Position numbers and translations under genes: made by a program
Notes under the pieces: generated by a model
The model's input: only the letters and a program-made list of their open reading frames with translations
The model's database searches: none
What the model was told of the DNA's origin: nothing
Part shown: piece after piece, positions 1-64,000 of the stretch
Position numbering within the stretch: position 1 is the stretch's first letter
How the letters are laid out: every line of letters starts with the position of its first letter
Source of the DNA: Microbacterium sp. B35-30
Lineage (GTDB): Bacteria > Actinomycetota > Actinomycetes > Actinomycetales > Microbacteriaceae
Direction: 5' to 3'
Assembly (NCBI RefSeq): GCF_010634855.1
Contig: NZ_MWLQ01000011.1
Location: 124,001-188,000, forward strand
DNA: 64,000 nucleotides

Positions 1-979
1 CTGCCAGCTCGCGCGCCGCCACGACGCGCGTGTCGCGCGTCTTGATCGGCTGCTCGTTCTCACGCAGCAGCGAGTACAGGGGCGCCGCGACGAAGATCGT
101 CGAGTACGCGGCCACGATCGTTCCCACGAAGATCGACAGCGACAGGTCGGTGAGCGTCTGCGCACCGGCCCAGATGAGCCCGATGAACAGGATCGCACCG
201 GTCGGCAGGATCGCGACGATCGTCGTGTTGATGGACCGCACGAGGGTCTGGTTCACTGCGAGGTTCACGGACTCGCCGAACGTGCGCCCCGAGACCTCGC
301 CGTCTTCGCTCGTGTTCTCTCTGATCTTGTCGAACACGACCGTCGTGTCGTACAGCGCGTACGAGAGGATCGTCAGGAAGCCGATGACGGCGGCGGGCGA
401 GATCTCGAAGCCGAACAGCGCGTACACGCCGATCGTGATGACGAGCACATCCACCAGGCCGATGATGGCCGAGACCGACATCTTCCAGGTGCGGAAGTAC
501 AGCGCCAGGATGATGAACGTCAGGGCCAGGAAGATCGCGAGGCCCCACAGCGACGTTCGCGTGACATCGGCGCCCCAGCTGGGACCGATGAAGGCGTAGC
601 TGACTTCGCTCTCGGGCACGTCGTACGCCTCGGCGAGGGCCGCGGAGATTTCGCGGCTCGCGGCATCCGTCACCTGATCGGTCTGCACCCGCACCGCGTC
701 GTCGCCGATCGTGACGACCTTCGTCGTCGCTTCCGGCACGACAGAGAGCACGGCGTCGGTCGCGAGCGACTGGTCGACCGGCGACGCCACGCCGCTCACG
801 GTGAACTGGGATCCGCCGGTGAACTCGATCGAGAACTGGATCGGGCGGAACAGCGGCACCAGCGCCGAGCCGATCACGAGGAGGGCGGCGATGAGGAACC
901 ACAGGCGTCGCCGCCCGACGAAGGGGAACGAGGTCTTGCCCGTGTAGAGGTCGTTGCCGAGCTGGCTCATGGAGCGCAT
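1..979 (-). CDS. secF: Protein translocase subunit SecF (3' end beyond window)
   Basis: SecF is the inner-membrane RND-type partner of SecD that uses the proton motive force to help pull exported proteins through SecYEG. The frame is open from an ATG at 979 to the window edge (about 326 codons), so only the last residues of the cytoplasmic tail are missing. The N-terminus has one membrane segment (about residues 25-45) and the motif IEFTGGSQF typical of the SecF head domain. Four to five further hydrophobic segments follow the motif GADVT (about residues 136-140), with YDTTVVFDKIREN in the fourth region. The start overlaps the secD stop by one base (TGATG), so the two are translationally coupled. 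An in-frame ATG at 970 is an alternative start. Confidence 0.95.
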   Translation of the reverse strand, partial: MRSMSQLGNDLYTGKTSFPFVGRRRLWFLIAALLVIGSALVPLFRPIQFSIEFTGGSQFTVSGVASPVDQSLATDAVLSVVPEATTKVVTIGDDAVRVQTDQVTDAASREISAALAEAYDVPESEVSYAFIGPSWGADVTRTSLWGLAIFLALTFIILALYFRTWKMSVSAIIGLVDVLVITIGVYALFGFEISPAAVIGFLTILSYALYDTTVVFDKIRENTSEDGEVSGRTFGESVNLAVNQTLVRSINTTIVAILPTGAILFIGLIWAGAQTLTDLSLSIFVGTIVAAYSTIFVAAPLYSLLRENEQPIKTRDTRVVAARELA

Positions 980-2703
980 CAGTCGTCTCCCTCCTTGACG
1001 GTCTTGCCGGGTTTCGCGCTGTCGGCGGCGGCCAGTTCGGACTGCTTGCGTTCCGCGATGGTCTGGCGGCGGGCGGCTTCGCCGCGCGCCTTGACGTTGC
1101 GGCGTCCGGCGGCGCCGGCAGCGAGCACCGGCTCGCGGAACTGCGCCCGGCCGCGGTAGACAGCTCCGAGAGCCGTCGGGTCGAGCCCGGACAGCGGATG
1201 CCCCGACCCGAAGAATCGCGTGCGCGCCAGCAGCTGCAGCACCGGGTGCGTGAACAGGATGAAGATGAGGACGTCGATCGCCGTCGTCAGGCCGAGCGTG
1301 AAGGCGAAGCCCTTGACCGTCGAATCGGCCAGGATGTACAGCACCACGGCGGCGAGGATGTTGATCGACTTCGAGATGTAGATCGTGCGCTTCGCGCGAC
1401 CCCAGCCGTCTTCGACGGCCGACGTGATCGACTTGCCGTCACGCAGCTCGTCTCGGATGCGTTCGAAGTAGACGATGAACGAGTCCGCCGTGAAGCCGAT
1501 CGTCACGATCAGGCCGGCGACACCGGCGAGCGAGAGGCGGAAGCCCATGCGCCAGGCGAGGATGCAGAGAGTGACGTAGGTCAGCACTGCCATCACCGCC
1601 AGCGACGCGATGATGATGAAGCCCAGCGCGCGGTAGACGATGAGCGAGTAGATCGCGACGAGCACCAGGCCGATGAGGCCGGCGATGAGCCCGATCTGCA
1701 GCTGCTGCGAACCGAGCGTCGCCGAGATCGAGTTCGAGCTCTCGACGGTGAAACTCAGCGGCAGCGCGCCGTACTTCAGCTGGTCGGCGAGGACCTTCGC
1801 GGTCTCCTGCGTGAAGCTGCCCGTGATGCTCGGCTTGCCGTCGAGGATCACGCCGTTCATCGACGGTGCCGAGAGGACGTAGCCGTCGAGCACGAACGCG
1901 AATTGGTTCAGCGGTGCCTGCGCGCCGTACAGCCGCTGGCTGATCTCGCCGAACGTCGTCGTGCCCTCACCGTCGAACGAGAGGTTGACCGCCCACTGGT
2001 TGTTGGTCTGCTGCAGGCCGAACGTCGCATCGTCGATCGACGAGCCGTCGAGCTCGACCGGGCCGAGGATGTACTTGACACTGCCGTCGGCCTCGCACGT
2101 GATCAGCGGCTCGTCGGCCGGTGCGTTCGCGGGGTCGTTGGCCGGGTCGGCGCAGTCGTAGGCGAGGAACTCCGCCTGCAGCGCCGGCGTGATCCACGCG
2201 GTGTCGCTGCCGTTGGTCGGCGCCGTCGTCGGCGTGGCCTGGAGGGACGGGTCCGGCGTGGGATATGGCGTGGCGGTGCCGTCTTCGCCGACGAACGTGT
2301 TGGCCGGCTCGCCCGCATGCAGCACGGCGCGCAACTGGAGCTGCGCGGACGCCTCGATGCGGTTGCGAGTCTCTTCGTCGGCCTGACCCGGGATCTGCAC
2401 GACGATCTGGTTACCGGCTTGAGTCGTCACCTCGGCCTCGCCGACGCCGGAGGCGTCGACACGCTGGCGGATGATCGTGACCGCCTGCTCCATCTGCTCA
2501 GCAGAGGGGTCGGCGCCGTCCTCGGTCTGCGCCTCGAGGACGATCTGCGTGCCGCCCTGCAGGTCGAGCGCCAGTGCGGGCGTCCAGGAGCTCTGTCCGA
2601 ACACGTACACGCCGAGGGCGTTGATGCCGAACAGGAGCGCGGTGATCGCGAGGAGTCCGGTCAGCGCGCGCCATGCATGCCGGACGGGAGTGGATGTCGC
2701 CAC
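979..2703 (-). CDS. secD: Protein translocase subunit SecD
   Basis: This 574-residue membrane protein works with SecF in the accessory SecDF complex. It has an N-terminal membrane segment (about residues 15-37), the conserved DLQGGTQIVLEA at the start of the periplasmic P1 domain, and a long P1 with a low-complexity Pro/Thr/Asp insert around residues 140-170. Five C-terminal membrane segments follow from about residue 333, including GFTADSFIVYFERIRDE, which corresponds to the proton-relay region of the family. The C-terminal tail is basic and hydrophilic. It is the middle gene of yajC-secD-secF, 44 bases after yajC. The P1 insert is common in actinobacterial SecD and is not evidence of a fusion. 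Confidence 0.97.
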   Translation of the reverse strand: MATSTPVRHAWRALTGLLAITALLFGINALGVYVFGQSSWTPALALDLQGGTQIVLEAQTEDGADPSAEQMEQAVTIIRQRVDASGVGEAEVTTQAGNQIVVQIPGQADEETRNRIEASAQLQLRAVLHAGEPANTFVGEDGTATPYPTPDPSLQATPTTAPTNGSDTAWITPALQAEFLAYDCADPANDPANAPADEPLITCEADGSVKYILGPVELDGSSIDDATFGLQQTNNQWAVNLSFDGEGTTTFGEISQRLYGAQAPLNQFAFVLDGYVLSAPSMNGVILDGKPSITGSFTQETAKVLADQLKYGALPLSFTVESSNSISATLGSQQLQIGLIAGLIGLVLVAIYSLIVYRALGFIIIASLAVMAVLTYVTLCILAWRMGFRLSLAGVAGLIVTIGFTADSFIVYFERIRDELRDGKSITSAVEDGWGRAKRTIYISKSINILAAVVLYILADSTVKGFAFTLGLTTAIDVLIFILFTHPVLQLLARTRFFGSGHPLSGLDPTALGAVYRGRAQFREPVLAAGAAGRRNVKARGEAARRQTIAERKQSELAAADSAKPGKTVKEGDD

Positions 2704-2747
2704 GTCTTTGCTTTCTTGAGAGCCCGAACGGGCGAACGGACGGGGCT

Positions 2748-3206
2748 TCAGCCCTGCGACTTCGTGCCGGGTTCGGCGTCGGGCTCGGTCTTGTCCTTGC
2801 CCGTGGCGCTCTGGTCGTCGCTGATCGAGCTGATGTCGCCGTTCGCGACGCCTTCGGCGTACTCGGCGTGGCTCTCCTCGGCGGCGAGATACTCGTCCTC
2901 GGTGACCGAGCCGACCTCGGGGGTCACGACGCGGAGGATGGCCTGGCTGTGGACCTTGATCTGCACGCCGGGGGCGAGCTCGACGATCGCGGGCTGGTCG
3001 AGGTTGTCGGCGTCGTACGAGACGATCGTGCCGTACAGACCGCCCTGCAGCAGCACCTCGGAGCCGGGCACCGTCTGGCGGGCCTTCTCCTCCTGCTCGG
3101 CCTTCTGCTTCTGCATGCGGCGGCGCGAGCTCCAGAACATGAAGACGAGGAGCACGACCAACAGGATGATGAGGCCGTAGTTGCTCAGGAACGTAGCGAA
3201 GTCCAT
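2748..3206 (-). CDS. yajC: Preprotein translocase subunit YajC
   Basis: YajC is a small single-span membrane protein bound to SecDF-YidC. I place the start at the ATG at 3206 (MDFATFLSNYG), giving 152 residues. A GTG at 3221 is in frame, but the AAAGG ribosome site touches it, while the spacing to the ATG is plausible. A membrane segment spans about residues 8-25 (LIILLVVLLVFMFWSS), followed by the basic stretch RRRMQKQKAEQEEKARQ. The conserved core VPGSEVLLQGGLYGTIVSYD corresponds to the beta-rich cytosolic domain. The tail is acidic and disordered. It heads the yajC-secD-secF operon, 84 bases after ruvB. Confidence 0.95.
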   Translation of the reverse strand: MDFATFLSNYGLIILLVVLLVFMFWSSRRRMQKQKAEQEEKARQTVPGSEVLLQGGLYGTIVSYDADNLDQPAIVELAPGVQIKVHSQAILRVVTPEVGSVTEDEYLAAEESHAEYAEGVANGDISSISDDQSATGKDKTEPDAEPGTKSQG

Positions 3207-3290
3207 GGGAGCTGGAAGCACCTTTCGGGGGAGGCAGTCGCCGTGGGCGGCGTTGCCTTGCAGGCGGGGGTGGGCGTGAGCCTCCAGCGA

Positions 3291-4316
3291 TTATAGGTCA
3301 TCGAATCCCAGCACCGAGTCTGCCGCCGGCACCCCCAGGTGGGCGTAGGCCTCGGGCATGGCGATGCGCCCCCGCGGTGTGCGTCCCATGAATCCGATGC
3401 GCACGAGGTACGGCTCGACGACGGACTCGATCGTGTCGGGCTCTTCGCCGACCGCGACCGAGAGCGTTCCGAGTCCCACCGGGCCGCCGCGGAAGCGGCG
3501 CACGAGCGCGTCGAGCACGGCGCGGTCGAGACGGTCGAGGCCGATCCGGTCGACGTCGTAGAGGTCGAGCGCGGCGTCGACGGCGGCGATGTCGGCCCCC
3601 GTGCGGCCGTGAACCACGAGGTAGTCGCGCACGCGGCGCAGCAGGCGGTTCGCGATGCGGGGCGTGCCGCGCGAGCGCCGCGCGATCTCGGCGCGGGCGG
3701 CGGGTGGCAGGGTGACGCCGAGCATGGCGGCGGAGCGCTCGATGACCCGCTCGAGCTCCTCCGGCTCGTAGTACTCGAGGTGGGCGGTGAAGCCGAACCG
3801 GTCGCGCAGCGGATTGGGAAGGAGCCCCGACCGCGTCGTCGCGCCGACGAGGGTGAACGGCGCCAAGTCGAGCGGGATGCTCGTCGCACCGGCCCCCTTG
3901 CCGACCATGATGTCGATGCGGAAGTCCTCCATCGCGAGGTACAGCATCTCCTCGGCGGCGCGCGCCATGCGGTGCACCTCGTCGATGAAGAGCACCTCGC
4001 CGGGCGTGAGACTGGACAGCAGCGCGGCGAGGTCGCCCGCGTGCTGGATCGCCGGACCGCTCGACAGGCGGAGAGGGCGCCCGCTCTCGTACGCCACGAT
4101 CATCGCGAGCGTGGTCTTGCCCAGCCCGGGAGGACCGGACAGCAGGATGTGGTCGGCGGGTCGCTGCTGGATGCGCGCGGCGTCGAGCAGCAGCTGCATC
4201 TGGCCGCGCACCTTCTGCTGGCCGACGAACTCGGCCAGCGAGGAAGGTCGCAGCGCACCCTCGATCGCGAGCTCCGTCTCGTCGACGGGCTCTTCGGCTT
4301 CGCGCACGTCAACCAC
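3291..4316 (-). CDS. ruvB: Holliday junction branch migration DNA helicase RuvB
   Basis: RuvB is the AAA+ hexameric motor that drives Holliday junction branch migration with RuvA. The 341-residue protein starts with GTG at 4316 and overlaps ruvA by 8 bases. It shows Walker [12 protein letters not shown] (about residues 62-72), Walker [10 protein letters not shown] (about 113-121), the sensor motif [19 protein letters not shown], and a C-terminal winged-helix domain ending [15 protein letters not shown]. Length and order match the family. It is the last gene of ruvC-ruvA-ruvB. Confidence 0.98.
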
Positions 4317-4935
4317 TCACCGGCTCCTTCCGCGCGGGGCCGAGGGCGGCGAGGGTGCGGCGCAGCAGTGCCGGCACCGACGAGCGATCCGCATCGGCCG
4401 CATCGGCCGCCACGGTCTCGACGGCATCGATCGCGACGCGCTCGGACCAGCCGAGCCCGACCAGCGCCTGCACGACCTGTGCGGGTATCGCGGCGGCGGT
4501 CGCGGCATCCGTCCCGCCGGTCGCAGCGGGCCGTGTCACCGCGATCTTGCCGGCCAGCTGCAGCACGATGAGCTTGGCGGTCTTCGGGCCGATACCCGAG
4601 ACGCGGCGGAACGGGGCGTCGTCGTCGGCCGCCACGGCATCGGCGATCTGCGGCACGGTCAGCGTCGCGAGCACACCGAGCGCGGACTTCGGGCCGACGC
4701 CGGTCACTCCCAGCAGCTGGCCGAACACGGCCAGCTCTTCGCGCGACTCGAAGCCGAACAGCGACAGTGCGTCCTCGCGGACGATGAGCGACGTGTGGAG
4801 CGTGACCGCGTCGCCGAGGTGCGTGCTGCGCGCCACTTGGGGCGTCACCGCCACGTGGAGGCCGACTCCCCCGACCTCGACCACGACCGCATCCGCATCG
4901 ACGTGCACGGCGGTGCCGCGGACTGAGGAGATCAT
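4309..4935 (-). CDS. ruvA: Holliday junction DNA helicase RuvA
   Basis: RuvA binds four-way DNA junctions as a tetramer and loads RuvB. The 208-residue sequence begins [10 protein letters not shown], the usual OB-fold start. Tandem helix-hairpin-helix motifs lie at about residues 70-125 ([16 protein letters not shown] and [16 protein letters not shown]). The C-terminal domain III ([16 protein letters not shown]), which contacts RuvB, follows an Ala-rich linker. It sits between ruvC and ruvB and overlaps ruvB by 8 bases. Confidence 0.98.
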
Positions 4936-5012
4936 GGCTCGAGCCTACGATGCGGTTCGGACGTTTGTTCGAGCGACACGCGCCCGGCACGGCGGATCGG
5001 CGCCGCCTCGGC

Positions 5013-5591
5013 TCAGCGGCGCGAGAGACGCTCCGCGTCGGCCCATGCCCGCTGGGCCGGAGTGAGAGGACCGGATGCCGCCGCCGTCGCCGGCGACCCG
5101 CGCCAGGCGTGGCAGAGCGCCAGGGCCAGCGCGTCTGCGGCATCGGCGGGCTTGGGGAGCTCGTCCAGCCGGAGCACGCGGGCGACCATGGTCTGCACCT
5201 GCCGCTTGTCGGCGTTTCCGTACCCCGTGATCGCCGCCTTCACTTCGGACGGCGTGTGCGTGGCCGCGGCGATGCCGCGCTCCCCCGCCACGAGCAGGGC
5301 GATGCCGCTCGCCTGCGCGGTGCCCATCACCGTCGCGCGGTTGTGCTGCGCGAACACGCGCTCCACGGCGACGACGTCAGGAGAGTGGGCGTCGAGGACA
5401 GCGCGGAGCCCGGTCGCGATCAGCGCCAGCCGCTCCTCGATCGGGGCGCCGGGATCCGACCGGACTACTCCCACGTGCACGAGGACCGCCGAGCGATCCG
5501 GAGCGACGTCGACGACACCCACGCCGCAGCGCGTCAGGCCCGGGTCGATGCCGAGCACGCGCAGGCGGCCGCGCGAGGTTCCGGATGTCAC
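5013..5591 (-). CDS. ruvC: Crossover junction endodeoxyribonuclease RuvC
   Basis: RuvC is the Holliday junction resolvase. The 192-residue protein has the RNase H-like fold with visible acidic residues: Asp in [14 protein letters not shown] (about residue 16), Glu in [17 protein letters not shown] (about 77), and a C-terminal pair in [14 protein letters not shown] (about 150-153). The motif [15 protein letters not shown] is also typical. It is first in the ruvCAB set, 77 bases before ruvA, and a 26-bp palindrome separates it from yebC upstream. Confidence 0.97.
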
Positions 5592-5620
5592 TCCCCCACG
5601 TTAGGCGAGGAGGACGGACG

Positions 5621-5646
5621 CCTCGCCCAGGCGCGCCTGGGCGAGG
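5621..5646. terminator. Perfect 26-bp palindrome between yebC and ruvC
   Basis: The arms CCTCGCCCAG and CTGGGCGAGG flank a self-complementary GCGCGC core. It lies about 70 bases beyond the yebC stop and 30 bases before the ruvC start, on the strand both genes use. There is no T-run after it, so it would be a GC-only (actinobacterial-type) terminator or a protein site. Confidence 0.5.
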
Positions 5647-5715
5647 CTCGGCCCACGCGCCCCGAGGCTCGGCACCACGCGGACGCAGCGCCTGGAGCGG
5701 CCGGGCGACCCCGGT

Positions 5716-6477
5716 TCAGCCCTCGTCGTTCTCCAGCTCGGCCTGCACCTCGGCGGTGAGGTCGAAGTTGCTGTAGACGTTCTGGACGTCGTCGCTGTCC
5801 TCGAGGGCGTCGATGAGGCGGAAGACCTTGCGCGCGGTGTCCGCGTCGACCTCGACCTTGAGGTTCGGGACGAACTCGACGTCGGCCGACTCGTAGTCGA
5901 TGCCGGCGTCCTGCAGCGCCGAGCGGACGGACACGAGGTCCGTCGCCTCGGTGATGACCTCGAAGCCCTGGGCGTGCGGCTCGACGTCTTCCGCGCCGGC
6001 CTCGAGCACGGCCAGCATGACGTCGTCCTCGGTCGTGGTCTCGCCGCCCACGACGATGACGCCCTTGCGGGTGAAGTTGTACGCCACGCTGCCGGGGTCG
6101 GCCAGCGTCCCGCCGTTGCGCGTGAGCGCTGTGCGCACCTCCGCCGCGGCGCGGTTCTTGTTGTCGGTCAGACACTCGATCATCAGCGCGACGCCGTTGG
6201 GGCCGTAGCCCTCGTACATGATCGACGCGTACTCGACGGACTCGCCGCCGATGCCCGCGCCGCGCTTGATGGCGCGGTCGATGTTGTCCTTGGGGACAGA
6301 GGTCTTCTTCGCCTTCAGCACCGCGTCGAACAGGGTCGGGTTGCCCTGCAGGTCGGGGCCGCCGAGCTTGGCAGCCACCTCGATGTTCTTGATGAGCTTG
6401 GCCCACGACTTCGCGCGGCGGGAGTCGATGACCGCCTTCTTGTGCTTGGTCGTCGCCCACTTGGAATGCCCGGACAT
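5716..6477 (-). CDS. YebC/PmpR family protein (TACO1-like)
   Basis: The family is conserved in bacteria. It has been described both as a transcriptional regulator and, more recently, as a translation factor easing ribosome stalls at proline runs. The start is fixed at the ATG at 6477 by AGGAGGACC before it and by the near-invariant beginning [14 protein letters not shown]. The 253 residues contain the typical segments [28 protein letters not shown] and [20 protein letters not shown] longer frame starts 36 bases upstream but lacks support. As in many actinobacteria it precedes ruvCAB. Confidence 0.96.
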
Positions 6478-6635
6478 GGTCCTCCTGTATTCACGCTCGT
6501 CGGCGGGTCGCATCGGCCCGCGTCATTCGGCACGGCCACCGCCGACGGACAATTCTATTCCCGCAGCGCGGCGGATTCGCGATCCCTGCTGTCGCGGAGG
6601 GAGGAACCGGCATCCGCTCCGGCGTGCAAGCAGCG

Positions 6636-7157
6636 CTAGAGGGCGAACTCGAAGCCGAACCGCGACGACAGCAGCGCGACGAGGTCTCGCGGCACCTTCG
6701 TGAGGTAGGCGGGCGCCGGCGCCAGAGTCTCGGCGGAGCCGATGAACGGGAAATAGACCGGCCCGTCCGTCAGCTGCTCCACCCGATCGCGCACACTCAC
6801 GATCTCGCCGCCGACGCGTCGAAGACTCGGCAGGGTGATCGGTGAGGCGAGGCGCAGCGTGTCGCTGATCGGCATCCGCCAATGCGGCAGGTCGTCGCCG
6901 CGACGCGCCCGCGTCTCCTCGCCGAGCGGGCCGAGCACCCGTCCCCATGCGGCGATACCCGGCACCGCGAGGGTGCGGTCCCAGACGAAGAGGGTGTCAC
7001 CCGGCTCGGTGAAGCCGACGAGCTCGTGCGACCACTCGAACCGCCGCTCCTCGGCGGCCTTCGGCGCCGACAGGGCATCGCCGACGACGCCGCGCGAGGG
7101 GGCGATCATCCAGTAGCGCTCCGCCGGGTGCTCGCGCCACCAGTCGTTGATCGTCAT
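6636..7157 (-). CDS. EVE/PUA-like domain protein of unknown role
   Basis: This 173-residue soluble protein has no signal peptide. The beginning (ERYWMIAPSRGVVGD) and the middle stretch PGDTLFVWDRTLAVPGIAAWGRVL resemble the EVE branch of the PUA superfamily. In that fold a WxL/YWM strand and a later GD-hydrophobic-W...GIxxxG pattern shape a pocket that binds modified bases. That assignment is by pattern only. The C-terminus (YFPFIGSAETLAPAPAYLTKVPRDLVALL) is unassigned. It lies between yebC and pdxT with gaps on both sides, so the context says little. The start is ATG at 7157. Confidence 0.6.
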   Translation of the reverse strand: MTINDWWREHPAERYWMIAPSRGVVGDALSAPKAAEERRFEWSHELVGFTEPGDTLFVWDRTLAVPGIAAWGRVLGPLGEETRARRGDDLPHWRMPISDTLRLASPITLPSLRRVGGEIVSVRDRVEQLTDGPVYFPFIGSAETLAPAPAYLTKVPRDLVALLSSRFGFEFAL

Positions 7158-7194
7158 GAGTCAGAATCTACCCCGCCGTATCGCCCGCGCATGC

Positions 7195-7797
7195 TCAACG
7201 AGCCCGCTCGCGCACCATGTCGAGGAACAGTGCGTGGAAGCGCTGCTCTCCGGTCACCTCAGGGTGGAACGAGGTGCCGAGCAGCGCCCCCTGGCGCACC
7301 GCCACGACCCGTCCGTCGTCGAGCGTCGCGAGGCGTTCGACGCCGTCGCCCGCCTCCTCCACGAGCGGTGCGCGGATGAACACGGCGTGGACCGGCGGCT
7401 CCCCGAGCGCGGCCACATCGAGGTCGACCTCGAACGAGTCGACCTGGCTGCCGAAGGCGTTGCGCCGGACGGTGACGTCCAGCCCACCGAAGGTCAGCTG
7501 GCCCTGGATGCCGTCGGTGATGCGTTCGGCGAGCAGGATGAGGCCTGCGCACGTGCCGTAGACCGGCATGCCCGCGGAGATCGCTTCTCGGACGGGCCCG
7601 CGCATGCCGAACGCCCGCGCGAGCTTGTCGATGACGCTCGACTCCCCGCCGGGAAGCACGAGTCCGTCGACGGCGGCCAGCTCCGCAGGGCGGCGCACCG
7701 TCGTCACATCGGCGCCGAGGTCGGTGAGCACGCGCACGTGCTCGCGGACATCCCCCTGCAGCGCGAGGACGCCGACCCGCGGAGCGGGCGTCGTCAC
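7195..7797 (-). CDS. pdxT: Pyridoxal 5'-phosphate synthase glutaminase subunit PdxT
   Basis: PdxT hydrolyses glutamine and channels ammonia to PdxS in the DXP-independent PLP synthase. The 200-residue class I glutamine amidotransferase shows [13 protein letters not shown] at the start, the oxyanion motif [13 protein letters not shown] (about residues 43-55), the nucleophile in [12 protein letters not shown] (Cys near 78), and the His/Glu pair in [14 protein letters not shown] (about 170-183). The start is GTG at 7797, overlapping the pdxS stop by 4 bases (GTGA). Confidence 0.98.
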
Positions 7798-8681
7798 CAG
7801 CCGCGCTCGGCGAGACGGTGCGGAGCGGGAAGGTCGGAGACGTTGATGCCGACCATCGCCTCACCGAGTCCGCGGGAGACCTCGGCGATCACCTTGGCGT
7901 CGTCGTAGAAGGTGGTCGCCTTGACGATGGCCGCCGCACGCTGGGCGGGGTTGCCCGACTTGAAGATGCCCGAGCCGACGAACACGCCGTCGGCGCCCAT
8001 CTGCATCATCATCGCGGCATCGGCCGGCGTGGCGACGCCGCCGGCGACGAACAGCACGACGGGGAGCTTGCCGGTCTCGGCGATCTCGGCGACGAGGTCG
8101 TACGGCGCCTGCAGCTCCTTGGCGGCGACGTACAGCTCGTCCTTCGACATCGAGCGCAGCAGGTTGATCTCGCTGGTGATCTTGCGGATGTGCTTGGTGG
8201 CCTCCGACACGTCGCCGGTGCCCGCCTCGCCCTTCGAGCGGATCATCGCGGCGCCCTCGTTGATGCGCCGCAGCGCCTCACCCAGATTGGTCGCTCCGCA
8301 GACGAACGGCACGGTGAAGTTCCACTTGTCGATGTGGTTGACGTAGTCGGCGGGTGAGAGCACCTCGGACTCGTCGATGTAGTCGACGCCGAGCTCCTGC
8401 AGCACCTGCGCCTCGACGAAGTGGCCGATGCGGACCTTGGCCATGACCGGGATCGACACCGCCTCGATGATCCCGTCGATCATGTCGGGGTCGCTCATGC
8501 GCGAGACGCCGCCCTGTGCGCGGATATCGGCCGGCACGCGCTCGAGGGCCATGACGGCGACGGCGCCGGCGTCCTCGGCGATCTTGGCCTGGTCCACGGT
8601 GACGACGTCCATGATGACGCCGCCCTTGAGCATCTCGGCGAGGCCGCGCTTGACGCGGTCGGTTCCCGTGTCGGTGGTCAC
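7794..8681 (-). CDS. pdxS: Pyridoxal 5'-phosphate synthase lyase subunit PdxS
   Basis: PdxS builds PLP from ribose 5-phosphate, glyceraldehyde 3-phosphate and ammonia in a TIM-barrel dodecamer. I choose GTG at 8681 ([17 protein letters not shown]) because GAAGGGAAAG sits a normal distance before it and the length (295 residues) is standard. The frame is open up to an ATG at 8738, but that would cover the operator-like palindrome. Family motifs are [23 protein letters not shown] (catalytic Lys) and [17 protein letters not shown] (second Lys and phosphate site). It is transcribed divergently from a MocR regulator. Confidence 0.98.
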
Positions 8682-8737
8682 GAGCTTTCCCTTCGATCGG
8701 AGGCGCCGGAGCGCAACGGGTGAGGACAATTCGGGCA

Positions 8738-8751
8738 TTGGCCTAGGCCAA
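8738..8751. promoter_or_regulatory. 14-bp palindrome in the pdxS / mocR divergent region
   Basis: TTGGCCTAGGCCAA is a perfect palindrome, 57 bases before the pdxS GTG and 62 bases before the regulator ATG. Its position suits an operator for the adjacent MocR/PdxR-type regulator. The sequence does not prove which protein binds. Confidence 0.4.
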
Positions 8752-8812
8752 AAGATAGCATGAGGCGAACCCGCCGCTCGGCGGGCCTCGGAACGAGCAG
8801 CAGGGGCGGCAT

Positions 8813-10156
8813 ATGACCCTCGACATCAGCGGGCGATCCGCGGCCGAGATCGCCGAAAGCGTGCGCGCTCGCATCGAGCGGGGCAACCTGCTCCCCGGCG
8901 ACCCGCTGCCCTCCGTGCGGTCGCTCGCGGACGAGCTGGGAGTGAACCGCAACACCGTCGTCGCCGCCTACCGGCAGCTCGCGCAGGCAGGCGTGATCGT
9001 CACGCGCGGTCGGGGAGGCACGCGCGTCGCCGACCTCTCCCCCGTCGCGCAGGAGGGCTTCGCCGCCGGCAACGTGCTGCGCGACGTCGGCACCGGCAAC
9101 CCCGACCCGGCACTCATCCCCGATCCGTCGTGGGCGCTGGCGGGCATGGCGGGCCGGCCCGTCCTCTACGGCGAGCCCGTCATCGACCCCGAGCTCGAGC
9201 GCTGGGCGCAGGAATGGATGCGCGACGGCCTGCCCCCGACCGTCGACATGCGTCTCACCATCACCAGTGGCGCGGCCGATGCCGTCGACCGGCTGCTCGC
9301 CCAGGCGCTCACCCGCGACGACGCGGTCGCCCTCGAAGACCCCTGCTTCCTCACCAGCATCCACACCGTCCGCATCGGCGGCTATCGTCCCGTCCCGGTG
9401 CCCGTGGACGACGAGGGCATGACGCCCGACGGGCTGCGCGCGGCATTGGATCAGGGCGTCCGTGCCGTCGTCCTCACGCCGCGGGCGCAGAATCCGACCG
9501 GCGCCAGCCTGTCGGCCCGGCGGGCGGAAGAGCTGCGCCAGGTGCTCCGGGACCACCCGTACGTGCTGGTGATCGAGGACGACCACTTCTCGCTGCTGTC
9601 GCAGCAGCCTTTCCATTCCGTGATCGCTCCCGGCCATCGACGCTGGGCGCTGGTGAGGTCCGTGTCGAAGTTCCTCGGACCGGACATGTGCCTGGCCGTG
9701 ACGGCATCCGATCCCGAGACGGCGGAACGGCTCGCGATGCGTCTCACCCCCGGGACGACGTGGGTGAGCCACCTGCTGCAGCGGCTCACCCTCGCACTGG
9801 TGACGGATGCCGGCACCATGGCCGCGATCGGCCGCGCGGGTGTGCACTACGCGGCGCGCAATGCCGCGTTCGTGGAGAGGCTCACCGCGGCAGGCGTGCC
9901 CGCGGCTGCCGGCGACGGACTGAACCTGTGGATCCCCCTCCCCGTGCCCGCCCGCGACGTCGCCGAGCAGCTGATGCGACGCGGCTGGCTGGCGCGTCCG
10001 GGCGACGAGTTCGTGCTCGCAGGCGACGCGCCGTCGCACCGTCTGCGCCTCACGGTGCACGATCTCGACGACGCCGACGCCGGGCGGCTGGCCGCCGACG
10101 CAGCCGCCGCGGTGCGCGCCGCCGGAGGACGGCCCGCCGCACGGGAAGTGGCATGA
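8813..10156 (+). CDS. pdxR: MocR/PdxR-type transcriptional regulator (GntR N-terminus, aminotransferase-like C-terminus)
   Basis: MocR proteins fuse a winged-helix DNA-binding domain to a fold-type I aminotransferase domain that senses PLP. The 447-residue protein has the GntR helix-turn-helix at about residues 12-75 ([19 protein letters not shown]) and then the PLP-binding core. Visible core motifs are [40 protein letters not shown], and [16 protein letters not shown] with the candidate PLP lysine. Its place, divergent from pdxS-pdxT and 7 bases before pdxY, supports control of PLP supply. The symbol is inferred from context; PtsJ-like regulators near pyridoxal kinases are the alternative. 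Confidence 0.85.
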
Positions 10157-10163
10157 TCGAGCG

Positions 10164-11015
10164 GTGAAGATCCTCTCGATCCAGTCCGCGGTCGCCTACG
10201 GTCACGTCGGTAATTCCGCCGCCGTCTTCCCGCTCCAGCGCATCGGCGTCGAGGTCTTGCCGGTGTACACGGTGAACTTCTCGAACCACACCGGGTACGG
10301 CGCCTGGCGCGGACCGATGATCGGCCCCGACGAGGTGCGCGACGTCATCCTCGGGATCGAGGAGCGCGGCGCCTTCCCGCAGATCGACGTCGTGCTCTCG
10401 GGCTATCAGGGCGGCGAGGGCATCGCCGACGTCATCCTCGACACCGTCGCGCGCGTCAAGGAGGCCAATCCGGCCGCCGTCTACGCCTGCGACCCGGTGA
10501 TGGGCAACGCGAAGTCCGGCTGCTTCGTGGCGCCGGCGATCCCCGTGCTGCTGCGCGATCGCGTCGTGCCCGCCGCGGACCTCATCACCCCGAACCAGTT
10601 CGAGCTGGGGTTCCTGACCGGGACCGAGCCCGCCGATCTCGAATCCACCCTCGCCTCGGCCGACCTCGCCCGGGCGATGGGACCGAGCACCGTGCTCGTG
10701 ACGAGCGTCGAGCGTCCGGACCGCCCCGAGGGAACGATCGAGATGCTCGCCGTCACGGAGGACGGCGCCTGGATCGTTCAGACACCGCATATCCCGATGA
10801 AGGCCAACGGCTCAGGCGACGTCACCGCCGCCCTCTTCACCGCGCACTACCGTCGCACCGGCGACGCCGCAGACGCCCTCGCCCGCACGACGTCGAGCGT
10901 GTACGACCTGCTCGAGCGCACGCACGCTTCGGGCGAGCGCGAACTCCAGCTGATCGAGTCGCAGGAGGCCTACGCCCACCCGCGCCTGCAGTTCGAGGTC
11001 ACGCAGGTCCGCTGA
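10164..11015 (+). CDS. pdxY: Pyridoxal kinase PdxY
   Basis: This ribokinase-fold enzyme phosphorylates pyridoxal in the B6 salvage pathway. The 283-residue protein begins (GTG) with VKILSIQSAVAYGHVGNSAA and carries PVYTVNFSNHTGYG, the substrate-proximal YACDPVMGN, LITPNQFELGFLTG, and the catalytic anion-hole motif KANGSGDVTAALF (about residues 213-225). It follows the MocR gene by 7 bases, so the two are probably one transcript. Confidence 0.96.
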   Translation: MKILSIQSAVAYGHVGNSAAVFPLQRIGVEVLPVYTVNFSNHTGYGAWRGPMIGPDEVRDVILGIEERGAFPQIDVVLSGYQGGEGIADVILDTVARVKEANPAAVYACDPVMGNAKSGCFVAPAIPVLLRDRVVPAADLITPNQFELGFLTGTEPADLESTLASADLARAMGPSTVLVTSVERPDRPEGTIEMLAVTEDGAWIVQTPHIPMKANGSGDVTAALFTAHYRRTGDAADALARTTSSVYDLLERTHASGERELQLIESQEAYAHPRLQFEVTQVR

Positions 11016-11028
11016 CGGTCCCGGTATA

Positions 11029-11058
11029 CCTCTCCGCGCGAAGGGACGCGCGGGGAGG
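11029..11058. terminator. Hairpin between convergent pdxY and HIT gene
   Basis: The arms CCTCTCCGCGCG and CGCGCGGGGAGG pair with one G-T wobble around an AAGGGA loop. It lies 14 bases after the pdxY stop and 31 bases beyond the HIT-gene stop, so it can serve both directions. Confidence 0.6.
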
Positions 11059-11089
11059 ATGCCGCGGCCCGCGGCGTCCGCTCCCGCGG

Positions 11090-11728
11090 TCAGCCGTGCC
11101 AGGCCTCGGACACGGCGCGGCGCACATCACCGAGGAGCTGGGGCAGGGCCTTCGTCTTGGCGATGATCGGGAAGAAGTTCGCGTCGGCCGCCCACCGCGG
11201 CACGATGTGCTGGTGGAGGTGCTCATCGACGCCCGCACCGGCCACGTGACCCTGATTCATGCCGATGTTGAAACCGTCGCACCGCGAGATCTGACGCAGC
11301 ACCCGCATGCCCTGCTGGGTGAGGGTGCCGATCTCGGCCACCTCTTCGTCGGTCGCCTGGTCATACGTCGCGATGTGGCGGTACGGGCATACCAGCAGGT
11401 GTCCGGAGTTGTACGGGAACAGGTTCAGCAGCGCGTAGGCGGTGCGGCCGCGGAAGACGATCAGTCCGTCCTCGTCGGACTTCCGCGGCGCCTCGCAGAA
11501 CGGGCACTCCTTGCGCAGCACCTCCGGCCCGGCCTGGATGTAGGCCATTCGGTGCGGGGTCCAGAGCCGCTGGAACTCGTCGGGCACCCCCGCCAAGGTC
11601 GCGGCGTCGACGAGCGCGGCGTCCTCGCCGGAGACCGCGCCCGTCGACCCGTCGCTCACGCGCCCTTCGACAGGCTCAGGAACCGCGACATCGCGATCGC
11701 GACTCCCCGCATGCGGGTCGTCGCTCAC
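11090..11728 (-). CDS. HIT family hydrolase/phosphorylase
   Basis: HIT proteins cleave nucleoside phosphates; actinobacterial members beside thrS are AP4A-phosphorylase-like. The start is GTG at 11728 ([11 protein letters not shown]), overlapping the thrS stop by 4 bases, and gives 212 residues. The catalytic triad motif is [10 protein letters not shown] near residue 176. A pair of cysteines in CPFCEAP and the segment [18 protein letters not shown] are family features. The N-terminal about 50 residues are low in conservation and include VPEPVEGR, encoded by a REP-like palindrome at 11664-11680. Confidence 0.93.
11664..11680. repeat. REP-like palindromic element inside the HIT gene
   Basis: CCTTCGACAGGCTCAGG (reverse CCTGAGCCTGTCGAAGG) is an imperfect palindrome. 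From general knowledge it recurs in many high-GC genomes as a short intergenic repeat. Here it is read in frame as PEPVEG within the poorly conserved N-terminus of the HIT protein. Confidence 0.55.
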
Positions 11729-13719
11729 GCGAAGTCCTCCGCGGTGTTCACCAGCGTGTGGGCGGCGATCGCCTCCTGGACTCGGCGCACGGCGTCCGCG
11801 ATCGGCACGCCGTTCTCCTGGGTGCCGTCGCGGAAACGGAACGACACGGTGCCCGCGGACTGGTCCTGGGCCCCGGCGATCAGCTGCAGCGGCACCTTCT
11901 GCGTCGTGTGCGTGCGGATCTTCTTCTGCATGCGGTCGTCGCTGTGATCGAGCTCGGCACGCACGCCCTCGGCCTTGAGCTGGTCGATCACGTCGCCCAG
12001 GTAGTCGGCGAAGTCCTCCGCGACCGGGATGCCGACCACCTGCACGGGCGACAGCCATACCGGGAACGCGCCGGCGTAGTGCTCGAGCAGGATGGCGAAG
12101 AACCGCTCGATCGAGCCGAACAGCGCGCGGTGGATCATGATCGGCCGCTTCTTCTGGCCGTCGCGATCGGTGTACTCCAGCTCGAAGCGCTCGGGCAGGT
12201 TCGGGTCGACCTGCACCGTCGACAGCTGCCACACCCGGCCGATCGCGTCACGGGTCTTGAGATCGATCTTCGGCCCGTAGAACGCGGCCTCTCCCGGCAC
12301 CTCGGTGAGCTTCAGACCGCTCGCCATCGCGACGTTGCGCAGCGCGTTCGTCGAGTAGTCCCAGAACTCCTCCGAGCCGATCCACTTGTCCTTCTCGTCG
12401 TCGCGCATCGACAGCTCGAGCTCGAAATCGTCCAAGCCGAAGTCGCGCAGCATCGAGATCACGAATTCGAGGACGCGGGTGGTCTCGCTCTCGAGCTGCT
12501 CCGGCGTGACGAAGAGGTGCGAGTCGTCCTGGGTGAAGCCGCGAACGCGGGTCAGACCGTGCAGCGCACCCGACAGCTCGTTGCGGTACACGGTGCCGTT
12601 CTCTGCGAGCCGCATCGGCAGATCGCGGTAGCTGCGCGCCCGCTCCTTGTAGATGAGGATGTGCATCGGGCAGTTCATGGGCTTCAGGTAGTAGTCCTGG
12701 CCATGCTTGGTGATCTCGCCGTGCTCGTCGCGCTCCTCGTCCATCACGATGGGCGGGAACATCCCCTCCTTGTAGGTGACGAGGTGGTTCGAGGTGAGGA
12801 ACAGGTCCTCCTTCGAGATGTGCGGCGTGTACACGTAGGTGTAGCCGCCGGCGATGTGGCGCCGACGCGCGTGCTGCTCCATCTCGCCGCGCACGACGCC
12901 GCCGCGGGGGTGCCACACCGACAGACCCGAGCCGATCTCGTCGGGGAACGAGAACAGGTCGAGGTCTTTGCCGAGCTTGCGGTGATCCCGCTTCGCGGCC
13001 TCCTCGAGACGGGTCTGGTACGCGCGCAGCTCGTCCTTGGAAGGCCAGGCGGTCCCATAGATGCGCTGCAGCTGCGGGTTCTTCTCGCTGCCGCGCCAAT
13101 AGGCTCCGGCGATGCGCTGCAGCGCCCAGCCGTTGCCGATCATGCGGGTGTTCGGCAGGTGCGGGCCCCGGCAGAGGTCCTTCCACACCGTCTGACCGTC
13201 GCGGTCGACATTGTCGTAGATCGTCAGCTCGCCGGCGCCGACCTCGACCGAGGCGCCCTCGGTCTTCTCGGCCCCGCCGCCCTTCAGGCCGATGAGCTCG
13301 AGCTTGAACGGCTCGGAGGCCAGTTCGGCGCGCGCCTCCTCATCGGTGACGACGCGGCGGACGAAGCGCTGGCCCTCGCGGACGATGCGCTGCATCTCCT
13401 TGTCGATGGCCTTCACATCCTCCGGAGTGAACGGATGCTCCACGCCGAAGTCGTAGTAGAAGCCATCGGTGATCGGCGGGCCGATGCCGAGGTTCGCCTG
13501 CGGGTTGATGCGCTGCACGGCCTGAGCGAGCACGTGCGCGGCGGAATGGCGAAGGATGGCGAGACCGTCGGGGCTGTCGATGGCGACCGGCTCGACGGCA
13601 TCCGTGTCGGTCACCACCGTCGCGAGGTCTTTCAGCTCGCCGTTCACGCGCAGCGCGACCACGGAGCGGTCGGGGAACAGGGCGAAGCCGTCGGTCGGAT
13701 GGGACACAGCGTCAGTCAC
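11725..13719 (-). CDS. thrS: Threonine--tRNA ligase
   Basis: ThrS charges tRNA-Thr. I take the GTG at 13719 ([19 protein letters not shown]) because AGGAGA lies 7 bases before it; the 664-residue product then has a short TGS domain, the HxxxH editing-domain motif ([10 protein letters not shown], about residues 58-67) and the class II catalytic core. Zinc ligand regions are visible as [10 protein letters not shown] and in the distal [23 protein letters not shown] segment (motif 3). The C-terminal anticodon domain starts near [12 protein letters not shown]. It is followed by a HIT gene with a 4-base overlap. Confidence 0.97.
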
Positions 13720-13957
13720 GGAAACTCTCCTGGGAATGGCTCGGATCAAGGCTACTCAGCTTCGGGCGCACGACGCGCCCCGCCCGCTCAGGCGCCGAGC
13801 GTTCGCGTGTCGGTCTTCACTGCCGCTGTCGCGGTCGACCAGACGAGTTCCACCCCTCGAGTGTACCCAGCGGACGGTCGGCGCCGGATGTCGCCGTGCC
13901 CGCGGAACTCGGCGTGGTCTTCGAGTGCGCCCGCGGCCCCCGGCTTAGCCTGAGCGG

Positions 13958-14194
13958 GTGCGGCGACACCCTCTCGATTCCACGGCGATCGCGTCGGCCG
14001 GCTACGACGCCGGGACCGCGGTGCTCGAGCTCGAGTTCACCTCGGGCGAGGTCTATCGCTACTTCGCGGTGCCGCCGTCGGTGCACCGCGGGCTGCATGC
14101 CGCCGACAGCGCCGGCAACTTCTTCCGCGAGCGGATCCGCGACGTATACCCCTCGGAGCACGTGCGCTGGGGGAATGAGGAAACCCCCGGGTGA
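13958..14194 (+). CDS. KTSC domain protein
   Basis: This is a 78-residue protein with a GTG start. The sequence DSTAIASAGYDAGTAVLELEF, then GEVYRYFAVPPSVHRGL and AGNFFRERIRDVY, matches the KTSC domain, where the usual K-T-S-C tetrad is varied. The domain is found alone or fused to lysyl-tRNA synthetases, and its function is unresolved. The stop lies inside the hairpin at 14180-14206. No strong ribosome site is seen, so expression is uncertain. Confidence 0.75.
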   Translation: MRRHPLDSTAIASAGYDAGTAVLELEFTSGEVYRYFAVPPSVHRGLHAADSAGNFFRERIRDVYPSEHVRWGNEETPG

Positions 14195-14206
14195 ACCGGG
14201 GGTTTC
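14180..14206. terminator. Bidirectional terminator between KTSC gene and tRNA-Val
   Basis: An 11-bp perfect stem (GAAACCCCCGG / CCGGGGGTTTC) closes a GTGAA loop with a T-run on one side and an A-run on the other. It overlaps the KTSC stop codon and sits 4 bases beyond the CCA end of the minus-strand tRNA-Val, so it can end both transcripts. Confidence 0.85.
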
Positions 14207-14209
14207 AGG

Positions 14210-14284
14210 TGGTGCGCGATACTGGGATCGAACCAGTGACCTCTTCCGTGTCAGGGAAGCGCGCTACCGCTGCGCCAATCGCGC
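14210..14284 (-). tRNA. tRNA-Val (GAC)
   Basis: Read on the minus strand the acceptor arms GCGCGAT / ATCGCGC pair fully. The anticodon stem CTTCC/GGAAG holds the loop CTGACAC with anticodon GAC, the T arm carries GGTTCGATCCC, and a CCA end is encoded. The length is 75 bases with CCA. Confidence 0.95.
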
Positions 14285-14310
14285 CTAAAGAGGCTGTTCA
14301 GTTGTCGGCG

Positions 14311-14381
14311 AGGTGGCGACGGGATTCGAACCCGTGTAAACGGCTTTGCAGGCCGGTGCCTAGCCGCTCGGCCACGCCACC
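14311..14381 (-). tRNA. tRNA-Cys (GCA)
   Basis: The acceptor arms GGTGGCG / CGCCACC pair, the anticodon loop CTGCAAA gives anticodon GCA, and the discriminator base is U, as expected for Cys. The T arm contains GGTTCGAATCC. No CCA is encoded. The length is 71 bases. Confidence 0.95.
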
Positions 14382-14434
14382 GCGTGTGGTTTGACCCCAC
14401 GTGCCGTGATCCCTGGAGGAGATCCCTGCACTCG

Positions 14435-14507
14435 AGCGGATGACGAGACTCGAACTCGCGACCCCAACCTTGGCAAGGTTGTGCGCTACCAACTGCGCTA
14501 CATCCGC
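14435..14507 (-). tRNA. tRNA-Gly (GCC)
   Basis: The acceptor arms GCGGATG / CATCCGC pair, and the anticodon stem CAACC/GGTTG holds the loop TTGCCAA with anticodon GCC. The T arm contains AGTTCGAGTCT and the discriminator is U. No CCA is encoded. The length is 73 bases. Confidence 0.95.
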
Positions 14508-14662
14508 ATTTCGTTCCCGGGTTGTTCACCCGGGCACTTGAAAGACTCTAACCGATCCTGGGCGTCCTGCAAAACCAGACGCACCCCGCGCGTGTCATCC
14601 GGATGTGGTCCGAAGCGGCGTTCGGCATCCGGTAGGATCGGTAGTCGTCCCCCTCGGGGAAC

Positions 14663-14738
14663 GGGCGATTGGCGCAGTTGGTAGCGCGCTTCCTTCACAC
14701 GGAAGAGGTCATCAGTTCGAGTCTGGTATCGCCCACCA
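14663..14738 (+). tRNA. tRNA-Val (CAC)
   Basis: This tRNA lies on the opposite strand to the other three. The acceptor arms GGGCGAT / ATCGCCC pair, the anticodon stem CTTCC/GGAAG holds the loop TTCACAC with anticodon CAC, and CCA is encoded. The length is 76 bases. Its D and anticodon arms closely resemble those of tRNA-Val (GAC) nearby. Confidence 0.95.
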
Positions 14739-14741
14739 CCA

Positions 14742-14768
14742 CGGCCCGGTCACCTAGTGACCGGGCCG
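14742..14768. terminator. Terminator after tRNA-Val (CAC)
   Basis: A perfect 12-bp stem (CGGCCCGGTCAC / GTGACCGGGCCG) with a 3-base loop, followed by GTTTC, starts 4 bases after the tRNA CCA end. It also lies just beyond the 3' end of the convergent MazF-like gene. Confidence 0.85.
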
Positions 14769-14779
14769 GTTTCATGCCG

Positions 14780-15316
14780 TCAGCCGCCGACGCTCCAGCC
14801 GAAACGGCGGTGCAAGGCGTCGGCGACGCGTACGAAGCGGTCGAGCTCGAGAGCGGATGCCTCCCGCCGCATGCCGTCGCGATGCACGCTGTAGAGCTGG
14901 TCGATGTCGATCCACGACGGCCGGCCCTGCGCGTCCCAGTCCCCCGTGCCGATGGCGAGGAAGTCCCGATCGCCGTCGTGAGCCTTGCTCGTCAGCCGGA
15001 CGGCGTACACGCGGTCCTCGCTCTGCCGCGCGATGACCAGTACCGGCCGATCCTTGCCGCGGCCGTCGTTCTCGGTGTACGGCACCCACGTCCAGACGAT
15101 CTCGCCCGCGTCGGGATCGCCGTCCCGGTGCGGCGCGTACGTGATGCGCAGCGCGCCCGCCGCGGGTGGCGGCACCTCGACGGTGGCCGCGGGACCGCTG
15201 CGACTCTCGGGCGGCGCTGGCGGCGCGGACGGTGCAGACGGAGCCGGTCGCCGGCGGGGCCGCAGGATGCTGTTCAGGATGCCGAGCAGCCCGCTTCGCT
15301 GTGTCACAGTCGCCAT
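14780..15316 (-). CDS. MazF/PemK-like protein without adjacent antitoxin
   Basis: The C-terminal about 120 residues show the PemK/MazF pattern: GEIVWTWVPYTENDGRGKDRPVLVIAR (read in parts as VWTWVPY, GRGKDRPVLVIAR), then YAVRLTSKAHDGDRDFLAI and SWIDIDQLYSVHRDGMRRE. MazF family members are RNA-cleaving toxins of type II systems, but this branch is usually a stand-alone actinobacterial protein. The first about 55 residues are Pro/Arg/Ala-rich with a hydrophobic start (LLGILNSILRP). No antitoxin-like frame precedes it. Activity is therefore unproven. The product is 178 residues with an ATG start. Confidence 0.75.
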   Translation of the reverse strand: MATVTQRSGLLGILNSILRPRRRPAPSAPSAPPAPPESRSGPAATVEVPPPAAGALRITYAPHRDGDPDAGEIVWTWVPYTENDGRGKDRPVLVIARQSEDRVYAVRLTSKAHDGDRDFLAIGTGDWDAQGRPSWIDIDQLYSVHRDGMRREASALELDRFVRVADALHRRFGWSVGG

Positions 15317-15371
15317 CCTAGGAGTGCGCGGGCGGCCGCTGCGGGGCGCTCCGAAGGAAGCCGGGGCACGG

Positions 15372-15412
15372 CGAAGGGGCGCCGCGGTGGGGGGAACCGC
15401 GACGCCCCTTCG
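15372..15412. terminator. Terminator downstream of amt
   Basis: A long hairpin (CGAAGGGGCG / CGCCCCTTCG as outer arms, with an inner CGCGGT/ACCGCG after one mismatch) lies 17 bases after the amt stop on the minus strand. Confidence 0.75.
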
Positions 15413-15428
15413 GGCAGTGCCGTGCGTG

Positions 15429-16697
15429 TCAGACGCGTGCGCCTTCGAGCACGTAGCCCTCCTCGCCGTGGACGACGGTGTCGATACCGGCGACCTCGTC
15501 CTCGTTCTTGACGCGGAAGCCGACCGTCTTCTCGATCACGAAGCCGATGGCGTAGGCCAGCACGAACGAGTAGACCAGCACCGACACGGCGGCGATCGCC
15601 TGGACGAGCAGCTGCGTGAACTGACCGCTGTAGATCAGGCCGGTGTTGTTGGCGAAGAAGCCGAGGTACAGCGTGCCGATCAGGCCGCCGACGAGGTGGA
15701 TGCCCACCACGTCGAGCGAGTCGTCGAAGCCCCACTTGTACTTGAGCTCGATCGCCAGAGCGCACAGGGAGCCCGCGACGAGGCCGAGCACGATGGCCCA
15801 GATCGGGGTCAGCGAGGCACACGCCGGGGTGATCGCGACGAGACCCGCGACCGCTCCCGAGGCCGCGCCGACCGACGTGGGCTTGCCGTCCTTGATCTTC
15901 TCCACCACGAGCCAGGCGAGCAGCGCGGCGGCGGGAGCGGCGATCGTGTTCACGAACGCGAGGGCGGCGGTGCCGTCGGCGGCGAGCTCCGAGCCGGCGT
16001 TGAAGCCGAACCAGCCGAACCACAGCAGGCCGGCGCCGAGGAGCACGAACGGCGGGTTGTGGGGGACGTGCACGCCCTTCTGGAAGCCGAGACGCTTGCC
16101 GAGCACCAGCGCGAGCGCGAGGGCCGCCGCACCGGCGTTGATGTGGACGGCGGTGCCACCGGCGAAGTCGATCGCGCCGACGCCGAACCACTCCTGCATG
16201 CCGTAGGTGATCCAGCCGCCGTAGGCGAAGCTGCCGTCCTCGGCGAGGCCGAAGTTGAAGACCCAGCTGGCGACCGGGAAGTAGACGATCGTCGCCCAGA
16301 TGGCGGCGAAGATCATCCACGAGCCGAACTTGGCGCGGTCGGCGATCGCGCCCGACACGAGGGCGACGGTCAGGATGGCGAACGTGGCCTGGAAGGCGAC
16401 GAAGGCCAGCGGCGGGTAGGACGCGCCCTCAGGAACCTCGAGCAGGCTCGTCAGGCCGATCGCCGACCAGTCGATCGCCCACGGTGCGACGAGTCCTTCG
16501 GCGCTCGGGAAGGCGATGGCGTAGCCGTAGACGACCCAGAGCACGCCGATGAGCCCCAGTGCGCCGAAGCTCAGCATCATCATGCTGATGACGCTCTTGG
16601 CCTTGACCAGGCCGCCGTAGAAGAATGCGAGACCGGGCGTCATCAACAAGACGAGCGCGGCCGCGATGAGCATGAATGCGGTGTTGCCTTGATCCAT
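15429..16697 (-). CDS. amt: Ammonium transporter Amt
   Basis: This 422-residue polytopic membrane channel imports ammonium/ammonia. Eleven hydrophobic segments are apparent. The signature DFAGGTAVHINAGAAALALA (His near residue 165) and the second pore histidine in VVGIHLVGGLIGTLY (about residue 316) are both present. TPGLAFFYGGLVK is typical of the first helix. The first residues (MDQGNTAFMLIAAALVLLMTPG) contain the first helix and no obvious separate signal. No glnK or glnD follows; a terminator does. A GlnR-type operator lies about 95 bases upstream, which indicates nitrogen control. Confidence 0.97.
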   Translation of the reverse strand: MDQGNTAFMLIAAALVLLMTPGLAFFYGGLVKAKSVISMMMLSFGALGLIGVLWVVYGYAIAFPSAEGLVAPWAIDWSAIGLTSLLEVPEGASYPPLAFVAFQATFAILTVALVSGAIADRAKFGSWMIFAAIWATIVYFPVASWVFNFGLAEDGSFAYGGWITYGMQEWFGVGAIDFAGGTAVHINAGAAALALALVLGKRLGFQKGVHVPHNPPFVLLGAGLLWFGWFGFNAGSELAADGTAALAFVNTIAAPAAALLAWLVVEKIKDGKPTSVGAASGAVAGLVAITPACASLTPIWAIVLGLVAGSLCALAIELKYKWGFDDSLDVVGIHLVGGLIGTLYLGFFANNTGLIYSGQFTQLLVQAIAAVSVLVYSFVLAYAIGFVIEKTVGFRVKNEDEVAGIDTVVHGEEGYVLEGARV

Positions 16698-16766
16698 CTC
16701 GGTGGAGAACCTCTCTGCGTGTGACGCAGGTGTAGCGTCGGGTTCCCTCAGTGTGACGACGGTCCG

Positions 16767-16804
16767 TTTCCGCAGCCGGTCGACCCGTGTTTCTCCCGCG
16801 TTAC
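16767..16804 (-). promoter_or_regulatory. GlnR-type operator upstream of amt
   Basis: On the amt strand the sequence reads GTAAC-N6-GAAAC (16804 to 16789). It continues with the same spacing into a weaker half, CGACC-N6-GGAAA. This is the layout of the GlnR box known from Streptomyces and relatives (gTnAC-n6-GaAAC repeated). The first pair is an exact match. Confidence 0.7.
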
Positions 16805-16878
16805 ACGATGGGCGCGCAGGTAAACATCGTGTTTCGCTCAGCCCGATGCCGGCCGGGAATCAGGCCGCTGCATCCTGT

Positions 16879-17907
16879 TCACGCGAGTGTCGACGCGACG
16901 AGCCGTGAGATCGCGCGTAGGTATTTCTTGCGGTAGCCGCCGGCGAGCATCTCCTCGGGAAACACCAGATCGAGGGATGTTCCCGTCGCCCGGATCGGCA
17001 GCTGCGCGTCGTACACGCGATCGATGAAGGCGACGAAGCGCAGGGCGGCGGACTGGTCGGTGAAGGGGGTCACATCCCGCAGTCCCACGAGCGAGAGACC
17101 CTCGATGAGGCGGATGTACCGAGACGGGTGCACGCGGGCGAGATGGGCGACGAGCCCGTCGAACGTGTCGTCCGAGGCGAGGCCCGCGGCAGCGGCATCC
17201 GCGATCGCCGCCTCGTATTGCGGTGGATCGAGCACGGCGGCGTGGCCGTCGACCGCGCGGTGACGGTAGTCGGTGCCGTCGATGCGGATGGTCTCGAAGC
17301 TCGCGGCCATCGCGTGGATCTCGCGGAGGAAGTCCTGCGCGGCGAACCGCCCCTCGCCCAGGGCGTTGGGGGGCGTGTTGGATGTCGCGGCCAGCCGCGT
17401 GCCCGACGACACGAGCTCGCCGAGCAGCCGCGTCATCACCATCGTGTCGCCGGGATCGTCGAGCTCGAACTCGTCGATGCACAGCAGGTCGGATCCGCGG
17501 AACAGCTCGACCGTGTTCTGGTAGCCGAGGGCGCCCACCAGCGCCGTGTACTCGATGAACGATCCGAAGTACTTCCGGCGCGCAGGCATCGCGTGATAGA
17601 CGGCGGCGAGCAGATGCGTCTTGCCGACGCCGAATCCGCCGTCGAGATAGATGCCCGGCTTGAGCTCGGGCCGCTTGGCGCGGCGGAACAGCCCGCCCTT
17701 GACCGGAGCGGAGGCACCCGAGAACGCCTGCAGCAGATCCTTCGCCTGCTGCTGCGACGGGTACGAGGGGTCCGCCCGATAGGTGTCGAAGGTCGCATCG
17801 GCGAACTGCGGGGGCGGGACCAGTGCGGCGACCATCTCTGCGCCTGCGAGCTGGGGGGCGCGCTCCGCGAGATGGACGACGCCGGTGCGTGTGACGGAGG
17901 CGGTCAT
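16879..17907 (-). CDS. zapE: Cell division protein ZapE / AFG1-like ATPase
   Basis: This is a P-loop AAA-type ATPase of the AFG1/ZapE family; in proteobacteria ZapE affects Z-ring stability, and the actinobacterial role is unknown. The start is ATG at 17907 ([19 protein letters not shown]), giving 342 residues, shorter than the open frame upstream. Walker A is [15 protein letters not shown] (about residues 92-106), Walker B is [11 protein letters not shown] (about 143-153), and [18 protein letters not shown] follows as sensor. The C-terminus [20 protein letters not shown] is family-like. It is transcribed divergently from the rhodanese gene. Confidence 0.9.
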
Positions 17908-17971
17908 GCGGATCCTGTGTCGGAGTCTTACAGAGGGGCTGTGCACGCCCGTCCGGGAATCTATGGTCGGA

Positions 17972-17998
17972 GGCGACGGTTCAACCCTAACCGTCGCC
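17972..17998 (+). promoter_or_regulatory. Perfect hairpin in the leader of the rhodanese gene
   Basis: A 10-bp stem (GGCGACGGTT / AACCGTCGCC) with a CAACCCT loop lies 72 bases before the ATG at 18071 and just after a TATGGT -10-like box (17962-17967). It would fall at the start of the transcript, so it could be a leader structure or an operator. Confidence 0.4.
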
Positions 17999-18070
17999 CG
18001 CGTGCGCCTGCCTCGCTCGACGCCGGATGACAGCCGCCCGACCGAACCGCACCCGACTCCAGGAGATCCC

Positions 18071-18976
18071 ATGCCCGTCGAGACCGACACATCGTCCGAG
18101 AAGTTCGCCGAGTACGCCCATCCGGACAGGCTCGTCACTGGCGAGTGGCTGCAGGCGCACCTCGGCGAGCCGGGCCTCGCGGTGGTCGAATCCGACGAGG
18201 ACGTGCTGCTCTACGAGACCGGCCACATCCCGGGCGCGGTCAAGATCGACTGGCACACCGAGCTCAACGATCCCGTGGTGCGCGACTACGTCGACGGCGA
18301 GGGGTTCGCGGCTCTGCTCAGCCGCAAGGGCATCTCGCGCAACGACACCGTCGTGATCTACGGCGACAAGAACAACTGGTGGGCGGCCTACGCGCTGTGG
18401 GTGTTCTCGCTCTTCGGCCACGAGGACGTCCGCCTCCTCGACGGCGGCCGCGACAAGTGGATCGCGGAGGGCCGGCCGGTGACGACCGACCGGTCGACGC
18501 CCGAGCCGACGGACTACCCGGTCGTGGAGCGGGACGACACGGCGCTGCGCGCCTACAAGGACGACGTGCTCGCGCACCTGGGCAGCGGGCCGCTCATCGA
18601 TGTCCGCTCTCCGGAGGAGTACGACGGCTCCCGCACCACGGCACCGGCGTACCCCGAAGAGGGCGCCCTGCGAGGCGGCCACATCCCGTCGGCGCAGAGC
18701 GTGCCCTGGGCGCGTGCCGTCGCGGTGGACGGCGGTTTCAAGTCGCGGGCCGAGCTGGACGCGATCTACCGGGCCGAAGCGGGTCTTCAGGACGGCGACG
18801 CGATCGTCGCATACTGCCGCATCGGCGAGCGTTCGAGTCACACCTGGTTCGTCCTCCGGCACCTCCTCGGCTTCGACGACGTGCGCAACTACGACGGATC
18901 CTGGACCGAGTGGGGCAGCGCGGTGCGCGTGCCGATCGTGACGGGTGCGGAGCCGGGGGCGGCCCCCGCCCGCTGA
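18071..18976 (+). CDS. Two-domain rhodanese (thiosulfate/mercaptopyruvate sulfurtransferase)
   Basis: This enzyme transfers sulfane sulfur through a persulfide cysteine. The start is ATG at 18071 with AGGAG 5 bases before it; the product is 301 residues. The N-terminal rhodanese domain (about residues 15-140; [20 protein letters not shown]) is inactive, as usual. The C-terminal domain (about 165-290) holds [24 protein letters not shown] and the active-site loop [15 protein letters not shown] with Cys near 245. The loop fits the actinobacterial CysA2/SseA group. SufE follows 35 bases later, which suggests a role in sulfur supply for Fe-S clusters. Confidence 0.93.
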
Positions 18977-19011
18977 GCCGTGCGCACCCGCCGCGTGGGA
19001 GGATGGGTGTG

Positions 19012-19452
19012 ATGACCGAAGCCGTCCTGCCCGACCGACTCGCCGAGATCCGCGACGAGTTCCTTGAGCTGCCCGAGCCCGACCGGCTGCAGCTGCTGCT
19101 GGAGTACTCGTACGAGCTGCCGGCGGTCCCGCCGGAGTACGAGGACCATCCCGAGCGGTACGAGCGCGTCGTGGAGTGCCAGTCCCCCGTCTTCATCATC
19201 GTCGACGTCGATGGGCACGGCACCGTCTCGATGCACGCGACCGCCCCGCCCGAGGCACCGACGACCCGCGGCTTCGCCAGCATCCTGGCGCAGGGCCTCA
19301 CCGGTCTGTCGGCGGCGGAGGTGCTGGCGGTGCCCGGCGACTACCCGCAGACGCTGGGGCTCACGCGCGTGGTGTCTCCGCTGCGGCTCTCGGGCATGAC
19401 GGGCATGCTGCTGCGGGCGCAGCGGCAGGTGCGCGCGGCGTCACCCGCCTGA
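19012..19452 (+). CDS. sufE: SufE family cysteine desulfuration protein
   Basis: SufE accepts persulfide sulfur from SufS for Fe-S cluster assembly. The ATG at 19012 has GGGAGG 9 bases before it; an ATG at 19003 is too close to that site. The product is 146 residues. The acceptor cysteine sits in RVVECQSPVFIIVDV (about residue 54), the position of the conserved QS motif. The later segments TRGFASILAQGLTGLSAAEVLAV and LGLTRVVSPLRLSGMTGML are typical. It follows the rhodanese gene. Confidence 0.93.
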   Translation: MTEAVLPDRLAEIRDEFLELPEPDRLQLLLEYSYELPAVPPEYEDHPERYERVVECQSPVFIIVDVDGHGTVSMHATAPPEAPTTRGFASILAQGLTGLSAAEVLAVPGDYPQTLGLTRVVSPLRLSGMTGMLLRAQRQVRAASPA

Positions 19453-19468
19453 CTCGCGGCGGTGCGGC

Positions 19469-20671
19469 TCAGTCGGCGACGAGTCCCTGCGCGCTGAGCC
19501 AGGCGCCGATGCTGCTGCTCCACCGCTCCTGGTCGTAGTTCCAGAGCTTGGTGTGCCGCGCCACTTCGAAGACCTGCATCTCGACGAGATCGGGGCGTGC
19601 CGCGACCAGCCCGTGCGAGGCGTCGGACGGCACGAAGCCGTCATCGTCGCTGTGCAGGATGAGGATCGGATGCCGCAGCTCCGGCGCCCGCGCGACGACA
19701 TCGAGCTGGTCGAGGCGGATCGCGGAGCCGGCCCGCGTGAGCGGGGACGCCCACTCGGTCTGCAGCGCCTCCATCGCGAGCCTGCTGACGGCGCCGGGCA
19801 CGCGCTCCGCGCGTGCCTGGTAGTTCAGCACGGTCCGCCAGTCGACGACAGGCGACTCGAGGATCAGCCCGGCGATCGCATCGCCGTGCGGGGAGTTGAG
19901 CGAGACCTGCAGGGCGATGGCGCCGCCCATCGACCACCCCATCAGGATGATGCGGCGGGCACCGCGACGGCGGGCGAAGCCCACCGCGGCGTCGACGTCG
20001 CGCCACTCGGTGGCGCCGAGCGCATAGGTGCCGCTGCGACTGCGGGGTGCCTCGGCGTCGTTGCGGTACGAGACGACCAGGCTGGTGATGCCCCGTTCAT
20101 GGAAGACAGGAACCGCCCGAAGGCACTCGGCGCGGGTCGTGCCGCGCCCGTGCACCTGGATGACCCAGGTGTCGCCGTCGCCCGCGGGGAACAGCCACGC
20201 CGGGCAGGGGCCGATCGTGGAGCCGATCAGCTCGGGGGTGAACGGGAGGTGCAGCTGCTCGGGGTGGTCGTAGTACCAGCCGCTGAACGCCGCTTCGGGC
20301 TCGAGCCGCGCGTCCGCCGGGACGTGGGTGAGGAGCTTGCGCTTGACGCTGGTGGCATCCTCCGAGAGCACCGAGCCGAGCTTGATGTAGTCCGAAGAGC
20401 CCGTCGTGAACAGTCCGTACCGGCCGGGAAGCTCGGTGTCGAGCGTGCGCGACAGCGTGATCGTCTGCGCAGCGGGGTCGAGCGCGAGGATGCGCGTGTC
20501 GGCCAGACGGCGTGCGGGCGTGACCACCTTGCGAGCCATCAGCACGGAGCCTGCGGCAAGCGCGCCGAGCGCACCGGCCAGGGCGACGCTCAACACGGTG
20601 AGCGCGGCCTTCACGCCGGCGACGAGAGCAGGGGATGCGGGGCGCACTGCGGCGCGCCTGGAGGCGACCAT
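19469..20671 (-). CDS. Membrane-anchored alpha/beta hydrolase
   Basis: This 400-residue protein has an N-terminal membrane segment (about residues 16-46, VAGVKAALTVLSVALAG) and an outside or membrane-proximal hydrolase domain. The nucleophile elbow is MGWSMGGAIAL (Ser near 246). The acid is probably in LHSDDDGFVPSDASHG and the histidine in EVARHTKLWN (near 373). VIQVHGRGTTRAECLRAVP corresponds to the oxyanion region. Substrate is unknown. It is divergent from the DUF3000 gene by only 25 bases, with overlapping -10 boxes between them. Confidence 0.85.
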   Translation of the reverse strand: MVASRRAAVRPASPALVAGVKAALTVLSVALAGALGALAAGSVLMARKVVTPARRLADTRILALDPAAQTITLSRTLDTELPGRYGLFTTGSSDYIKLGSVLSEDATSVKRKLLTHVPADARLEPEAAFSGWYYDHPEQLHLPFTPELIGSTIGPCPAWLFPAGDGDTWVIQVHGRGTTRAECLRAVPVFHERGITSLVVSYRNDAEAPRSRSGTYALGATEWRDVDAAVGFARRRGARRIILMGWSMGGAIALQVSLNSPHGDAIAGLILESPVVDWRTVLNYQARAERVPGAVSRLAMEALQTEWASPLTRAGSAIRLDQLDVVARAPELRHPILILHSDDDGFVPSDASHGLVAARPDLVEMQVFEVARHTKLWNYDQERWSSSIGAWLSAQGLVAD

Positions 20672-20680
20672 CGAGGCACC

Positions 20681-20690
20681 ACTCTAGTCT
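20681..20690. promoter_or_regulatory. Overlapping divergent -10 elements (hydrolase / DUF3000)
   Basis: The 10 bases ACTCTAGTCT contain TAGTCT for the plus strand and TAGAGT for the minus strand, sharing their TA. The plus-strand box ends 6 bases before the DUF3000 GTG, the distance expected for a leaderless transcript. The minus-strand box ends 9 bases before the hydrolase ATG. No clear -35 is seen. Confidence 0.5.
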
Positions 20691-20696
20691 GTCCGC

Positions 20697-21287
20697 GTGG
20701 CTGAGCAGCGTCCCCCCGCGGCATCGAGCGCCTTCGAGCAGGCCGCGCAGGCGGTGCGCGACATCCGCTTCCGCGCAGACCTCAGCGTGCGTGAGATCGC
20801 CGCGCCGCAGGGCCTCGCGCCGGATGCGCTCGCCATCGCAGGGGATGTGCGCTCCTCCCCGGACGACACCGACTCCCCGTACGGCACCGGTCGCCTCGTG
20901 CTGCTGCACGATCCCGACGAACCGGCCCCGTGGAACGGCCCGTGGCGCATCGTCTGCTTCGCGCAGGCGCCCCTCGAGGCCGAGATCGGCATGGACCCCC
21001 TGCTCGCAGACGTGGCCTGGACCTGGCTCACCGACGCCCTGGAGTCGCGACATGCCGGCTTCCACTCGGCATCCGGCACCGCCACGAAGACCCTCTCGAA
21101 GGGGTTCGGCGCGCTGGAGGCGGAGGGCGAAGGGGCGCAGATCGAACTGCGCGCCTCGTGGTCGCCGGAAGGCGCGATCGCCCCGCACGTGGAAGCATGG
21201 GCGGAGTTGGTTTGCATGCTGGCCGGTCTCCCGCCCGGCTCGGAAGGGATCGCGATGCTCGGTTCGCACAGGTCGCCGCGTGGCTGA
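20697..21287 (+). CDS. DUF3000 domain protein
   Basis: This is a 196-residue soluble protein with a GTG start and no ribosome site, fitting a leaderless transcript. The segments FEQAAQAVRDIRFRADLSVREI, GRLVLLHDPDEPAPWNGPWRIV and LLADVAWTWLTDALE match DUF3000, a family found almost only in actinobacteria and usually directly upstream of rnd. It overlaps rnd by 8 bases. Its function is unknown. Confidence 0.9.
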   Translation: MAEQRPPAASSAFEQAAQAVRDIRFRADLSVREIAAPQGLAPDALAIAGDVRSSPDDTDSPYGTGRLVLLHDPDEPAPWNGPWRIVCFAQAPLEAEIGMDPLLADVAWTWLTDALESRHAGFHSASGTATKTLSKGFGALEAEGEGAQIELRASWSPEGAIAPHVEAWAELVCMLAGLPPGSEGIAMLGSHRSPRG

Positions 21288-22479
21288 TTACGAGGTGATC
21301 GATCAGCTCGCGCGCGCCGAGGAGGCTGCACGCCTGCTGGGTGACGGCGAAGGCCCGGTCGCCGTCGACGTCGAGCGGGCGTCCGGCTTCCGGTACTCGC
21401 AGCGGGCGTATCTCGTGCAGGTGTACCGCCGCGGCGCGGGAGTGTTCCTCTTCGACCCGCCGCCGATCGGCGACTTCCGCGCTCTCCAGGAGGCGATCGG
21501 CGGCGAGGAGTGGGTGCTCCACGCCGCCAGCCAGGACCTGCCCTCGCTGCGCGAGATCGGCCTCGAGCCCGCGAGTATCTTCGACACCGAGCTCGCGGCG
21601 CGCCTCCTGGGACACGAGCGTGTCGGCCTCGGCGCCGTGGTCGAGGACACGCTCGGGATCACCCTCGCCAAGGCGCACTCGGCGTCGGACTGGTCGACGC
21701 GGCCGTTGCCTCAGTCGTGGCTGGAGTACGCAGCGCTCGACGTCGAGCATCTCGTCGACGTGCGGGACAAGCTCGTTCAGGAGCTCGTCGAGCAGGGCAA
21801 GACAGGTTTCGCCGATGAGGAGTTCCGCGCGGTGCTCGAACGCGAGCCCAAACCGCCGCGTGAGGAGCCCTGGCGCCGTCTGTCGGGCCTCCACACCGTG
21901 CGTGGCCGCAAGGCGCTGGCGGTGGCGCGTGAGCTGTGGATCGCGCGTGAGGAGTTCGCACGGGAAGAGGATGTCGCACCCGGCCGGCTGGTCCCCGACC
22001 GGGCGCTCGTCGCCGCCGTGATCGCGAATCCCGCGTCGAAGAGCGCCCTGGGGACGCTGAAGGAGTTCACCGGACGGGCGAGCCGGTCGCAGCTCGATCG
22101 GTGGTGGGCGGCGATCGAGGCCGGCCGCGCCGTCACCGAGCTTCCGCTCGAACGGTCGACCGGCGGCGACACGCTGCCCCCGCCCCGCGCGTGGGTCGAT
22201 CGCAACCCGGAGGCTGACGTACGCCTGAAAGCAGCGCGCCCGGTCGTCGAGCACCGTGCCGAGGAGCTCCACATGCCGACGGAGAACCTGCTGACGCCCG
22301 AGCTGCTGCGCCGAGTCGCCTGGTCTCCCCCGCAACCGCTGACCGCGGCATCCGTCGGCGAGGTGCTGGCCGCTCTCGGAGCACGGCCTTGGCAGATTGC
22401 GCAGACTGCACAGGTTATCGCCGATGCCTTTGTCGGTTCCGTGCAAGCTGTGTCGGAGGCGTCGGAACCCGCTTCGTAG
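21280..22479 (+). CDS. rnd: Ribonuclease D (3'-5' exonuclease with HRDC domain)
   Basis: Ribonuclease D trims RNA 3' ends, in E. coli mainly tRNA precursors. The 399-residue protein starts with GTG at 21280 within the end of DUF3000. The DEDD exonuclease residues are visible in VAVDVERASGFRYSQRAYLVQ (D and E), VLHAASQDLPSL (D), and WLEYAALDVEHLVDVRD (Y and D). An HRDC-type helical region follows at about residues 200-290 (RKALAVARELWIAREEFAREED, then VIANPASKSALGTLKEFTGR). The C-terminal about 90 residues are actinobacterial. Confidence 0.93.
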   Translation: MADYEVIDQLARAEEAARLLGDGEGPVAVDVERASGFRYSQRAYLVQVYRRGAGVFLFDPPPIGDFRALQEAIGGEEWVLHAASQDLPSLREIGLEPASIFDTELAARLLGHERVGLGAVVEDTLGITLAKAHSASDWSTRPLPQSWLEYAALDVEHLVDVRDKLVQELVEQGKTGFADEEFRAVLEREPKPPREEPWRRLSGLHTVRGRKALAVARELWIAREEFAREEDVAPGRLVPDRALVAAVIANPASKSALGTLKEFTGRASRSQLDRWWAAIEAGRAVTELPLERSTGGDTLPPPRAWVDRNPEADVRLKAARPVVEHRAEELHMPTENLLTPELLRRVAWSPPQPLTAASVGEVLAALGARPWQIAQTAQVIADAFVGSVQAVSEASEPAS

Positions 22480-22551
22480 GTTTCCGCCACCCGATTCCGG
22501 CCGCTCCGCGGCCCCTCCTAGGCTGGCGGCATCCCTATTTTTGGAGGCAGA

Positions 22552-23757
22552 GTGGCCGAGATCTCGGACGTCTTCTTCGTCGATGGAATGCGCACCCCCT
22601 TCGGGCGCGCCGGCGAGAAGGGCATGTACTGGAACACCCGAGCGGACGACCTCGCCGTCAAGGCGACGATCGGGCTCATGGAGCGCAACCCGGGCGTTCC
22701 GAAGGACCGCATCGACGACGTCGCAATCGCCGCGACGTCGCAGACCGGCGACCAGGGGCTCACCCTCGGCCGCAGCGTCGCGATCCTGGCGGGACTCCCC
22801 CAGACCGTCCCGGGCTTCGCGATCGACCGAATGTGCGCGGGTGCCATGACGAGCGTCACGACCATGGCGGGCTCGATCGGCATGGGCATGTACGACTTCG
22901 CCCTCGCCGGTGGGGTCGAGCACATGGGCCACCACCCGATCGGCGGCAACGCCGACCCGAACCCGCGGTTCGTCGCGGAGAAGATGGTCGACCCCGGCGC
23001 GCTCAACATGGGCGTCACCGCCGAGCGCATCTTCGACCGGTTCCCGCACCTGACCAAGGAGCGCTCGGACCGGTTCGGCATGCTCAGCCAGCACAAGGTG
23101 CAGGCCGCGTACGACGCCGGCAAGATCCAGCCCGACCTGGTCCCCGTCGCGATCAAGGACGCTGAGGGCTCGTGGGGCCTCGCCACCGAGGACGAAGGTC
23201 GCCGTCCCCAGACGACGATGGAGGACCTCGCGGCGCTCAAGACGCCCTTCCGCCCGCACGGGCGCGTGACGGCGGGAACGTCGTCGCCGCTCACCGACGG
23301 GGCGACGATGTCGCTGCTGGCCGGTGGGCGCGCGGTGAAGGAGTTCGGTCTCGCACCCAAGATGAAGCTGGTGTCGTTCGCGTTCGCGGGCGTGCAGCCC
23401 GAGATCATGGGCATCGGCCCGATCCCGTCGACCGAGAAGGCACTCAAGAAGGCCGGCCTGACGATCGACGACATCGGCCTGTTCGAGCTGAACGAGGCCT
23501 TCGCGATCCAGGTCATCTCGCTGCTCGACCACTTCGGCATCGCCGACGACGACCCGCGCGTGAACCCCTGGGGCGGTGCGATCGCCTTCGGCCACCCGCT
23601 CGCCGCTTCCGGCACCCGCCTCATGATCCAGCTCGCGGCGCACTTCGCCGAGCGTCCGGACGTCCGCTACGGCCTCACGGCGATGTGCGTGGGCCTCGGT
23701 CAGGGCGGCTCGGTCATCTGGGAGAACCCGCACTACGACGGCAAGCGGAAGAAGTAA
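22552..23757 (+). CDS. fadA: Acetyl-CoA C-acyltransferase (3-ketoacyl-CoA thiolase)
   Basis: This thiolase releases acetyl-CoA in the last step of beta-oxidation. The 401-residue protein starts with GTG at 22552 after TTGGAGGCAGA. The acyl-accepting cysteine is in DRMCAGAMTSVTTM (about residue 90). The C-terminal catalytic motifs are NPWGGAIAFGHPLAASGTR (His near 352) and LTAMCVGLGQGGSVIW (Cys near 383). It lies 12 bases before the multifunctional fadB-like gene and is probably co-transcribed with it. Confidence 0.96.
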   Translation: MAEISDVFFVDGMRTPFGRAGEKGMYWNTRADDLAVKATIGLMERNPGVPKDRIDDVAIAATSQTGDQGLTLGRSVAILAGLPQTVPGFAIDRMCAGAMTSVTTMAGSIGMGMYDFALAGGVEHMGHHPIGGNADPNPRFVAEKMVDPGALNMGVTAERIFDRFPHLTKERSDRFGMLSQHKVQAAYDAGKIQPDLVPVAIKDAEGSWGLATEDEGRRPQTTMEDLAALKTPFRPHGRVTAGTSSPLTDGATMSLLAGGRAVKEFGLAPKMKLVSFAFAGVQPEIMGIGPIPSTEKALKKAGLTIDDIGLFELNEAFAIQVISLLDHFGIADDDPRVNPWGGAIAFGHPLAASGTRLMIQLAAHFAERPDVRYGLTAMCVGLGQGGSVIWENPHYDGKRKK

Positions 23758-23769
23758 GGGTCAGCACGA

Positions 23770-25929
23770 ATGACGAACACCGTTTCTGAACAGTACGCGG
23801 AGATCGACTTCTCCCCCATCCTCGCCGTCACCGAAGGCGAGGTGATCACGCACTCGCGGGTGCGCGACATCCGTCTCGCCTCCGGCAAGGTGCTCGCCCT
23901 CGTCACACTCGACAACGGGCGCGACCACACCCGGCCCAACACGCTGGGCCCGGCCACGATGATCCAGCTCGGCGAGACGCTCGACGCCCTCAAGGCGCGC
24001 GCGTCCGACGGCGAGATCCAGGCGGTCGGCATCACCGGCAAGCAGTACATCCTCGCCGCCGGCGCCGACCTGTCCGACATCTCGAAGGTGGGCTCGAAGG
24101 ACGATGCGCGCCTGGTCGCGCAGCTCGGCCACAAGGTGTTCGGCAAGCTGTCCGAGCTCGGCGTGCCGACGTTCGCCTTCGTGAACGGGCTCGCGCTCGG
24201 CGGTGGCCTCGAGATCGCGCTGAACTCCACGTACCGGACGGTGGATGCCTCCGCCGCCGCGATCGCGCTGCCCGAGGTGTTCCTGGGCATCATTCCCGGC
24301 TGGGGCGGGGCGTACCTGCTGCCGAACCTCATCGGCATCGAGAACGCGCTCGAGGTGGTCATCTCGAACCCGCTCAAGCAGAACCGCATGCTCAAGCCGC
24401 AGCAGGCGTTCGACTACGGCATCGTCGACGCGATCTTCCCCGCGGCGAACTACCTCGAGGACTCGCTGGCGTGGGCCGACGGCGTGCTGACCGGCAAGAC
24501 CAAGGTGGAGCGCAAGCACGAGCCGGGCAAGATCGAGCGGCTGACCAAGTGGCCGATCGCCGTCAAGATGGCGCGCGGCATGCTCGAGTCCAAGATCGGC
24601 ACGGTGCCGAAGTCGCCGTACGCGGCGCTGGAGCTCCTCGACAAGGCGAAGAGCGGCACGAAGGCCGAAGGCTTCGCCCGTGAGGACGAGGCGCTGGCCG
24701 AGCTCGTCACCGGCGACCAGTTCGCGGCATCCATGTATGCATTCGATCTGGTGCAGAAGCGTGCGAAGCGCCCCGTCGGCGCCCCCGACAAGGCGCTCGC
24801 GAAGAAGGTCGCCAAGGTCGGCATCATCGGCGCCGGCCTCATGGCGAGCCAGTTCGCGCTGCTGTTCGTGCGCAAGCTGCAGGTGCCGGTGCTCATCACC
24901 GACCTCGACCAGGCCCGTGTCGACAAGGGCGTGGCGTACATCCACGACGAGATCGGCAAGCTGGAGGCCAAGGGACGCCTCGACGGCGACGCGGCCAACA
25001 GGCTGCGGGCCCTGGTCACCGGCACGACCGACAAGAGCCTGTACGCGGACTGCGACTTCGTCATCGAGGCGGTGTTCGAAGAGGTCGGCGTCAAGCAGCA
25101 GGTCTTCGGCGAGATCGAGCAGATCATCGCCGAGGACGCGATCCTCGCGACCAACACCTCGTCGCTGTCGGTCGAGGAGATCGGCGCGAAGCTCGCCCAC
25201 CCGGAGCGTCTCGTCGGCTTCCACTTCTTCAACCCGGTGGCGGTCATGCCGCTGATCGAGATCGTGAAGACGCCGCAGACGTCGGATGCCGCCCTTGCGA
25301 CGGCGTTCGTGGTCGCGAAGAACCTCGGCAAGAACGCGGTGCTCACCGCCGACGCGCCGGGCTTCGTCGTCAATCGCCTGCTCGCCAAGGTCATGGGTGA
25401 GGCTGCGCGCGCCGTCTACGAGGGCACCCCTATCGCGGAGGTCGAGAAGGCGTTCGCGCCCCTCGGGCTGCCGATGGGGCCGTTCCAGCTCATCGACCTC
25501 GTCGGGTGGAAGGTCGCGGCCCACGTGCAGGACACCATGGTGGATGCCTTCCCGGACCGGTTCTACGCGAACGAGAACCTCCACGCCCTCGCCGAGCTGC
25601 CGGAGGTCGTCGAGAAGGACAAGGGCGGGCGCGTCACGGGCTGGACCAAGGCGGCCGAGAAGGCGCTCAAGCCCGCGGTGGGCTCGACACCCGCCTCGGC
25701 CGGGACGATCCTCGCGCGCGTGCAGGACGGCCTCGCGCAGGAGATCAAGCTCATGCTCGACGAGGGCGTGGTCCCGGAGGTGGAGGACATCGACCTGTGC
25801 CTCATCCTCGGCGCCGGCTGGCCGTTCATCGACGGTGGGGCGTCGCCCTACCTCGACCGCGAGGGCGCATCCGAGCGTGCCTTCGGCGCCACCTTCCACC
25901 ACCCAGTGATCAAGGGCATCGGCGGCTGA
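23770..25929 (+). CDS. fadB: Fatty acid oxidation multifunctional protein (enoyl-CoA hydratase / 3-hydroxyacyl-CoA dehydrogenase)
   Basis: This 719-residue fusion performs the hydration and NAD-dependent oxidation steps of beta-oxidation. The crotonase domain (about residues 10-260) has VGITGKQYILAAGADLSDI, VNGLALGGGLEIAL and ALPEVFLGIIPGWGG, with both catalytic glutamates. The dehydrogenase Rossmann fold starts near residue 350 (VAKVGIIGAGLMASQFA); FHFFNPVAVMPLIEIVKTP carries the catalytic His and the NP pair. Two C-terminal dehydrogenase domains follow (PGFVVNRLLAKVMGEA). It pairs with fadA upstream and ends before a strong terminator. Confidence 0.96.
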   Translation: MTNTVSEQYAEIDFSPILAVTEGEVITHSRVRDIRLASGKVLALVTLDNGRDHTRPNTLGPATMIQLGETLDALKARASDGEIQAVGITGKQYILAAGADLSDISKVGSKDDARLVAQLGHKVFGKLSELGVPTFAFVNGLALGGGLEIALNSTYRTVDASAAAIALPEVFLGIIPGWGGAYLLPNLIGIENALEVVISNPLKQNRMLKPQQAFDYGIVDAIFPAANYLEDSLAWADGVLTGKTKVERKHEPGKIERLTKWPIAVKMARGMLESKIGTVPKSPYAALELLDKAKSGTKAEGFAREDEALAELVTGDQFAASMYAFDLVQKRAKRPVGAPDKALAKKVAKVGIIGAGLMASQFALLFVRKLQVPVLITDLDQARVDKGVAYIHDEIGKLEAKGRLDGDAANRLRALVTGTTDKSLYADCDFVIEAVFEEVGVKQQVFGEIEQIIAEDAILATNTSSLSVEEIGAKLAHPERLVGFHFFNPVAVMPLIEIVKTPQTSDAALATAFVVAKNLGKNAVLTADAPGFVVNRLLAKVMGEAARAVYEGTPIAEVEKAFAPLGLPMGPFQLIDLVGWKVAAHVQDTMVDAFPDRFYANENLHALAELPEVVEKDKGGRVTGWTKAAEKALKPAVGSTPASAGTILARVQDGLAQEIKLMLDEGVVPEVEDIDLCLILGAGWPFIDGGASPYLDREGASERAFGATFHHPVIKGIGG

Positions 25930-25946
25930 CACCGCGCGACCTCCTC

Positions 25947-25982
25947 GCAAGGGCGCATCCTCCTGGGAGGGTGCGCCCTTGC
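25947..25982. terminator. Terminator after fadB
   Basis: A 17-bp stem with one wobble (GCAAGGGCGCATCCTCC / GGAGGGTGCGCCCTTGC) starts 17 bases after the fadB stop. The loop as drawn is only two bases, so the terminal pairs probably open. Confidence 0.8.
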
Positions 25983-26162
25983 CGGTTCCCAGCGCGGGCG
26001 AGGGCCGATCGCCGCGCGCCGGCGGAACGTCGGTGCTCACTTCGCGGAACGTGGTGCGTCCGAACCGTGAACACTCGCCGCTGGGAGGCCACCACGGCGC
26101 ATCGCGCTGCGCTGGGCACGGCATTCTGTCCCTGTCGGATGGTTCGAACGGGAGGTGTCCGG

Positions 26163-26873
26163 ATGCTGGATGTGATCTCTGGGATGTTCAGCGGCAGCGC
26201 GCTCGGGGTGCTGGTCAAGACCAGCGGGGCCGCGCTGACGCTGCTCGTGGTCGTGCCCGCCCTCATGAAGCTGTTCCTGGTGACGGTCGACGAGGGTTCC
26301 ACCGCGATCCGCACCCGCAACGGCAAGCCGATCATCCGCAGGGTCAGGGGCGCCGACGACGGACGCGGCGAGGTCGTGGTGCTGCGTCCGGGGACCCACG
26401 GGGCGTTCCCGATCCTCTACTGGTACCGGCTGGTCGACGTTCGGGCGCGCTCGACCGACCTCCCTGCTCGCAGCCTCACCGCCGCGAGCGGGCATCAGCA
26501 CCTCGTGCACGCGTCGTTCGACTGGCGGCCGATCGTCACCGGCCACGACCTGCGCGTTCTGGAGCTGGACGTCGTCAACGTGAAGGAGCGGGCGGGCAAC
26601 ATCGTCGGCGCTGCGCTGCGCGATCTCGTGCACGAACTGGACGGCGCGGTGCTGCCGCCGAACGACCTCCTGTCGCCGCGCGTGGTCGCGGCGTGCGCAG
26701 AACTCGTGCGGACGGACTGCGGCATCGAGCTGCTGCGGGTCATCGTCACGGGCGATGCGCTCACCGACGGCTACCTGCTGTCGCAGGCGATCACGCCGCG
26801 CCGGACGGACGCGACCTCACCCGAATGGGATGCCGCGGCATCCGTCCTCGCGACCCGCTTCTCGTCCGTCTAG
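26163..26873 (+). CDS. SPFH (band 7/prohibitin-like) membrane protein
   Basis: The start is ATG at 26163, with GGGAGG 7 bases upstream, giving 236 residues. An N-terminal membrane segment (about residues 12-36, ALGVLVKTSGAALTLLVVVP) is followed by VDEGSTAIRTRNGKPIIRR, VLRPGTHGAFPILYWYRLVDVRARS and VHASFDWRPIVTGHDLR, the usual strand order of an SPFH domain. The helical tail (GIELLRVIVTGDAL) is short, without a long coiled coil. Such proteins organise membrane microdomains, but the role here is unknown. It is convergent with dxs, and the two stop codons share CTAG. Confidence 0.72.
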   Translation: MLDVISGMFSGSALGVLVKTSGAALTLLVVVPALMKLFLVTVDEGSTAIRTRNGKPIIRRVRGADDGRGEVVVLRPGTHGAFPILYWYRLVDVRARSTDLPARSLTAASGHQHLVHASFDWRPIVTGHDLRVLELDVVNVKERAGNIVGAALRDLVHELDGAVLPPNDLLSPRVVAACAELVRTDCGIELLRVIVTGDALTDGYLLSQAITPRRTDATSPEWDAAASVLATRFSSV

Positions 26874-28840
26874 CCGCGCCGGTCGCGCGACAGCGAGGTC
26901 ATCACCGGGATCTCCGTGGTCTGTGTCGATTCGCTGTTCTGGGCACCGCGCGCCACCGGAATCCTGGTGCCCAGCACCTGGGCGACGACATCGTGCGCGA
27001 TTTTCGCCGGCGTCAGGCCGGCGTCCTCGAGGATCTGCTCACGGCTCGCGTGATCGATGAACGCATCGGGCACCCCGAGCTCGTCGACCGCGGTGTCGAC
27101 CCCTGCCTCGCGCAGCACCTGTCGCACGCGCGTGCCGATGCCGCCGACCCGGATGCCGTCCTCGATCGTGATGACCAGGCGGTGGGATGCCGCGAGCTCG
27201 ACGATCGACGGCCGCACCGGCACGACCCACCGGGGGTCGACGACGGTGGCGCCGATGCCCTGTGCGCGGAGGCGCTCGGCGACGTCGACGGCGATGTGCG
27301 CCATAGGGCCGATGCCGACGAGCAGCACGTCGTGCGCGTCAGAGCGCACCAGCACGTCGACGCCATCATCGAGGCGCTCGACCGCCGGCAGCTCGGGGCT
27401 GACGCCACCCTTCGGGAAGCGGATCACCGTGGGGCCGTCGTCGATGGCGACCGCCTCCTGCAGCTCCTCACGCAGGCGCGCGCCGTCGCGGGGCACGGCG
27501 ATGCGGATGTTCGGCACGATCTGCAGCATGGCCAGGTCCCAGATGCCGTGATGGCTCGGTCCGTCGGGGCCGGTCACCCCGGCGCGGTCCAGCACGAAGG
27601 TGACGCCGGCGCGGTGGAGGGCGACATCCATCAGCACCTGGTCGAACGCGCGGTTCATGAACGTCGCGTAGATGGCGACGACCGGGTGCAGGCCGCCGAA
27701 GGCGAGACCGGCCGCCGAGGCGACGGCGTGCTGCTCGGCGATCCCGACGTCGTAGACGCGGTCGGGGAATCGCTGTGCGAACGCGAGCAGGCCGGTCGGG
27801 CGCAGCATCGCCGCAGTCATCGCGATGACGTCGTCGCGCGCATCGCCCACCGCGACGAGTTCGTCGGCGAAGACGTCGGTCCAGGCGACACCGCCCGTTG
27901 CACCGAGCGACTCGCCCGTGATCGGGTCGATCTTGCCGACCGCATGGAACTGGTCGGCCTCGTCCTCCAGAGCCGGGGCGTAGCCGCGGCCCTTCTCGGT
28001 GATGGCGTGGACGATGACGGGAGCGCCGTACGACTTGGCGAGCTCGAGGGTCTCGATCAGCGTCGGCAGGTCGTGACCGTCGACGGGGCCGAGGTACTTG
28101 ATGTCGAGGTTCGAGTAGAGGGCCGCGTTGTTGGTGAACCGCGACAGGAAGCCGTGCGTGCCCCCGCGAACGCCGCGATAGACGGCGCGTGCGGCGGGAC
28201 CGAGCTTGCGGAACAAGTCGTCGGAGCCGCGGTGCAGTGTGCGGTACGACTCCGCCGTGCGGACACGGTTGAGGTAGCGGGCCATGCCGCCGATCGTCGG
28301 GGCGTACGAGCGACCGTTGTCGTTGACGACGATCACGAGGTTGCGGTCGTTGTCGTCGGAGATGTTATTGAGCGCCTCCCACGTCATTCCGCCGGTGAGC
28401 GCGCCGTCGCCGACGACGGCGACGACGTGCCGGTCCTTGCGGCCGGTGCGCGTCAGCGCGCGGGAGACCCCGTCCGCCCAGCTCAGCGAGCTCGACGCGT
28501 GCGACGACTCGACGACGTCATGCGGACTCTCCGAGCGCTGCGGGTAGCCGGCCAGGCCGTCGCGCGCACGCAGGTTCGTGAAGTCCTGGCGCCCGGTGAG
28601 CAGCTTGTGCACGTACGACTGGTGGCCGGTGTCGAAGATCATCGGGTCGTTCGGCGAATCGAACACGCGGTGCAGGGCGACCGTCAGCTCGACGACCCCG
28701 AGGTTGGGGCCCAGGTGGCCACCCGTGCGTGCGACGTTCTCGACGAGGAAGCCGCGGATCTCGTCCGCGAGCTGCTCGAGCTGATCCATGGTCAGCGCGT
28801 CGAGGTCGCGGGGTCCGGTGATGGACGACAGCAGCGACAT
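26870..28840 (-). CDS. dxs: 1-deoxy-D-xylulose-5-phosphate synthase
   Basis: Dxs makes DXP from pyruvate and glyceraldehyde 3-phosphate using thiamine diphosphate, starting the MEP isoprenoid pathway. The 656-residue protein begins with ATG after AAAGGAG. Motifs in order are FDTGHQSYVHKLLTGR (about residues 66-81), the ThDP site VVGDGALTGGMTWEALNN (about 143-160), GPVDGHDLPTLIETL, YDVGIAEQHAVASAAG with the conserved glutamate, and DRAGVTGPDGPSHHGIWDLA. The transketolase C-domain completes the protein. This pathway does not need the B6 or nitrogen genes nearby. Confidence 0.98.
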   Translation of the reverse strand: MSLLSSITGPRDLDALTMDQLEQLADEIRGFLVENVARTGGHLGPNLGVVELTVALHRVFDSPNDPMIFDTGHQSYVHKLLTGRQDFTNLRARDGLAGYPQRSESPHDVVESSHASSSLSWADGVSRALTRTGRKDRHVVAVVGDGALTGGMTWEALNNISDDNDRNLVIVVNDNGRSYAPTIGGMARYLNRVRTAESYRTLHRGSDDLFRKLGPAARAVYRGVRGGTHGFLSRFTNNAALYSNLDIKYLGPVDGHDLPTLIETLELAKSYGAPVIVHAITEKGRGYAPALEDEADQFHAVGKIDPITGESLGATGGVAWTDVFADELVAVGDARDDVIAMTAAMLRPTGLLAFAQRFPDRVYDVGIAEQHAVASAAGLAFGGLHPVVAIYATFMNRAFDQVLMDVALHRAGVTFVLDRAGVTGPDGPSHHGIWDLAMLQIVPNIRIAVPRDGARLREELQEAVAIDDGPTVIRFPKGGVSPELPAVERLDDGVDVLVRSDAHDVLLVGIGPMAHIAVDVAERLRAQGIGATVVDPRWVVPVRPSIVELAASHRLVITIEDGIRVGGIGTRVRQVLREAGVDTAVDELGVPDAFIDHASREQILEDAGLTPAKIAHDVVAQVLGTRIPVARGAQNSESTQTTEIPVMTSLSRDRRG

Positions 28841-28894
28841 CCCCGCTCCTTTCCGGCCCGGGAAGGGCTCTGCAAGTCTACCCGGGGCATGAAG

Positions 28895-28926
28895 GGGGGA
28901 CCGGATGCCGCAGCATCCGGTCCCCC
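28895..28926. terminator. Terminator downstream of acnA
   Basis: A perfect 14-bp stem (GGGGGACCGGATGC / GCATCCGGTCCCCC) with a CGCA loop begins 12 bases beyond the acnA stop on the minus strand and before the dxs start. Confidence 0.85.
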
Positions 28927-28938
28927 GTGAATCAGCTG

Positions 28939-31767
<2,829 letters not shown>

Positions 31768-31875
31768 GTCTGTCTCCTTCGTCGGCGGCGGGATCGTACC
31801 GGAGTCCGGCATCCCCATCTTCCCCCGCAGAGAAGCCCGCGGCTAGTGAGGCCGACCTAACGGATCGGGGGAAAA

Positions 31876-31895
31876 TTATCTTGATGTCAAGATAA
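31876..31895. promoter_or_regulatory. MarR-like operator palindrome upstream of acnA
   Basis: The arms TTATCTTGA and TCAAGATAA are perfect inverted repeats separated by two bases. The AT-rich, CTTGA/TCAAG-centred form resembles operators of MarR-family repressors. On the acnA strand it contains TTGACA, so a bound repressor could block a promoter there. It lies 5 bases beyond the DUF3159 stop. Confidence 0.5.
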
Positions 31896-31900
31896 ATGTA

Positions 31901-32743
31901 TCACTTCGGCGCACGGGGATAGAGCGCGCGCACGGCGAGCCACGTGACGGCGACCAGCGGCGCGAACAGCGGCAGCCCCATCACCAGCTTGAGTGTGCCG
32001 AGCGCGGTGACATCTCCGGCGAAGTAGAGCGGCACCTGCACGATGAGGCGCAGCGCGAACAGCGCGCCCCAGGCGAGCGACAGCCAGAAGAACACGCGTC
32101 GCTTGCGGCGATCCGCGCGCCACGCGGTGCCCTCCCCCATCAGGAACCCGACAGCGAGGCCGATGAGCGGCCAGCCGATAAGGGCCGAAACGATGAACGC
32201 CGTGCCGTAGATCGTGTTGGTGAGGAAGCCCGGGATGAAGCTGTCCTCTCCCCTGCCGGTCCACAGCGACAGTCCGGCGGCGGCGGCCGCCGCGATGAGC
32301 CCGCCGATGGCGGCACTCGCGGACTGCCGCTGGATGAGCCTGACCGCGGTGAACACGGCGGCGAGGCCGACCGACAGGCCGAGGCTCAGCAGCAGGTTGC
32401 CGGAGCGGCTCTCGGGGTCGTACGTCGCGGTCCAGGTGACGAGGAACACGAGGCCCGGAAGAACGGATTCCAGGATGCCGCGCCAGCCCCCCATCGCGGA
32501 CCAGACGACGTGACCCGTGCTCTTGCCCTCTGCCGGATCCAGTCCCGCCCGGCGGGCCGCGTCGCCGAGTGCGGCGCCGAGGACCTCGGATGCCGAGGCC
32601 GGAGCTTCCGTCGCAGCTTCGGGGGCAGCATCCGCCTCTGCGTCGGACGGACCGACGGCCCTTTCGTTCGGGGCCGCTGCCTCAGCGGGAGGGCTCGTCG
32701 CCGGCTCGGACGAGGAGTCGTCCGCGCGCGCGCTGTCGCTCAC
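31901..32743 (-). CDS. DUF3159 membrane protein
   Basis: The start is GTG, overlapping the DUF3710 stop by 4 bases (GTGA). The product is 280 residues. The first about 70 are disordered and acidic (repeated EAA/PAS). The rest has six hydrophobic segments from about residue 85, beginning WRGILESVLPGLVFLVTWTATY, the DUF3159 hallmark. The basic loop WRADRRKRRVFFWLSLAWG and LIVQVPLYFAGDVTALG are also typical. It is an actinobacterial family of unknown function, always in this dut-linked block. Confidence 0.92.
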   Translation of the reverse strand: MSDSARADDSSSEPATSPPAEAAAPNERAVGPSDAEADAAPEAATEAPASASEVLGAALGDAARRAGLDPAEGKSTGHVVWSAMGGWRGILESVLPGLVFLVTWTATYDPESRSGNLLLSLGLSVGLAAVFTAVRLIQRQSASAAIGGLIAAAAAAGLSLWTGRGEDSFIPGFLTNTIYGTAFIVSALIGWPLIGLAVGFLMGEGTAWRADRRKRRVFFWLSLAWGALFALRLIVQVPLYFAGDVTALGTLKLVMGLPLFAPLVAVTWLAVRALYPRAPK

Positions 32744-33339
32744 GCCGATCCCGGCGTGGCCGGCATGCGCAGCGGGATGAGGTCGCGCGGCGGCATCGGC
32801 GAGCCGCCCCGCACGACGACGATCGAGCGGAACAGGTCCTCGACGGCGGCGGCCGCCTCGACGTCGGCCGTGGCCGCCCCGCCGATGACGCCGCGCAGGA
32901 ACCAGCGCGGTCCGTCCACGCCGACGAAGCGGGCGAGACGTTTGCCCGCGGTGCCGTCCGGTCCGGCGACGACGGGCACCTCGGCGAGAAGTTCAGGGCC
33001 CAGCGGGCCTTCCCGCTCCTCGACACGGCCACCCTGCTGGCGGATCTGCTGGCGGATCTGCTCACGGGTCTCCTCCCAGAGCCCCGCCGATCGCGGTGCG
33101 GCGAAAGGCTGCACCTGCAGCGTCGAGTCGGCGTAGTCCAGGCCGACGGCGACGATGCGCTTGGTCTGCTCCTCGACCTCGAGGCGCAGGTTCAGCCCCT
33201 CGCGCGGCAGGATCTTGATGCCGCCGAGGTCGATGTACGGACGCACCGGGTTTGCTTCGGACTCGTCGAACGGTCCGGTCGTGGCGCGGTCCTCCGGCGC
33301 GACCTTGCGGGGTCCGTCGGCGGCTGAGGGGTCGGTCAT
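32740..33339 (-). CDS. DUF3710 protein
   Basis: This is a 199-residue soluble protein. The segments GPFDESEANPVRPYIDLGGIKILP, LQVQPFAAPRSAGLWEETREQI and FVGVDGPRWFLRGVIGG match DUF3710, an actinobacterial family located between dut and DUF3159. It overlaps the dut stop (ATGA) and the DUF3159 start (GTGA), so the three genes form one translationally coupled set. Its function is unknown. Confidence 0.92.
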   Translation of the reverse strand: MTDPSAADGPRKVAPEDRATTGPFDESEANPVRPYIDLGGIKILPREGLNLRLEVEEQTKRIVAVGLDYADSTLQVQPFAAPRSAGLWEETREQIRQQIRQQGGRVEEREGPLGPELLAEVPVVAGPDGTAGKRLARFVGVDGPRWFLRGVIGGAATADVEAAAAVEDLFRSIVVVRGGSPMPPRDLIPLRMPATPGSA

Positions 33340-33788
33340 GCGAGGATTCCATCCTTCTGATAGCCCGTGGAGCCGAAGCCGCCCTCGCCGCGCACACTGT
33401 CGGGCAGGGTCTCCACGGGAATGAAAACGGCGCGAGGCACCGGCATCACGATGAGCTGCGCGACGCGGTCGCCCACTTCGATGTCGTGGGCGTGCTCGCG
33501 ATCGGTGTTGAGCAGGATGACCTTGATCTCGCCGCGATAGCCGGCGTCGATCGTCCCGGGGGCGTTGACGATGGTGATGCCGTGCTTGGCCGCGAGGCCG
33601 CTGCGGGGCACGACGAAGGCCACGTAGCCGTCGGGCAGCGCGATGCGGACGCCCGTGCCGACGAGCGCGCGCTCACCGGGTCCGAGGTGCACCGCCTCGG
33701 CGGCGACCAGGTCGGCTCCGGCATCTCCGGGGTGCGCGTACACCGGGACGTCGGGGGCGATAATGGGGACGTCCACCGTTTCAGTCAC
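33336..33788 (-). CDS. dut: Deoxyuridine 5'-triphosphate nucleotidohydrolase (dUTPase)
   Basis: Dut hydrolyses dUTP to dUMP, keeping uracil out of DNA and feeding thymidylate synthesis. The start is GTG at 33788 (VTETVDVPIIAPD), giving 150 residues. The five trimeric-dUTPase motifs are visible: HPGDAGADLVA, PRSGLAAKHG, NAPGTIDAGYRGEIKV, IEVGDRVAQLIVMP and GEGGFGSTG. The GTG follows TACCCT by 6 bases and has no ribosome site, so a leaderless message is likely. Only 12 bases separate it from the divergent DUF3093 start. Confidence 0.97.
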   Translation of the reverse strand: MTETVDVPIIAPDVPVYAHPGDAGADLVAAEAVHLGPGERALVGTGVRIALPDGYVAFVVPRSGLAAKHGITIVNAPGTIDAGYRGEIKVILLNTDREHAHDIEVGDRVAQLIVMPVPRAVFIPVETLPDSVRGEGGFGSTGYQKDGILA

Positions 33789-33800
33789 CCAACGAGGGTA

Positions 33801-34316
33801 ATGCAGAACTCCATGCGTCACGCCGATGCTCCCAGCGGCCGCAGCGACCGCTCCCGGGAGCGGTACCGCGAGCGATTGGGCCCCTCGCTCTGGATCCTGG
33901 TCGCAGCTGCGCTGGCGGCACCGATGGCGGCGCTCGTCCTCACTCCCATCGACACGACGATCGCGCTCGTGGTAGGTGCCGGAATCGGTGTGGTGCTGAT
34001 CGCACTCATGATCGCGGCCGCGCCGGTGGTCGAGGTCCGGGACGGCGAACTGCGCGCCGGGCGGGCGCACATCGGCGTGGACTTCCTCGGGACGCCCGAG
34101 GTGCACGTCGACGATGATGCGCGCCATGCGCGCGGTGCGGGTCTCGACCCGCGGTCGTGGCATCTGATCCGGGGTGGGATCGACGGGATCGTCGTGATCC
34201 CCGTGACCGACGTCGACGACCCGACGACCGCGTGGGTGATCTCATCGCGGACGCCGGATCGGCTTTCCGCCGCTGTGCGGCGGGCTCAGATCACGCGGAG
34301 CACTCCAGGCACATAG
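33801..34316 (+). CDS. DUF3093 membrane protein
   Basis: The start is ATG at 33801 after GAGGG (an ATG at 33813 is possible), giving 171 residues. Two membrane segments (about residues 28-47 and 50-72) follow the basic RDRSRERYRERLGPSLW. The cytosolic part DGELRAGRAHIGVDFLG and LDPRSWHLIRGGIDGIVVIPV is the conserved DUF3093 core. It lies divergent from dut as in most actinobacteria. Its 3' end overlaps the convergent DUF4193 gene by 26 bases. Its function is unknown. Confidence 0.92.
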   Translation: MQNSMRHADAPSGRSDRSRERYRERLGPSLWILVAAALAAPMAALVLTPIDTTIALVVGAGIGVVLIALMIAAAPVVEVRDGELRAGRAHIGVDFLGTPEVHVDDDARHARGAGLDPRSWHLIRGGIDGIVVIPVTDVDDPTTAWVISSRTPDRLSAAVRRAQITRSTPGT

Positions 34317-34584
34317 GGCCGTCGGCGGTCTCGTGATCGAGCTGGGAACGGTGCTTCACGAGGAAGCAGTTCGAACAGGTGAACTCGTCCTCCTGGGGCG
34401 GGAGAACGACGACGTCGAGCTCGAGGTCCGACAGATCGGCACCGGGCAGCTCGAACCCCGACGGGTTGTCGGCATCCTCCGCGTCGACCGAGCCCGAGAG
34501 CTTGTCGGGGACGCGCTCCTTGAGCGCTTCGATCGACTCGCTGTCGTCCTCTGTCTTGCGGGGGGCGTCGTAATCGGTGGCCAT
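34291..34584 (-). CDS. DUF4193 small zinc-ribbon protein
   Basis: This is a 97-residue acidic protein with ATG at 34584. MATDYDAPRKTEDD at the start and EDEFTCSNCFLVKHRSQL with CLECSA at the end place two CxxC pairs for zinc binding. The family DUF4193 is restricted to actinobacteria and sits near dut and sepH. Its function is unknown. Its 3' end overlaps the DUF3093 gene tail. Confidence 0.93.
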   Translation of the reverse strand: MATDYDAPRKTEDDSESIEALKERVPDKLSGSVDAEDADNPSGFELPGADLSDLELDVVVLPPQEDEFTCSNCFLVKHRSQLDHETADGPMCLECSA

Positions 34585-34830
34585 GCGTGAACGTCTCAAC
34601 TTCCGGGTATCGCGGGTGCGCTCGCCCTTGCGGGCGGCGATAGTTTGCACGACGGTTCCTCTTTTCGCAAATGCGTCCGGCGGTGTCGACCCCGTGCGTC
34701 GCGTGAAACTCGCGGCACGCGCGGGATATTCCCGGTCACCGCACTCCCCTGTGACACGATGGGGCGGATCAGGCAGGAACGACTGCCAGGAGCCCGTGAG
34801 CCCAAGGGAAAATTTGAAGGGGCGTTCGCA

Positions 34831-35877
34831 ATGGAACAGCTCAAGGTCATCGGAACCGAGGACGACAAGCTCATCCTGGCGACCGAGTCCGGCGAGAGAT
34901 TCTCGCTCGACGTGGACGACGTCCTGCGTGTCGAGCTGCGCAAGGCGCGGCGCGACCGCGATACCGATGTGCAGGCGCCGCGCGCCAGCCCGCGTGAGAT
35001 CCAGGCCCACATCCGCTCAGGGCTGTCGGCGCGAGAGGTCGCCGAGCTTCTCGGCGCCCGTGTCGAGGACGTCGTCCGCTTCGAAGGACCCGTGCTGGCC
35101 GAGCGCGAGCACGTCGTCGGTCAGGCGCTGGCCGTGCCCGTTCTCCTCGGCGGCGATTTCGAGGGCGACGGTCAGACGACGTTCGGCTCCGCAGTGCGCG
35201 GCAAGCTGGCCGAGGCAGGCGCCGTCGGCGAGCGGTGGACCAGCTGGAAAGCGCCGACCGGGTGGACCGTCAAGCTCGAGTTCACCGCGAACGACATCGG
35301 CCACGACGCACGCTGGGGCTTCGATCCTCGCCGGAGCACGTTGTCACCACTGAACTCCGACGCGATCCAGCTGTCTCGGCAGGGATCATTGCCCGAGGGA
35401 CTGATCCCGCGCCTGCGCGCTCTGGAGACCGTGCCGGCGAAGGACGACTCCCGCTTCGACAGCGGCGCCTTCGGCCCCCGCGGTCTTCCCGACGCCGACA
35501 TCGAGTCGCCCGAGATCCCGGCCCCCGCCGCCCCCGCCGTCCAGGAGGCGGCGATAAAGCGGGCGAGCGAGCCCACCATCGTCACCTCGGCGGAGACAGC
35601 CGACCTGCTAGAGGCGTTGCGCCGCCGCCGCGGTCAGCGCGAGCCGCTGCCCGGGGTGGACGAGGTTGCCGCGCCGCAGCGCTCGTCGGCGCCCGTCGCC
35701 CTGTTCGACGCCCTCGAGCCGGGCTACGACGGGGCGCCAGCCGACGAGGAGCCGCCGGCATCCGACTTCCAGGCCCCCACTCCCGCGGCGGTGGCGGAGG
35801 CCGGTCGTCGCAACAAGGGACGCACCTCGATGCCCTCGTGGGACGAGATCGTCTTCGGCGCCCGCTCCGACGACTGA
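34831..35877 (+). CDS. sepH: Septation protein SepH
   Basis: SepH (formerly DUF3071) stimulates FtsZ assembly during actinobacterial division. The start is ATG at 34831 with GAAGGGG upstream; upstream in-frame ATGs lack support. The 348-residue protein has the conserved N-terminus MEQLKVIGTEDDKLILATE, the helix-turn-helix PREIQAHIRSGLSAREVAELLG (about residues 50-72), and EFTANDIGHDARWGFDPRRSTL. A long disordered Pro/Ala-rich part leads to the conserved C-terminal RRNKGRTSMPSWDEIVFG. Confidence 0.94.
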   Translation: MEQLKVIGTEDDKLILATESGERFSLDVDDVLRVELRKARRDRDTDVQAPRASPREIQAHIRSGLSAREVAELLGARVEDVVRFEGPVLAEREHVVGQALAVPVLLGGDFEGDGQTTFGSAVRGKLAEAGAVGERWTSWKAPTGWTVKLEFTANDIGHDARWGFDPRRSTLSPLNSDAIQLSRQGSLPEGLIPRLRALETVPAKDDSRFDSGAFGPRGLPDADIESPEIPAPAAPAVQEAAIKRASEPTIVTSAETADLLEALRRRRGQREPLPGVDEVAAPQRSSAPVALFDALEPGYDGAPADEEPPASDFQAPTPAAVAEAGRRNKGRTSMPSWDEIVFGARSDD

Positions 35878-35884
35878 CGCCCGC

Positions 35885-37000
35885 TCAGGCGAACGCGCCG
35901 AGCCGGATGAGCGGCACGATCCGCTCCTCATCGGTCAGCGACCCGTGTTGCCCGATCATCTTCTGCGGCGCCTTGTCGGCGAGGCGATCGTCGTAGTACG
36001 CGATCCCGGCGCGAGCGGCCACGATCACATCCCCGATCCTCCCGGCGACCTCGGGATCCACCGCGCCGATGAGGCCCGACGCCTCGAGCTCGGCGCGGGA
36101 GAAGACCCATGACCGGGATGCCTCAGCCTCTCGCCAGCGCGTGAGCACGGCATCCGCTTCTCCCGGCTCGGAGTAGAGCTGCAGCAGGCGCGGCTCGCCG
36201 CCGATCAGGCGCACGCCCTCGAGCAGGTCGTCGCCCTCCTTCAGGAGGATCTGACGGTGCCGCGGCACGTCGATCATGCCGTGATCGGAGGTCACCACCA
36301 CTCCGGTGCCCCGGTCGATCGACGCCGCCAGGGTGCGCGCCGCGGCGTCGACCCTCTCCAGAGCGGCGACCCACTCGTCCGACTCCCAGCCGCGCTTGTG
36401 GCCGATCGCGTCGAGATCGGCCGCGTAGAGATAGACGAGGGAACCCGGATGCCGCGCCGCGAGGTCGGCGGCGACCCGCACGCGTTCGTCGAGGTCGTCG
36501 GCGCCGTGGAACTCGGCGTCGCCGAGCGTCGCGGCGGTGAATCCCGTGCGCGCGTACTCGTTGCGCGAGACGGCGAAGAACGGTCGGCCGAGCGTGGCCG
36601 ACAGCGGGGCGGCGCGCTGGAACGAGAGCGGGAGGCCGTCGGTGTCCCAGCCGCGCAGCATGTTCACGACGTCGTCGGTGCCGGGGATGCGTGCCCGATA
36701 GCCGACGATCCCGTGCGCGCCGGGCAGCACGCCCGTGAGGAGGCTCGTCAGCGCCGCTGCCGTGGTCGAGGGGAAGACGGTGCGTGCGGCATCCCGTTTC
36801 GTCCGCGCCTCGCTGAGGAAGCGCGCGTGTCCCGCGCGGGCGGCGAGGTTCGACACGCCCAGCCCGTCGATCACCCACACGATCGCGCTGCGCGCCGGTG
36901 CGAACCACTCGGATCCGCCGTTCAGCGCTGCCGACATCTCGGGCACGACACGGGTGAGGCTCCGGGCGCGCGGCGGGTCCGCGGGTAGGCTGAGGGACAT
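35885..37000 (-). CDS. Alkaline phosphatase superfamily protein (nucleotide pyrophosphatase-like)
   Basis: The start is ATG at 37000 ([15 protein letters not shown]), giving 371 residues without a clear signal peptide. The phosphodiesterase core is visible: [15 protein letters not shown] with metal-binding Asp, [21 protein letters not shown] with the nucleophile Thr, [20 protein letters not shown], and [17 protein letters not shown]. These are the metal ligands of the type I phosphodiesterase/nucleotide pyrophosphatase family. Substrate is unknown. It is convergent with sepH and divergent from parC. Confidence 0.88.
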
Positions 37001-37068
37001 CGGGGCCAGTCTCGCACACCGCGGCCGCGCCCCACCGCTCCCGCCGTCACCCGAGGCTTCATCGACAC

Positions 37069-39528
37069 ATGCCCGCTTCCCGCACCGATTCCTCACCCGC
37101 CGACCACGGACGCATCGAGGACGTCGACGTCTCGTCCGAGATGCAGACGTCGTTCCTCGAGTACGCGTACTCGGTGATCTATTCGCGCGCACTTCCCGAC
37201 GCGCGCGACGGGCTGAAGCCGGTGCAGCGGCGCATCCTCTTCCAGATGGCCGACATGGGCCTGCGCCCCGACCGCGGGCACGTCAAGAGTGCGCGCGTCG
37301 TCGGCGAGGTGATGGGAAAGCTGCACCCGCACGGCGACGCCCCCATCTACGACGCCCTGGTGCGTCTCGCCCAGCCGTTCTCGCTGCGCGTGCCCCTCGT
37401 CGACGGTCACGGCAACTTCGGCTCGCTCGACGACGGCCCCGCCGCCCCGCGCTACACCGAGGCTCGCCTCGCCCCGCCCGCGCTCGCGCTCACCGAGAAT
37501 CTCGACGAGGACGTCGTCGACTTCATCCCGAACTACGACGGGCAGTTCCAGCAGCCCGAGGTGCTGCCGGCCGCGTTCCCGAACCTCCTCGTCAACGGCA
37601 CGACCGGCATCGCGGTCGGCATGGCCACCAACATGGCGCCGCACAATCTCATCGAGGTGGTCGGCGCGGCGACCCATCTGCTCGACAATCCCGAGGCGAC
37701 CGTCGAAGAGCTCATGGAGTTCGTGCCGGGGCCGGACCTCCCCGGCGGCGGCATCATCGTCGGCCTCGACGGCATCAAGGACGCGTACACGAACGGACGC
37801 GGAAGCTTCCGCACGCGCGCGAAGGTGTCGATCGAGTCGCTGGGTCCCCGCCGCACCGGTCTCATCGTCACCGAGCTGCCGTACCTCGTCGGCCCGGAGC
37901 GGGTGATCGAGAAGATCAAGGACGCCGTCAACGCCAAGAAGCTGCAGGGCATCGCCGACGTCACCGATCTCACCGACCGCCACCACGGACTGCGCCTGGT
38001 CATCGGCATCAAGACCGGCTTCGACCCGCAGGCGGTGCTCGACCACCTCTACCGGCTGACGCCGCTCGAGGACTCGTTCAGCATCAACAACGTCGCCCTC
38101 GTCGAAGGGCAGCCGCAGACCCTCGGTCTCCGGGAGCTTCTGCGGGTCTACCTCGACCATCGCATCAGCGTCGTCACCCGGCGCAGCCGCTACCGCCTCG
38201 CGCGCCGCAAGGAACGCCTGCACCTCGTCGAGGGCCTCCTCATCGCGATCCTCGACATCGACGAGGTCATCCAGGTCATCCGCACCTCGGATGACGGCGA
38301 GCAGGCGCGCACGCGCCTGATGAGCGTCTTCGACCTGTCCGAACCGCAGGCCGAGTACATCCTCGAGCTGCGACTGCGGCGGTTGACGAAGTTCTCCCGC
38401 ATCGAGCTCGAGACCGAGCGCGACAATCTCAAGAAAGAGATCGCGCTGCTCGAGGAGCTCCTCGGCAGCGATGTGCTCCTCCGCGCGCAGGTGGCGCAGG
38501 AGCTGGATGCCGCAGCCGAGGCGTTCGGCACGCCGCGGCGCACGCTGCTGCTCAACGGCGGTCCGGTGCAGCCGCGCTCGCGCGCCGCGGCGGCCGCCGT
38601 CGACCTGCAGATCGCGGACGCACCGTGTCGCGTCTTCCTCTCGGCCACCGGACGCATGGTCCGTGCCGAGCTGGTGGCCGATGCGCCGGGTGGCGGCGTC
38701 GTGGCGCCGGCACGCCGCTCGAAGCACGACGCCATCCGCTCGTCGGTGGACGCGACCACCCGTGGCGACATCGGCGCGGTGACGAACCTCGGCCGCCTGG
38801 TGCGCCTCTCCCCCGTCGACCTGCCCTCGGTCCCCGGCAACTCGGTGCAGCTCGGCGCCGGGACGCGTGCCGATCAGTACCTCGGGCTGAGCGGCGGCGA
38901 GCACGTCGTCGCCCTGGTCCCGCTCGCCGACGCCCCGCCGATCGCCGTCGGCACGGCGCAGGGGATCGTGAAGCGCATCGCCGCGAGCGAGATCGCCAAC
39001 AAGCACGACATCGAGATCATCTCGCTCAAGGATGGCGACCGTGTGGTCGGCGCCGCGCCCGCCTCCGACGGCGCGGAACTGGTGTTCGTCGCCAGCGACG
39101 CCCAGCTGCTGCGTTTCGACGCGTCCTCGGTGCGGCCGCAGGGCCGTTCCGCCGGCGGCATGGCGGGCATCCGTCTGACGGACGGTGCGCACGTCATCGC
39201 GTTCGACGTCGTCGGCCCCTCGGAGTTCGACGCCGTCGTGGTGACGATCGCCGGCTCGACGACAGCGCTCGCGGGCACCGATGCCGTCAGCGCCAAGGTC
39301 TCGCTCTTCAGCGAGTTCCCCGCCAAGGGCCGTGCGACCGGCGGCGTCCGCGCCCACCGGTTCCTCCGCGGCGAAGATGCGCTGACGATCGCCTGGGTCG
39401 GCACCGACCCGCGTGCGGTCGGCGCCGATGGGGCGGTCCGCGCGCTGCCCGACTCGGGCGCGAAGCGCGACGCCTCGGGCACGGCGCTCGACGGCGTCAT
39501 CGCCGCGGTCGGCACCGGCATCCGCTGA
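37069..39528 (+). CDS. parC: DNA topoisomerase IV subunit A (ParC/GyrA-like)
   Basis: This type IIA topoisomerase subunit cuts and rejoins DNA; with ParE it would decatenate chromosomes. The 819-residue protein has [17 protein letters not shown] (about residues 42-58), the winged-helix segment [18 protein letters not shown], the active-site tyrosine in [15 protein letters not shown] (about residue 129), [19 protein letters not shown], and a coiled-coil tower. The C-terminal beta-pinwheel is divergent and lacks an obvious GyrA box (QRRGGRG), which favours ParC over GyrA. parE lies convergent downstream. Confidence 0.93.
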
Positions 39529-39543
39529 CGTTCACCGGGGCTT

Positions 39544-39614
39544 GAGCGAGCGAGGAACGAGCGACACGAAACGCGTCGAGCAGCAGACGGCGTTTCGTCT
39601 CGCTCCGCTCGCTC
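39544..39614. repeat. REP-like inverted repeat between parC and parE
   Basis: The arms 39544-39574 and 39590-39614 are imperfect inverted repeats built of GAGCGAGCG blocks and the core CGAAACGC/GCGTTTCG. They fill the space between two convergent genes, so they may also act as a terminator. From general knowledge similar GAGCGAGCG...GAAACG elements recur in Microbacteriaceae genomes. Confidence 0.6.
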
Positions 39615-39629
39615 GACGACCGGTGGTCG

Positions 39630-41711
39630 TCAGGCGTCGATGCGCTCGCGCGCGAGCCGGTCGCTGGAGTCGATGATGAACTCCTTGCGCGGCGCGACGT
39701 CGTTGCCCATGAGCAGCTCGAAGACGGATGCCGCAGCCTCGGCATCCTGCATCCGCACGCGGCGGAGGGTGCGGCCGGCACGGTCCATGGTCGTCGTCGC
39801 GAGCTGGTCGGCGTCCATCTCGCCCAGGCCCTTGTAGCGCTGGACCGGCTCCTGCCAGCGCTTGCCGGCCTTGGTCAGCTTGGTGAGCAGGCCGTGAAGC
39901 TCGCCCTCGGAGTAGGTGTAGATCGTGTCGTTCGGCTTGGATCCGGGATTCATCACGACCACGCGGTGCAGCGGGGGAACGGCGGCGTACACGCGGCCCT
40001 CGTCGATGAGCGGGCGCATGTAGCGGAAGAAGAGGGTGAGCAGCAGCGTGCGGATGTGCGCGCCGTCGACGTCGGCGTCGCTCATCAGGATGATCTTGCC
40101 GTAGCGCGCCGTCTCGAGGTCGAAGGAGCGACCCGAGCCCGCGCCGATCACCTGGATGATCGCGGCGCACTCTGCGTTCGAGAGCATGTCGCTGATGGAC
40201 GCCTTCTGCACGTTGAGGATCTTGCCGCGGATCGGCAGAAGGGCCTGGAACTCGCTGTTGCGCGCGAGTTTCGCGGTGCCGAGGGCCGAGTCGCCCTCGA
40301 CGATGAACAACTCCGACTCGGCGACGTCGTTCGACCGGCAGTCGGCGAGCTTCGCCGGCAGCGACGACGACTCCAGGGCGTTCTTGCGGCGCTGGGTCTC
40401 TTTGTGCGTGCGCGCCGAGATGCGCGCCTTCATCTCGGAGACGATCTTGTCGAGCAGGAGTGAGGTCTGCGCCTTGTCGTCGCGCTTGGCCGAGGTGAAG
40501 CGTGCGGTCAACTCGCGGATGATGACGTTCGACACGATCTGACGGACCGCCGGGGTGCCGAGCACCTCCTTGGTCTGCCCTTCGAACTGCGGCTCGGGGA
40601 CGCGCACGGTGAGCACCGCGGTGAGACCGGCGAGGATGTCGTCCTTCTCGATCTTGTCGTTGCCGACCTTGAGCCGCCGGGCGTTCTGCGCGACCTGATC
40701 GCGGAGGACCTTCATGAGCCCCTGCTCGAACCCCTGCTGGTGGGTGCCGCCCTTCGGCGTCGCGATGATGTTGACGAACGAGCGCGACACCGTCTCGTAG
40801 CCGGTCCCCCACCGCACGGCGACATCGACGTGGCATTCCCGCTCCACCTCGGTGGGCACCATGGCGCCCGACGGCTGCAGCACGGGAACGGTCTCGGTGA
40901 AACTGCCCTCGCCCGTGAGTCGCCAGGTGTCGGTGATGCCCGCGTCGGGGGCGAGGAAGTCGGCGAACTCGGAGATGCCGCCGTCGAACCGGTAGCTCGT
41001 CTCGACGGGTTCGCCGGTTTCGGTGCCCGGCCGCTCATTGCGGATGACGATCTCGAGGCCGGGGACGAGGAACGCGGTCTGGCGCGCGCGCTGCTCGAGC
41101 TCCTGCAGGTTGAAGGCGGCATCCTTCGTGAAGATCTGCGGGTCGGCCCAGTAGCGGATGCGGGTTCCCGTCACGCCCTTCGCGGCGCGGCCGGCGACCC
41201 GCAGTTCGCTGCGCTGCTCGAACGGCGTGAAGGTCGAGCTGGGGCTGCCGTTGGAGAACACGCCGGGCTCGCCGCGATGGAATGACATCGCCCAGGTCTT
41301 GCCGCCGCGGTCCACCTCGACGTCGAGGCGCTCCGACAGCGCATTGACGACGGACGCCCCGACGCCGTGCAGGCCGCCGGAGGCCGCGTACGAGCCGCCG
41401 CCGAACTTGCCGCCGGCGTGCAGCTTCGTGAAGACCACCTCGACGCCTGACAGTCCGGTGCGGGGCTCGATGTCGACGGGAATGCCACGGGCGCGGTCGC
41501 GCACCTCCACGCTGCCGTCGGCGTGGAGCACGATGTCGATCCGCGTGCCGTGACCGGCCAGGGCCTCATCGACGGAGTTGTCGATGATCTCCCAGAGGCA
41601 GTGCATGAGCCCGCGGGAGTCCGTCGAGCCGATGTACATGCCCGGGCGCTTGCGGACCGCCTCGAGCCCTTCAAGCACCTGAAGATGATGGGCGGAATAC
41701 TCGGCGGTCAC
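39630..41711 (-). CDS. parE: DNA topoisomerase IV subunit B (ParE/GyrB-like)
   Basis: This is the ATPase subunit of topoisomerase IV. The start is GTG at 41711 (VTAEYSAHHLQVLEGLEAVRK; GGGAGA upstream), giving 693 residues. GHKL ATP-site motifs are WEIIDNSVDEALAGHG, DRARGIPVDI and GGLHGVGASVVNALS. The TOPRIM region has ELFIVEGDSALGTAKLARNSEFQALLPIRGKILNV (read in parts), and LMSDADVDGAHIRTLLLTLF with metal-binding Asp residues. The C-terminus RKEFIIDSSDRLARERIDA is family-like. It is convergent with parC. Confidence 0.95.
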   Translation of the reverse strand: MTAEYSAHHLQVLEGLEAVRKRPGMYIGSTDSRGLMHCLWEIIDNSVDEALAGHGTRIDIVLHADGSVEVRDRARGIPVDIEPRTGLSGVEVVFTKLHAGGKFGGGSYAASGGLHGVGASVVNALSERLDVEVDRGGKTWAMSFHRGEPGVFSNGSPSSTFTPFEQRSELRVAGRAAKGVTGTRIRYWADPQIFTKDAAFNLQELEQRARQTAFLVPGLEIVIRNERPGTETGEPVETSYRFDGGISEFADFLAPDAGITDTWRLTGEGSFTETVPVLQPSGAMVPTEVERECHVDVAVRWGTGYETVSRSFVNIIATPKGGTHQQGFEQGLMKVLRDQVAQNARRLKVGNDKIEKDDILAGLTAVLTVRVPEPQFEGQTKEVLGTPAVRQIVSNVIIRELTARFTSAKRDDKAQTSLLLDKIVSEMKARISARTHKETQRRKNALESSSLPAKLADCRSNDVAESELFIVEGDSALGTAKLARNSEFQALLPIRGKILNVQKASISDMLSNAECAAIIQVIGAGSGRSFDLETARYGKIILMSDADVDGAHIRTLLLTLFFRYMRPLIDEGRVYAAVPPLHRVVVMNPGSKPNDTIYTYSEGELHGLLTKLTKAGKRWQEPVQRYKGLGEMDADQLATTTMDRAGRTLRRVRMQDAEAAASVFELLMGNDVAPRKEFIIDSSDRLARERIDA

Positions 41712-41879
41712 AGTCTCCCATCGTAATCCGGGCACCCGGCAGGCTCGTGCAGACACGCGTCAGGAGGATGAGCGCTACGCGCTCAGCGAAATGTCGCCTG
41801 TTCGCGGCATTCTCGAAACATCCCCGTGGTTGTATCTCATCACCGGCCAAGAGTTCTACGTATACGAGGAGGCACCGAA

Positions 41880-42098
41880 ATGACCACGCTATCGACACCC
41901 ACAGAGAACGGCGCCGTCCTCGAGTACCGACTGACCGCGATGGACCGCTGCGATTCGTGCGGCGCCCAGGCGTACATCGCTGCGGAGGTCAACGGCAGCG
42001 AACTGCTCTTCTGCGCCCACCATGGCCGCAAGTACGAAGAGAAGCTCCGCAGCATCGCGACCTCGTGGCACGACGAGACGGCCCGGCTGGCCGAATGA
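41880..42098 (+). CDS. DUF7455 small zinc-binding protein
   Basis: This is a 72-residue protein with ATG at 41880, preceded by GAGGAGG 7 bases upstream. The conserved core is AMDRCDSCGAQAYIAAEV followed by ELLFCAHHGRKYEEKL, a CxxC...CxHH metal site. The family (DUF7455) is common in actinobacteria beside parE and sigA. Its function is unknown. It ends 32 bases before a bidirectional terminator. Confidence 0.9.
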   Translation: MTTLSTPTENGAVLEYRLTAMDRCDSCGAQAYIAAEVNGSELLFCAHHGRKYEEKLRSIATSWHDETARLAE

Positions 42099-42130
42099 GT
42101 CTTGAGGGCTGCTGCCGCGCAGTCCTGTGA

Positions 42131-42168
42131 AGAACGCCCGTGAGACGTCTGCGTCTTGCGGGCGTTCT
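42131..42168. terminator. Bidirectional terminator between DUF7455 and the barrel-type alr gene
   Basis: The outer arms AGAACGCCCG / CGGGCGTTCT pair, and the inner AGACG/CGTCT extends the stem after a bulge. It contains the stop codon of the convergent alr-like gene at its edge. Confidence 0.8.
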
Positions 42169-43210
42169 ACGTGTAGACCCGGGGAATCAGCGGTGACACG
42201 CGCACGGCGATCTCTTCGCCGATCGTGTCGATGAGCTCGGCGAGGTCCGTCGCAGAGCCTTCGCCGTCTGTTGCAGTGCCGTAGATCCTGACGACATCCC
42301 CGGTCGCCGCACCCGGCCATGTGCCGACCAGCGACTCGGAGCCTCCCACGGCGAGCAGCGGCCGCCGCCCTCCCGGCGTTCCGACCCCGGCTCGGCCCTG
42401 CAGCGACGTGGGAAGTCCGTCCAGTGCGCCGAGACCGATCCTCACCGCCTCGTCCTGGACAGCGACGACGTCCGCCTCCAGCCGTGCGATCGGCTCCAGA
42501 CCCAGGTCCTCCGCGGACGGCCCGCCGGCTGAGCGGATGCCGTAGCAGAACGCCCCGACCCGCACCATGTCGTAGCGGAACTCCGGCCGGGCGAACGACG
42601 CCGCACTGGCGGCCAGATGACGGACGGACGGGTGGATGCCGGCGGCCTCGGCCTGAGCCAGAGCCGCCTCGAAGACGGCGCGGGCATCGTCGTCCTCGGC
42701 GTCGGACGCCTCGGCGATGTGGCTCCACACGCCGACGACGTCGATGAGCCCGGCGCTCTGCAGCTCAGCGGCCCGTGCGACGAAGGCGGGCCAGTCCTCC
42801 GGGCGGACGCCGTTGCGATGCAGGCCGGTGTCGATCTTGAGATGAACCTGTGGTGTCGCGCCGGCGTCGGCCGCGGCATCCGCCAGCTCTTCGAGAAGCC
42901 CGGCGTCGCCGACGCCGAGGTCGATGCGTGCGGCGATGGCGGCGCCGAAGTCGTCACGGGACGCCGCGATCCACGCGAAGACGCGGGCGTCGCTGCCGGC
43001 AGCGGCGCGAACGGCGGCCCCCGTCCGCACATCGAACGCCCCGAACCAGGTCACCCCGGCCGCCGCGGCGGCGTGCACGACGGGCTCCAGGCCGTGTCCG
43101 TAGGCGTCGTCCTTGACGACGAGCATCAGCTCGGCCGGCGTGACGGTCTCGCGCACGCGGGCGATGTTCGAGGTCAGCGCCTTCAGGTCGACGTGCAGTC
43201 GCGCGCTCAC
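42167..43210 (-). CDS. Alanine racemase-family protein, PLP-barrel half with reduced C-terminal domain
   Basis: Alr (fold III) interconverts amino-acid enantiomers with PLP. The start is GTG at 43210, overlapping the upstream gene by 4 bases; the product is 347 residues. The PLP barrel is intact: Lys33 in VVKDDAYGHG, Arg132 in KIDTGLHRNGV, His164 in WSHIAEA, HLAASAASFARPEF, and Arg217 in YDMVRVGAFCYG. The C-terminal domain is shortened: the catalytic Tyr motif VSYG is replaced by VRIGLG (Ile258), and the GYADG and GRxCMDQ segments are absent, while the end RVSPLIPRVYT is kept. The upstream gene supplies exactly these missing parts. Confidence 0.85.
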   Translation of the reverse strand: MSARLHVDLKALTSNIARVRETVTPAELMLVVKDDAYGHGLEPVVHAAAAAGVTWFGAFDVRTGAAVRAAAGSDARVFAWIAASRDDFGAAIAARIDLGVGDAGLLEELADAAADAGATPQVHLKIDTGLHRNGVRPEDWPAFVARAAELQSAGLIDVVGVWSHIAEASDAEDDDARAVFEAALAQAEAAGIHPSVRHLAASAASFARPEFRYDMVRVGAFCYGIRSAGGPSAEDLGLEPIARLEADVVAVQDEAVRIGLGALDGLPTSLQGRAGVGTPGGRRPLLAVGGSESLVGTWPGAATGDVVRIYGTATDGEGSATDLAELIDTIGEEIAVRVSPLIPRVYT

Positions 43211-43929
43211 GGCGCCTCCTCGCGGATCGCCCGCAGCCCGACGGCGGTGATGAGCTCCGGCGCGAACAGGCCGGTCGCGCGCACCCACTCGGCGAGCGAC
43301 GGCTCTCCGTGCGCGGGGTCACCGAGGAACAACACCTCGTCGCCTCGCCGGACGGCGGCATCTCGGATGTCGACGACGCACACGTCCATCGCGACACGCC
43401 CGACGATCGGATGCCGCTCGCCCGCGATCGCGACGTCGACGGCGCCGCCCAGCCCGCGGACGATGCCCTGTGCGTAGCCGCCGGTCACCAGCGCGACGCG
43501 CGTGTCCGCATCGGCGCGGTAGGCGTACCCGTACGACACGCCCTCGCCCGCGCGGAGGTCCTTCACCGAGAGCACCGTGCCGGAGAGCCGGAGTGCCGTG
43601 CGCGCCGGGGGCTCGGCACCGGGAAGGCCGAACAGCGTCGACGCCGACAGCCCGGTCGACGGCCGCGCGATCGCGGTCCCCGCCTCGACCCTGGCGACCG
43701 GCGCTTCGGCAGCGACGATCCCCTGAGCCTCGAGGACCTCGCGCACGAGCCCGCTGCCGTGCCCCCAGGCATCCGCTTCGAGAACGGAAGGATCGAAGGA
43801 ACGGATGCCGCGGCCCCAGGCGGCACGGGCGTTCGCGGTGAGCGCGCCGCGCGAGATGCGGGCGACGGGGCTGCTGCGAGGCTCCGATCCCGGCACGGGC
43901 ACGTCGTGCCCAGGGATCGAGGAACTCAC
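43207..43929 (-). CDS. Alanine racemase C-terminal-domain protein with vestigial barrel
   Basis: This 240-residue protein matches the Alr C-terminal beta domain at residues 113-237: TVLSVKDLRAGEGVSYGYAY with the catalytic tyrosine at 133, VTGGYAQGIVR, and PIVGRVAMDVCVVD (Met181-Asp182). Residues 24-72 keep a trace of the Alr N-terminus (ISRGALTANARAAWG, VLEADAWGHG), but the PLP lysine is Glu51, and almost the whole barrel is deleted. It cannot racemise alone by family rules. The GTG start at 43929 follows TAGTCT by 6 bases, fitting a leaderless message. The barrel-type gene follows with a GTGA overlap. Confidence 0.85.
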   Translation of the reverse strand: MSSSIPGHDVPVPGSEPRSSPVARISRGALTANARAAWGRGIRSFDPSVLEADAWGHGSGLVREVLEAQGIVAAEAPVARVEAGTAIARPSTGLSASTLFGLPGAEPPARTALRLSGTVLSVKDLRAGEGVSYGYAYRADADTRVALVTGGYAQGIVRGLGGAVDVAIAGERHPIVGRVAMDVCVVDIRDAAVRRGDEVLFLGDPAHGEPSLAEWVRATGLFAPELITAVGLRAIREEAP

Positions 43930-43934
43930 GCCTC

Positions 43935-43941
43935 TAGACTA
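43935..43941. promoter_or_regulatory. Overlapping divergent -10 elements (racemase pair / ATP-grasp gene)
   Basis: The seven bases TAGACTA hold TAGACT for the plus strand and TAGTCT for the minus strand. The minus box ends 6 bases before the racemase GTG (leaderless spacing). The plus box leaves a leader of about 30 bases before the ATP-grasp ATG at 43975. Confidence 0.5.
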
Positions 43942-43974
43942 TCGGGGTCCCCCGAACCCGATCCCGGAGCACGC

Positions 43975-44997
43975 ATGCCTTCTCAGGGCCTCGCCCTCTC
44001 GAACCGCCTTCGCTACCTCGCCTGGCGTGTCCGTCGCATCGATCTCGGATCCGTGCTGGAACGTGCGAAAGAGACCGCCCATGCGCACGGCAAGTGGACG
44101 CCGGCGGTGCTGGCCGACATGCTCTGGTCGGCCGGGTTCAAGCAGGTCGGCTTCCAGGACTACGTCGACTACGACTTCGCGATCCTGAACCGCGCCGAGC
44201 GGGCGACCTACATGACGCATCCGGTGTCGAACGAGCTGTCGCAGAAGTACGACCACCCGGACTACCGCGGCCTGTTCCAGGACAAGGTCGAGTTCGACCG
44301 CACGTTCAGCGACTTCCTCCGCCGGGACTGGATGGTCGTCGAGGAGGGCAATGCCGAGGCGGTGCGCGCCTTCGCCGAGAGTCACGGCACGATCGTCACC
44401 AAGGAGCCCGTGGGCCAGGCGGGCACCGGCGTGCACCGCTACCACGCCGCCGAAGTGGCGGACTGGGACGGGTTCCACCGCGGCCTCCTCGAGCGAGGTG
44501 AGCTGCTGATCGAGGAGGTCATCCGCCAGCACGCCGACCTCGCCGCGGTCTGCCCGGGGACGGTCAACACCACCAGGGTGACGGCCTTCTTCGACGGCCA
44601 GAAGACGCACATCCTGGCGATGGCGCAGAAGTTCGGGCGCGGTGCGGTGAGCGACCAGATGACCTTCGGCGGGTTCTACACGATGCTCGACGAGAACGGC
44701 CATGCCGTCGGCCCCGGGTACGACTCGCACGGGCACGTGCACGTCGCGCATCCCGACAGCGGCTTCGTCATCGCCGACTTCCAGCTGCCGATGATCGACC
44801 AGGTCAAGGAGTTCGTCGACCAGGTCGCGCGCGTCGTGCCCCAGATCCAGTACGTCGGTTGGGACATCGTGGTGACCCCCGAGGGCCCCGTGCTCGTGGA
44901 GGGCAACTGGGGCGCGGGCGTGTACGAGAACAAGCCCAGCATCACCGGCATCCGCACCGGCCACAAGGCGCGCTACCGCGAGGCCATCGGGTTCTGA
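43975..44997 (+). CDS. ATP-grasp domain protein (sugar-transfer-associated type)
   Basis: ATP-grasp enzymes join a carboxylate to an amine or thiol through an acyl phosphate. The 340-residue product starts at ATG 43975. After an Arg-rich N-terminus (LSNRLRYLAWRVRRIDL), the ATP-grasp core is seen: GTIVTKEPVGQAGTGVHRY (phosphate loop), LLIEEVIRQHADLA (adenine-contact strand), NTTRVTAFFDG, and YVGWDIVVTPEGPVLVEGNW with the Mg-binding Asp, Glu and Asn. It resembles the ATPgrasp_ST family. No membrane segment is visible. The shared promoter with the split racemase suggests a related substrate, but this is not shown. Confidence 0.8.
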   Translation: MPSQGLALSNRLRYLAWRVRRIDLGSVLERAKETAHAHGKWTPAVLADMLWSAGFKQVGFQDYVDYDFAILNRAERATYMTHPVSNELSQKYDHPDYRGLFQDKVEFDRTFSDFLRRDWMVVEEGNAEAVRAFAESHGTIVTKEPVGQAGTGVHRYHAAEVADWDGFHRGLLERGELLIEEVIRQHADLAAVCPGTVNTTRVTAFFDGQKTHILAMAQKFGRGAVSDQMTFGGFYTMLDENGHAVGPGYDSHGHVHVAHPDSGFVIADFQLPMIDQVKEFVDQVARVVPQIQYVGWDIVVTPEGPVLVEGNWGAGVYENKPSITGIRTGHKARYREAIGF

Positions 44998-45005
44998 CGC
45001 CTTCG

Positions 45006-45056
45006 GAACCGCGAAAGGGTATGTTTCCGATGCGGAAACATACCCTTTCGCGGTTC
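45006..45056. terminator. Perfect inverted repeat with 24-bp arms between convergent genes
   Basis: The arms 45006-45029 and 45033-45056 are perfect complements, starting GAACCGCGAAAGGG and ending CCCTTTCGCGGTTC, around an ATG loop. It lies 9 bases after the ATP-grasp stop and 7 bases beyond the CofE-like stop, so it can terminate both. It is much longer than other hairpins here and may be a mobile or dispersed palindrome. Confidence 0.7.
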
Positions 45057-45063
45057 TCTGCGA

Positions 45064-45759
45064 TCAGACCGCGCGCACGATGCCGAGCGGCGTGGACTGG
45101 TGGCCCTGACCGAGCGGGTTGTCCTTGAGGATCGCCACCAGGCGCTTCTCCCCTGCCTTGTCGAGGGTCGAGCCGAGGATGTTTCCGCCCAGATCGTTGA
45201 TGTCGACGACGGCGACCTCCGGCACACCGCCCACCAGGGTCTTGATGTGCTGGGCCACCTCGCGCGGCCGCTCCGGTCCGAGCACGACCGCCTTGTTGTA
45301 GGGCGGGATCGTGCCCGAGGTGGGACCGTCGATCGCGCGCGCCTTGTCGCCGGCGATGCGGTAGAAGTCGCCCTTGCGTCCGAACAGCTTCGTGACCGCC
45401 GACACAGCGGCCGCGAAGAGGATGCGGATCGTGCCGCACTCGCGCAGCGCCATCTCCATGGTCTCGGGCATGCCGAGACCGATGCCGTGCGGCGTGCGCG
45501 TGACGTACTTCGAGAGGAACAATGCGAGCCTGCGGGGCTTGATGTCATCGACGAGGTACGAGCGGCCCTGCGTGATCGCGACGACCTTCTCCGTCACGAA
45601 CAGCAGGTCGCCCTCGCGCACGGCATCCGCCGCATACTCGCGGATGAACTCATCGAGGTCGTCGCCCGGCATCACGACCCGCGTGCGGATCGGGATGCGA
45701 GCGAACGACGAGCCTTCGACCTGTACGGTGAGCGCCTTGCCGGCGTTCGCCTCGCTCAC
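45064..45759 (-). CDS. CofE-like (coenzyme F420-0:gamma-glutamyl ligase family) protein
   Basis: CofE adds glutamate to F420-0 by GTP-dependent gamma-glutamyl ligation. The 231-residue product starts at GTG 45759, overlapping the sigA stop by 4 bases. Family segments are [22 protein letters not shown] (about residues 48-69), [21 protein letters not shown] (about 77-97), [15 protein letters not shown] and [23 protein letters not shown]. No FMN/FbiB-type C-terminal domain is attached, and no other F420 gene is in the window, so the substrate may differ. Coupling to sigA is odd. Confidence 0.7.
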
Positions 45760-47099
45760 TCGAGGTAGTCCCGCAGGGACTGCGAGCGGGACGGATGCCG
45801 CAGCTTCGCCATGGTCTTCGACTCGATCTGGCGGATCCGCTCGCGGGTGACCCCGAACGTGTCGCCGATCTGGTCGAGCGTCTTCGGCTGACCGTCGCCG
45901 AGTCCGAAGCGCATGCGGATCACGCCGGCCTCGCGCTCGGAGAGCGAGTCGAGGAGCGACTCGAGCTGACGCTGCAGCATCGTGAAGCCGACGGCGTCGG
46001 CCGGAACCACGGCCTCGGTGTCCTCGATGAGATCGCCGAACTCGCTGTCGCCGTCCTCGCCGAGGGGCGTGTGCAGCGAGATCGGCTCGCGGCCGTACTT
46101 CTGCACCTCGATGACCTTCTCAGGGGTCATGTCGAGCTCGCGGCTGAGCTCCTCGGGCGTGGGTTCGCGACCGAGGTCCTGCAGCATCTGACGCTGCACG
46201 CGGGCGAGCTTGTTGATGACCTCGACCATGTGCACCGGGATGCGGATGGTGCGAGCCTGGTCGGCCATGGCGCGGGTGATGGCCTGGCGGATCCACCACG
46301 TCGCGTAGGTCGAGAACTTGAAGCCCTTGGTGTAGTCGAACTTCTCGACCGCGCGGATGAGACCGAGGTTGCCCTCCTGGATGAGATCCAGGAACTGCAT
46401 GCCGCGACCCGTGTAGCGCTTGGCGAGGGAGACGACGAGGCGCAGGTTGGCGCCGAGGAGGTGGCTCTTGGCGCGCTGGCCGTCGCGGGCGACCCACTGC
46501 AGGTCGAGACCCAGCTGCGACGTCTTCTCGGCCGCCGACATGTGCGACAGCTTCTCTTCGGCGAACAGGCCCGCCTCGATGCGCATCGCGAGCTCGACCT
46601 CTTCGGCCGCGTTCAGCAGCGGCACCTTGCCGATCTGCTTCAGGTAGTCCTTGACCGGGTCGGCGGTCGCGCCGGTGATCTGCGTCGAGTAGACCGGGAC
46701 ATCCTCGTCGTCGCTCGACGAGATGACGATCGCGCCCGTCGGGAGCGGCTCGGTGAACGCCGGCTTGGTGCTCTCCTCGTCCTCCTCCTCGTCCTCGGCG
46801 GCGCCGGGCTCATCGGTGGGGGCCTTCGCGTCCTTGGCGGCCGGAGCTGCCTCGGTCGCGTCGTCCGCGGTGTCCACCTCGATGTCGTCCGCGCCCTCGA
46901 GCTCGACGTCGAGCTCCTCGACGTCGTCCTCGAAGTCGTCGTCCGACTTCTTCGCGCGCTTCGAGGCGGTCTTCGGTGCCGCCTTCGCCTTGGGGGCGCC
47001 CTTCGCCGCGGGAGCCTTCTTCGCAGCGGGAGCCTTCGTCTCGTCCGTCTCGGTGTCCTTCGCGGCCGAGCGAGCCTTGGTGTTCGTGCCTGGAGTCAC
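45756..47099 (-). CDS. sigA: Primary RNA polymerase sigma factor
   Basis: This is the vegetative sigma-70 factor. The start is GTG at 47099 with AAAGG upstream; the product is 447 residues. The first about 130 residues are a Lys/Ala-rich then acidic extension. Region 1.2 begins near [16 protein letters not shown]. Region 2 has [22 protein letters not shown] and [20 protein letters not shown] for -10 recognition. Region 3 carries [19 protein letters not shown], and region 4 ends with [21 protein letters not shown] for -35 binding. It precedes a CofE-like gene and follows PAC2. Confidence 0.97.
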
Positions 47100-47347
47100 G
47101 TTTCGCCTTTCACCGGTCGACGCGCCGTGCGCATCTCCGGTCGGTTTCGGACACTAGTAAGACCCTTGTCAAGTCCACATCTTCAGCCGGAAGCCGGACG
47201 AAGACGGTTGACAACGGGTCAGAGCGTCTAGTATCTCATACTTGCCGTGCGCCGCCAGCATCGCCCCGCGTGGATCGGCGCACCTCCATCCCCAGGTTCA
47301 ACGCGCAGGTCGTGCGCGGAATTCCACGGCAGCGGCGGACTACGCGA

Positions 47348-48268
47348 TCAGGAGCCGCGCTTGTCGTCCTCGGCGGGTCGTGTCGCGAGGAATCTCTCGA
47401 GCTCGGCCGCGAGCTCGTCGGCGCTGGGCAGATCGCCGGTGTGGATCATCGGGGTCGCGAGGGTGGACCCCGCCATGTAGGCGTCGTAGCGCTCTTCGAG
47501 CCCCTGCACCATCCGGGCGAGCTCGTCACTGCCCTCGATCTGCTCGCTGACCTTCTCGAGGTATTCGCGATTCTCGTCGCGCAGATCGTCGCCCGCGAAG
47601 ACCAGGCCCGTCGCGACGGTGAGGCTGTCCAGGGCGGCCAGCGCGGCCGCCGGATACTCGGTGTCGCCCAGGTAATGGGGAACGAGCAGGACGAAGCCGG
47701 CGATGCGCACGCCGGCGGCAGCGAGCCGGTACTCGAGCAGATGACCCGCCGTGGCGGGGACCTGCGTGTGCGGCTGCCACACCGAGTGCGCCTCGGTGAG
47801 CTCGGATCGTGTGCCGCTGACCGTCGTGCCGATGGGCCGGGTGTGCGGAACGGGCATCGGGATGGCGTGCACCCACGTCACCGTCGACACGCCGTAGCTC
47901 TCGGTGAAGTCGAGGACGGCGTCGGCGAAGGCGTCCCAGGCGAAGTCCGGCTCATAGCCCGCCAGCAGAAGGAACGGCTGCCCCAGGGCGTCGTGCGCGA
48001 AGGAGAGCTCCAGGCGCGGCGGGCGGTAGTCGGTGAGGTGGTCCTTCTCGAACGAGACGATGGGCCGGCGTGCCCGGTAGTCCAGCAGGGTGTCGTTGGA
48101 GAACACCGCGAGCGGCGACGGCGACAGGTCGTCGCGGAAGTAGTCGATGGCGCGGCTCACGGCGCTGCCGGCGTCGGTGAACCCGGTCAGGGCGATCACC
48201 AGCGGCAGCCCGCGCGGGACGGGCGGCGCGGAAGCCGCACGCTCGAACAGCGGGCCGGGAAAAGGCAT
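47348..48268 (-). CDS. PAC2 family protein (proteasome-assembly-chaperone-like)
   Basis: This 306-residue soluble protein starts at ATG 48268. The segments VIALTGFTDAGSAVSRAIDYF, YRARRPIVSFEKDHLTDYRPP, VTWVHAIPMPVPHTRP and VPHYLGDTEYPAAALAALDSL follow the PAC2 family pattern. Eukaryotic relatives help assemble proteasomes; bacterial members are found near sigA and pepA in actinobacteria with unknown function. The C-terminus (DELAAELERFLATRPAEDD) is helical and acidic. Confidence 0.9.
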   Translation of the reverse strand: MPFPGPLFERAASAPPVPRGLPLVIALTGFTDAGSAVSRAIDYFRDDLSPSPLAVFSNDTLLDYRARRPIVSFEKDHLTDYRPPRLELSFAHDALGQPFLLLAGYEPDFAWDAFADAVLDFTESYGVSTVTWVHAIPMPVPHTRPIGTTVSGTRSELTEAHSVWQPHTQVPATAGHLLEYRLAAAGVRIAGFVLLVPHYLGDTEYPAAALAALDSLTVATGLVFAGDDLRDENREYLEKVSEQIEGSDELARMVQGLEERYDAYMAGSTLATPMIHTGDLPSADELAAELERFLATRPAEDDKRGS

Positions 48269-48354
48269 GCTCCCATGCTACGAGCCGCCCCGACCTGGTC
48301 GGGTCACGCCGGTCGCGCTCAGAGCGAACAGTCGGCGTCCCTAGGATGGAGACC

Positions 48355-49842
48355 ATGTCGCTTCCCGACCTCGAGTACCGCACCACCCCTGTCCGAGAGT
48401 CCGACGCCGACCTCCTTCTCGTCGCACTCCCCCCGCTCGAGGCTGACGCATCCCCTGATCTGTCGGACTGGCCCGGACTGCGCGACGCGCTCCTGGCGGT
48501 CGGTTTCACCGGTGCGCCGGGCGCGTGGGTCCGCGTCTACGCAGCGGAGGTCACATCGCTGCCGTTGGCCGTCGTGGGCACCGGGACGGAGCCTGATGCT
48601 GCGGCTCTGCGCGACGCCGTGGGCGCCGCGATCCGCGCCCTGACCGGGTTCTCGACGGTGGCGGTCGCCGCACCGTTCGCCGACCCCGCACTGTGGACCG
48701 CCGCCGCCGAGGGGGCCGCGCTGGGCGGCTACCGATTCGACGGCTACAAGACCGAGGCGCCCAAGCCGCGCGCGGCGCGCGTGATCGTCCACGGCACCGC
48801 CGACCCCGACGACGCCGCACTGAAGCTCATCGTCGAGACCGCGGCCTCGGTCGCCCTCGTGAAGGACCTGGTCAACATCCCGGCCGAGTGGCTCGGCCCC
48901 GCCGACGTCGCAGCGCGCGCCGCCGAGTCCGTGGCGGATCTCCCCGTCAGCGTCGAGATCCTCGACGAGGAGGCGCTGCGCGAGCAGGGCTTCGGCGGCA
49001 TCCTCGGCGTCGGCCGGGGATCGGATCGCCCGCCGCGCCTGGTCCGTCTCGAGTACGCACCTGAAGGCGCGACCAGGCACGTCGCGCTGGTGGGCAAGGG
49101 CATCACCTTCGACACCGGCGGTCTGTCGCTCAAGCCGGCGGCCTCCATGGTCGGGATGAAGTACGACATGGCGGGAGCCGCCACGGTTCTCGCGGTGCTC
49201 CGGGCCGCGGCATCCGTCGCCGCTCCGGTCAAGGTGACCGCGTGGCTGTGCCTCGCCGACAACATGCCGTCGGGCCGCGCGACGCGCCCGGGCGACGTGC
49301 TGCGCCTGCTCGACGGCACGACCGTCGAGGTGCTCAACACCGACGCCGAGGGGCGCCTCGTGCTGGCCGACGGACTGGTCGCCGCCAGCCGCGAGCAGCC
49401 CGATGTGATCGTCGACGTCGCCACTCTCACCGGAGCCATCCTGATCGCCCTCGGCACGCGCCACACCGGTGTGATGGGCGACGACGACGCCGTGGCTGCG
49501 TACCTCGCCGCCGCCGCCGAGGTCGGCGAGCCCGCGTGGCAGCTGCCCCTTCCGGGCCACATGGTCGAGGAGCTGGACTCCCCCATCGCCGACCTGCAGA
49601 ACGCCAAGATCGGCGACCCTGCCGGCGGCTCGCTCTTCGCAGGGCTGTTCCTGCGTCACTTCGTCGGCCGCACGGGCGACGAGGACGGTGCGCCCCGCAT
49701 CCCGTGGGTGCATCTCGACATCGCCGGGAGCGGCACCCACAAGGGCGCGCCGTACGGCTACACCGACAAGGGACCGACTGCCGCGACCGTGCGCAGCCTG
49801 ATCCGCTTCGTCCTGACTGACCTCGATGAGGAGGCACGATGA
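48355..49842 (+). CDS. pepA: Leucyl aminopeptidase (M17)
   Basis: This is a cytosolic hexameric metalloprotease that removes N-terminal residues from peptides. I choose ATG at 48355 (MSLPDLEYRTTPVRE) because GGAG lies 3 bases before it; an ATG at 48346 overlaps that site. The product is 495 residues. Metal and active-site motifs are VALVGKGITFDTGGLSLKPA (Lys and Asp, about residues 243-262), MKYDMAGAATVLAVLRA (Asp) and the M17 signature NTDAEGRLVLADGL (about 327-340). It overlaps lpd by ATGA. Confidence 0.96.
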   Translation: MSLPDLEYRTTPVRESDADLLLVALPPLEADASPDLSDWPGLRDALLAVGFTGAPGAWVRVYAAEVTSLPLAVVGTGTEPDAAALRDAVGAAIRALTGFSTVAVAAPFADPALWTAAAEGAALGGYRFDGYKTEAPKPRAARVIVHGTADPDDAALKLIVETAASVALVKDLVNIPAEWLGPADVAARAAESVADLPVSVEILDEEALREQGFGGILGVGRGSDRPPRLVRLEYAPEGATRHVALVGKGITFDTGGLSLKPAASMVGMKYDMAGAATVLAVLRAAASVAAPVKVTAWLCLADNMPSGRATRPGDVLRLLDGTTVEVLNTDAEGRLVLADGLVAASREQPDVIVDVATLTGAILIALGTRHTGVMGDDDAVAAYLAAAAEVGEPAWQLPLPGHMVEELDSPIADLQNAKIGDPAGGSLFAGLFLRHFVGRTGDEDGAPRIPWVHLDIAGSGTHKGAPYGYTDKGPTAATVRSLIRFVLTDLDEEAR

Positions 49843-51212
49843 CCGACCACTCCTTCGATCTCGTCGTTCTGGGCGGTGGCAGCGGCGGCTATGCCGCGGC
49901 GCTGCGCGCCGCAGAGCTGGGCAAGAGCGTCGCTCTCGTCGAGAAGGACAAGGTGGGCGGCACATGCCTGCACCGCGGCTGCATCCCGACGAAGGCGCTG
50001 CTGCATGCCGCCGAGGTGGCCGATCTGACACGGGATGCAGCGGCCGTCGGCATCCGCGCGACGCTCGACGGCATCGACCCCGCAGGGGTCAGGGCGTACC
50101 GCGAAGGGATCGTCGCCAAGAAGTACAAGGGCCTCGAGGGACTCGTGAAGGCACGCGGGATCACCGTCGTCACGGGCGAGGGCCGGCTCGAAGCCGGTCC
50201 CGCGGTGCGCGTCGGCGATGACCTCTACCGCGGCACCGATGTCATTCTGGCCACCGGTTCGTACAGCCGCACGCTTCCGGGGCTGGAGATCGGCGGCCGC
50301 ATCCTCACCAGCGAGCACGCCCTCGAACTCGACGAGATCCCCCGCAGCGCCGTGATCCTCGGCGGTGGCGTCATCGGCGTCGAGTTCGCGAGCGTGTGGC
50401 GCTCGTTCGGCGCCGACGTCACCATCATCGAGGCCCTCGACCACCTCGTGCCCAACGAGGACGTGACGCTCAGCAAGGGCCTGGAGCGCGCGTTCCGGCG
50501 CCGCGGCATCCAGTACTCCCTCGGTGTGCGCTTCCAGAGCGCGACGCAGACAGCGGATGCCGTCACCGTGACGCTCGAGGACGGCAAGACCTTCACCGCC
50601 GACTACCTGCTGGTGGCCGTCGGGCGCGGACCGGCGACGGCCGGCCTCGGCTACGAAGAGGCGGGTGTGGTCATCGACCGGGGGTTCGTCGTCACCGACG
50701 AACGCCTTCGCACCGGCGTCCCGCACGTGTGGGCCGTCGGCGACATCGTCCCAGGACTCCAGCTCGCGCACCGCGGGTTCCAGCAGGGGATCTTCGTCGC
50801 GGAGGAGATCGCAGGGCTGGGTCCCGTCGTCATCCCCGACAACCAGATCCCGAAGGTGACCTACAGCCACCCAGAAGTCGCTTCCGTCGGTGTCACCGAG
50901 GCGCAGGCAGCCGAGGCGCACGGCGCCGACGGGATCGTGGCCTACGAGTACAACCTCGCGGGCAACGGCAAGAGCGAGATCCTGGGCACCAGCGGCATCG
51001 TCAAGGTCGTGCGCGTGAAGGACGGGCCTGTCATCGGCGTCCATCTGATCGGCGACCGTGTCGGCGAGCTCATCACCGAAGGACAGCTCGCCGTCGGCTG
51101 GGAAGCCCACCCCGAAGACATCGCACCGTTCGTCCACGCGCACCCGACGCAGTCCGAAGCGCTCGGCGAGGCCTTCCTCGCCCTCGCAGGCAAGCCACTG
51201 CACGCGCTCTGA
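49839..51212 (+). CDS. lpd: Dihydrolipoyl dehydrogenase (E3)
   Basis: E3 re-oxidises lipoamide with FAD and NAD in 2-oxoacid dehydrogenase complexes. The 457-residue protein shows the FAD site VVLGGGSGGYAAALRAAELG, the redox disulfide GGTCLHRGCIPTKALL (Cys near 43 and 48), the NAD fold SAVILGGGVIGVEFASVW, the FAD motif VWAVGDIVPGLQLAH, and the C-terminal catalytic His-Glu region VHAHPTQSEALGEAF. It overlaps pepA and precedes the E2 gene, its partner. Confidence 0.97.
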   Translation: MTDHSFDLVVLGGGSGGYAAALRAAELGKSVALVEKDKVGGTCLHRGCIPTKALLHAAEVADLTRDAAAVGIRATLDGIDPAGVRAYREGIVAKKYKGLEGLVKARGITVVTGEGRLEAGPAVRVGDDLYRGTDVILATGSYSRTLPGLEIGGRILTSEHALELDEIPRSAVILGGGVIGVEFASVWRSFGADVTIIEALDHLVPNEDVTLSKGLERAFRRRGIQYSLGVRFQSATQTADAVTVTLEDGKTFTADYLLVAVGRGPATAGLGYEEAGVVIDRGFVVTDERLRTGVPHVWAVGDIVPGLQLAHRGFQQGIFVAEEIAGLGPVVIPDNQIPKVTYSHPEVASVGVTEAQAAEAHGADGIVAYEYNLAGNGKSEILGTSGIVKVVRVKDGPVIGVHLIGDRVGELITEGQLAVGWEAHPEDIAPFVHAHPTQSEALGEAFLALAGKPLHAL

Positions 51213-51274
51213 CCCTCGCGGTCGCCCCTCATCACTAAGCTAGATCCGATATTTCTTCAGAAGGAGACATCCTC

Positions 51275-53050
51275 ATGAGCACATCCGTGGTCCTCCCCGC
51301 TCTCGGTGAGAGCGTGACCGAGGGAACGGTCACCCGCTGGCTCAAGAACGTCGGCGACACGGTCCAGGCGGACGAGGGCCTGCTCGAGATCTCCACGGAC
51401 AAGGTGGACACCGAGATCCCGTCGCCGGTCAGCGGCGTCATCGAGGAGATCTTCGTCCAGGAGGACGAGACCGTCGAGGTCGGCGCCGTGCTGGCCAAGA
51501 TCGGCGACGGCTCCGGCGCAGCCGCCGGTGGGTCGCCCGAGGGCGCCGCCGCCGACGCGCCGGCCGCTGAGGCTCCCGCAGCCCAGGCTCCCGCAGAAGC
51601 GCCGGCACCCGCAGCCGAAGCGCCCGCGCCCGCCGCCGAGGCACCCGCACCCGCTGCCGAGTCTCCGGCCGAAGCCGCGCCCGCTGCGGCGCAGCCGGCC
51701 GCATCCGCCGGCGGCGGCAAGGAGGTCGTGCTCCCCGAGCTCGGCGAAAGCGTCACCGAGGGTACCGTCACGCGATGGCTGAAGCAGGTCGGCGACGAGG
51801 TCGCCGTCGATGAGCCGCTGCTCGAGATCTCCACCGACAAAGTCGACACCGAGATCCCCTCGCCGTTCGCCGGCGTCCTGCAGGAGATCCTGGTCTCCGA
51901 GGACGAGACCGTCGAGGTCGGCGCGGCGCTCGCCCGCATCGGCGATGCCGGCGCCGCACCTGCCGAAGCACCGGCTCCGGCTGCGCCCGCTCCGGCTGCG
52001 GCCGCACCTGCTCCTGCCCCTCCGGCTCCGGCTCCTGCCGCCGCTCCGGCTCCCGCTGCCCCGGCTCCTGCCGCCGCTCCGGCTCCCGCAGCTCCGGCCC
52101 CTGCCGCCGCTCCGGCTCCCGCAGCGGCCCTCGTGTCGGACGACGACAGTGTCACGTACGTCACACCGCTCGTGCGCCGACTGGCTCAGCAGCAGGGCGT
52201 CGATCTCGCCTCGGTGAAGGGCACCGGCGTGGGCGGACGCATCCGCAAGGAGGACGTGCTCAAGGCGGCCGAGGCCGCGGCGGCTCCTGCTGCTCCGGCG
52301 GCCGCCGCCGCTCCGGCACCAGTCGAGGTGTCGCCGCTGCGCGGCACGACGCAGCCGATGTCGCGTCTGCGCAAGGTGCTCGCCCAGCGCGCCGTCGAGT
52401 CGATGCAGTCGACCGCCCAGCTGACCAGCGTCGTCGAGGTCGACGTCACCAAGCTCGCGACCTTCCGCGACAAGGTGAAGAACGACTTCCTGGCGAAGAC
52501 CGGCGACAAGCTGTCGTTCCTGCCGTTCTTCGCACTGGCGGCGGCGGAGGCGCTGCAGGCGTACCCGATCGTCAACTCGACCGTCGACGGCGACCAGATC
52601 GTCTACCCGGCGAGCGAGAACCTGTCGATCGCCGTCGACACCGAGCGCGGCCTGCTGACGCCGGTGCTGCGCGATGCGGCGTCCAAGAACCTGGCCCAGA
52701 TCGCCCACGAGATCGCCGACCTGGCGGCTCGTACGCGTGAGAACAAGCTGAAGCCGGACGAGCTCGCGGGCGGCACCTTCACGTTGACCAACACCGGCTC
52801 GCGGGGCGCGCTGTTCGACACCCCGGTGGTGTTCCTGCCGCAGACGGCGATCCTCGGAACCGGTGTGGTCGTCAAGCGTCCTGGCATCGTGACGGTCGAC
52901 GGCAAGGACGCGATCTCGGTGCGCTCGTACGTGTACCTCGCACTGTCGTACGACCACCGTGTCATCGACGGTGCTGACGCCGCGCGCTTCCTCGGCGCGG
53001 TGAAGTCCCGGCTCGAGGCAGCGGCGTTCGAGGGTCAGCTCGGCGTCTGA
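51275..53050 (+). CDS. sucB: 2-oxoacid dehydrogenase E2 (dihydrolipoamide acyltransferase), two lipoyl domains
   Basis: E2 is the core of the pyruvate/2-oxoglutarate dehydrogenase complexes. The ATG at 51275 follows AGAAGGAGAC. Of 591 residues, two near-identical lipoyl domains (about 2-78 and 150-225) each carry the lipoylated lysine in [14 protein letters not shown]. Long Ala/Pro linkers separate them. The E3-binding domain is near 292-330 ([28 protein letters not shown]). The catalytic domain ends with [16 protein letters not shown] (His and Asp). In actinobacteria this gene is named sucB but may serve mainly as the pyruvate dehydrogenase E2. Confidence 0.92.
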
Positions 53051-53062
53051 GCCGACCCGCCC

Positions 53063-54394
53063 TTACTGTTCCGGCTGCTGCGCGACGTCCGAGACGTCGC
53101 GCAGCAGCCATTTCTCGTCCCGCTTCAGGATCACCACCATCTGCGACGGGAGGGCGCCGTCGGCCGCGTCCAGGCGGAGCACGGCGATGTCGCCGAAGTC
53201 GTCGAGAAGCGTGAGCGCTCGCTCACCGGCGGGGAGGTCGATCGCCCCCTCGGGCAGCGTCGTGGCGTCCGCCACCACCGTGGCCAGGCAGTCCGTCGCC
53301 CCGCCGCAGGCGGTCCGTGCGTCGAGCAGCCCACCGGCCACTTGAGTGAGGGCGGTGCCTGCGCTGACGTCGGCTGCCGGGGCGCCCTGCGGCGCGGCTG
53401 AAGTCGGCGACGGATCGGCGCCCGCGCCGGTCGCCGTGGGCGCCGGGGTGGTCACGACATCCGCGTGGTCCTCCGTCGCCACGCCGCTCGCCGTCGGCCA
53501 GAGCGCACCGCCCGCCAGCACCGCCGCTGCCACCGCGCCGCCGACGAGCCAGGGCGCTCGGCGGGAGGAGTTCCTCTTCGTCGGCTCGATGCGACGCAGC
53601 CGGCGCCAGACGGCCGTCGTCGCGCGCGACACACTGTCTGCGAGGTCGTTGTCGACTCCTGCGAGGAGGCTCTGCCACAGGGATGTCGGCGCTGCTTCAC
53701 CGCCCTCCCGGGCGCCGCCCCCATAGGCCGATGCGTCAGCGCGCGGTGCGCCCTCCGCGGCGGCGCTGCGCGGGTTCAGGCTGACGGTGCTGAGAGGCTC
53801 GGGAGTCGCAACGGCGAACAGCGCCTCCTCGGCCGCCTCCAGCTCGCGGACCGAGATGCGCTCGGCCGTCACTGCGCGCAGCGCCGTCGCCCACGTCCGC
53901 TCGGCCCGCGGGTCGACGGCCACCTGTTCGAGCACGGCTGCGGCCGTGTCGAGCGCGCGGTGCGGTGAGGCATCCGTCGCCAGCAGCGGCCTGCCGGCGT
54001 CGTCGAGCCACCAGTCCCCCGTCGTATCGGGCGCAGGCGCGATCTGCAGACATGCGCGCAGCACGCTCACGCCGAGCGTCACCGCCTCGCCGGCGCTGAG
54101 CGGCATCCGCGTGGCACGTCGCCGCACGAACTCTTCGAGACGCTCGACGCAGACCGGCAGCACGACGTCGTGACCGTCGGATCGCCGGGCGACGTCGACC
54201 GGGGCGAGCACGTGGCCGTCGGCCGCGGCATCCCATCCTCGCCACTGGGCGCCGAGCGCGTCCGCGTCGACCAGGACGAAGGCGTCGCCCGTCGACGTGT
54301 GCGCGAGCACGCCCGGCCACGGTCCGTCGACACGTGCCCGCACAACGCGGATGGGTCGATACGTATCGCCCAGCGGGCCCTCGTCGGAGGTCAT
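53063..54394 (-). CDS. Membrane protein of unknown function with a kinase-like N-terminal region
   Basis: I do not recognise a named family. The start is ATG at 54394 (MTSDEGPLGDTYRPIRV), giving 443 residues. The N-terminal about 170 residues have a degenerate kinase-like flow: GDTYRPIRVVRA, LPVCVERLEEFVRRR, LSAGEAVTLGVSVLRA, then WWLDDAGRPLLATDA where a catalytic loop and DFG would lie, without catalytic residues. A basic patch (RRLRRIEPTKRNSSRRAP) precedes a membrane segment near residues 283-302, then a Pro/Thr/Ala-rich outside part with CGGATDC, possibly a disulfide. It occupies the place between E2 and DUF4191 where lipB-lipA often lie. Confidence 0.6.
   Translation of the reverse strand: MTSDEGPLGDTYRPIRVVRARVDGPWPGVLAHTSTGDAFVLVDADALGAQWRGWDAAADGHVLAPVDVARRSDGHDVVLPVCVERLEEFVRRRATRMPLSAGEAVTLGVSVLRACLQIAPAPDTTGDWWLDDAGRPLLATDASPHRALDTAAAVLEQVAVDPRAERTWATALRAVTAERISVRELEAAEEALFAVATPEPLSTVSLNPRSAAAEGAPRADASAYGGGAREGGEAAPTSLWQSLLAGVDNDLADSVSRATTAVWRRLRRIEPTKRNSSRRAPWLVGGAVAAAVLAGGALWPTASGVATEDHADVVTTPAPTATGAGADPSPTSAAPQGAPAADVSAGTALTQVAGGLLDARTACGGATDCLATVVADATTLPEGAIDLPAGERALTLLDDFGDIAVLRLDAADGALPSQMVVILKRDEKWLLRDVSDVAQQPEQ
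53073..53109. terminator. Perfect 17-bp-stem hairpin inside the 3' end of the unknown membrane-protein gene
   Basis: GGCTGCTGCGCGACGTC pairs fully with GACGTCGCGCAGCAGCC around a CGA loop. It begins 23 bases after the sucB stop and lies within the last codons of the convergent gene, so it can end sucB transcription and slow the opposite one. Confidence 0.75.
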
Positions 54395-54519
54395 GGCGAC
54401 AGTCTGCGAGGCGCGGCGGGCCGCCACCGCCCGGAGCGTGGGGTTCTGTGGATGGACATCGCCGGATGTCGGCTGTGGAGGAGCCGAGGACGAGCCCGCG
54501 AAAAGGTAGGCTGGAAGCT

Positions 54520-55230
54520 ATGGCCGCGCGCAGTACCGCCCCCGAGAAGGGCCCGGGATTCTTCTCCCAGATCCGCACCCTCTACACCTTCACCCAGAAG
54601 GAGTTCCGCTGGCTTCCGTACCTGCTGGCCGGCATCCTCCTCCTCGGCACCGCCGCCGGCGTGGGCATCGGGTTCGCCATCCCGCCGGTCGCGGTGTGGA
54701 GCATCATCCTGTGGGGCATCACAGGCCTCATGCTCGGCATCCTGGCGTCGATGATGACGATGACGCGACTGTCGACCCGCGCGATGTACAAGAAGATCGA
54801 CGGGATGCCGGGGGCCACCGGTCACGTCATGTCGACGTCGCTCGGCCGGAAGTGGCAGGCCAGCGAGATGCCGGTGGGCATCAACCCCAAGACCCAGGAA
54901 GCCGTCTACCGCGCGATCGGCCGCGGCGGCGTCGTGATCGTGGGCGAGGGTGCTCGCGGTCGCCTCACCCGCCTCGTCAACGACGAGCGCTCGAAGGTGC
55001 AGCGCGTCGCGTCGGGCGTGCCCGTCACCGTGCTGTACATCGGCCACGGCGAGGGAGAAGTGCCCATCTCGAAGCTCTCGTCGACGATCAAAGCCCTTCC
55101 CACCAAGGTGGACCGTGCCACGATGGCGGCCGTCATCAAGCGCGTCGAGTCCGTCTCGCAGTCGCTGACATCACTGCCCATCCCGAAGGGCATCGACCCC
55201 ACCAAGGTGCGGGCCCCTCGCCCGCGCTGA
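54520..55230 (+). CDS. DUF4191 membrane protein
   Basis: This 236-residue protein starts with ATG at 54520 after GGAAG. Two adjacent membrane segments (about residues 32-53 and 55-78) follow the conserved FFSQIRTLYTFTQKEFRWLPYLL. The cytosolic part contains RAMYKKIDGMPGATGHVM, RKWQASEMPVGINPKTQEAVYRAIG (read in parts) and VVIVGEGARGRLTRLVNDE, typical of DUF4191. In actinobacteria it lies after lipA and before RDD and glnA; here the lip genes are not adjacent. Its function is unknown. Confidence 0.92.
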   Translation: MAARSTAPEKGPGFFSQIRTLYTFTQKEFRWLPYLLAGILLLGTAAGVGIGFAIPPVAVWSIILWGITGLMLGILASMMTMTRLSTRAMYKKIDGMPGATGHVMSTSLGRKWQASEMPVGINPKTQEAVYRAIGRGGVVIVGEGARGRLTRLVNDERSKVQRVASGVPVTVLYIGHGEGEVPISKLSSTIKALPTKVDRATMAAVIKRVESVSQSLTSLPIPKGIDPTKVRAPRPR

Positions 55231-55253
55231 GCACCCCGCACCTCACACCGCCG

Positions 55254-55353
55254 GCGCGGTGACAGCGCCCGCGGGGTGACGTTGCCCGCAGGGTGTCGGT
55301 GCGCATGCGGTGACGGTGGGCGTGCGGCGACGGTGCGCGCGGTGACCGTGGCC
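55254..55353. repeat. Six tandem degenerate 17-bp repeats
   Basis: Between convergent DUF4191 and RDD genes, units of 17 bases start at 55270, 55287, 55304 and 55321, flanked by 16-base units at 55254 and 55338. The shared core is close to GCGGTGACGGTG. The copies differ at several positions. The period is not a multiple of three, and no reading frame is supported. Confidence 0.7.
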
Positions 55354-55388
55354 AGGTGGCATCGAGGGGCCGCTCCGGGGTCGAGTCG

Positions 55389-55781
55389 TCAGGAGCGGAT
55401 GAGCACCGTGCCCGCGGCCTTGTCGTGCAGTCCACGCTGGTCGGCATCCCAGATGAGCGCCGGGATCACGACGATCAGCAGAGCCGTGCGGATGATGGGG
55501 CGCCACAAGCCCACCCATGCCCCGTCGAGGCGCGCCAGCCGCAGGCCGAACACCCGGTGACCGGGGCTTCCCTGCAGCGTCGGCAGGAACACCAGCTGGA
55601 TCGCCGCGAAGATCGCGAGGATCGCGAGCGGGTCCCAGCCGAAGAAGCCCGAGATCAGGTACGCAGCGCCGTAGTCGAGGAACAGCGCCCCGACGCGGCG
55701 GCCGAGACGGCCGATGGATCCGGTGCCCTCGCGGGGCAGGCCGAGCCGTTCGCCCGGATAGTCCTGGGTGCTCTGCGTCAC
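55389..55781 (-). CDS. RDD family membrane protein
   Basis: This 130-residue membrane protein starts with GTG at 55781 (VTQSTQDYPGERLG); an upstream frame to 55841 lacks support and would cover the GlnR box. RDD hallmarks are GRRVGALFLDYGAAYLISGFF (Arg-Asp in the first helix), QGSPGHRVFGLRLARLDG (after the second helix) and WDADQRGLHDKAAGTVLI (second Asp cluster). Three hydrophobic segments are seen. The family is of unknown or varied transport roles and commonly sits beside glnA in actinobacteria. Confidence 0.9.
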   Translation of the reverse strand: MTQSTQDYPGERLGLPREGTGSIGRLGRRVGALFLDYGAAYLISGFFGWDPLAILAIFAAIQLVFLPTLQGSPGHRVFGLRLARLDGAWVGLWRPIIRTALLIVVIPALIWDADQRGLHDKAAGTVLIRS

Positions 55782-55804
55782 TTCCCCAGCGTATACAGGT
55801 CGCC

Positions 55805-55842
55805 GTAACATGCCGGAAACACGAGTGATACTGCCGGGCAAT
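55805..55842 (+). promoter_or_regulatory. GlnR-type operator upstream of glnA
   Basis: The sequence reads GTAAC-N6-GAAAC-N6-GATAC-N6-GCAAT with exact 11-base periodicity. The first pair matches the GlnR half-sites (gTnAC and GaAAC) perfectly and the second approximately. It lies 71 bases before the glnA ATG, in the expected place. A TAGCTT -10-like box follows at 55853-55858. Confidence 0.75.
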
Positions 55843-55913
55843 CCCCTGCGGGTAGCTTGCCAGCAAGCCCGACCCGCACGGGCGGATCCGAATGCCCTAC
55901 CTCTGGAGTCTTC

Positions 55914-57338
55914 ATGTTCAAAGATTCATCCGAGGTGCTGAAGTTCATCAAGGACGAGGATGTAAAGTTCCTCGACATCCGTTTCACGGACCTTCCTGGC
56001 GTGCAGCAGCACTTCAACATCCCGGCCTCCACCGTTGACGAAGAGTTCTTCACGGTCGGCCAGCTGTTCGACGGCTCCTCCATCCGAGGATTCGCGAACA
56101 TCCACGAATCTGACATGCAGCTGATCCCCGACGTGTCGACGGCGTACCTCGACCCGTTCCGCGAGGCGAAGACCCTCGTCATGGTGTTCGACATCTACAA
56201 CCCGCGCAACGGCGAGATCTACCCGAAGGACCCGCGTCAGGTCGCGAAGAAGGCCGAGAAGTACCTCGCGTCGACCGGCATCGCCGACACCGCGTTCTTC
56301 GCCCCCGAGGCGGAGTTCTACATCTTCGACGACGTCCGCTACGAGGTGAAGCAGAACTCCAGCTTCTACTCCGTCGACTCCGAAGAAGGCGCCTGGAACT
56401 CGGGCCGCAGCGAAGAGGGCGGCAACCTCGCGAACAAGACGCCCTACAAGGGCGGCTACTTCCCCGTCTCGCCCGTCGACAAGACCGCCGACCTGCGCGA
56501 CGACATCAGCCTCCACCTCATCGAGGCGGGCCTTCTGCTGGAGCGTGCGCACCACGAGGTGGGCACCGGAGGCCAGCAGGAGATCAACTACCGCTTCGAC
56601 ACGATGGTGCACGCGGCAGACGACATCCTGAAGTTCAAGTACATCGTCAAGAACGTCGCCAACGAGTGGGGCAAGGTCGCGACCTTCATGCCCAAGCCGC
56701 TCTTCGGCGACAACGGCTCGGGCATGCACACGCACCAGTCGCTGTGGCTCGAGGGCAAGCCCCTCTTCTACGACGAGAAGGGCTACGCGCAGCTCTCCGA
56801 CCTGGCGCGCTGGTACATCGGCGGCATCCTGGCCCACGCGCCGGCGCTGCTCGCGTTCACCAACCCGACGCTGAACTCGTACAAGCGTCTCGTGAAGGGA
56901 TACGAGGCGCCGGTCAACCTCGTCTACTCGGCGGGTAACCGCTCGGCGGCCATCCGCATCCCGATCACGGGCTCCAACCCCAAGGCGAAGCGCATCGAGT
57001 TCCGCGCGCCGGATGCCTCGGGCAACCCGTATCTCGCCTTCGCCGCACAGCTGATGGCCGGGCTCGACGGCATCCAGAACCGCATCGAGCCGCACGAGCC
57101 GGTCGACAAGGACCTCTACGAGCTTCCCCCCGAGGAAGCGAAGAACATCCCGCAGGTGCCGAACTCGCTGCTCGACTCGCTGGACGCGCTGCGCGCCGAC
57201 CACGAGTTCCTGCTGAAGGGTGGCGTGTTCACGCCCGAGCTGATCGAGACGTGGATCGAGTACAAGATCGAGAACGAGATCCAGCCGCTCAACGCGCGTC
57301 CGCACCCGTTCGAGTACGAGCTGTACTTCGGAGTCTGA
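55914..57338 (+). CDS. glnA: Glutamine synthetase, type I
   Basis: This is the main ammonium-assimilating enzyme. The start is ATG at 55914 with GGAG 6 bases upstream; the product is 474 residues (dodecameric GSI size). Motifs are [51 protein letters not shown] (metal and glutamate site), [15 protein letters not shown] (ATP), and the adenylylation site in [11 protein letters not shown] (Tyr near 401). That tyrosine and the glnE gene nearby show covalent control. A GlnR box and a terminator flank it. Confidence 0.98.
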
Positions 57339-57356
57339 CGTTCCAGCATTGACGAG

Positions 57357-57380
57357 AGGGCCCCGGTCATCCGGGGCCCT
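57357..57380. terminator. Terminator after glnA
   Basis: A 10-bp stem (AGGGCCCCGG / CCGGGGCCCT) with a TCAT loop is followed by TTTC, 18 bases after the glnA stop. Confidence 0.85.
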
Positions 57381-57387
57381 TTCGCAT

Positions 57388-57430
57388 GCCCCGAGTCTGC
57401 GGCCGGCGTCACCGGCCACAGACTCGGGGC
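57388..57430. repeat. Second long hairpin behind the glnA terminator
   Basis: A 12-bp outer stem (GCCCCGAGTCTG / CAGACTCGGGGC), one mismatch, and an inner GGCCGG/CCGGCC stem lie 7 bases after the first hairpin. It may be a back-up terminator or a palindromic repeat. Confidence 0.65.
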
Positions 57431-57492
57431 GTTCCCCCAGCCGTCCTCCCTACGCTGGTCGCGCCCCCGCTCCTGACCGGAAGTGACGATCG

Positions 57493-58233
57493 ATGTCCGC
57501 CCGCCCCCGCGCACAGGCACGACGACGTCGTCCGGCGCGGCCGCCAGCAGCCGCTCGGCGGCGACCGCCGCGGCATCGGGCAAGAGCCGCTCGTGGGTCG
57601 ACTCGACGCGGTGGGCTGGTCGCATTCGTCGCGGTGTCCGTCACGTTCCTCGTCGGGTTCCTCATCGCTTCGGCATTCGTGGCGAGTGCGTTCTCCAGCG
57701 AGCAGGATGATGCTGCCCTCTTCCCGTCGTTCGCTCCCCCGTCGATCCGCGAGCCGGGAATCGCCGGCTACGGGGTCGAGCAGCTCGCGCACGCCTGCAC
57801 GATCATGGCGGCCGGTCGAGACCTGGGCCTCGATGAACGCGATCAGACCATCGCGGTCATGACGGCCATGGGTGAGTCGTCACTGCGGAACATCGACTAC
57901 GGCGACTGGGAGACCAGCGGCGTCACGAATCCCGACGGCTCGCGCACCACCTCCATCGGCCTCTTCCAGCAGCAGGACAGTTGGGGAAGCCGTGAAGCAC
58001 GGCTCGACCCCTACACGGCTGCGAGCATCTTCTACCGCGCGATGACGGTGCGCGTGCCCGACCGTGTGTCCACAGAACCGACCCTGGTGGCGCACCTCAC
58101 GCAGATCAACGCAGACCCTCTCCACTACGCCCGGTTCTGGGATCGCGCCGCCCGCGTGGTGGCGGCGCTCAATGCCGCACCGCTGCAAGAGCGGGATCGC
58201 ATCGACGGCATCCCGCTGTGCCCTCCCGTCTGA
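57493..58233 (+). CDS. Membrane-anchored protein, possibly lysozyme/transglycosylase-like
   Basis: The start is ATG at 57493, giving 246 residues. The first 40 residues are very rich in Arg, Ala and Pro. A membrane segment follows at about residues 42-65 (LVAFVAVSVTFLVGFLIASA). The outside domain has ERDQTIAVMTAMGESSLRNIDYGD, then TTSIGLFQQQDSWGSREARLDPYTAASIFYRAM (read in parts). A Glu followed by Ser-Ser-Leu and a later GLFQQ resembles lysozyme-fold proteins that cut peptidoglycan. That is a pattern match only. It lies between glnA and glnE, but nothing ties it to nitrogen control. Confidence 0.6.
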   Translation: MSARPRAQARRRRPARPPAAARRRPPRHRARAARGSTRRGGLVAFVAVSVTFLVGFLIASAFVASAFSSEQDDAALFPSFAPPSIREPGIAGYGVEQLAHACTIMAAGRDLGLDERDQTIAVMTAMGESSLRNIDYGDWETSGVTNPDGSRTTSIGLFQQQDSWGSREARLDPYTAASIFYRAMTVRVPDRVSTEPTLVAHLTQINADPLHYARFWDRAARVVAALNAAPLQERDRIDGIPLCPPV

Positions 58234-58273
58234 ACGCCACGTCCGGCGAGCACCGGATGCCGCCGCCGGCGTC

Positions 58274-61200
58274 CTAGCCGTAGAACAGCTTCTCGAAGAC
58301 CCGGCGGGCGCGTCGCGTCGTGCCGAGGTAGTCCTCCTCGACCTGCGTGGCCGAGCGCGGCGGGTACTCGAGGAGCCGGCCGATGCCGTCGAGCTTCCCG
58401 CGGTCCACCGGGAGCACATCGCTGGTCTGGCCCGAGAGGAGCGTGTTGGCAGAGCGCAGGCGGCTCGCCAGCCGCCAGGCTTCGGCCAGACGGTCTGCGG
58501 CGGCCGTCGGGATGAGACCGGCGCGCTCCGCGGCGCGCAGGGCGCCGAGCGTGGAGGTGGTGCGCATCTCGGGCACCGTGTGGGCGTGCTGCAGCTGGAG
58601 CAGCTGTACGAGCCACTCGACGTCGCTCAGCGAACCGGGGCCGAGCTTGAGGTGCCGCGACGGATCGACGCCCTGCGGCAGGCGCTCGCTCTCGACTCGC
58701 GCCTTGATCCGCTTGATCTCTCGGGTCGCCGCGAGATCGACGCTTTCCGGATAGCGCACCTGGTCCGCCAGCTGCAGAAAGTCCCGGATGAGCTTCACAC
58801 TGCCCGCGACGCCGCGGGCACGCAGCAGCGCCTGCGCCTCCCAAGAGAGCGCCCACCGGCGGTAGTACTCGGCATACGCGTCGAGCGAGCGCGCGAGCGG
58901 GCCGTTGCGCCCCTCCGGTCGCAGGTCGGCATCGAGCTCGAGCGGTACACGATGGTCTTCGGAGTACGTGCGGAGAGCCGCGACGAGCTTCAACGCCAGC
59001 TCGTTCGCACGCTGCGGGTCGACGCCGTTCGGGCGATAGACGTACATGACATCGGCGTCGGAACCGAAGCCGAGCTCCGCGCCGCCGAAGCGGCCCATGG
59101 CGATGACGGAGAAGTCGAGCGCGGCGTCTTCGGGCGGCACGATGTCGCGACGCACGGCTCGCAGCGTCGCCTGGATCGTCACGTCGGTGATCGTCGTGAG
59201 CGCTTCGGCGACCTCTTCGATCGTCACCGTGCCGAGGATCGCCCCCATCGCGATCCGCAGCTGCTCGCGTCGTCGCAGCGCGCGGACGGCGCGCGTGGCA
59301 TCGGTGACGGTGTCGTGGCGTGTCTGGATCGCGCGCGCCTCCTGCTGGAGGGCGAGGCCCGATCGCGGGCGCAGGAGCTCGGGATCATCCAGCCACGCCG
59401 CGGATTCAGGGATCCACTCCATGAGCTCGCCGATGTACCGCGATCCCGAGAGCACGCGTGAGAGGCTCTCGGCGGCTCCCGACGAGTCGCGCAGCATGCG
59501 GAGGAACCAGTGGGTGTCGCCGAGGCGTTCGCTGAGTCGGCGGAACGCCAGCAGACCGTAATCGGGGTCGACCCCGTCGGCGAACCATCGGATCATGACG
59601 GGCATGAGGTGGCGCTGGATGGTGGCCTTGCGGCTCACCCCGCTGGTGAGCGCGGCGATGTGGCGGAGGGCGCCGGCCGGGTCGGAGAAGCCGATCGCGG
59701 CGAGGCGGTCGTGCGCCTGCGCGGTGGACAGCACCCGCTCGTCGGCCGGCAGTGCCGCGACGGCCGACAGCAGCGGACGATAGAACAGGCGGACGTGGAT
59801 GTCGCGGACCTCGCGCTTGACCGACTCCCACAGCTCCCAGATGCCGGCGCCGGTGTCGGCGAGCCGGCTCGCGCGGGCGAGCGCGCGACGCTCCTCCGGA
59901 CGCTCCGGCATGAGGTGCGTGCGGCGCAGATGACGCAGCTGCACCCGGTGTTCGAGCAGGCGCAGCACGCGATAGTCGCGGGAGAAGGCGGATGCCTCGG
60001 CCCGGCCGATGTAGCCCTCCGTCACGAGGGCGTCGAGCGCCTCGAGCGTGCCGCGCTGGCGGATGCGGTCGTCGGAAAGCCCGTGCACGAGCTGCAGCAG
60101 CTGAACCGTGAACTCGATGTCGCGGATGCCTCCGGGGCCGAGCTTGAGCTGGTAAGGCACGTCGGCCGCGGGGATGTGCTCGGTGACCCGCTCGCGCATC
60201 CGCTGCACGCTGTCGACGAAGTTCTCGCGTGCGGCGCTCGTCCAGATCTTCGGCTGGACCGCCGCGGTGTAGGCCCTGCCGAGCTCGTCGTCACCGGCGA
60301 TCGGACGCGCCTTCAGCAGCGCCTGGAACTCCCAGCTCTTCGCCCACCGGTCGTAATACGCCAGGTGCGAGTCGAGGGTGCGCACCAGCGCGCCCTGCTT
60401 GCCCTCCGGGCGCAGGTTGGCGTCGACCTCCCAGAGTGGCGGCTCGATCTCGACGCCCGAGATGCCGCGCATCGTCTGCACCGCGAGGCGGGTCGCGATG
60501 TCGACGATGCGGCTCTCGCCGAACTGCTCGAGGGCGTCGTCGTCTCCGCCCCCCACGAAGATCACGTCGACGTCACTGACGTAGTTCAGCTCGCGCGCCC
60601 CGGTCTTGCCCATCCCGATGATCGCGAGCTTGGTCCGTGCGACCTGCTCGTGCGGAAAGAGGCCGGCTCCGACCGCGCCGCCCGACACCCGGGTGCGGGC
60701 GACCGCGAGGGATGCCTCCAGCGCCGCACCCGCGGCATCCGCCAGCCGCGCCGACACCGCGGCGATCTCGTCCACCGGCGAGGGACTCAGCAGGTCGTAC
60801 GCGGCGATCCGGGCGAGCATCCGGCGGTAGCGGACGCGGAGCGCGACCCAGGCGCCCTCGCCGCCGTCCGCGGCGAATCCGTCGACGGCTCCGATCGCGT
60901 CCAGGAGTTCGACGCGGAGCTCCTCCGGCGTGGGCAGCCGGTCCCCCGCGTCCGCGAGCTGATCGACTTCGGACGGATGCCGGAAGAAGAACTCGCCGAA
61001 ACCGGTCGAAGCCCCGAGCAGTGCCCAGAGCGCCCGCCAGGCGCGGGGTCGGGCGTGCGCTCGCTGCACGGGGGCGGCGTCGCGCCGAGCCAGACGGGTC
61101 AGTGCCTGCAGCGCCTCGTCGGGGTCGGCCGCGCGGCCGGCACCCTCGAGCAGCGCATCCCGCGGTAATTCGACGAGCGCGGACAGCTCCGCAAGGAGTG

Positions 61201-61276
61201 CTTCGGCGTCGGTGAGACGGCTGAAGCCCAGGCGGGCGAGCGGGGTCAGCGAACCCGGCCGATCGCTCGCGGACAT
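58274..61276 (-). CDS. glnE: Bifunctional glutamine synthetase adenylyltransferase / adenylyl-removing enzyme
   Basis: GlnE adds and removes AMP on the GlnA tyrosine. The 1000-residue protein has two nucleotidyltransferase domains. The N-terminal one (about residues 90-420) carries ELNYVSDVDVIFVGGG; the C-terminal one (about 620-860) carries AELGFGSDADVMYVYRP, each with the paired metal-binding aspartates. Helical GlnD-PII-type linkers contain LGPGGIRDIEFTVQLLQL and the matching LGPGSLSDVEWLVQLLQL. Both catalytic sites look intact. It follows glnA2 by 13 bases on the same strand. Confidence 0.97.
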   Translation of the reverse strand: MSASDRPGSLTPLARLGFSRLTDAEALLAELSALVELPRDALLEGAGRAADPDEALQALTRLARRDAAPVQRAHARPRAWRALWALLGASTGFGEFFFRHPSEVDQLADAGDRLPTPEELRVELLDAIGAVDGFAADGGEGAWVALRVRYRRMLARIAAYDLLSPSPVDEIAAVSARLADAAGAALEASLAVARTRVSGGAVGAGLFPHEQVARTKLAIIGMGKTGARELNYVSDVDVIFVGGGDDDALEQFGESRIVDIATRLAVQTMRGISGVEIEPPLWEVDANLRPEGKQGALVRTLDSHLAYYDRWAKSWEFQALLKARPIAGDDELGRAYTAAVQPKIWTSAARENFVDSVQRMRERVTEHIPAADVPYQLKLGPGGIRDIEFTVQLLQLVHGLSDDRIRQRGTLEALDALVTEGYIGRAEASAFSRDYRVLRLLEHRVQLRHLRRTHLMPERPEERRALARASRLADTGAGIWELWESVKREVRDIHVRLFYRPLLSAVAALPADERVLSTAQAHDRLAAIGFSDPAGALRHIAALTSGVSRKATIQRHLMPVMIRWFADGVDPDYGLLAFRRLSERLGDTHWFLRMLRDSSGAAESLSRVLSGSRYIGELMEWIPESAAWLDDPELLRPRSGLALQQEARAIQTRHDTVTDATRAVRALRRREQLRIAMGAILGTVTIEEVAEALTTITDVTIQATLRAVRRDIVPPEDAALDFSVIAMGRFGGAELGFGSDADVMYVYRPNGVDPQRANELALKLVAALRTYSEDHRVPLELDADLRPEGRNGPLARSLDAYAEYYRRWALSWEAQALLRARGVAGSVKLIRDFLQLADQVRYPESVDLAATREIKRIKARVESERLPQGVDPSRHLKLGPGSLSDVEWLVQLLQLQHAHTVPEMRTTSTLGALRAAERAGLIPTAAADRLAEAWRLASRLRSANTLLSGQTSDVLPVDRGKLDGIGRLLEYPPRSATQVEEDYLGTTRRARRVFEKLFYG

Positions 61277-61289
61277 GCGTCAGCCGGTC

Positions 61290-62627
61290 TCAGAGCATCT
61301 CGAGGTTGCTCTTGAGCTCGAACGCCGTGACCTGGGAGCGATACTCCTGCCACTCGCGTCGCTTGTTCAGGAGAACGTAGTTGAAGACCTGCTCGCCGAG
61401 CGTCTCAGCGACGAGCTCGGACTCCTCCATGTACTCCAGGGCGTGGTCGAGACTGGCGGGCAGCGGCGCGTAGCCGAGCGCCCGGCGCTCGCCATCCGTC
61501 AGCGACCAGACGTTGTCCTCGGCCTCGGCGGGCAGCTCGTATTCCTCTTCGATGCCCTTGAGGCCGGCAGCCAGCATGAGCGCGTACGAGAGGTAGGGGT
61601 TCGCGGCAGAGTCCAGCGCGCGGTACTCCACGCGCGACGACTGGCCCTTGTTCGGCTTGTACAGCGGCACCCGCACCAGCGCGGAGCGGTTGTTGTGACC
61701 CCAGCAGATGAAGCTCGGAGCCTCGTCGCCGCCCCACACCCGCTTGTAGGAGTTGACGAACTGGTTGGTCACGGCCGAGATCTCGTTCGCGTGGCGGAGC
61801 AGGCCGGCGATGAACTGCCGGCCGACCTTCGAGAGCTGGTACTGCGCGCCTTCTTCGTAGAACGCGTTGACGTCGCCCTCGAACAGGGACATGTGGGTGT
61901 GCATCCCGCTGCCCGGCTTGCCGGTCATCGGCTTGGGCATGAACGTGGCGTAGACGCCCTGCTCGATCGCGACCTCTTTGATCACGGTGCGGAACGTCAT
62001 GATGTTGTCCGCCGTGGTCAGGGCGTCCGCGTAGCGCAGGTCGATCTCGTTCTGACCCGGGCCGCCCTCGTGGTGGCTGAACTCGACCGAGATGCCCAGG
62101 TCTTCGAGCATGCGGACGGAGCGCCGGCGGAAGTCGTGGGCCGTGCCCCCGGGTACGTTGTCGAAGTACCCCGCCGAGTCCACCGGCTCAGGGCCCTCCG
62201 TGCCGAAGGACGACGACTTGAGGAGGTAGAACTCGATCTCCGGGTGCGTATAGAACGTGAACCCGGCGTCGGCGGCCTTCGCCAGCGTTCGCTTCAGGAC
62301 ATGGCGCGGATCGGCGACGGCGGGCTGACCGTCGGGCGTCGTGATGTCGCAGAACATCCGCGCCGTGGGGTCGATCTCGCCCCGCCAGGGCAGGATCTGG
62401 AAGGTGGTGGGGTCGGGGTGCGCGAGCAGGTCCGATTCGTACGACCGCGTCAGACCCTCGATCGCGGACCCGTCGAAGCCCAGGCCTTCGCTGAAGGCGC
62501 CCTCGACCTCTGCGGGTGCGATGGCCACGGACTTCAACGTGCCGATCACGTCTGTGAACCACAGCCGTACGAACTTCACGCCTCGTTCTTCGATGGTTCT
62601 CAGAACGAAGTCACGCTGCTTGTCCAT
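61290..62627 (-). CDS. glnA2: Glutamine synthetase-like protein GlnA2
   Basis: This 445-residue GSI-family protein starts MDKQRDFVLRTIEERGVKFVRLW (read in parts). Conserved motifs are FDGSAIEGLTRSYESD, EIEFYLLKSS, EGGPGQNEIDLRYADAL, KPMTGKPGSGMHTHMSLF and CWGHNNRSALVRVP. The region matching the GlnA adenylylation tyrosine reads VWSLTDGERRALGYAP, so this protein is probably not a GlnE target. It sits directly upstream of glnE, as glnA2 does in many actinobacteria. GlnA2-type proteins can use other amines, so the substrate is uncertain. Confidence 0.93.
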   Translation of the reverse strand: MDKQRDFVLRTIEERGVKFVRLWFTDVIGTLKSVAIAPAEVEGAFSEGLGFDGSAIEGLTRSYESDLLAHPDPTTFQILPWRGEIDPTARMFCDITTPDGQPAVADPRHVLKRTLAKAADAGFTFYTHPEIEFYLLKSSSFGTEGPEPVDSAGYFDNVPGGTAHDFRRRSVRMLEDLGISVEFSHHEGGPGQNEIDLRYADALTTADNIMTFRTVIKEVAIEQGVYATFMPKPMTGKPGSGMHTHMSLFEGDVNAFYEEGAQYQLSKVGRQFIAGLLRHANEISAVTNQFVNSYKRVWGGDEAPSFICWGHNNRSALVRVPLYKPNKGQSSRVEYRALDSAANPYLSYALMLAAGLKGIEEEYELPAEAEDNVWSLTDGERRALGYAPLPASLDHALEYMEESELVAETLGEQVFNYVLLNKRREWQEYRSQVTAFELKSNLEML

Positions 62628-62687
62628 CGCGTCCTCTCCGGTGCCGGAATCGCCGACCGTGGCTGACTGACCGCGGTCGAAGCCAGA

Positions 62688-62915
62688 CTACTGCTCGTCG
62701 CGAGGGGCTCCCGACACGGTGTCCGAACCCCAGGAGTCCTCACGCGCCTCCTCGGCCGCCCACGCGCGCGCACGCTCGCGGATCACCTCGGGGGCCTTCG
62801 CGGCCTCCTCCGGGGTGTCGAACGGGCCGGCGCGGTCCGGAGCGGGCGACTCGAAGCCCTTCTCGACCTCGCCGGTCTTGAGGTTGTACCAGTACTTCTC
62901 GCTGTCGTGCGTCAT
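62688..62915 (-). CDS. SPOR-like small protein
   Basis: This is a 75-residue acidic protein with ATG at 62915 and GAGGAGG upstream. The start EKYWYNLKTGEVEKGFESPAPDRAGPFDT followed by PEEAAKAPEVIRERARAW matches a common actinobacterial small protein often labelled SPOR-domain or methionine aminopeptidase by error; no catalytic motif exists. It lies 60 bases before glnA2 on the same strand. Its function is unknown. Confidence 0.8.
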   Translation of the reverse strand: MTHDSEKYWYNLKTGEVEKGFESPAPDRAGPFDTPEEAAKAPEVIRERARAWAAEEAREDSWGSDTVSGAPRDEQ

Positions 62916-63013
62916 CGTGCCCTCCTCGGATCGCGGGGCTGGTCGCCGTCAGCACGATCCTACTGACGGGGGCCGCTCCGCGGCCGCCGTGTCCGCCTCG
63001 ATAGGCTGTCGGC

Positions 63014-63787
63014 ATGGCATCTGACGCGGCACGCGCCGTCGGCGTGGACATCGGCGGCACCGGCATCAAGGCGGGCATCGTGGACCTCGATCGAGGCGAG
63101 CTGATCAGCGACCGCGTCAAGGTCGCCACCCCCGAAGGGGCGCACCCGCCGGACGTGCTCGCCGCGGTCACCGAAGTCCTCTCGACCCTCGGCGTCGCCG
63201 ACGACCAGTCGGTCCCGCTCGGGGTCGCCTTCCCGGCGATCGTCAAGCACGGCCGCACGCTGTCGGCCGCCAACGTCTCCGACCAGTGGATCGACTTCGA
63301 GGCGGAGAAGTTCTTCGAAGACGGCCTCGGTCGCGACATCCACTTCGCCAACGACGCGGATGTCGCGGGCGTCGCGGAGGTGCGCTACGGGGCCGCGAAG
63401 GACCGGGACGGGCTCACCATCCTCACCACCCTCGGCACCGGGATCGGCTCCGCGCTGCTCTACGACGGCGTGCTCGTCCCCAACTCGGAGCTCGGGCACG
63501 TGCAGCGCGCCCGGCACGGGAAGGATGCCGAGGCGTACGCGGCCTACTCGGCGATGGAGCGGCACGAGCTCACGTGGGAGCAGTGGGCCAAGCGGCTGCA
63601 GTGGTACTACGGCCACATCGAGTTCCTGTTCAGCCCGGACCTCTTCGTCGTCGGCGGCGGCGTCTCCAAGCACGCCGACAAGTTCCTGCACCTGCTCGAG
63701 CTCAAGACGCCGATCGTTCCGGCGGTGCACCGCAACAACGCGGGCATCATCGGTGCCGCGGCCCTCGCGGGGCGGCCCGTCGTCTGA
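63014..63787 (+). CDS. ppgK: Polyphosphate glucokinase (ROK family)
   Basis: PpgK phosphorylates glucose with polyphosphate or ATP. The 257-residue protein starts with ATG at 63014. It shows the phosphate-1 motif VGVDIGGTGIKAGIVDLD, SDQWIDFEAEKFF, the catalytic Asp in HFANDADVAGVAEVRYG (about residues 110-126), TLGTGIGSALLYDG and VPNSELGHVQRARHGKDAE. The usual ROK CxCGxxGCxE zinc site is absent, as is normal for PpgK. The ending VHRNNAGIIGAAALA is also typical. It is divergent from the SPOR-like gene. Confidence 0.95.
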   Translation: MASDAARAVGVDIGGTGIKAGIVDLDRGELISDRVKVATPEGAHPPDVLAAVTEVLSTLGVADDQSVPLGVAFPAIVKHGRTLSAANVSDQWIDFEAEKFFEDGLGRDIHFANDADVAGVAEVRYGAAKDRDGLTILTTLGTGIGSALLYDGVLVPNSELGHVQRARHGKDAEAYAAYSAMERHELTWEQWAKRLQWYYGHIEFLFSPDLFVVGGGVSKHADKFLHLLELKTPIVPAVHRNNAGIIGAAALAGRPVV

Positions 63788-63837
63788 GGTCGCGCCCGCC
63801 GGATGCTTCTCGCGACGGGGGCCGGCGGAGAGGGCGA

Positions 63838-64000
63838 ATGGGCCGGCCTGTACGCCGGGTTCTGTCCGGGGGCGTGAGCCCCGTGGACGGTCATCTCTCT
63901 CGGCGACACGTTGCCGTGCCGCTCCAGCGGCCTACCCGGGGACTCGGCGGGCCGCGTCATCATCCCCTGTCTGGCCTTGCTCCGGGCGAGGTTTGCCGTG
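63838..64000 (-). ncRNA. rnpB: RNase P RNA, 3' part (5' end beyond window)
   Basis: On the minus strand the window edge begins with GGCAAACC and GGAGCAAGGCCA. It then runs through AGAGAGATGACCGTCC to ACAGAACCCGGCGTACAGG near 63850, which are conserved class A RNase P segments. The RNA is catalytic in tRNA 5' processing. The 5' part lies beyond 64000. The exact 3' end near 63838 is approximate. A protein frame at 63607-63963 on this strand is spurious. Confidence 0.93.

Follow-up and report, generated by a model that had tools for sequence, protein, structure and literature searches.

The window, a stretch of 64,000 nucleotides from Microbacterium sp. B35-30, carries two consecutive minus-strand genes that each encode part of an alanine racemase (Alr; Table 1). 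They belong to a neighborhood (37069-47099) composed of ParC, ParE, DUF7455, the racemase pair and an ATP-grasp gene, an F420-ligase-like gene, and SigA. The upstream gene encodes the C protein and the downstream gene the N protein. A Pfam search assigns Ala_racemase_C (E 9.7e-32) to C, with no barrel family, and Ala_racemase_N (2.3e-54) to N, which also matches Ala_racemase_C weakly and under the cut-off (4.6e-5). Both fall below the curated cut-off of 168 bits for TIGR00492, the alanine racemase equivalog, scoring 95.7 bits for C and 140.5 bits for N. A complete, canonical full-length Alr is also present in the source genome, on another contig (G000:C8).

Table 1. Genes, key residues, and neighboring gene of the racemase pair, in window coordinates
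Feature	Coordinates	Strand	Description
C protein	43207..43929	minus	240 aa, GTG start; Ala_racemase_C domain and degenerate barrel stub
N protein	42167..43210	minus	347 aa, GTG start; complete PLP barrel and degenerate beta domain
GTGA	43207..43210	minus	C stop overlaps N start
Tyr133 of C	43531..43533	minus	Tyr265' equivalent, VSYG
Glu51 of C	43777..43779	minus	Position where canonical Alr carries the PLP lysine
Lys33 of N	43112..43114	minus	PLP lysine, Lys39 equivalent
Glu332 of N	42215..42217	minus	Tyr354 substrate-gate position
ATPgrasp_ST (PF14397) protein	43975..44997	plus	340 aa; divergent neighbor of the pair; candidate ligase

The two reading frames, with their coordinates, lengths, order, and GTGA overlap, are as the original prediction described them, and the motifs it listed are present: Glu51, Tyr133, GYAQG, and GRVAMD in C, and Lys33, Arg132, His164, and Arg217 in N. 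Its account of the degenerate domain of N has to be amended. The segment VRIGLG, which had been taken for the tyrosine site, aligns instead with the strand before GYADG, the hairpin bearing Tyr265 being deleted in N; GYADG itself, thought to be missing, is degenerate and reads GALDG. The barrel of C had been called almost gone, which is largely borne out, yet a small alpha/beta stub persists (approximately residues 20-70, with a pLDDT of at least 90 in the model described below). A single frameshifted gene, already dismissed in the original prediction, is rejected because C precedes N and because the 4-base overlap is kept in 93 of 107 pairs, as counted with gene starts picked by script.

The canonical Alr homodimer contains two active sites, and each of them combines Lys39, Tyr43, Arg136, His166, Ser204, Arg219, and Tyr354 from one chain with Tyr265', Tyr284', Met312', and Asp313' from the other (numbered here and below as in Geobacillus Alr). 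In solved Alrs, the catalytic bases Lys39 and Tyr265' belong to different chains (PMC3485190). The distribution of these residues was followed in an alignment of 107 N and 109 C proteins (97 and 99 distinct) from 109 loci with the canonical Alrs of the genus; for each protein, 28 rows came from genomes of the genus, 23 from other genera, and the remainder from named records. Ten aligned rows are sequence duplicates, and the residue table excludes N proteins shorter than 300 residues (L125, L161) and C proteins shorter than 180. The disrupted locus of M. elymi (L168) is counted among the 107 N rows, of which 106 are intact.

Partition of the active site between the two proteins is nearly absolute. 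Lys39, Tyr43, Lys129, Arg136, and His166 are found in 106/106 intact N rows, and Ser204 and Arg219 in all 107; L168 is the sole row to fail at Lys39, Arg136, His166, and the gate (position 354). Neither Tyr265, whose hairpin is deleted, nor Met312 occurs in any of the 107 N rows, and the residual beta-domain residues amount to Asp at 313 in 25 rows and Tyr at 284 in eight. The C rows retain Tyr265, Met312, and Asp313 without exception (109/109) and Tyr284 in 107, with Phe in the other two. None of the 109 has Lys39, the position being occupied by Arg (53), Ala (36), Asp (8), Glu (6), or other residues (6), and the positions of Arg136 and His166 sit in the missing part. In no intact row does one chain encode both catalytic bases, N having only the Lys and C only the Tyr. 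The canonical Alrs of the genus have Lys39, Tyr43, Arg136, His166, Arg219, Tyr265, Tyr284, Met312, Asp313, and Tyr354 in 23/23. A first canonical set (22 of the 23 loci) had been chosen by motifs that included Lys39, Tyr43, and Tyr265 and was circular for those three; redone without the motif rule, the set gives 23/23 at every tested site. Each partner retains exactly the residues expected for one shared site.

The two genes also co-occur. At thresholds of E ≤ 1e-46 for C and E ≤ 1e-85 for N, a survey of 257 genomes of the genus shows that 213 carry both, three carry C only (these being 68, 72, and 76% complete), two carry N only, and 39 carry neither; because the genomes are related, the Fisher p of 4e-40 for this co-occurrence is only descriptive. 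A pair that was not co-conserved among relatives had been named beforehand as the sign of random decay, and the survey found the two genes to be co-conserved. Within a set of 35 genomes of the genus, drawn from 58 relatives, 28 have a separate C gene, and N adjoins C in all 28, as it does in 12/12 of a further locus set. All but two of the 35 have a canonical Alr; the exceptions, in which none was seen, are the pair-bearing G003 (94% complete) and G030 (77%), both of which are incomplete assemblies. Across 19 close pairs, for which N identity is 86-99.5% and synonymous sites are unsaturated, dN/dS ranges from 0.09 to 0.38 for C and from 0.11 to 0.21 for N. A ParE tree (16 genomes, 5 outgroups) places the seven pair-lacking genomes in more than one position, with partial support, which suggests that the pair has been lost repeatedly within the genus.

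Several individual loci depart from the common arrangement. At L168, C and N are both in broken pieces, through either real decay or sequence errors. The genome G496 matches C twice and N twice and so appears to hold two pairs. The record labeled Stenotrophomonas maltophilia P13 (L111) has a Microbacterium-like locus and is probably mislabeled or contaminated.

Beyond Microbacterium, at least 11 further genera in the family carry the pair. At 24 loci from 11 of these genera (L061-L084), ParE or DUF7455 adjoins the pair in all 24, and the pair lies within the SigA-ParE-ParC neighborhood in 7/7 larger regions from other genera. Other genera of the family share the ParC-to-SigA neighborhood itself, in which the slot for the racemase pair and ATP-grasp gene is variable. 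Among the matches listed for 394 genomes of the class, those viewed from outside the family resemble canonical Alrs; two that seemed odd were rejected, G602 being an ordinary Alr and G606 one cut by the end of its contig. In genus g99 (G134, G196, G248, G294, G334), each genome has two C-like matches that start near the N-terminus, which suggests that these genomes carry two copies of the C gene.

Two arrangements found in other genera bear on how the pair arose. In genus g79 (L065, L067, L068, L072), the upstream protein is full length, with Lys39 replaced by Asp and with Arg136 and His166 also lost; the script's choice of starts trimmed these C rows, and the dead barrel was judged by eye. 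Taken at face value, this protein is an intermediate, with a dead barrel whose deletion would be yet to come. A tree of barrels recovers the N proteins as one group (93/89) separate from canonical Alrs, with the g79 dead barrels on a very long branch of unsure placement. A single reading frame of 663 residues, counted from a likely GTG, encodes both C and N in L084 (genus g95), where a linker of approximately 60 disordered residues joins them. This fusion keeps the partition, the C half reading VRADAYGHG, GVSYG, and SMDQ and the N half VVKSDAYGHD and TVGDE. It is a single case from one genome, and C and N are separate genes in three other g95 genomes; the added linker makes a sequencing artifact unlikely.

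Structure models place both proteins in the same fold. The AF2 model of C (33 rows; pLDDT 87.2, pTM 0.82) comprises the small stub and the beta domain, and its residues 18-240, when compared with Alr chains, match best M. tuberculosis 6SCZ (Z 24.6, rmsd 2.8, 219 aligned). The L084 fusion was modeled from nine chosen rows (pLDDT 76.8, pTM 0.56), with a disordered linker; the rows were selected so as to fall on the correct half. When MAFFT aligned the fusion with numerous C and N rows, C rows were misplaced onto the N half. The N half of this model aligns with 1VFH over 348 residues (Z 39.6, rmsd 2.5). Judged by these models, the Alr fold of barrel and beta domain is adopted by the N half of the fusion and by C, whose barrel is truncated. 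A C-N interface with a composite site is predicted.

Taken together, it is highly probable that C and N are the subunits of a fold-type III PLP racemase that is an obligate heterodimer and has a single composite active site. Duplication of an alanine racemase would have given two genes that underwent reciprocal loss. N would donate Lys39, Tyr43, Arg136, His166, Ser204, Arg219, and an acidic gate residue, and C would donate Tyr265', Tyr284', Met312', and Asp313'; since the first set is confined to N and the second to C, their dimer would have one complete site and one dead. Such reciprocal decay toward a one-site heterodimer was the central claim of the original prediction, and the partition, the co-occurrence, the low dN/dS, the L084 fusion, and the g79 intermediate all argue for it; dimer formation and catalysis are predicted. 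The altered gate residue discussed below, the second, normal Alr, and the wider distribution are additions to that prediction. The pair would share with Alr (PF01168 plus PF00842, TIGR00492; S. lavendulae 1VFH, M. tuberculosis 1XFC) the fold, the PLP site, and the provision of Lys and Tyr by opposite chains, and every key residue occurs once between the two proteins, the gate Tyr excepted. Whereas Alr has two sites and both bases in every chain, the pair has two genes, one expected site, and Glu or Asp at the gate. In serine palmitoyltransferase, a duplicate without catalysis (LCB1/LCB2) is needed by its partner. The AdoMetDC-prozyme of T. brucei is likewise a duplicate that lost catalysis and is still needed by its partner, as would be the case in the pair. 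These systems belong to other families, and in contrast to them, both partners of the C-N pair have lost catalytic residues, reciprocally.

Other readings of the same two genes fare less well. A barrel-less C could fill one side of an Alr dimer and might have canonical Alr as its partner instead of N, acting to regulate or inactivate it. This we consider very improbable, given that C and N come and go together while canonical Alr stays, that their genes overlap and are fused in L084, and that such a pairing does not explain why N lacks the Tyr265 hairpin. N might alternatively work alone as a nonracemizing fold-III enzyme, such as a lyase or a transaminase-like protein, with C as a structural helper; the second catalytic base is absent from N, and fold-III PLP proteins also have nonracemase activities. 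Such a division of labor is improbable, for the invariance of Tyr265, Met312, and Asp313 across the C rows would be needless in a structural helper. Random decay into pseudogenes would account for each protein being defective alone and for the disrupted pair of M. elymi, but it is already contradicted by the low dN/dS, the invariant complementary residues, and the co-occurrence, and its probability is practically nil.

The preferred reading, a one-site heterodimer, raises the question of its substrate, to which the gate residue speaks. Tyr354 (Tyr364 in M. tuberculosis) restricts entry to alanine, and the residue at this position controls substrate choice, being Thr in the lysine-preferring racemase Lyr, Ala in the broad-specificity racemase Bar, and Asn in VanT; Lyr and Bar/BsrV (4DZA, 4DYJ, 4BEU) keep the Alr fold and, with the gate Tyr replaced, admit larger substrates, and the serine racemase VanT likewise keeps that fold with its gate changed (PMC3485190). 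By docking, Thr391 of Lyr contacts the lysine N-zeta (same source). In AlrTt, where the substrate side chain faces the gate, changing the gate to Asp or Glu lowers alanine activity (PMC4517790). The canonical Alrs have the gate Tyr in 23/23, and the intact N rows have Glu in 93 and Asp in 13 of 106: Glu in every Microbacterium row, and, among those from other genera (L061-L083), Asp in 13 rows and Glu in 10. Unlike the pair with its acidic gate, Lyr and Bar/BsrV, whose structures are also among the fold matches of the models, are homodimers with Thr or Ala there, and VanT is a single chain with Asn, a residue that no intact N row has at the gate. The difference between Asp and Glu across genera could relate to the length of the substrate side chain. 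A Tyr at the extreme C-terminus of N was considered as the gate and rejected, since the terminal Tyr varies and the aligned gate lies in a T-I-x-Y-E motif.

Since Tyr354 is replaced by Glu or Asp in N, a cationic amino acid is proposed as the substrate, and ornithine, lysine, or diaminobutyrate would suit an acidic gate. In our estimation, the chances are about even that the substrate is cationic, most likely ornithine, and that the pair supplies the interpeptide bridge of B2-type peptidoglycan with D-Orn; the separate canonical Alr would then make D-Ala while the pair makes D-Orn. The same heterodimer could instead be merely a second alanine (or serine) racemase that gives extra D-Ala, as its family membership and the unchanged PLP-site residues of N would allow. 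With no canonical Alr seen in the incomplete assemblies G003 and G030, the pair may therefore supply D-Ala there. We regard this as rather unlikely as a general account, given the additional canonical Alr in 33/35 genomes of the genus and the Glu or Asp gate in 106/106 intact N rows, a change that lowers alanine activity in AlrTt (PMC4517790).

Cell wall chemistry offers a comparison for the cationic reading. The peptidoglycan of Microbacterium contains L-Lys, D-Orn, or diaminobutyrate, depending on the species (PMC10757982). Three species reported to contain D-Orn, M. testaceum, M. hydrothermale, and M. proteolyticum, have the pair; M. arborescens, reported to contain L-Lys, lacks it, an observation that covers the locus only. 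M. enclense NIO-1002 and M. kunmingense, both reported as Lys species, carry the two genes along with the same ATP-grasp variant; for a near relative of M. kunmingense, the reported type is Orn. Among reported species, the pair is thus present in three and absent from none of the D-Orn type and present in two and absent from one of the L-Lys type (Fisher p 1.0). M. hominis, which we take to be of the Lys type, has no C protein genome-wide, and eight cluster I species are presumably of the D-Orn type. With these types added, the counts become 11/0 and 2/2 (p 0.057, for species that are non-independent), at most a hint of an association between chemotype and pair. D-ornithine as leading candidate substrate is our guess from the gate residue and this comparison.

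The divergent ATP-grasp gene was surveyed at 80 loci, with identity measured to the ATPgrasp_ST protein of the window. A variant of at least 65% identity is at the locus in 52 of the 80, with the pair beside it in 50; in the other two (L179, L184), C and N lie elsewhere in the genome. A 55-62% variant occupies 11 loci, none with the pair, and C is absent in 7/7 whole genomes searched from among these 11. More distant copies are found at eight pair loci and three pair-lacking loci, and at six loci without ATPgrasp_ST, the pair is elsewhere in the genome with a variant of at least 78% beside it. Against a strict rule stand two pair-lacking genomes with 67-68% copies elsewhere and five pair-bearing genomes without an ATPgrasp_ST match. 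The variant at the SigA-ParE site tracks the presence or absence of the racemase pair, though not strictly (L105-L196). The ATPgrasp_ST enzyme may be the ligase for the D-amino acid. More tentatively, and with doubt prevailing over confidence, the pair could be the D-ornithine (cationic) racemase of type-B2 peptidoglycan with the ATP-grasp enzyme as its ligase, in which case lineages that switched to L-Lys would have lost the racemase while a different ATP-grasp variant was kept in its place next to ParE and SigA.

A search of the open-access literature found no prior description of a heterodimeric or split alanine racemase, nor a gene for a D-ornithine racemase of peptidoglycan. If the proposal is true, a textbook homodimeric enzyme has become an obligate heterodimer through reciprocal loss of its catalytic halves. 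Since an intermediate and a fusion survive in living genomes, the interdependence of the subunits would be directly testable, and the pair would provide a concrete gene candidate for the entry of D-ornithine into type-B cell walls.
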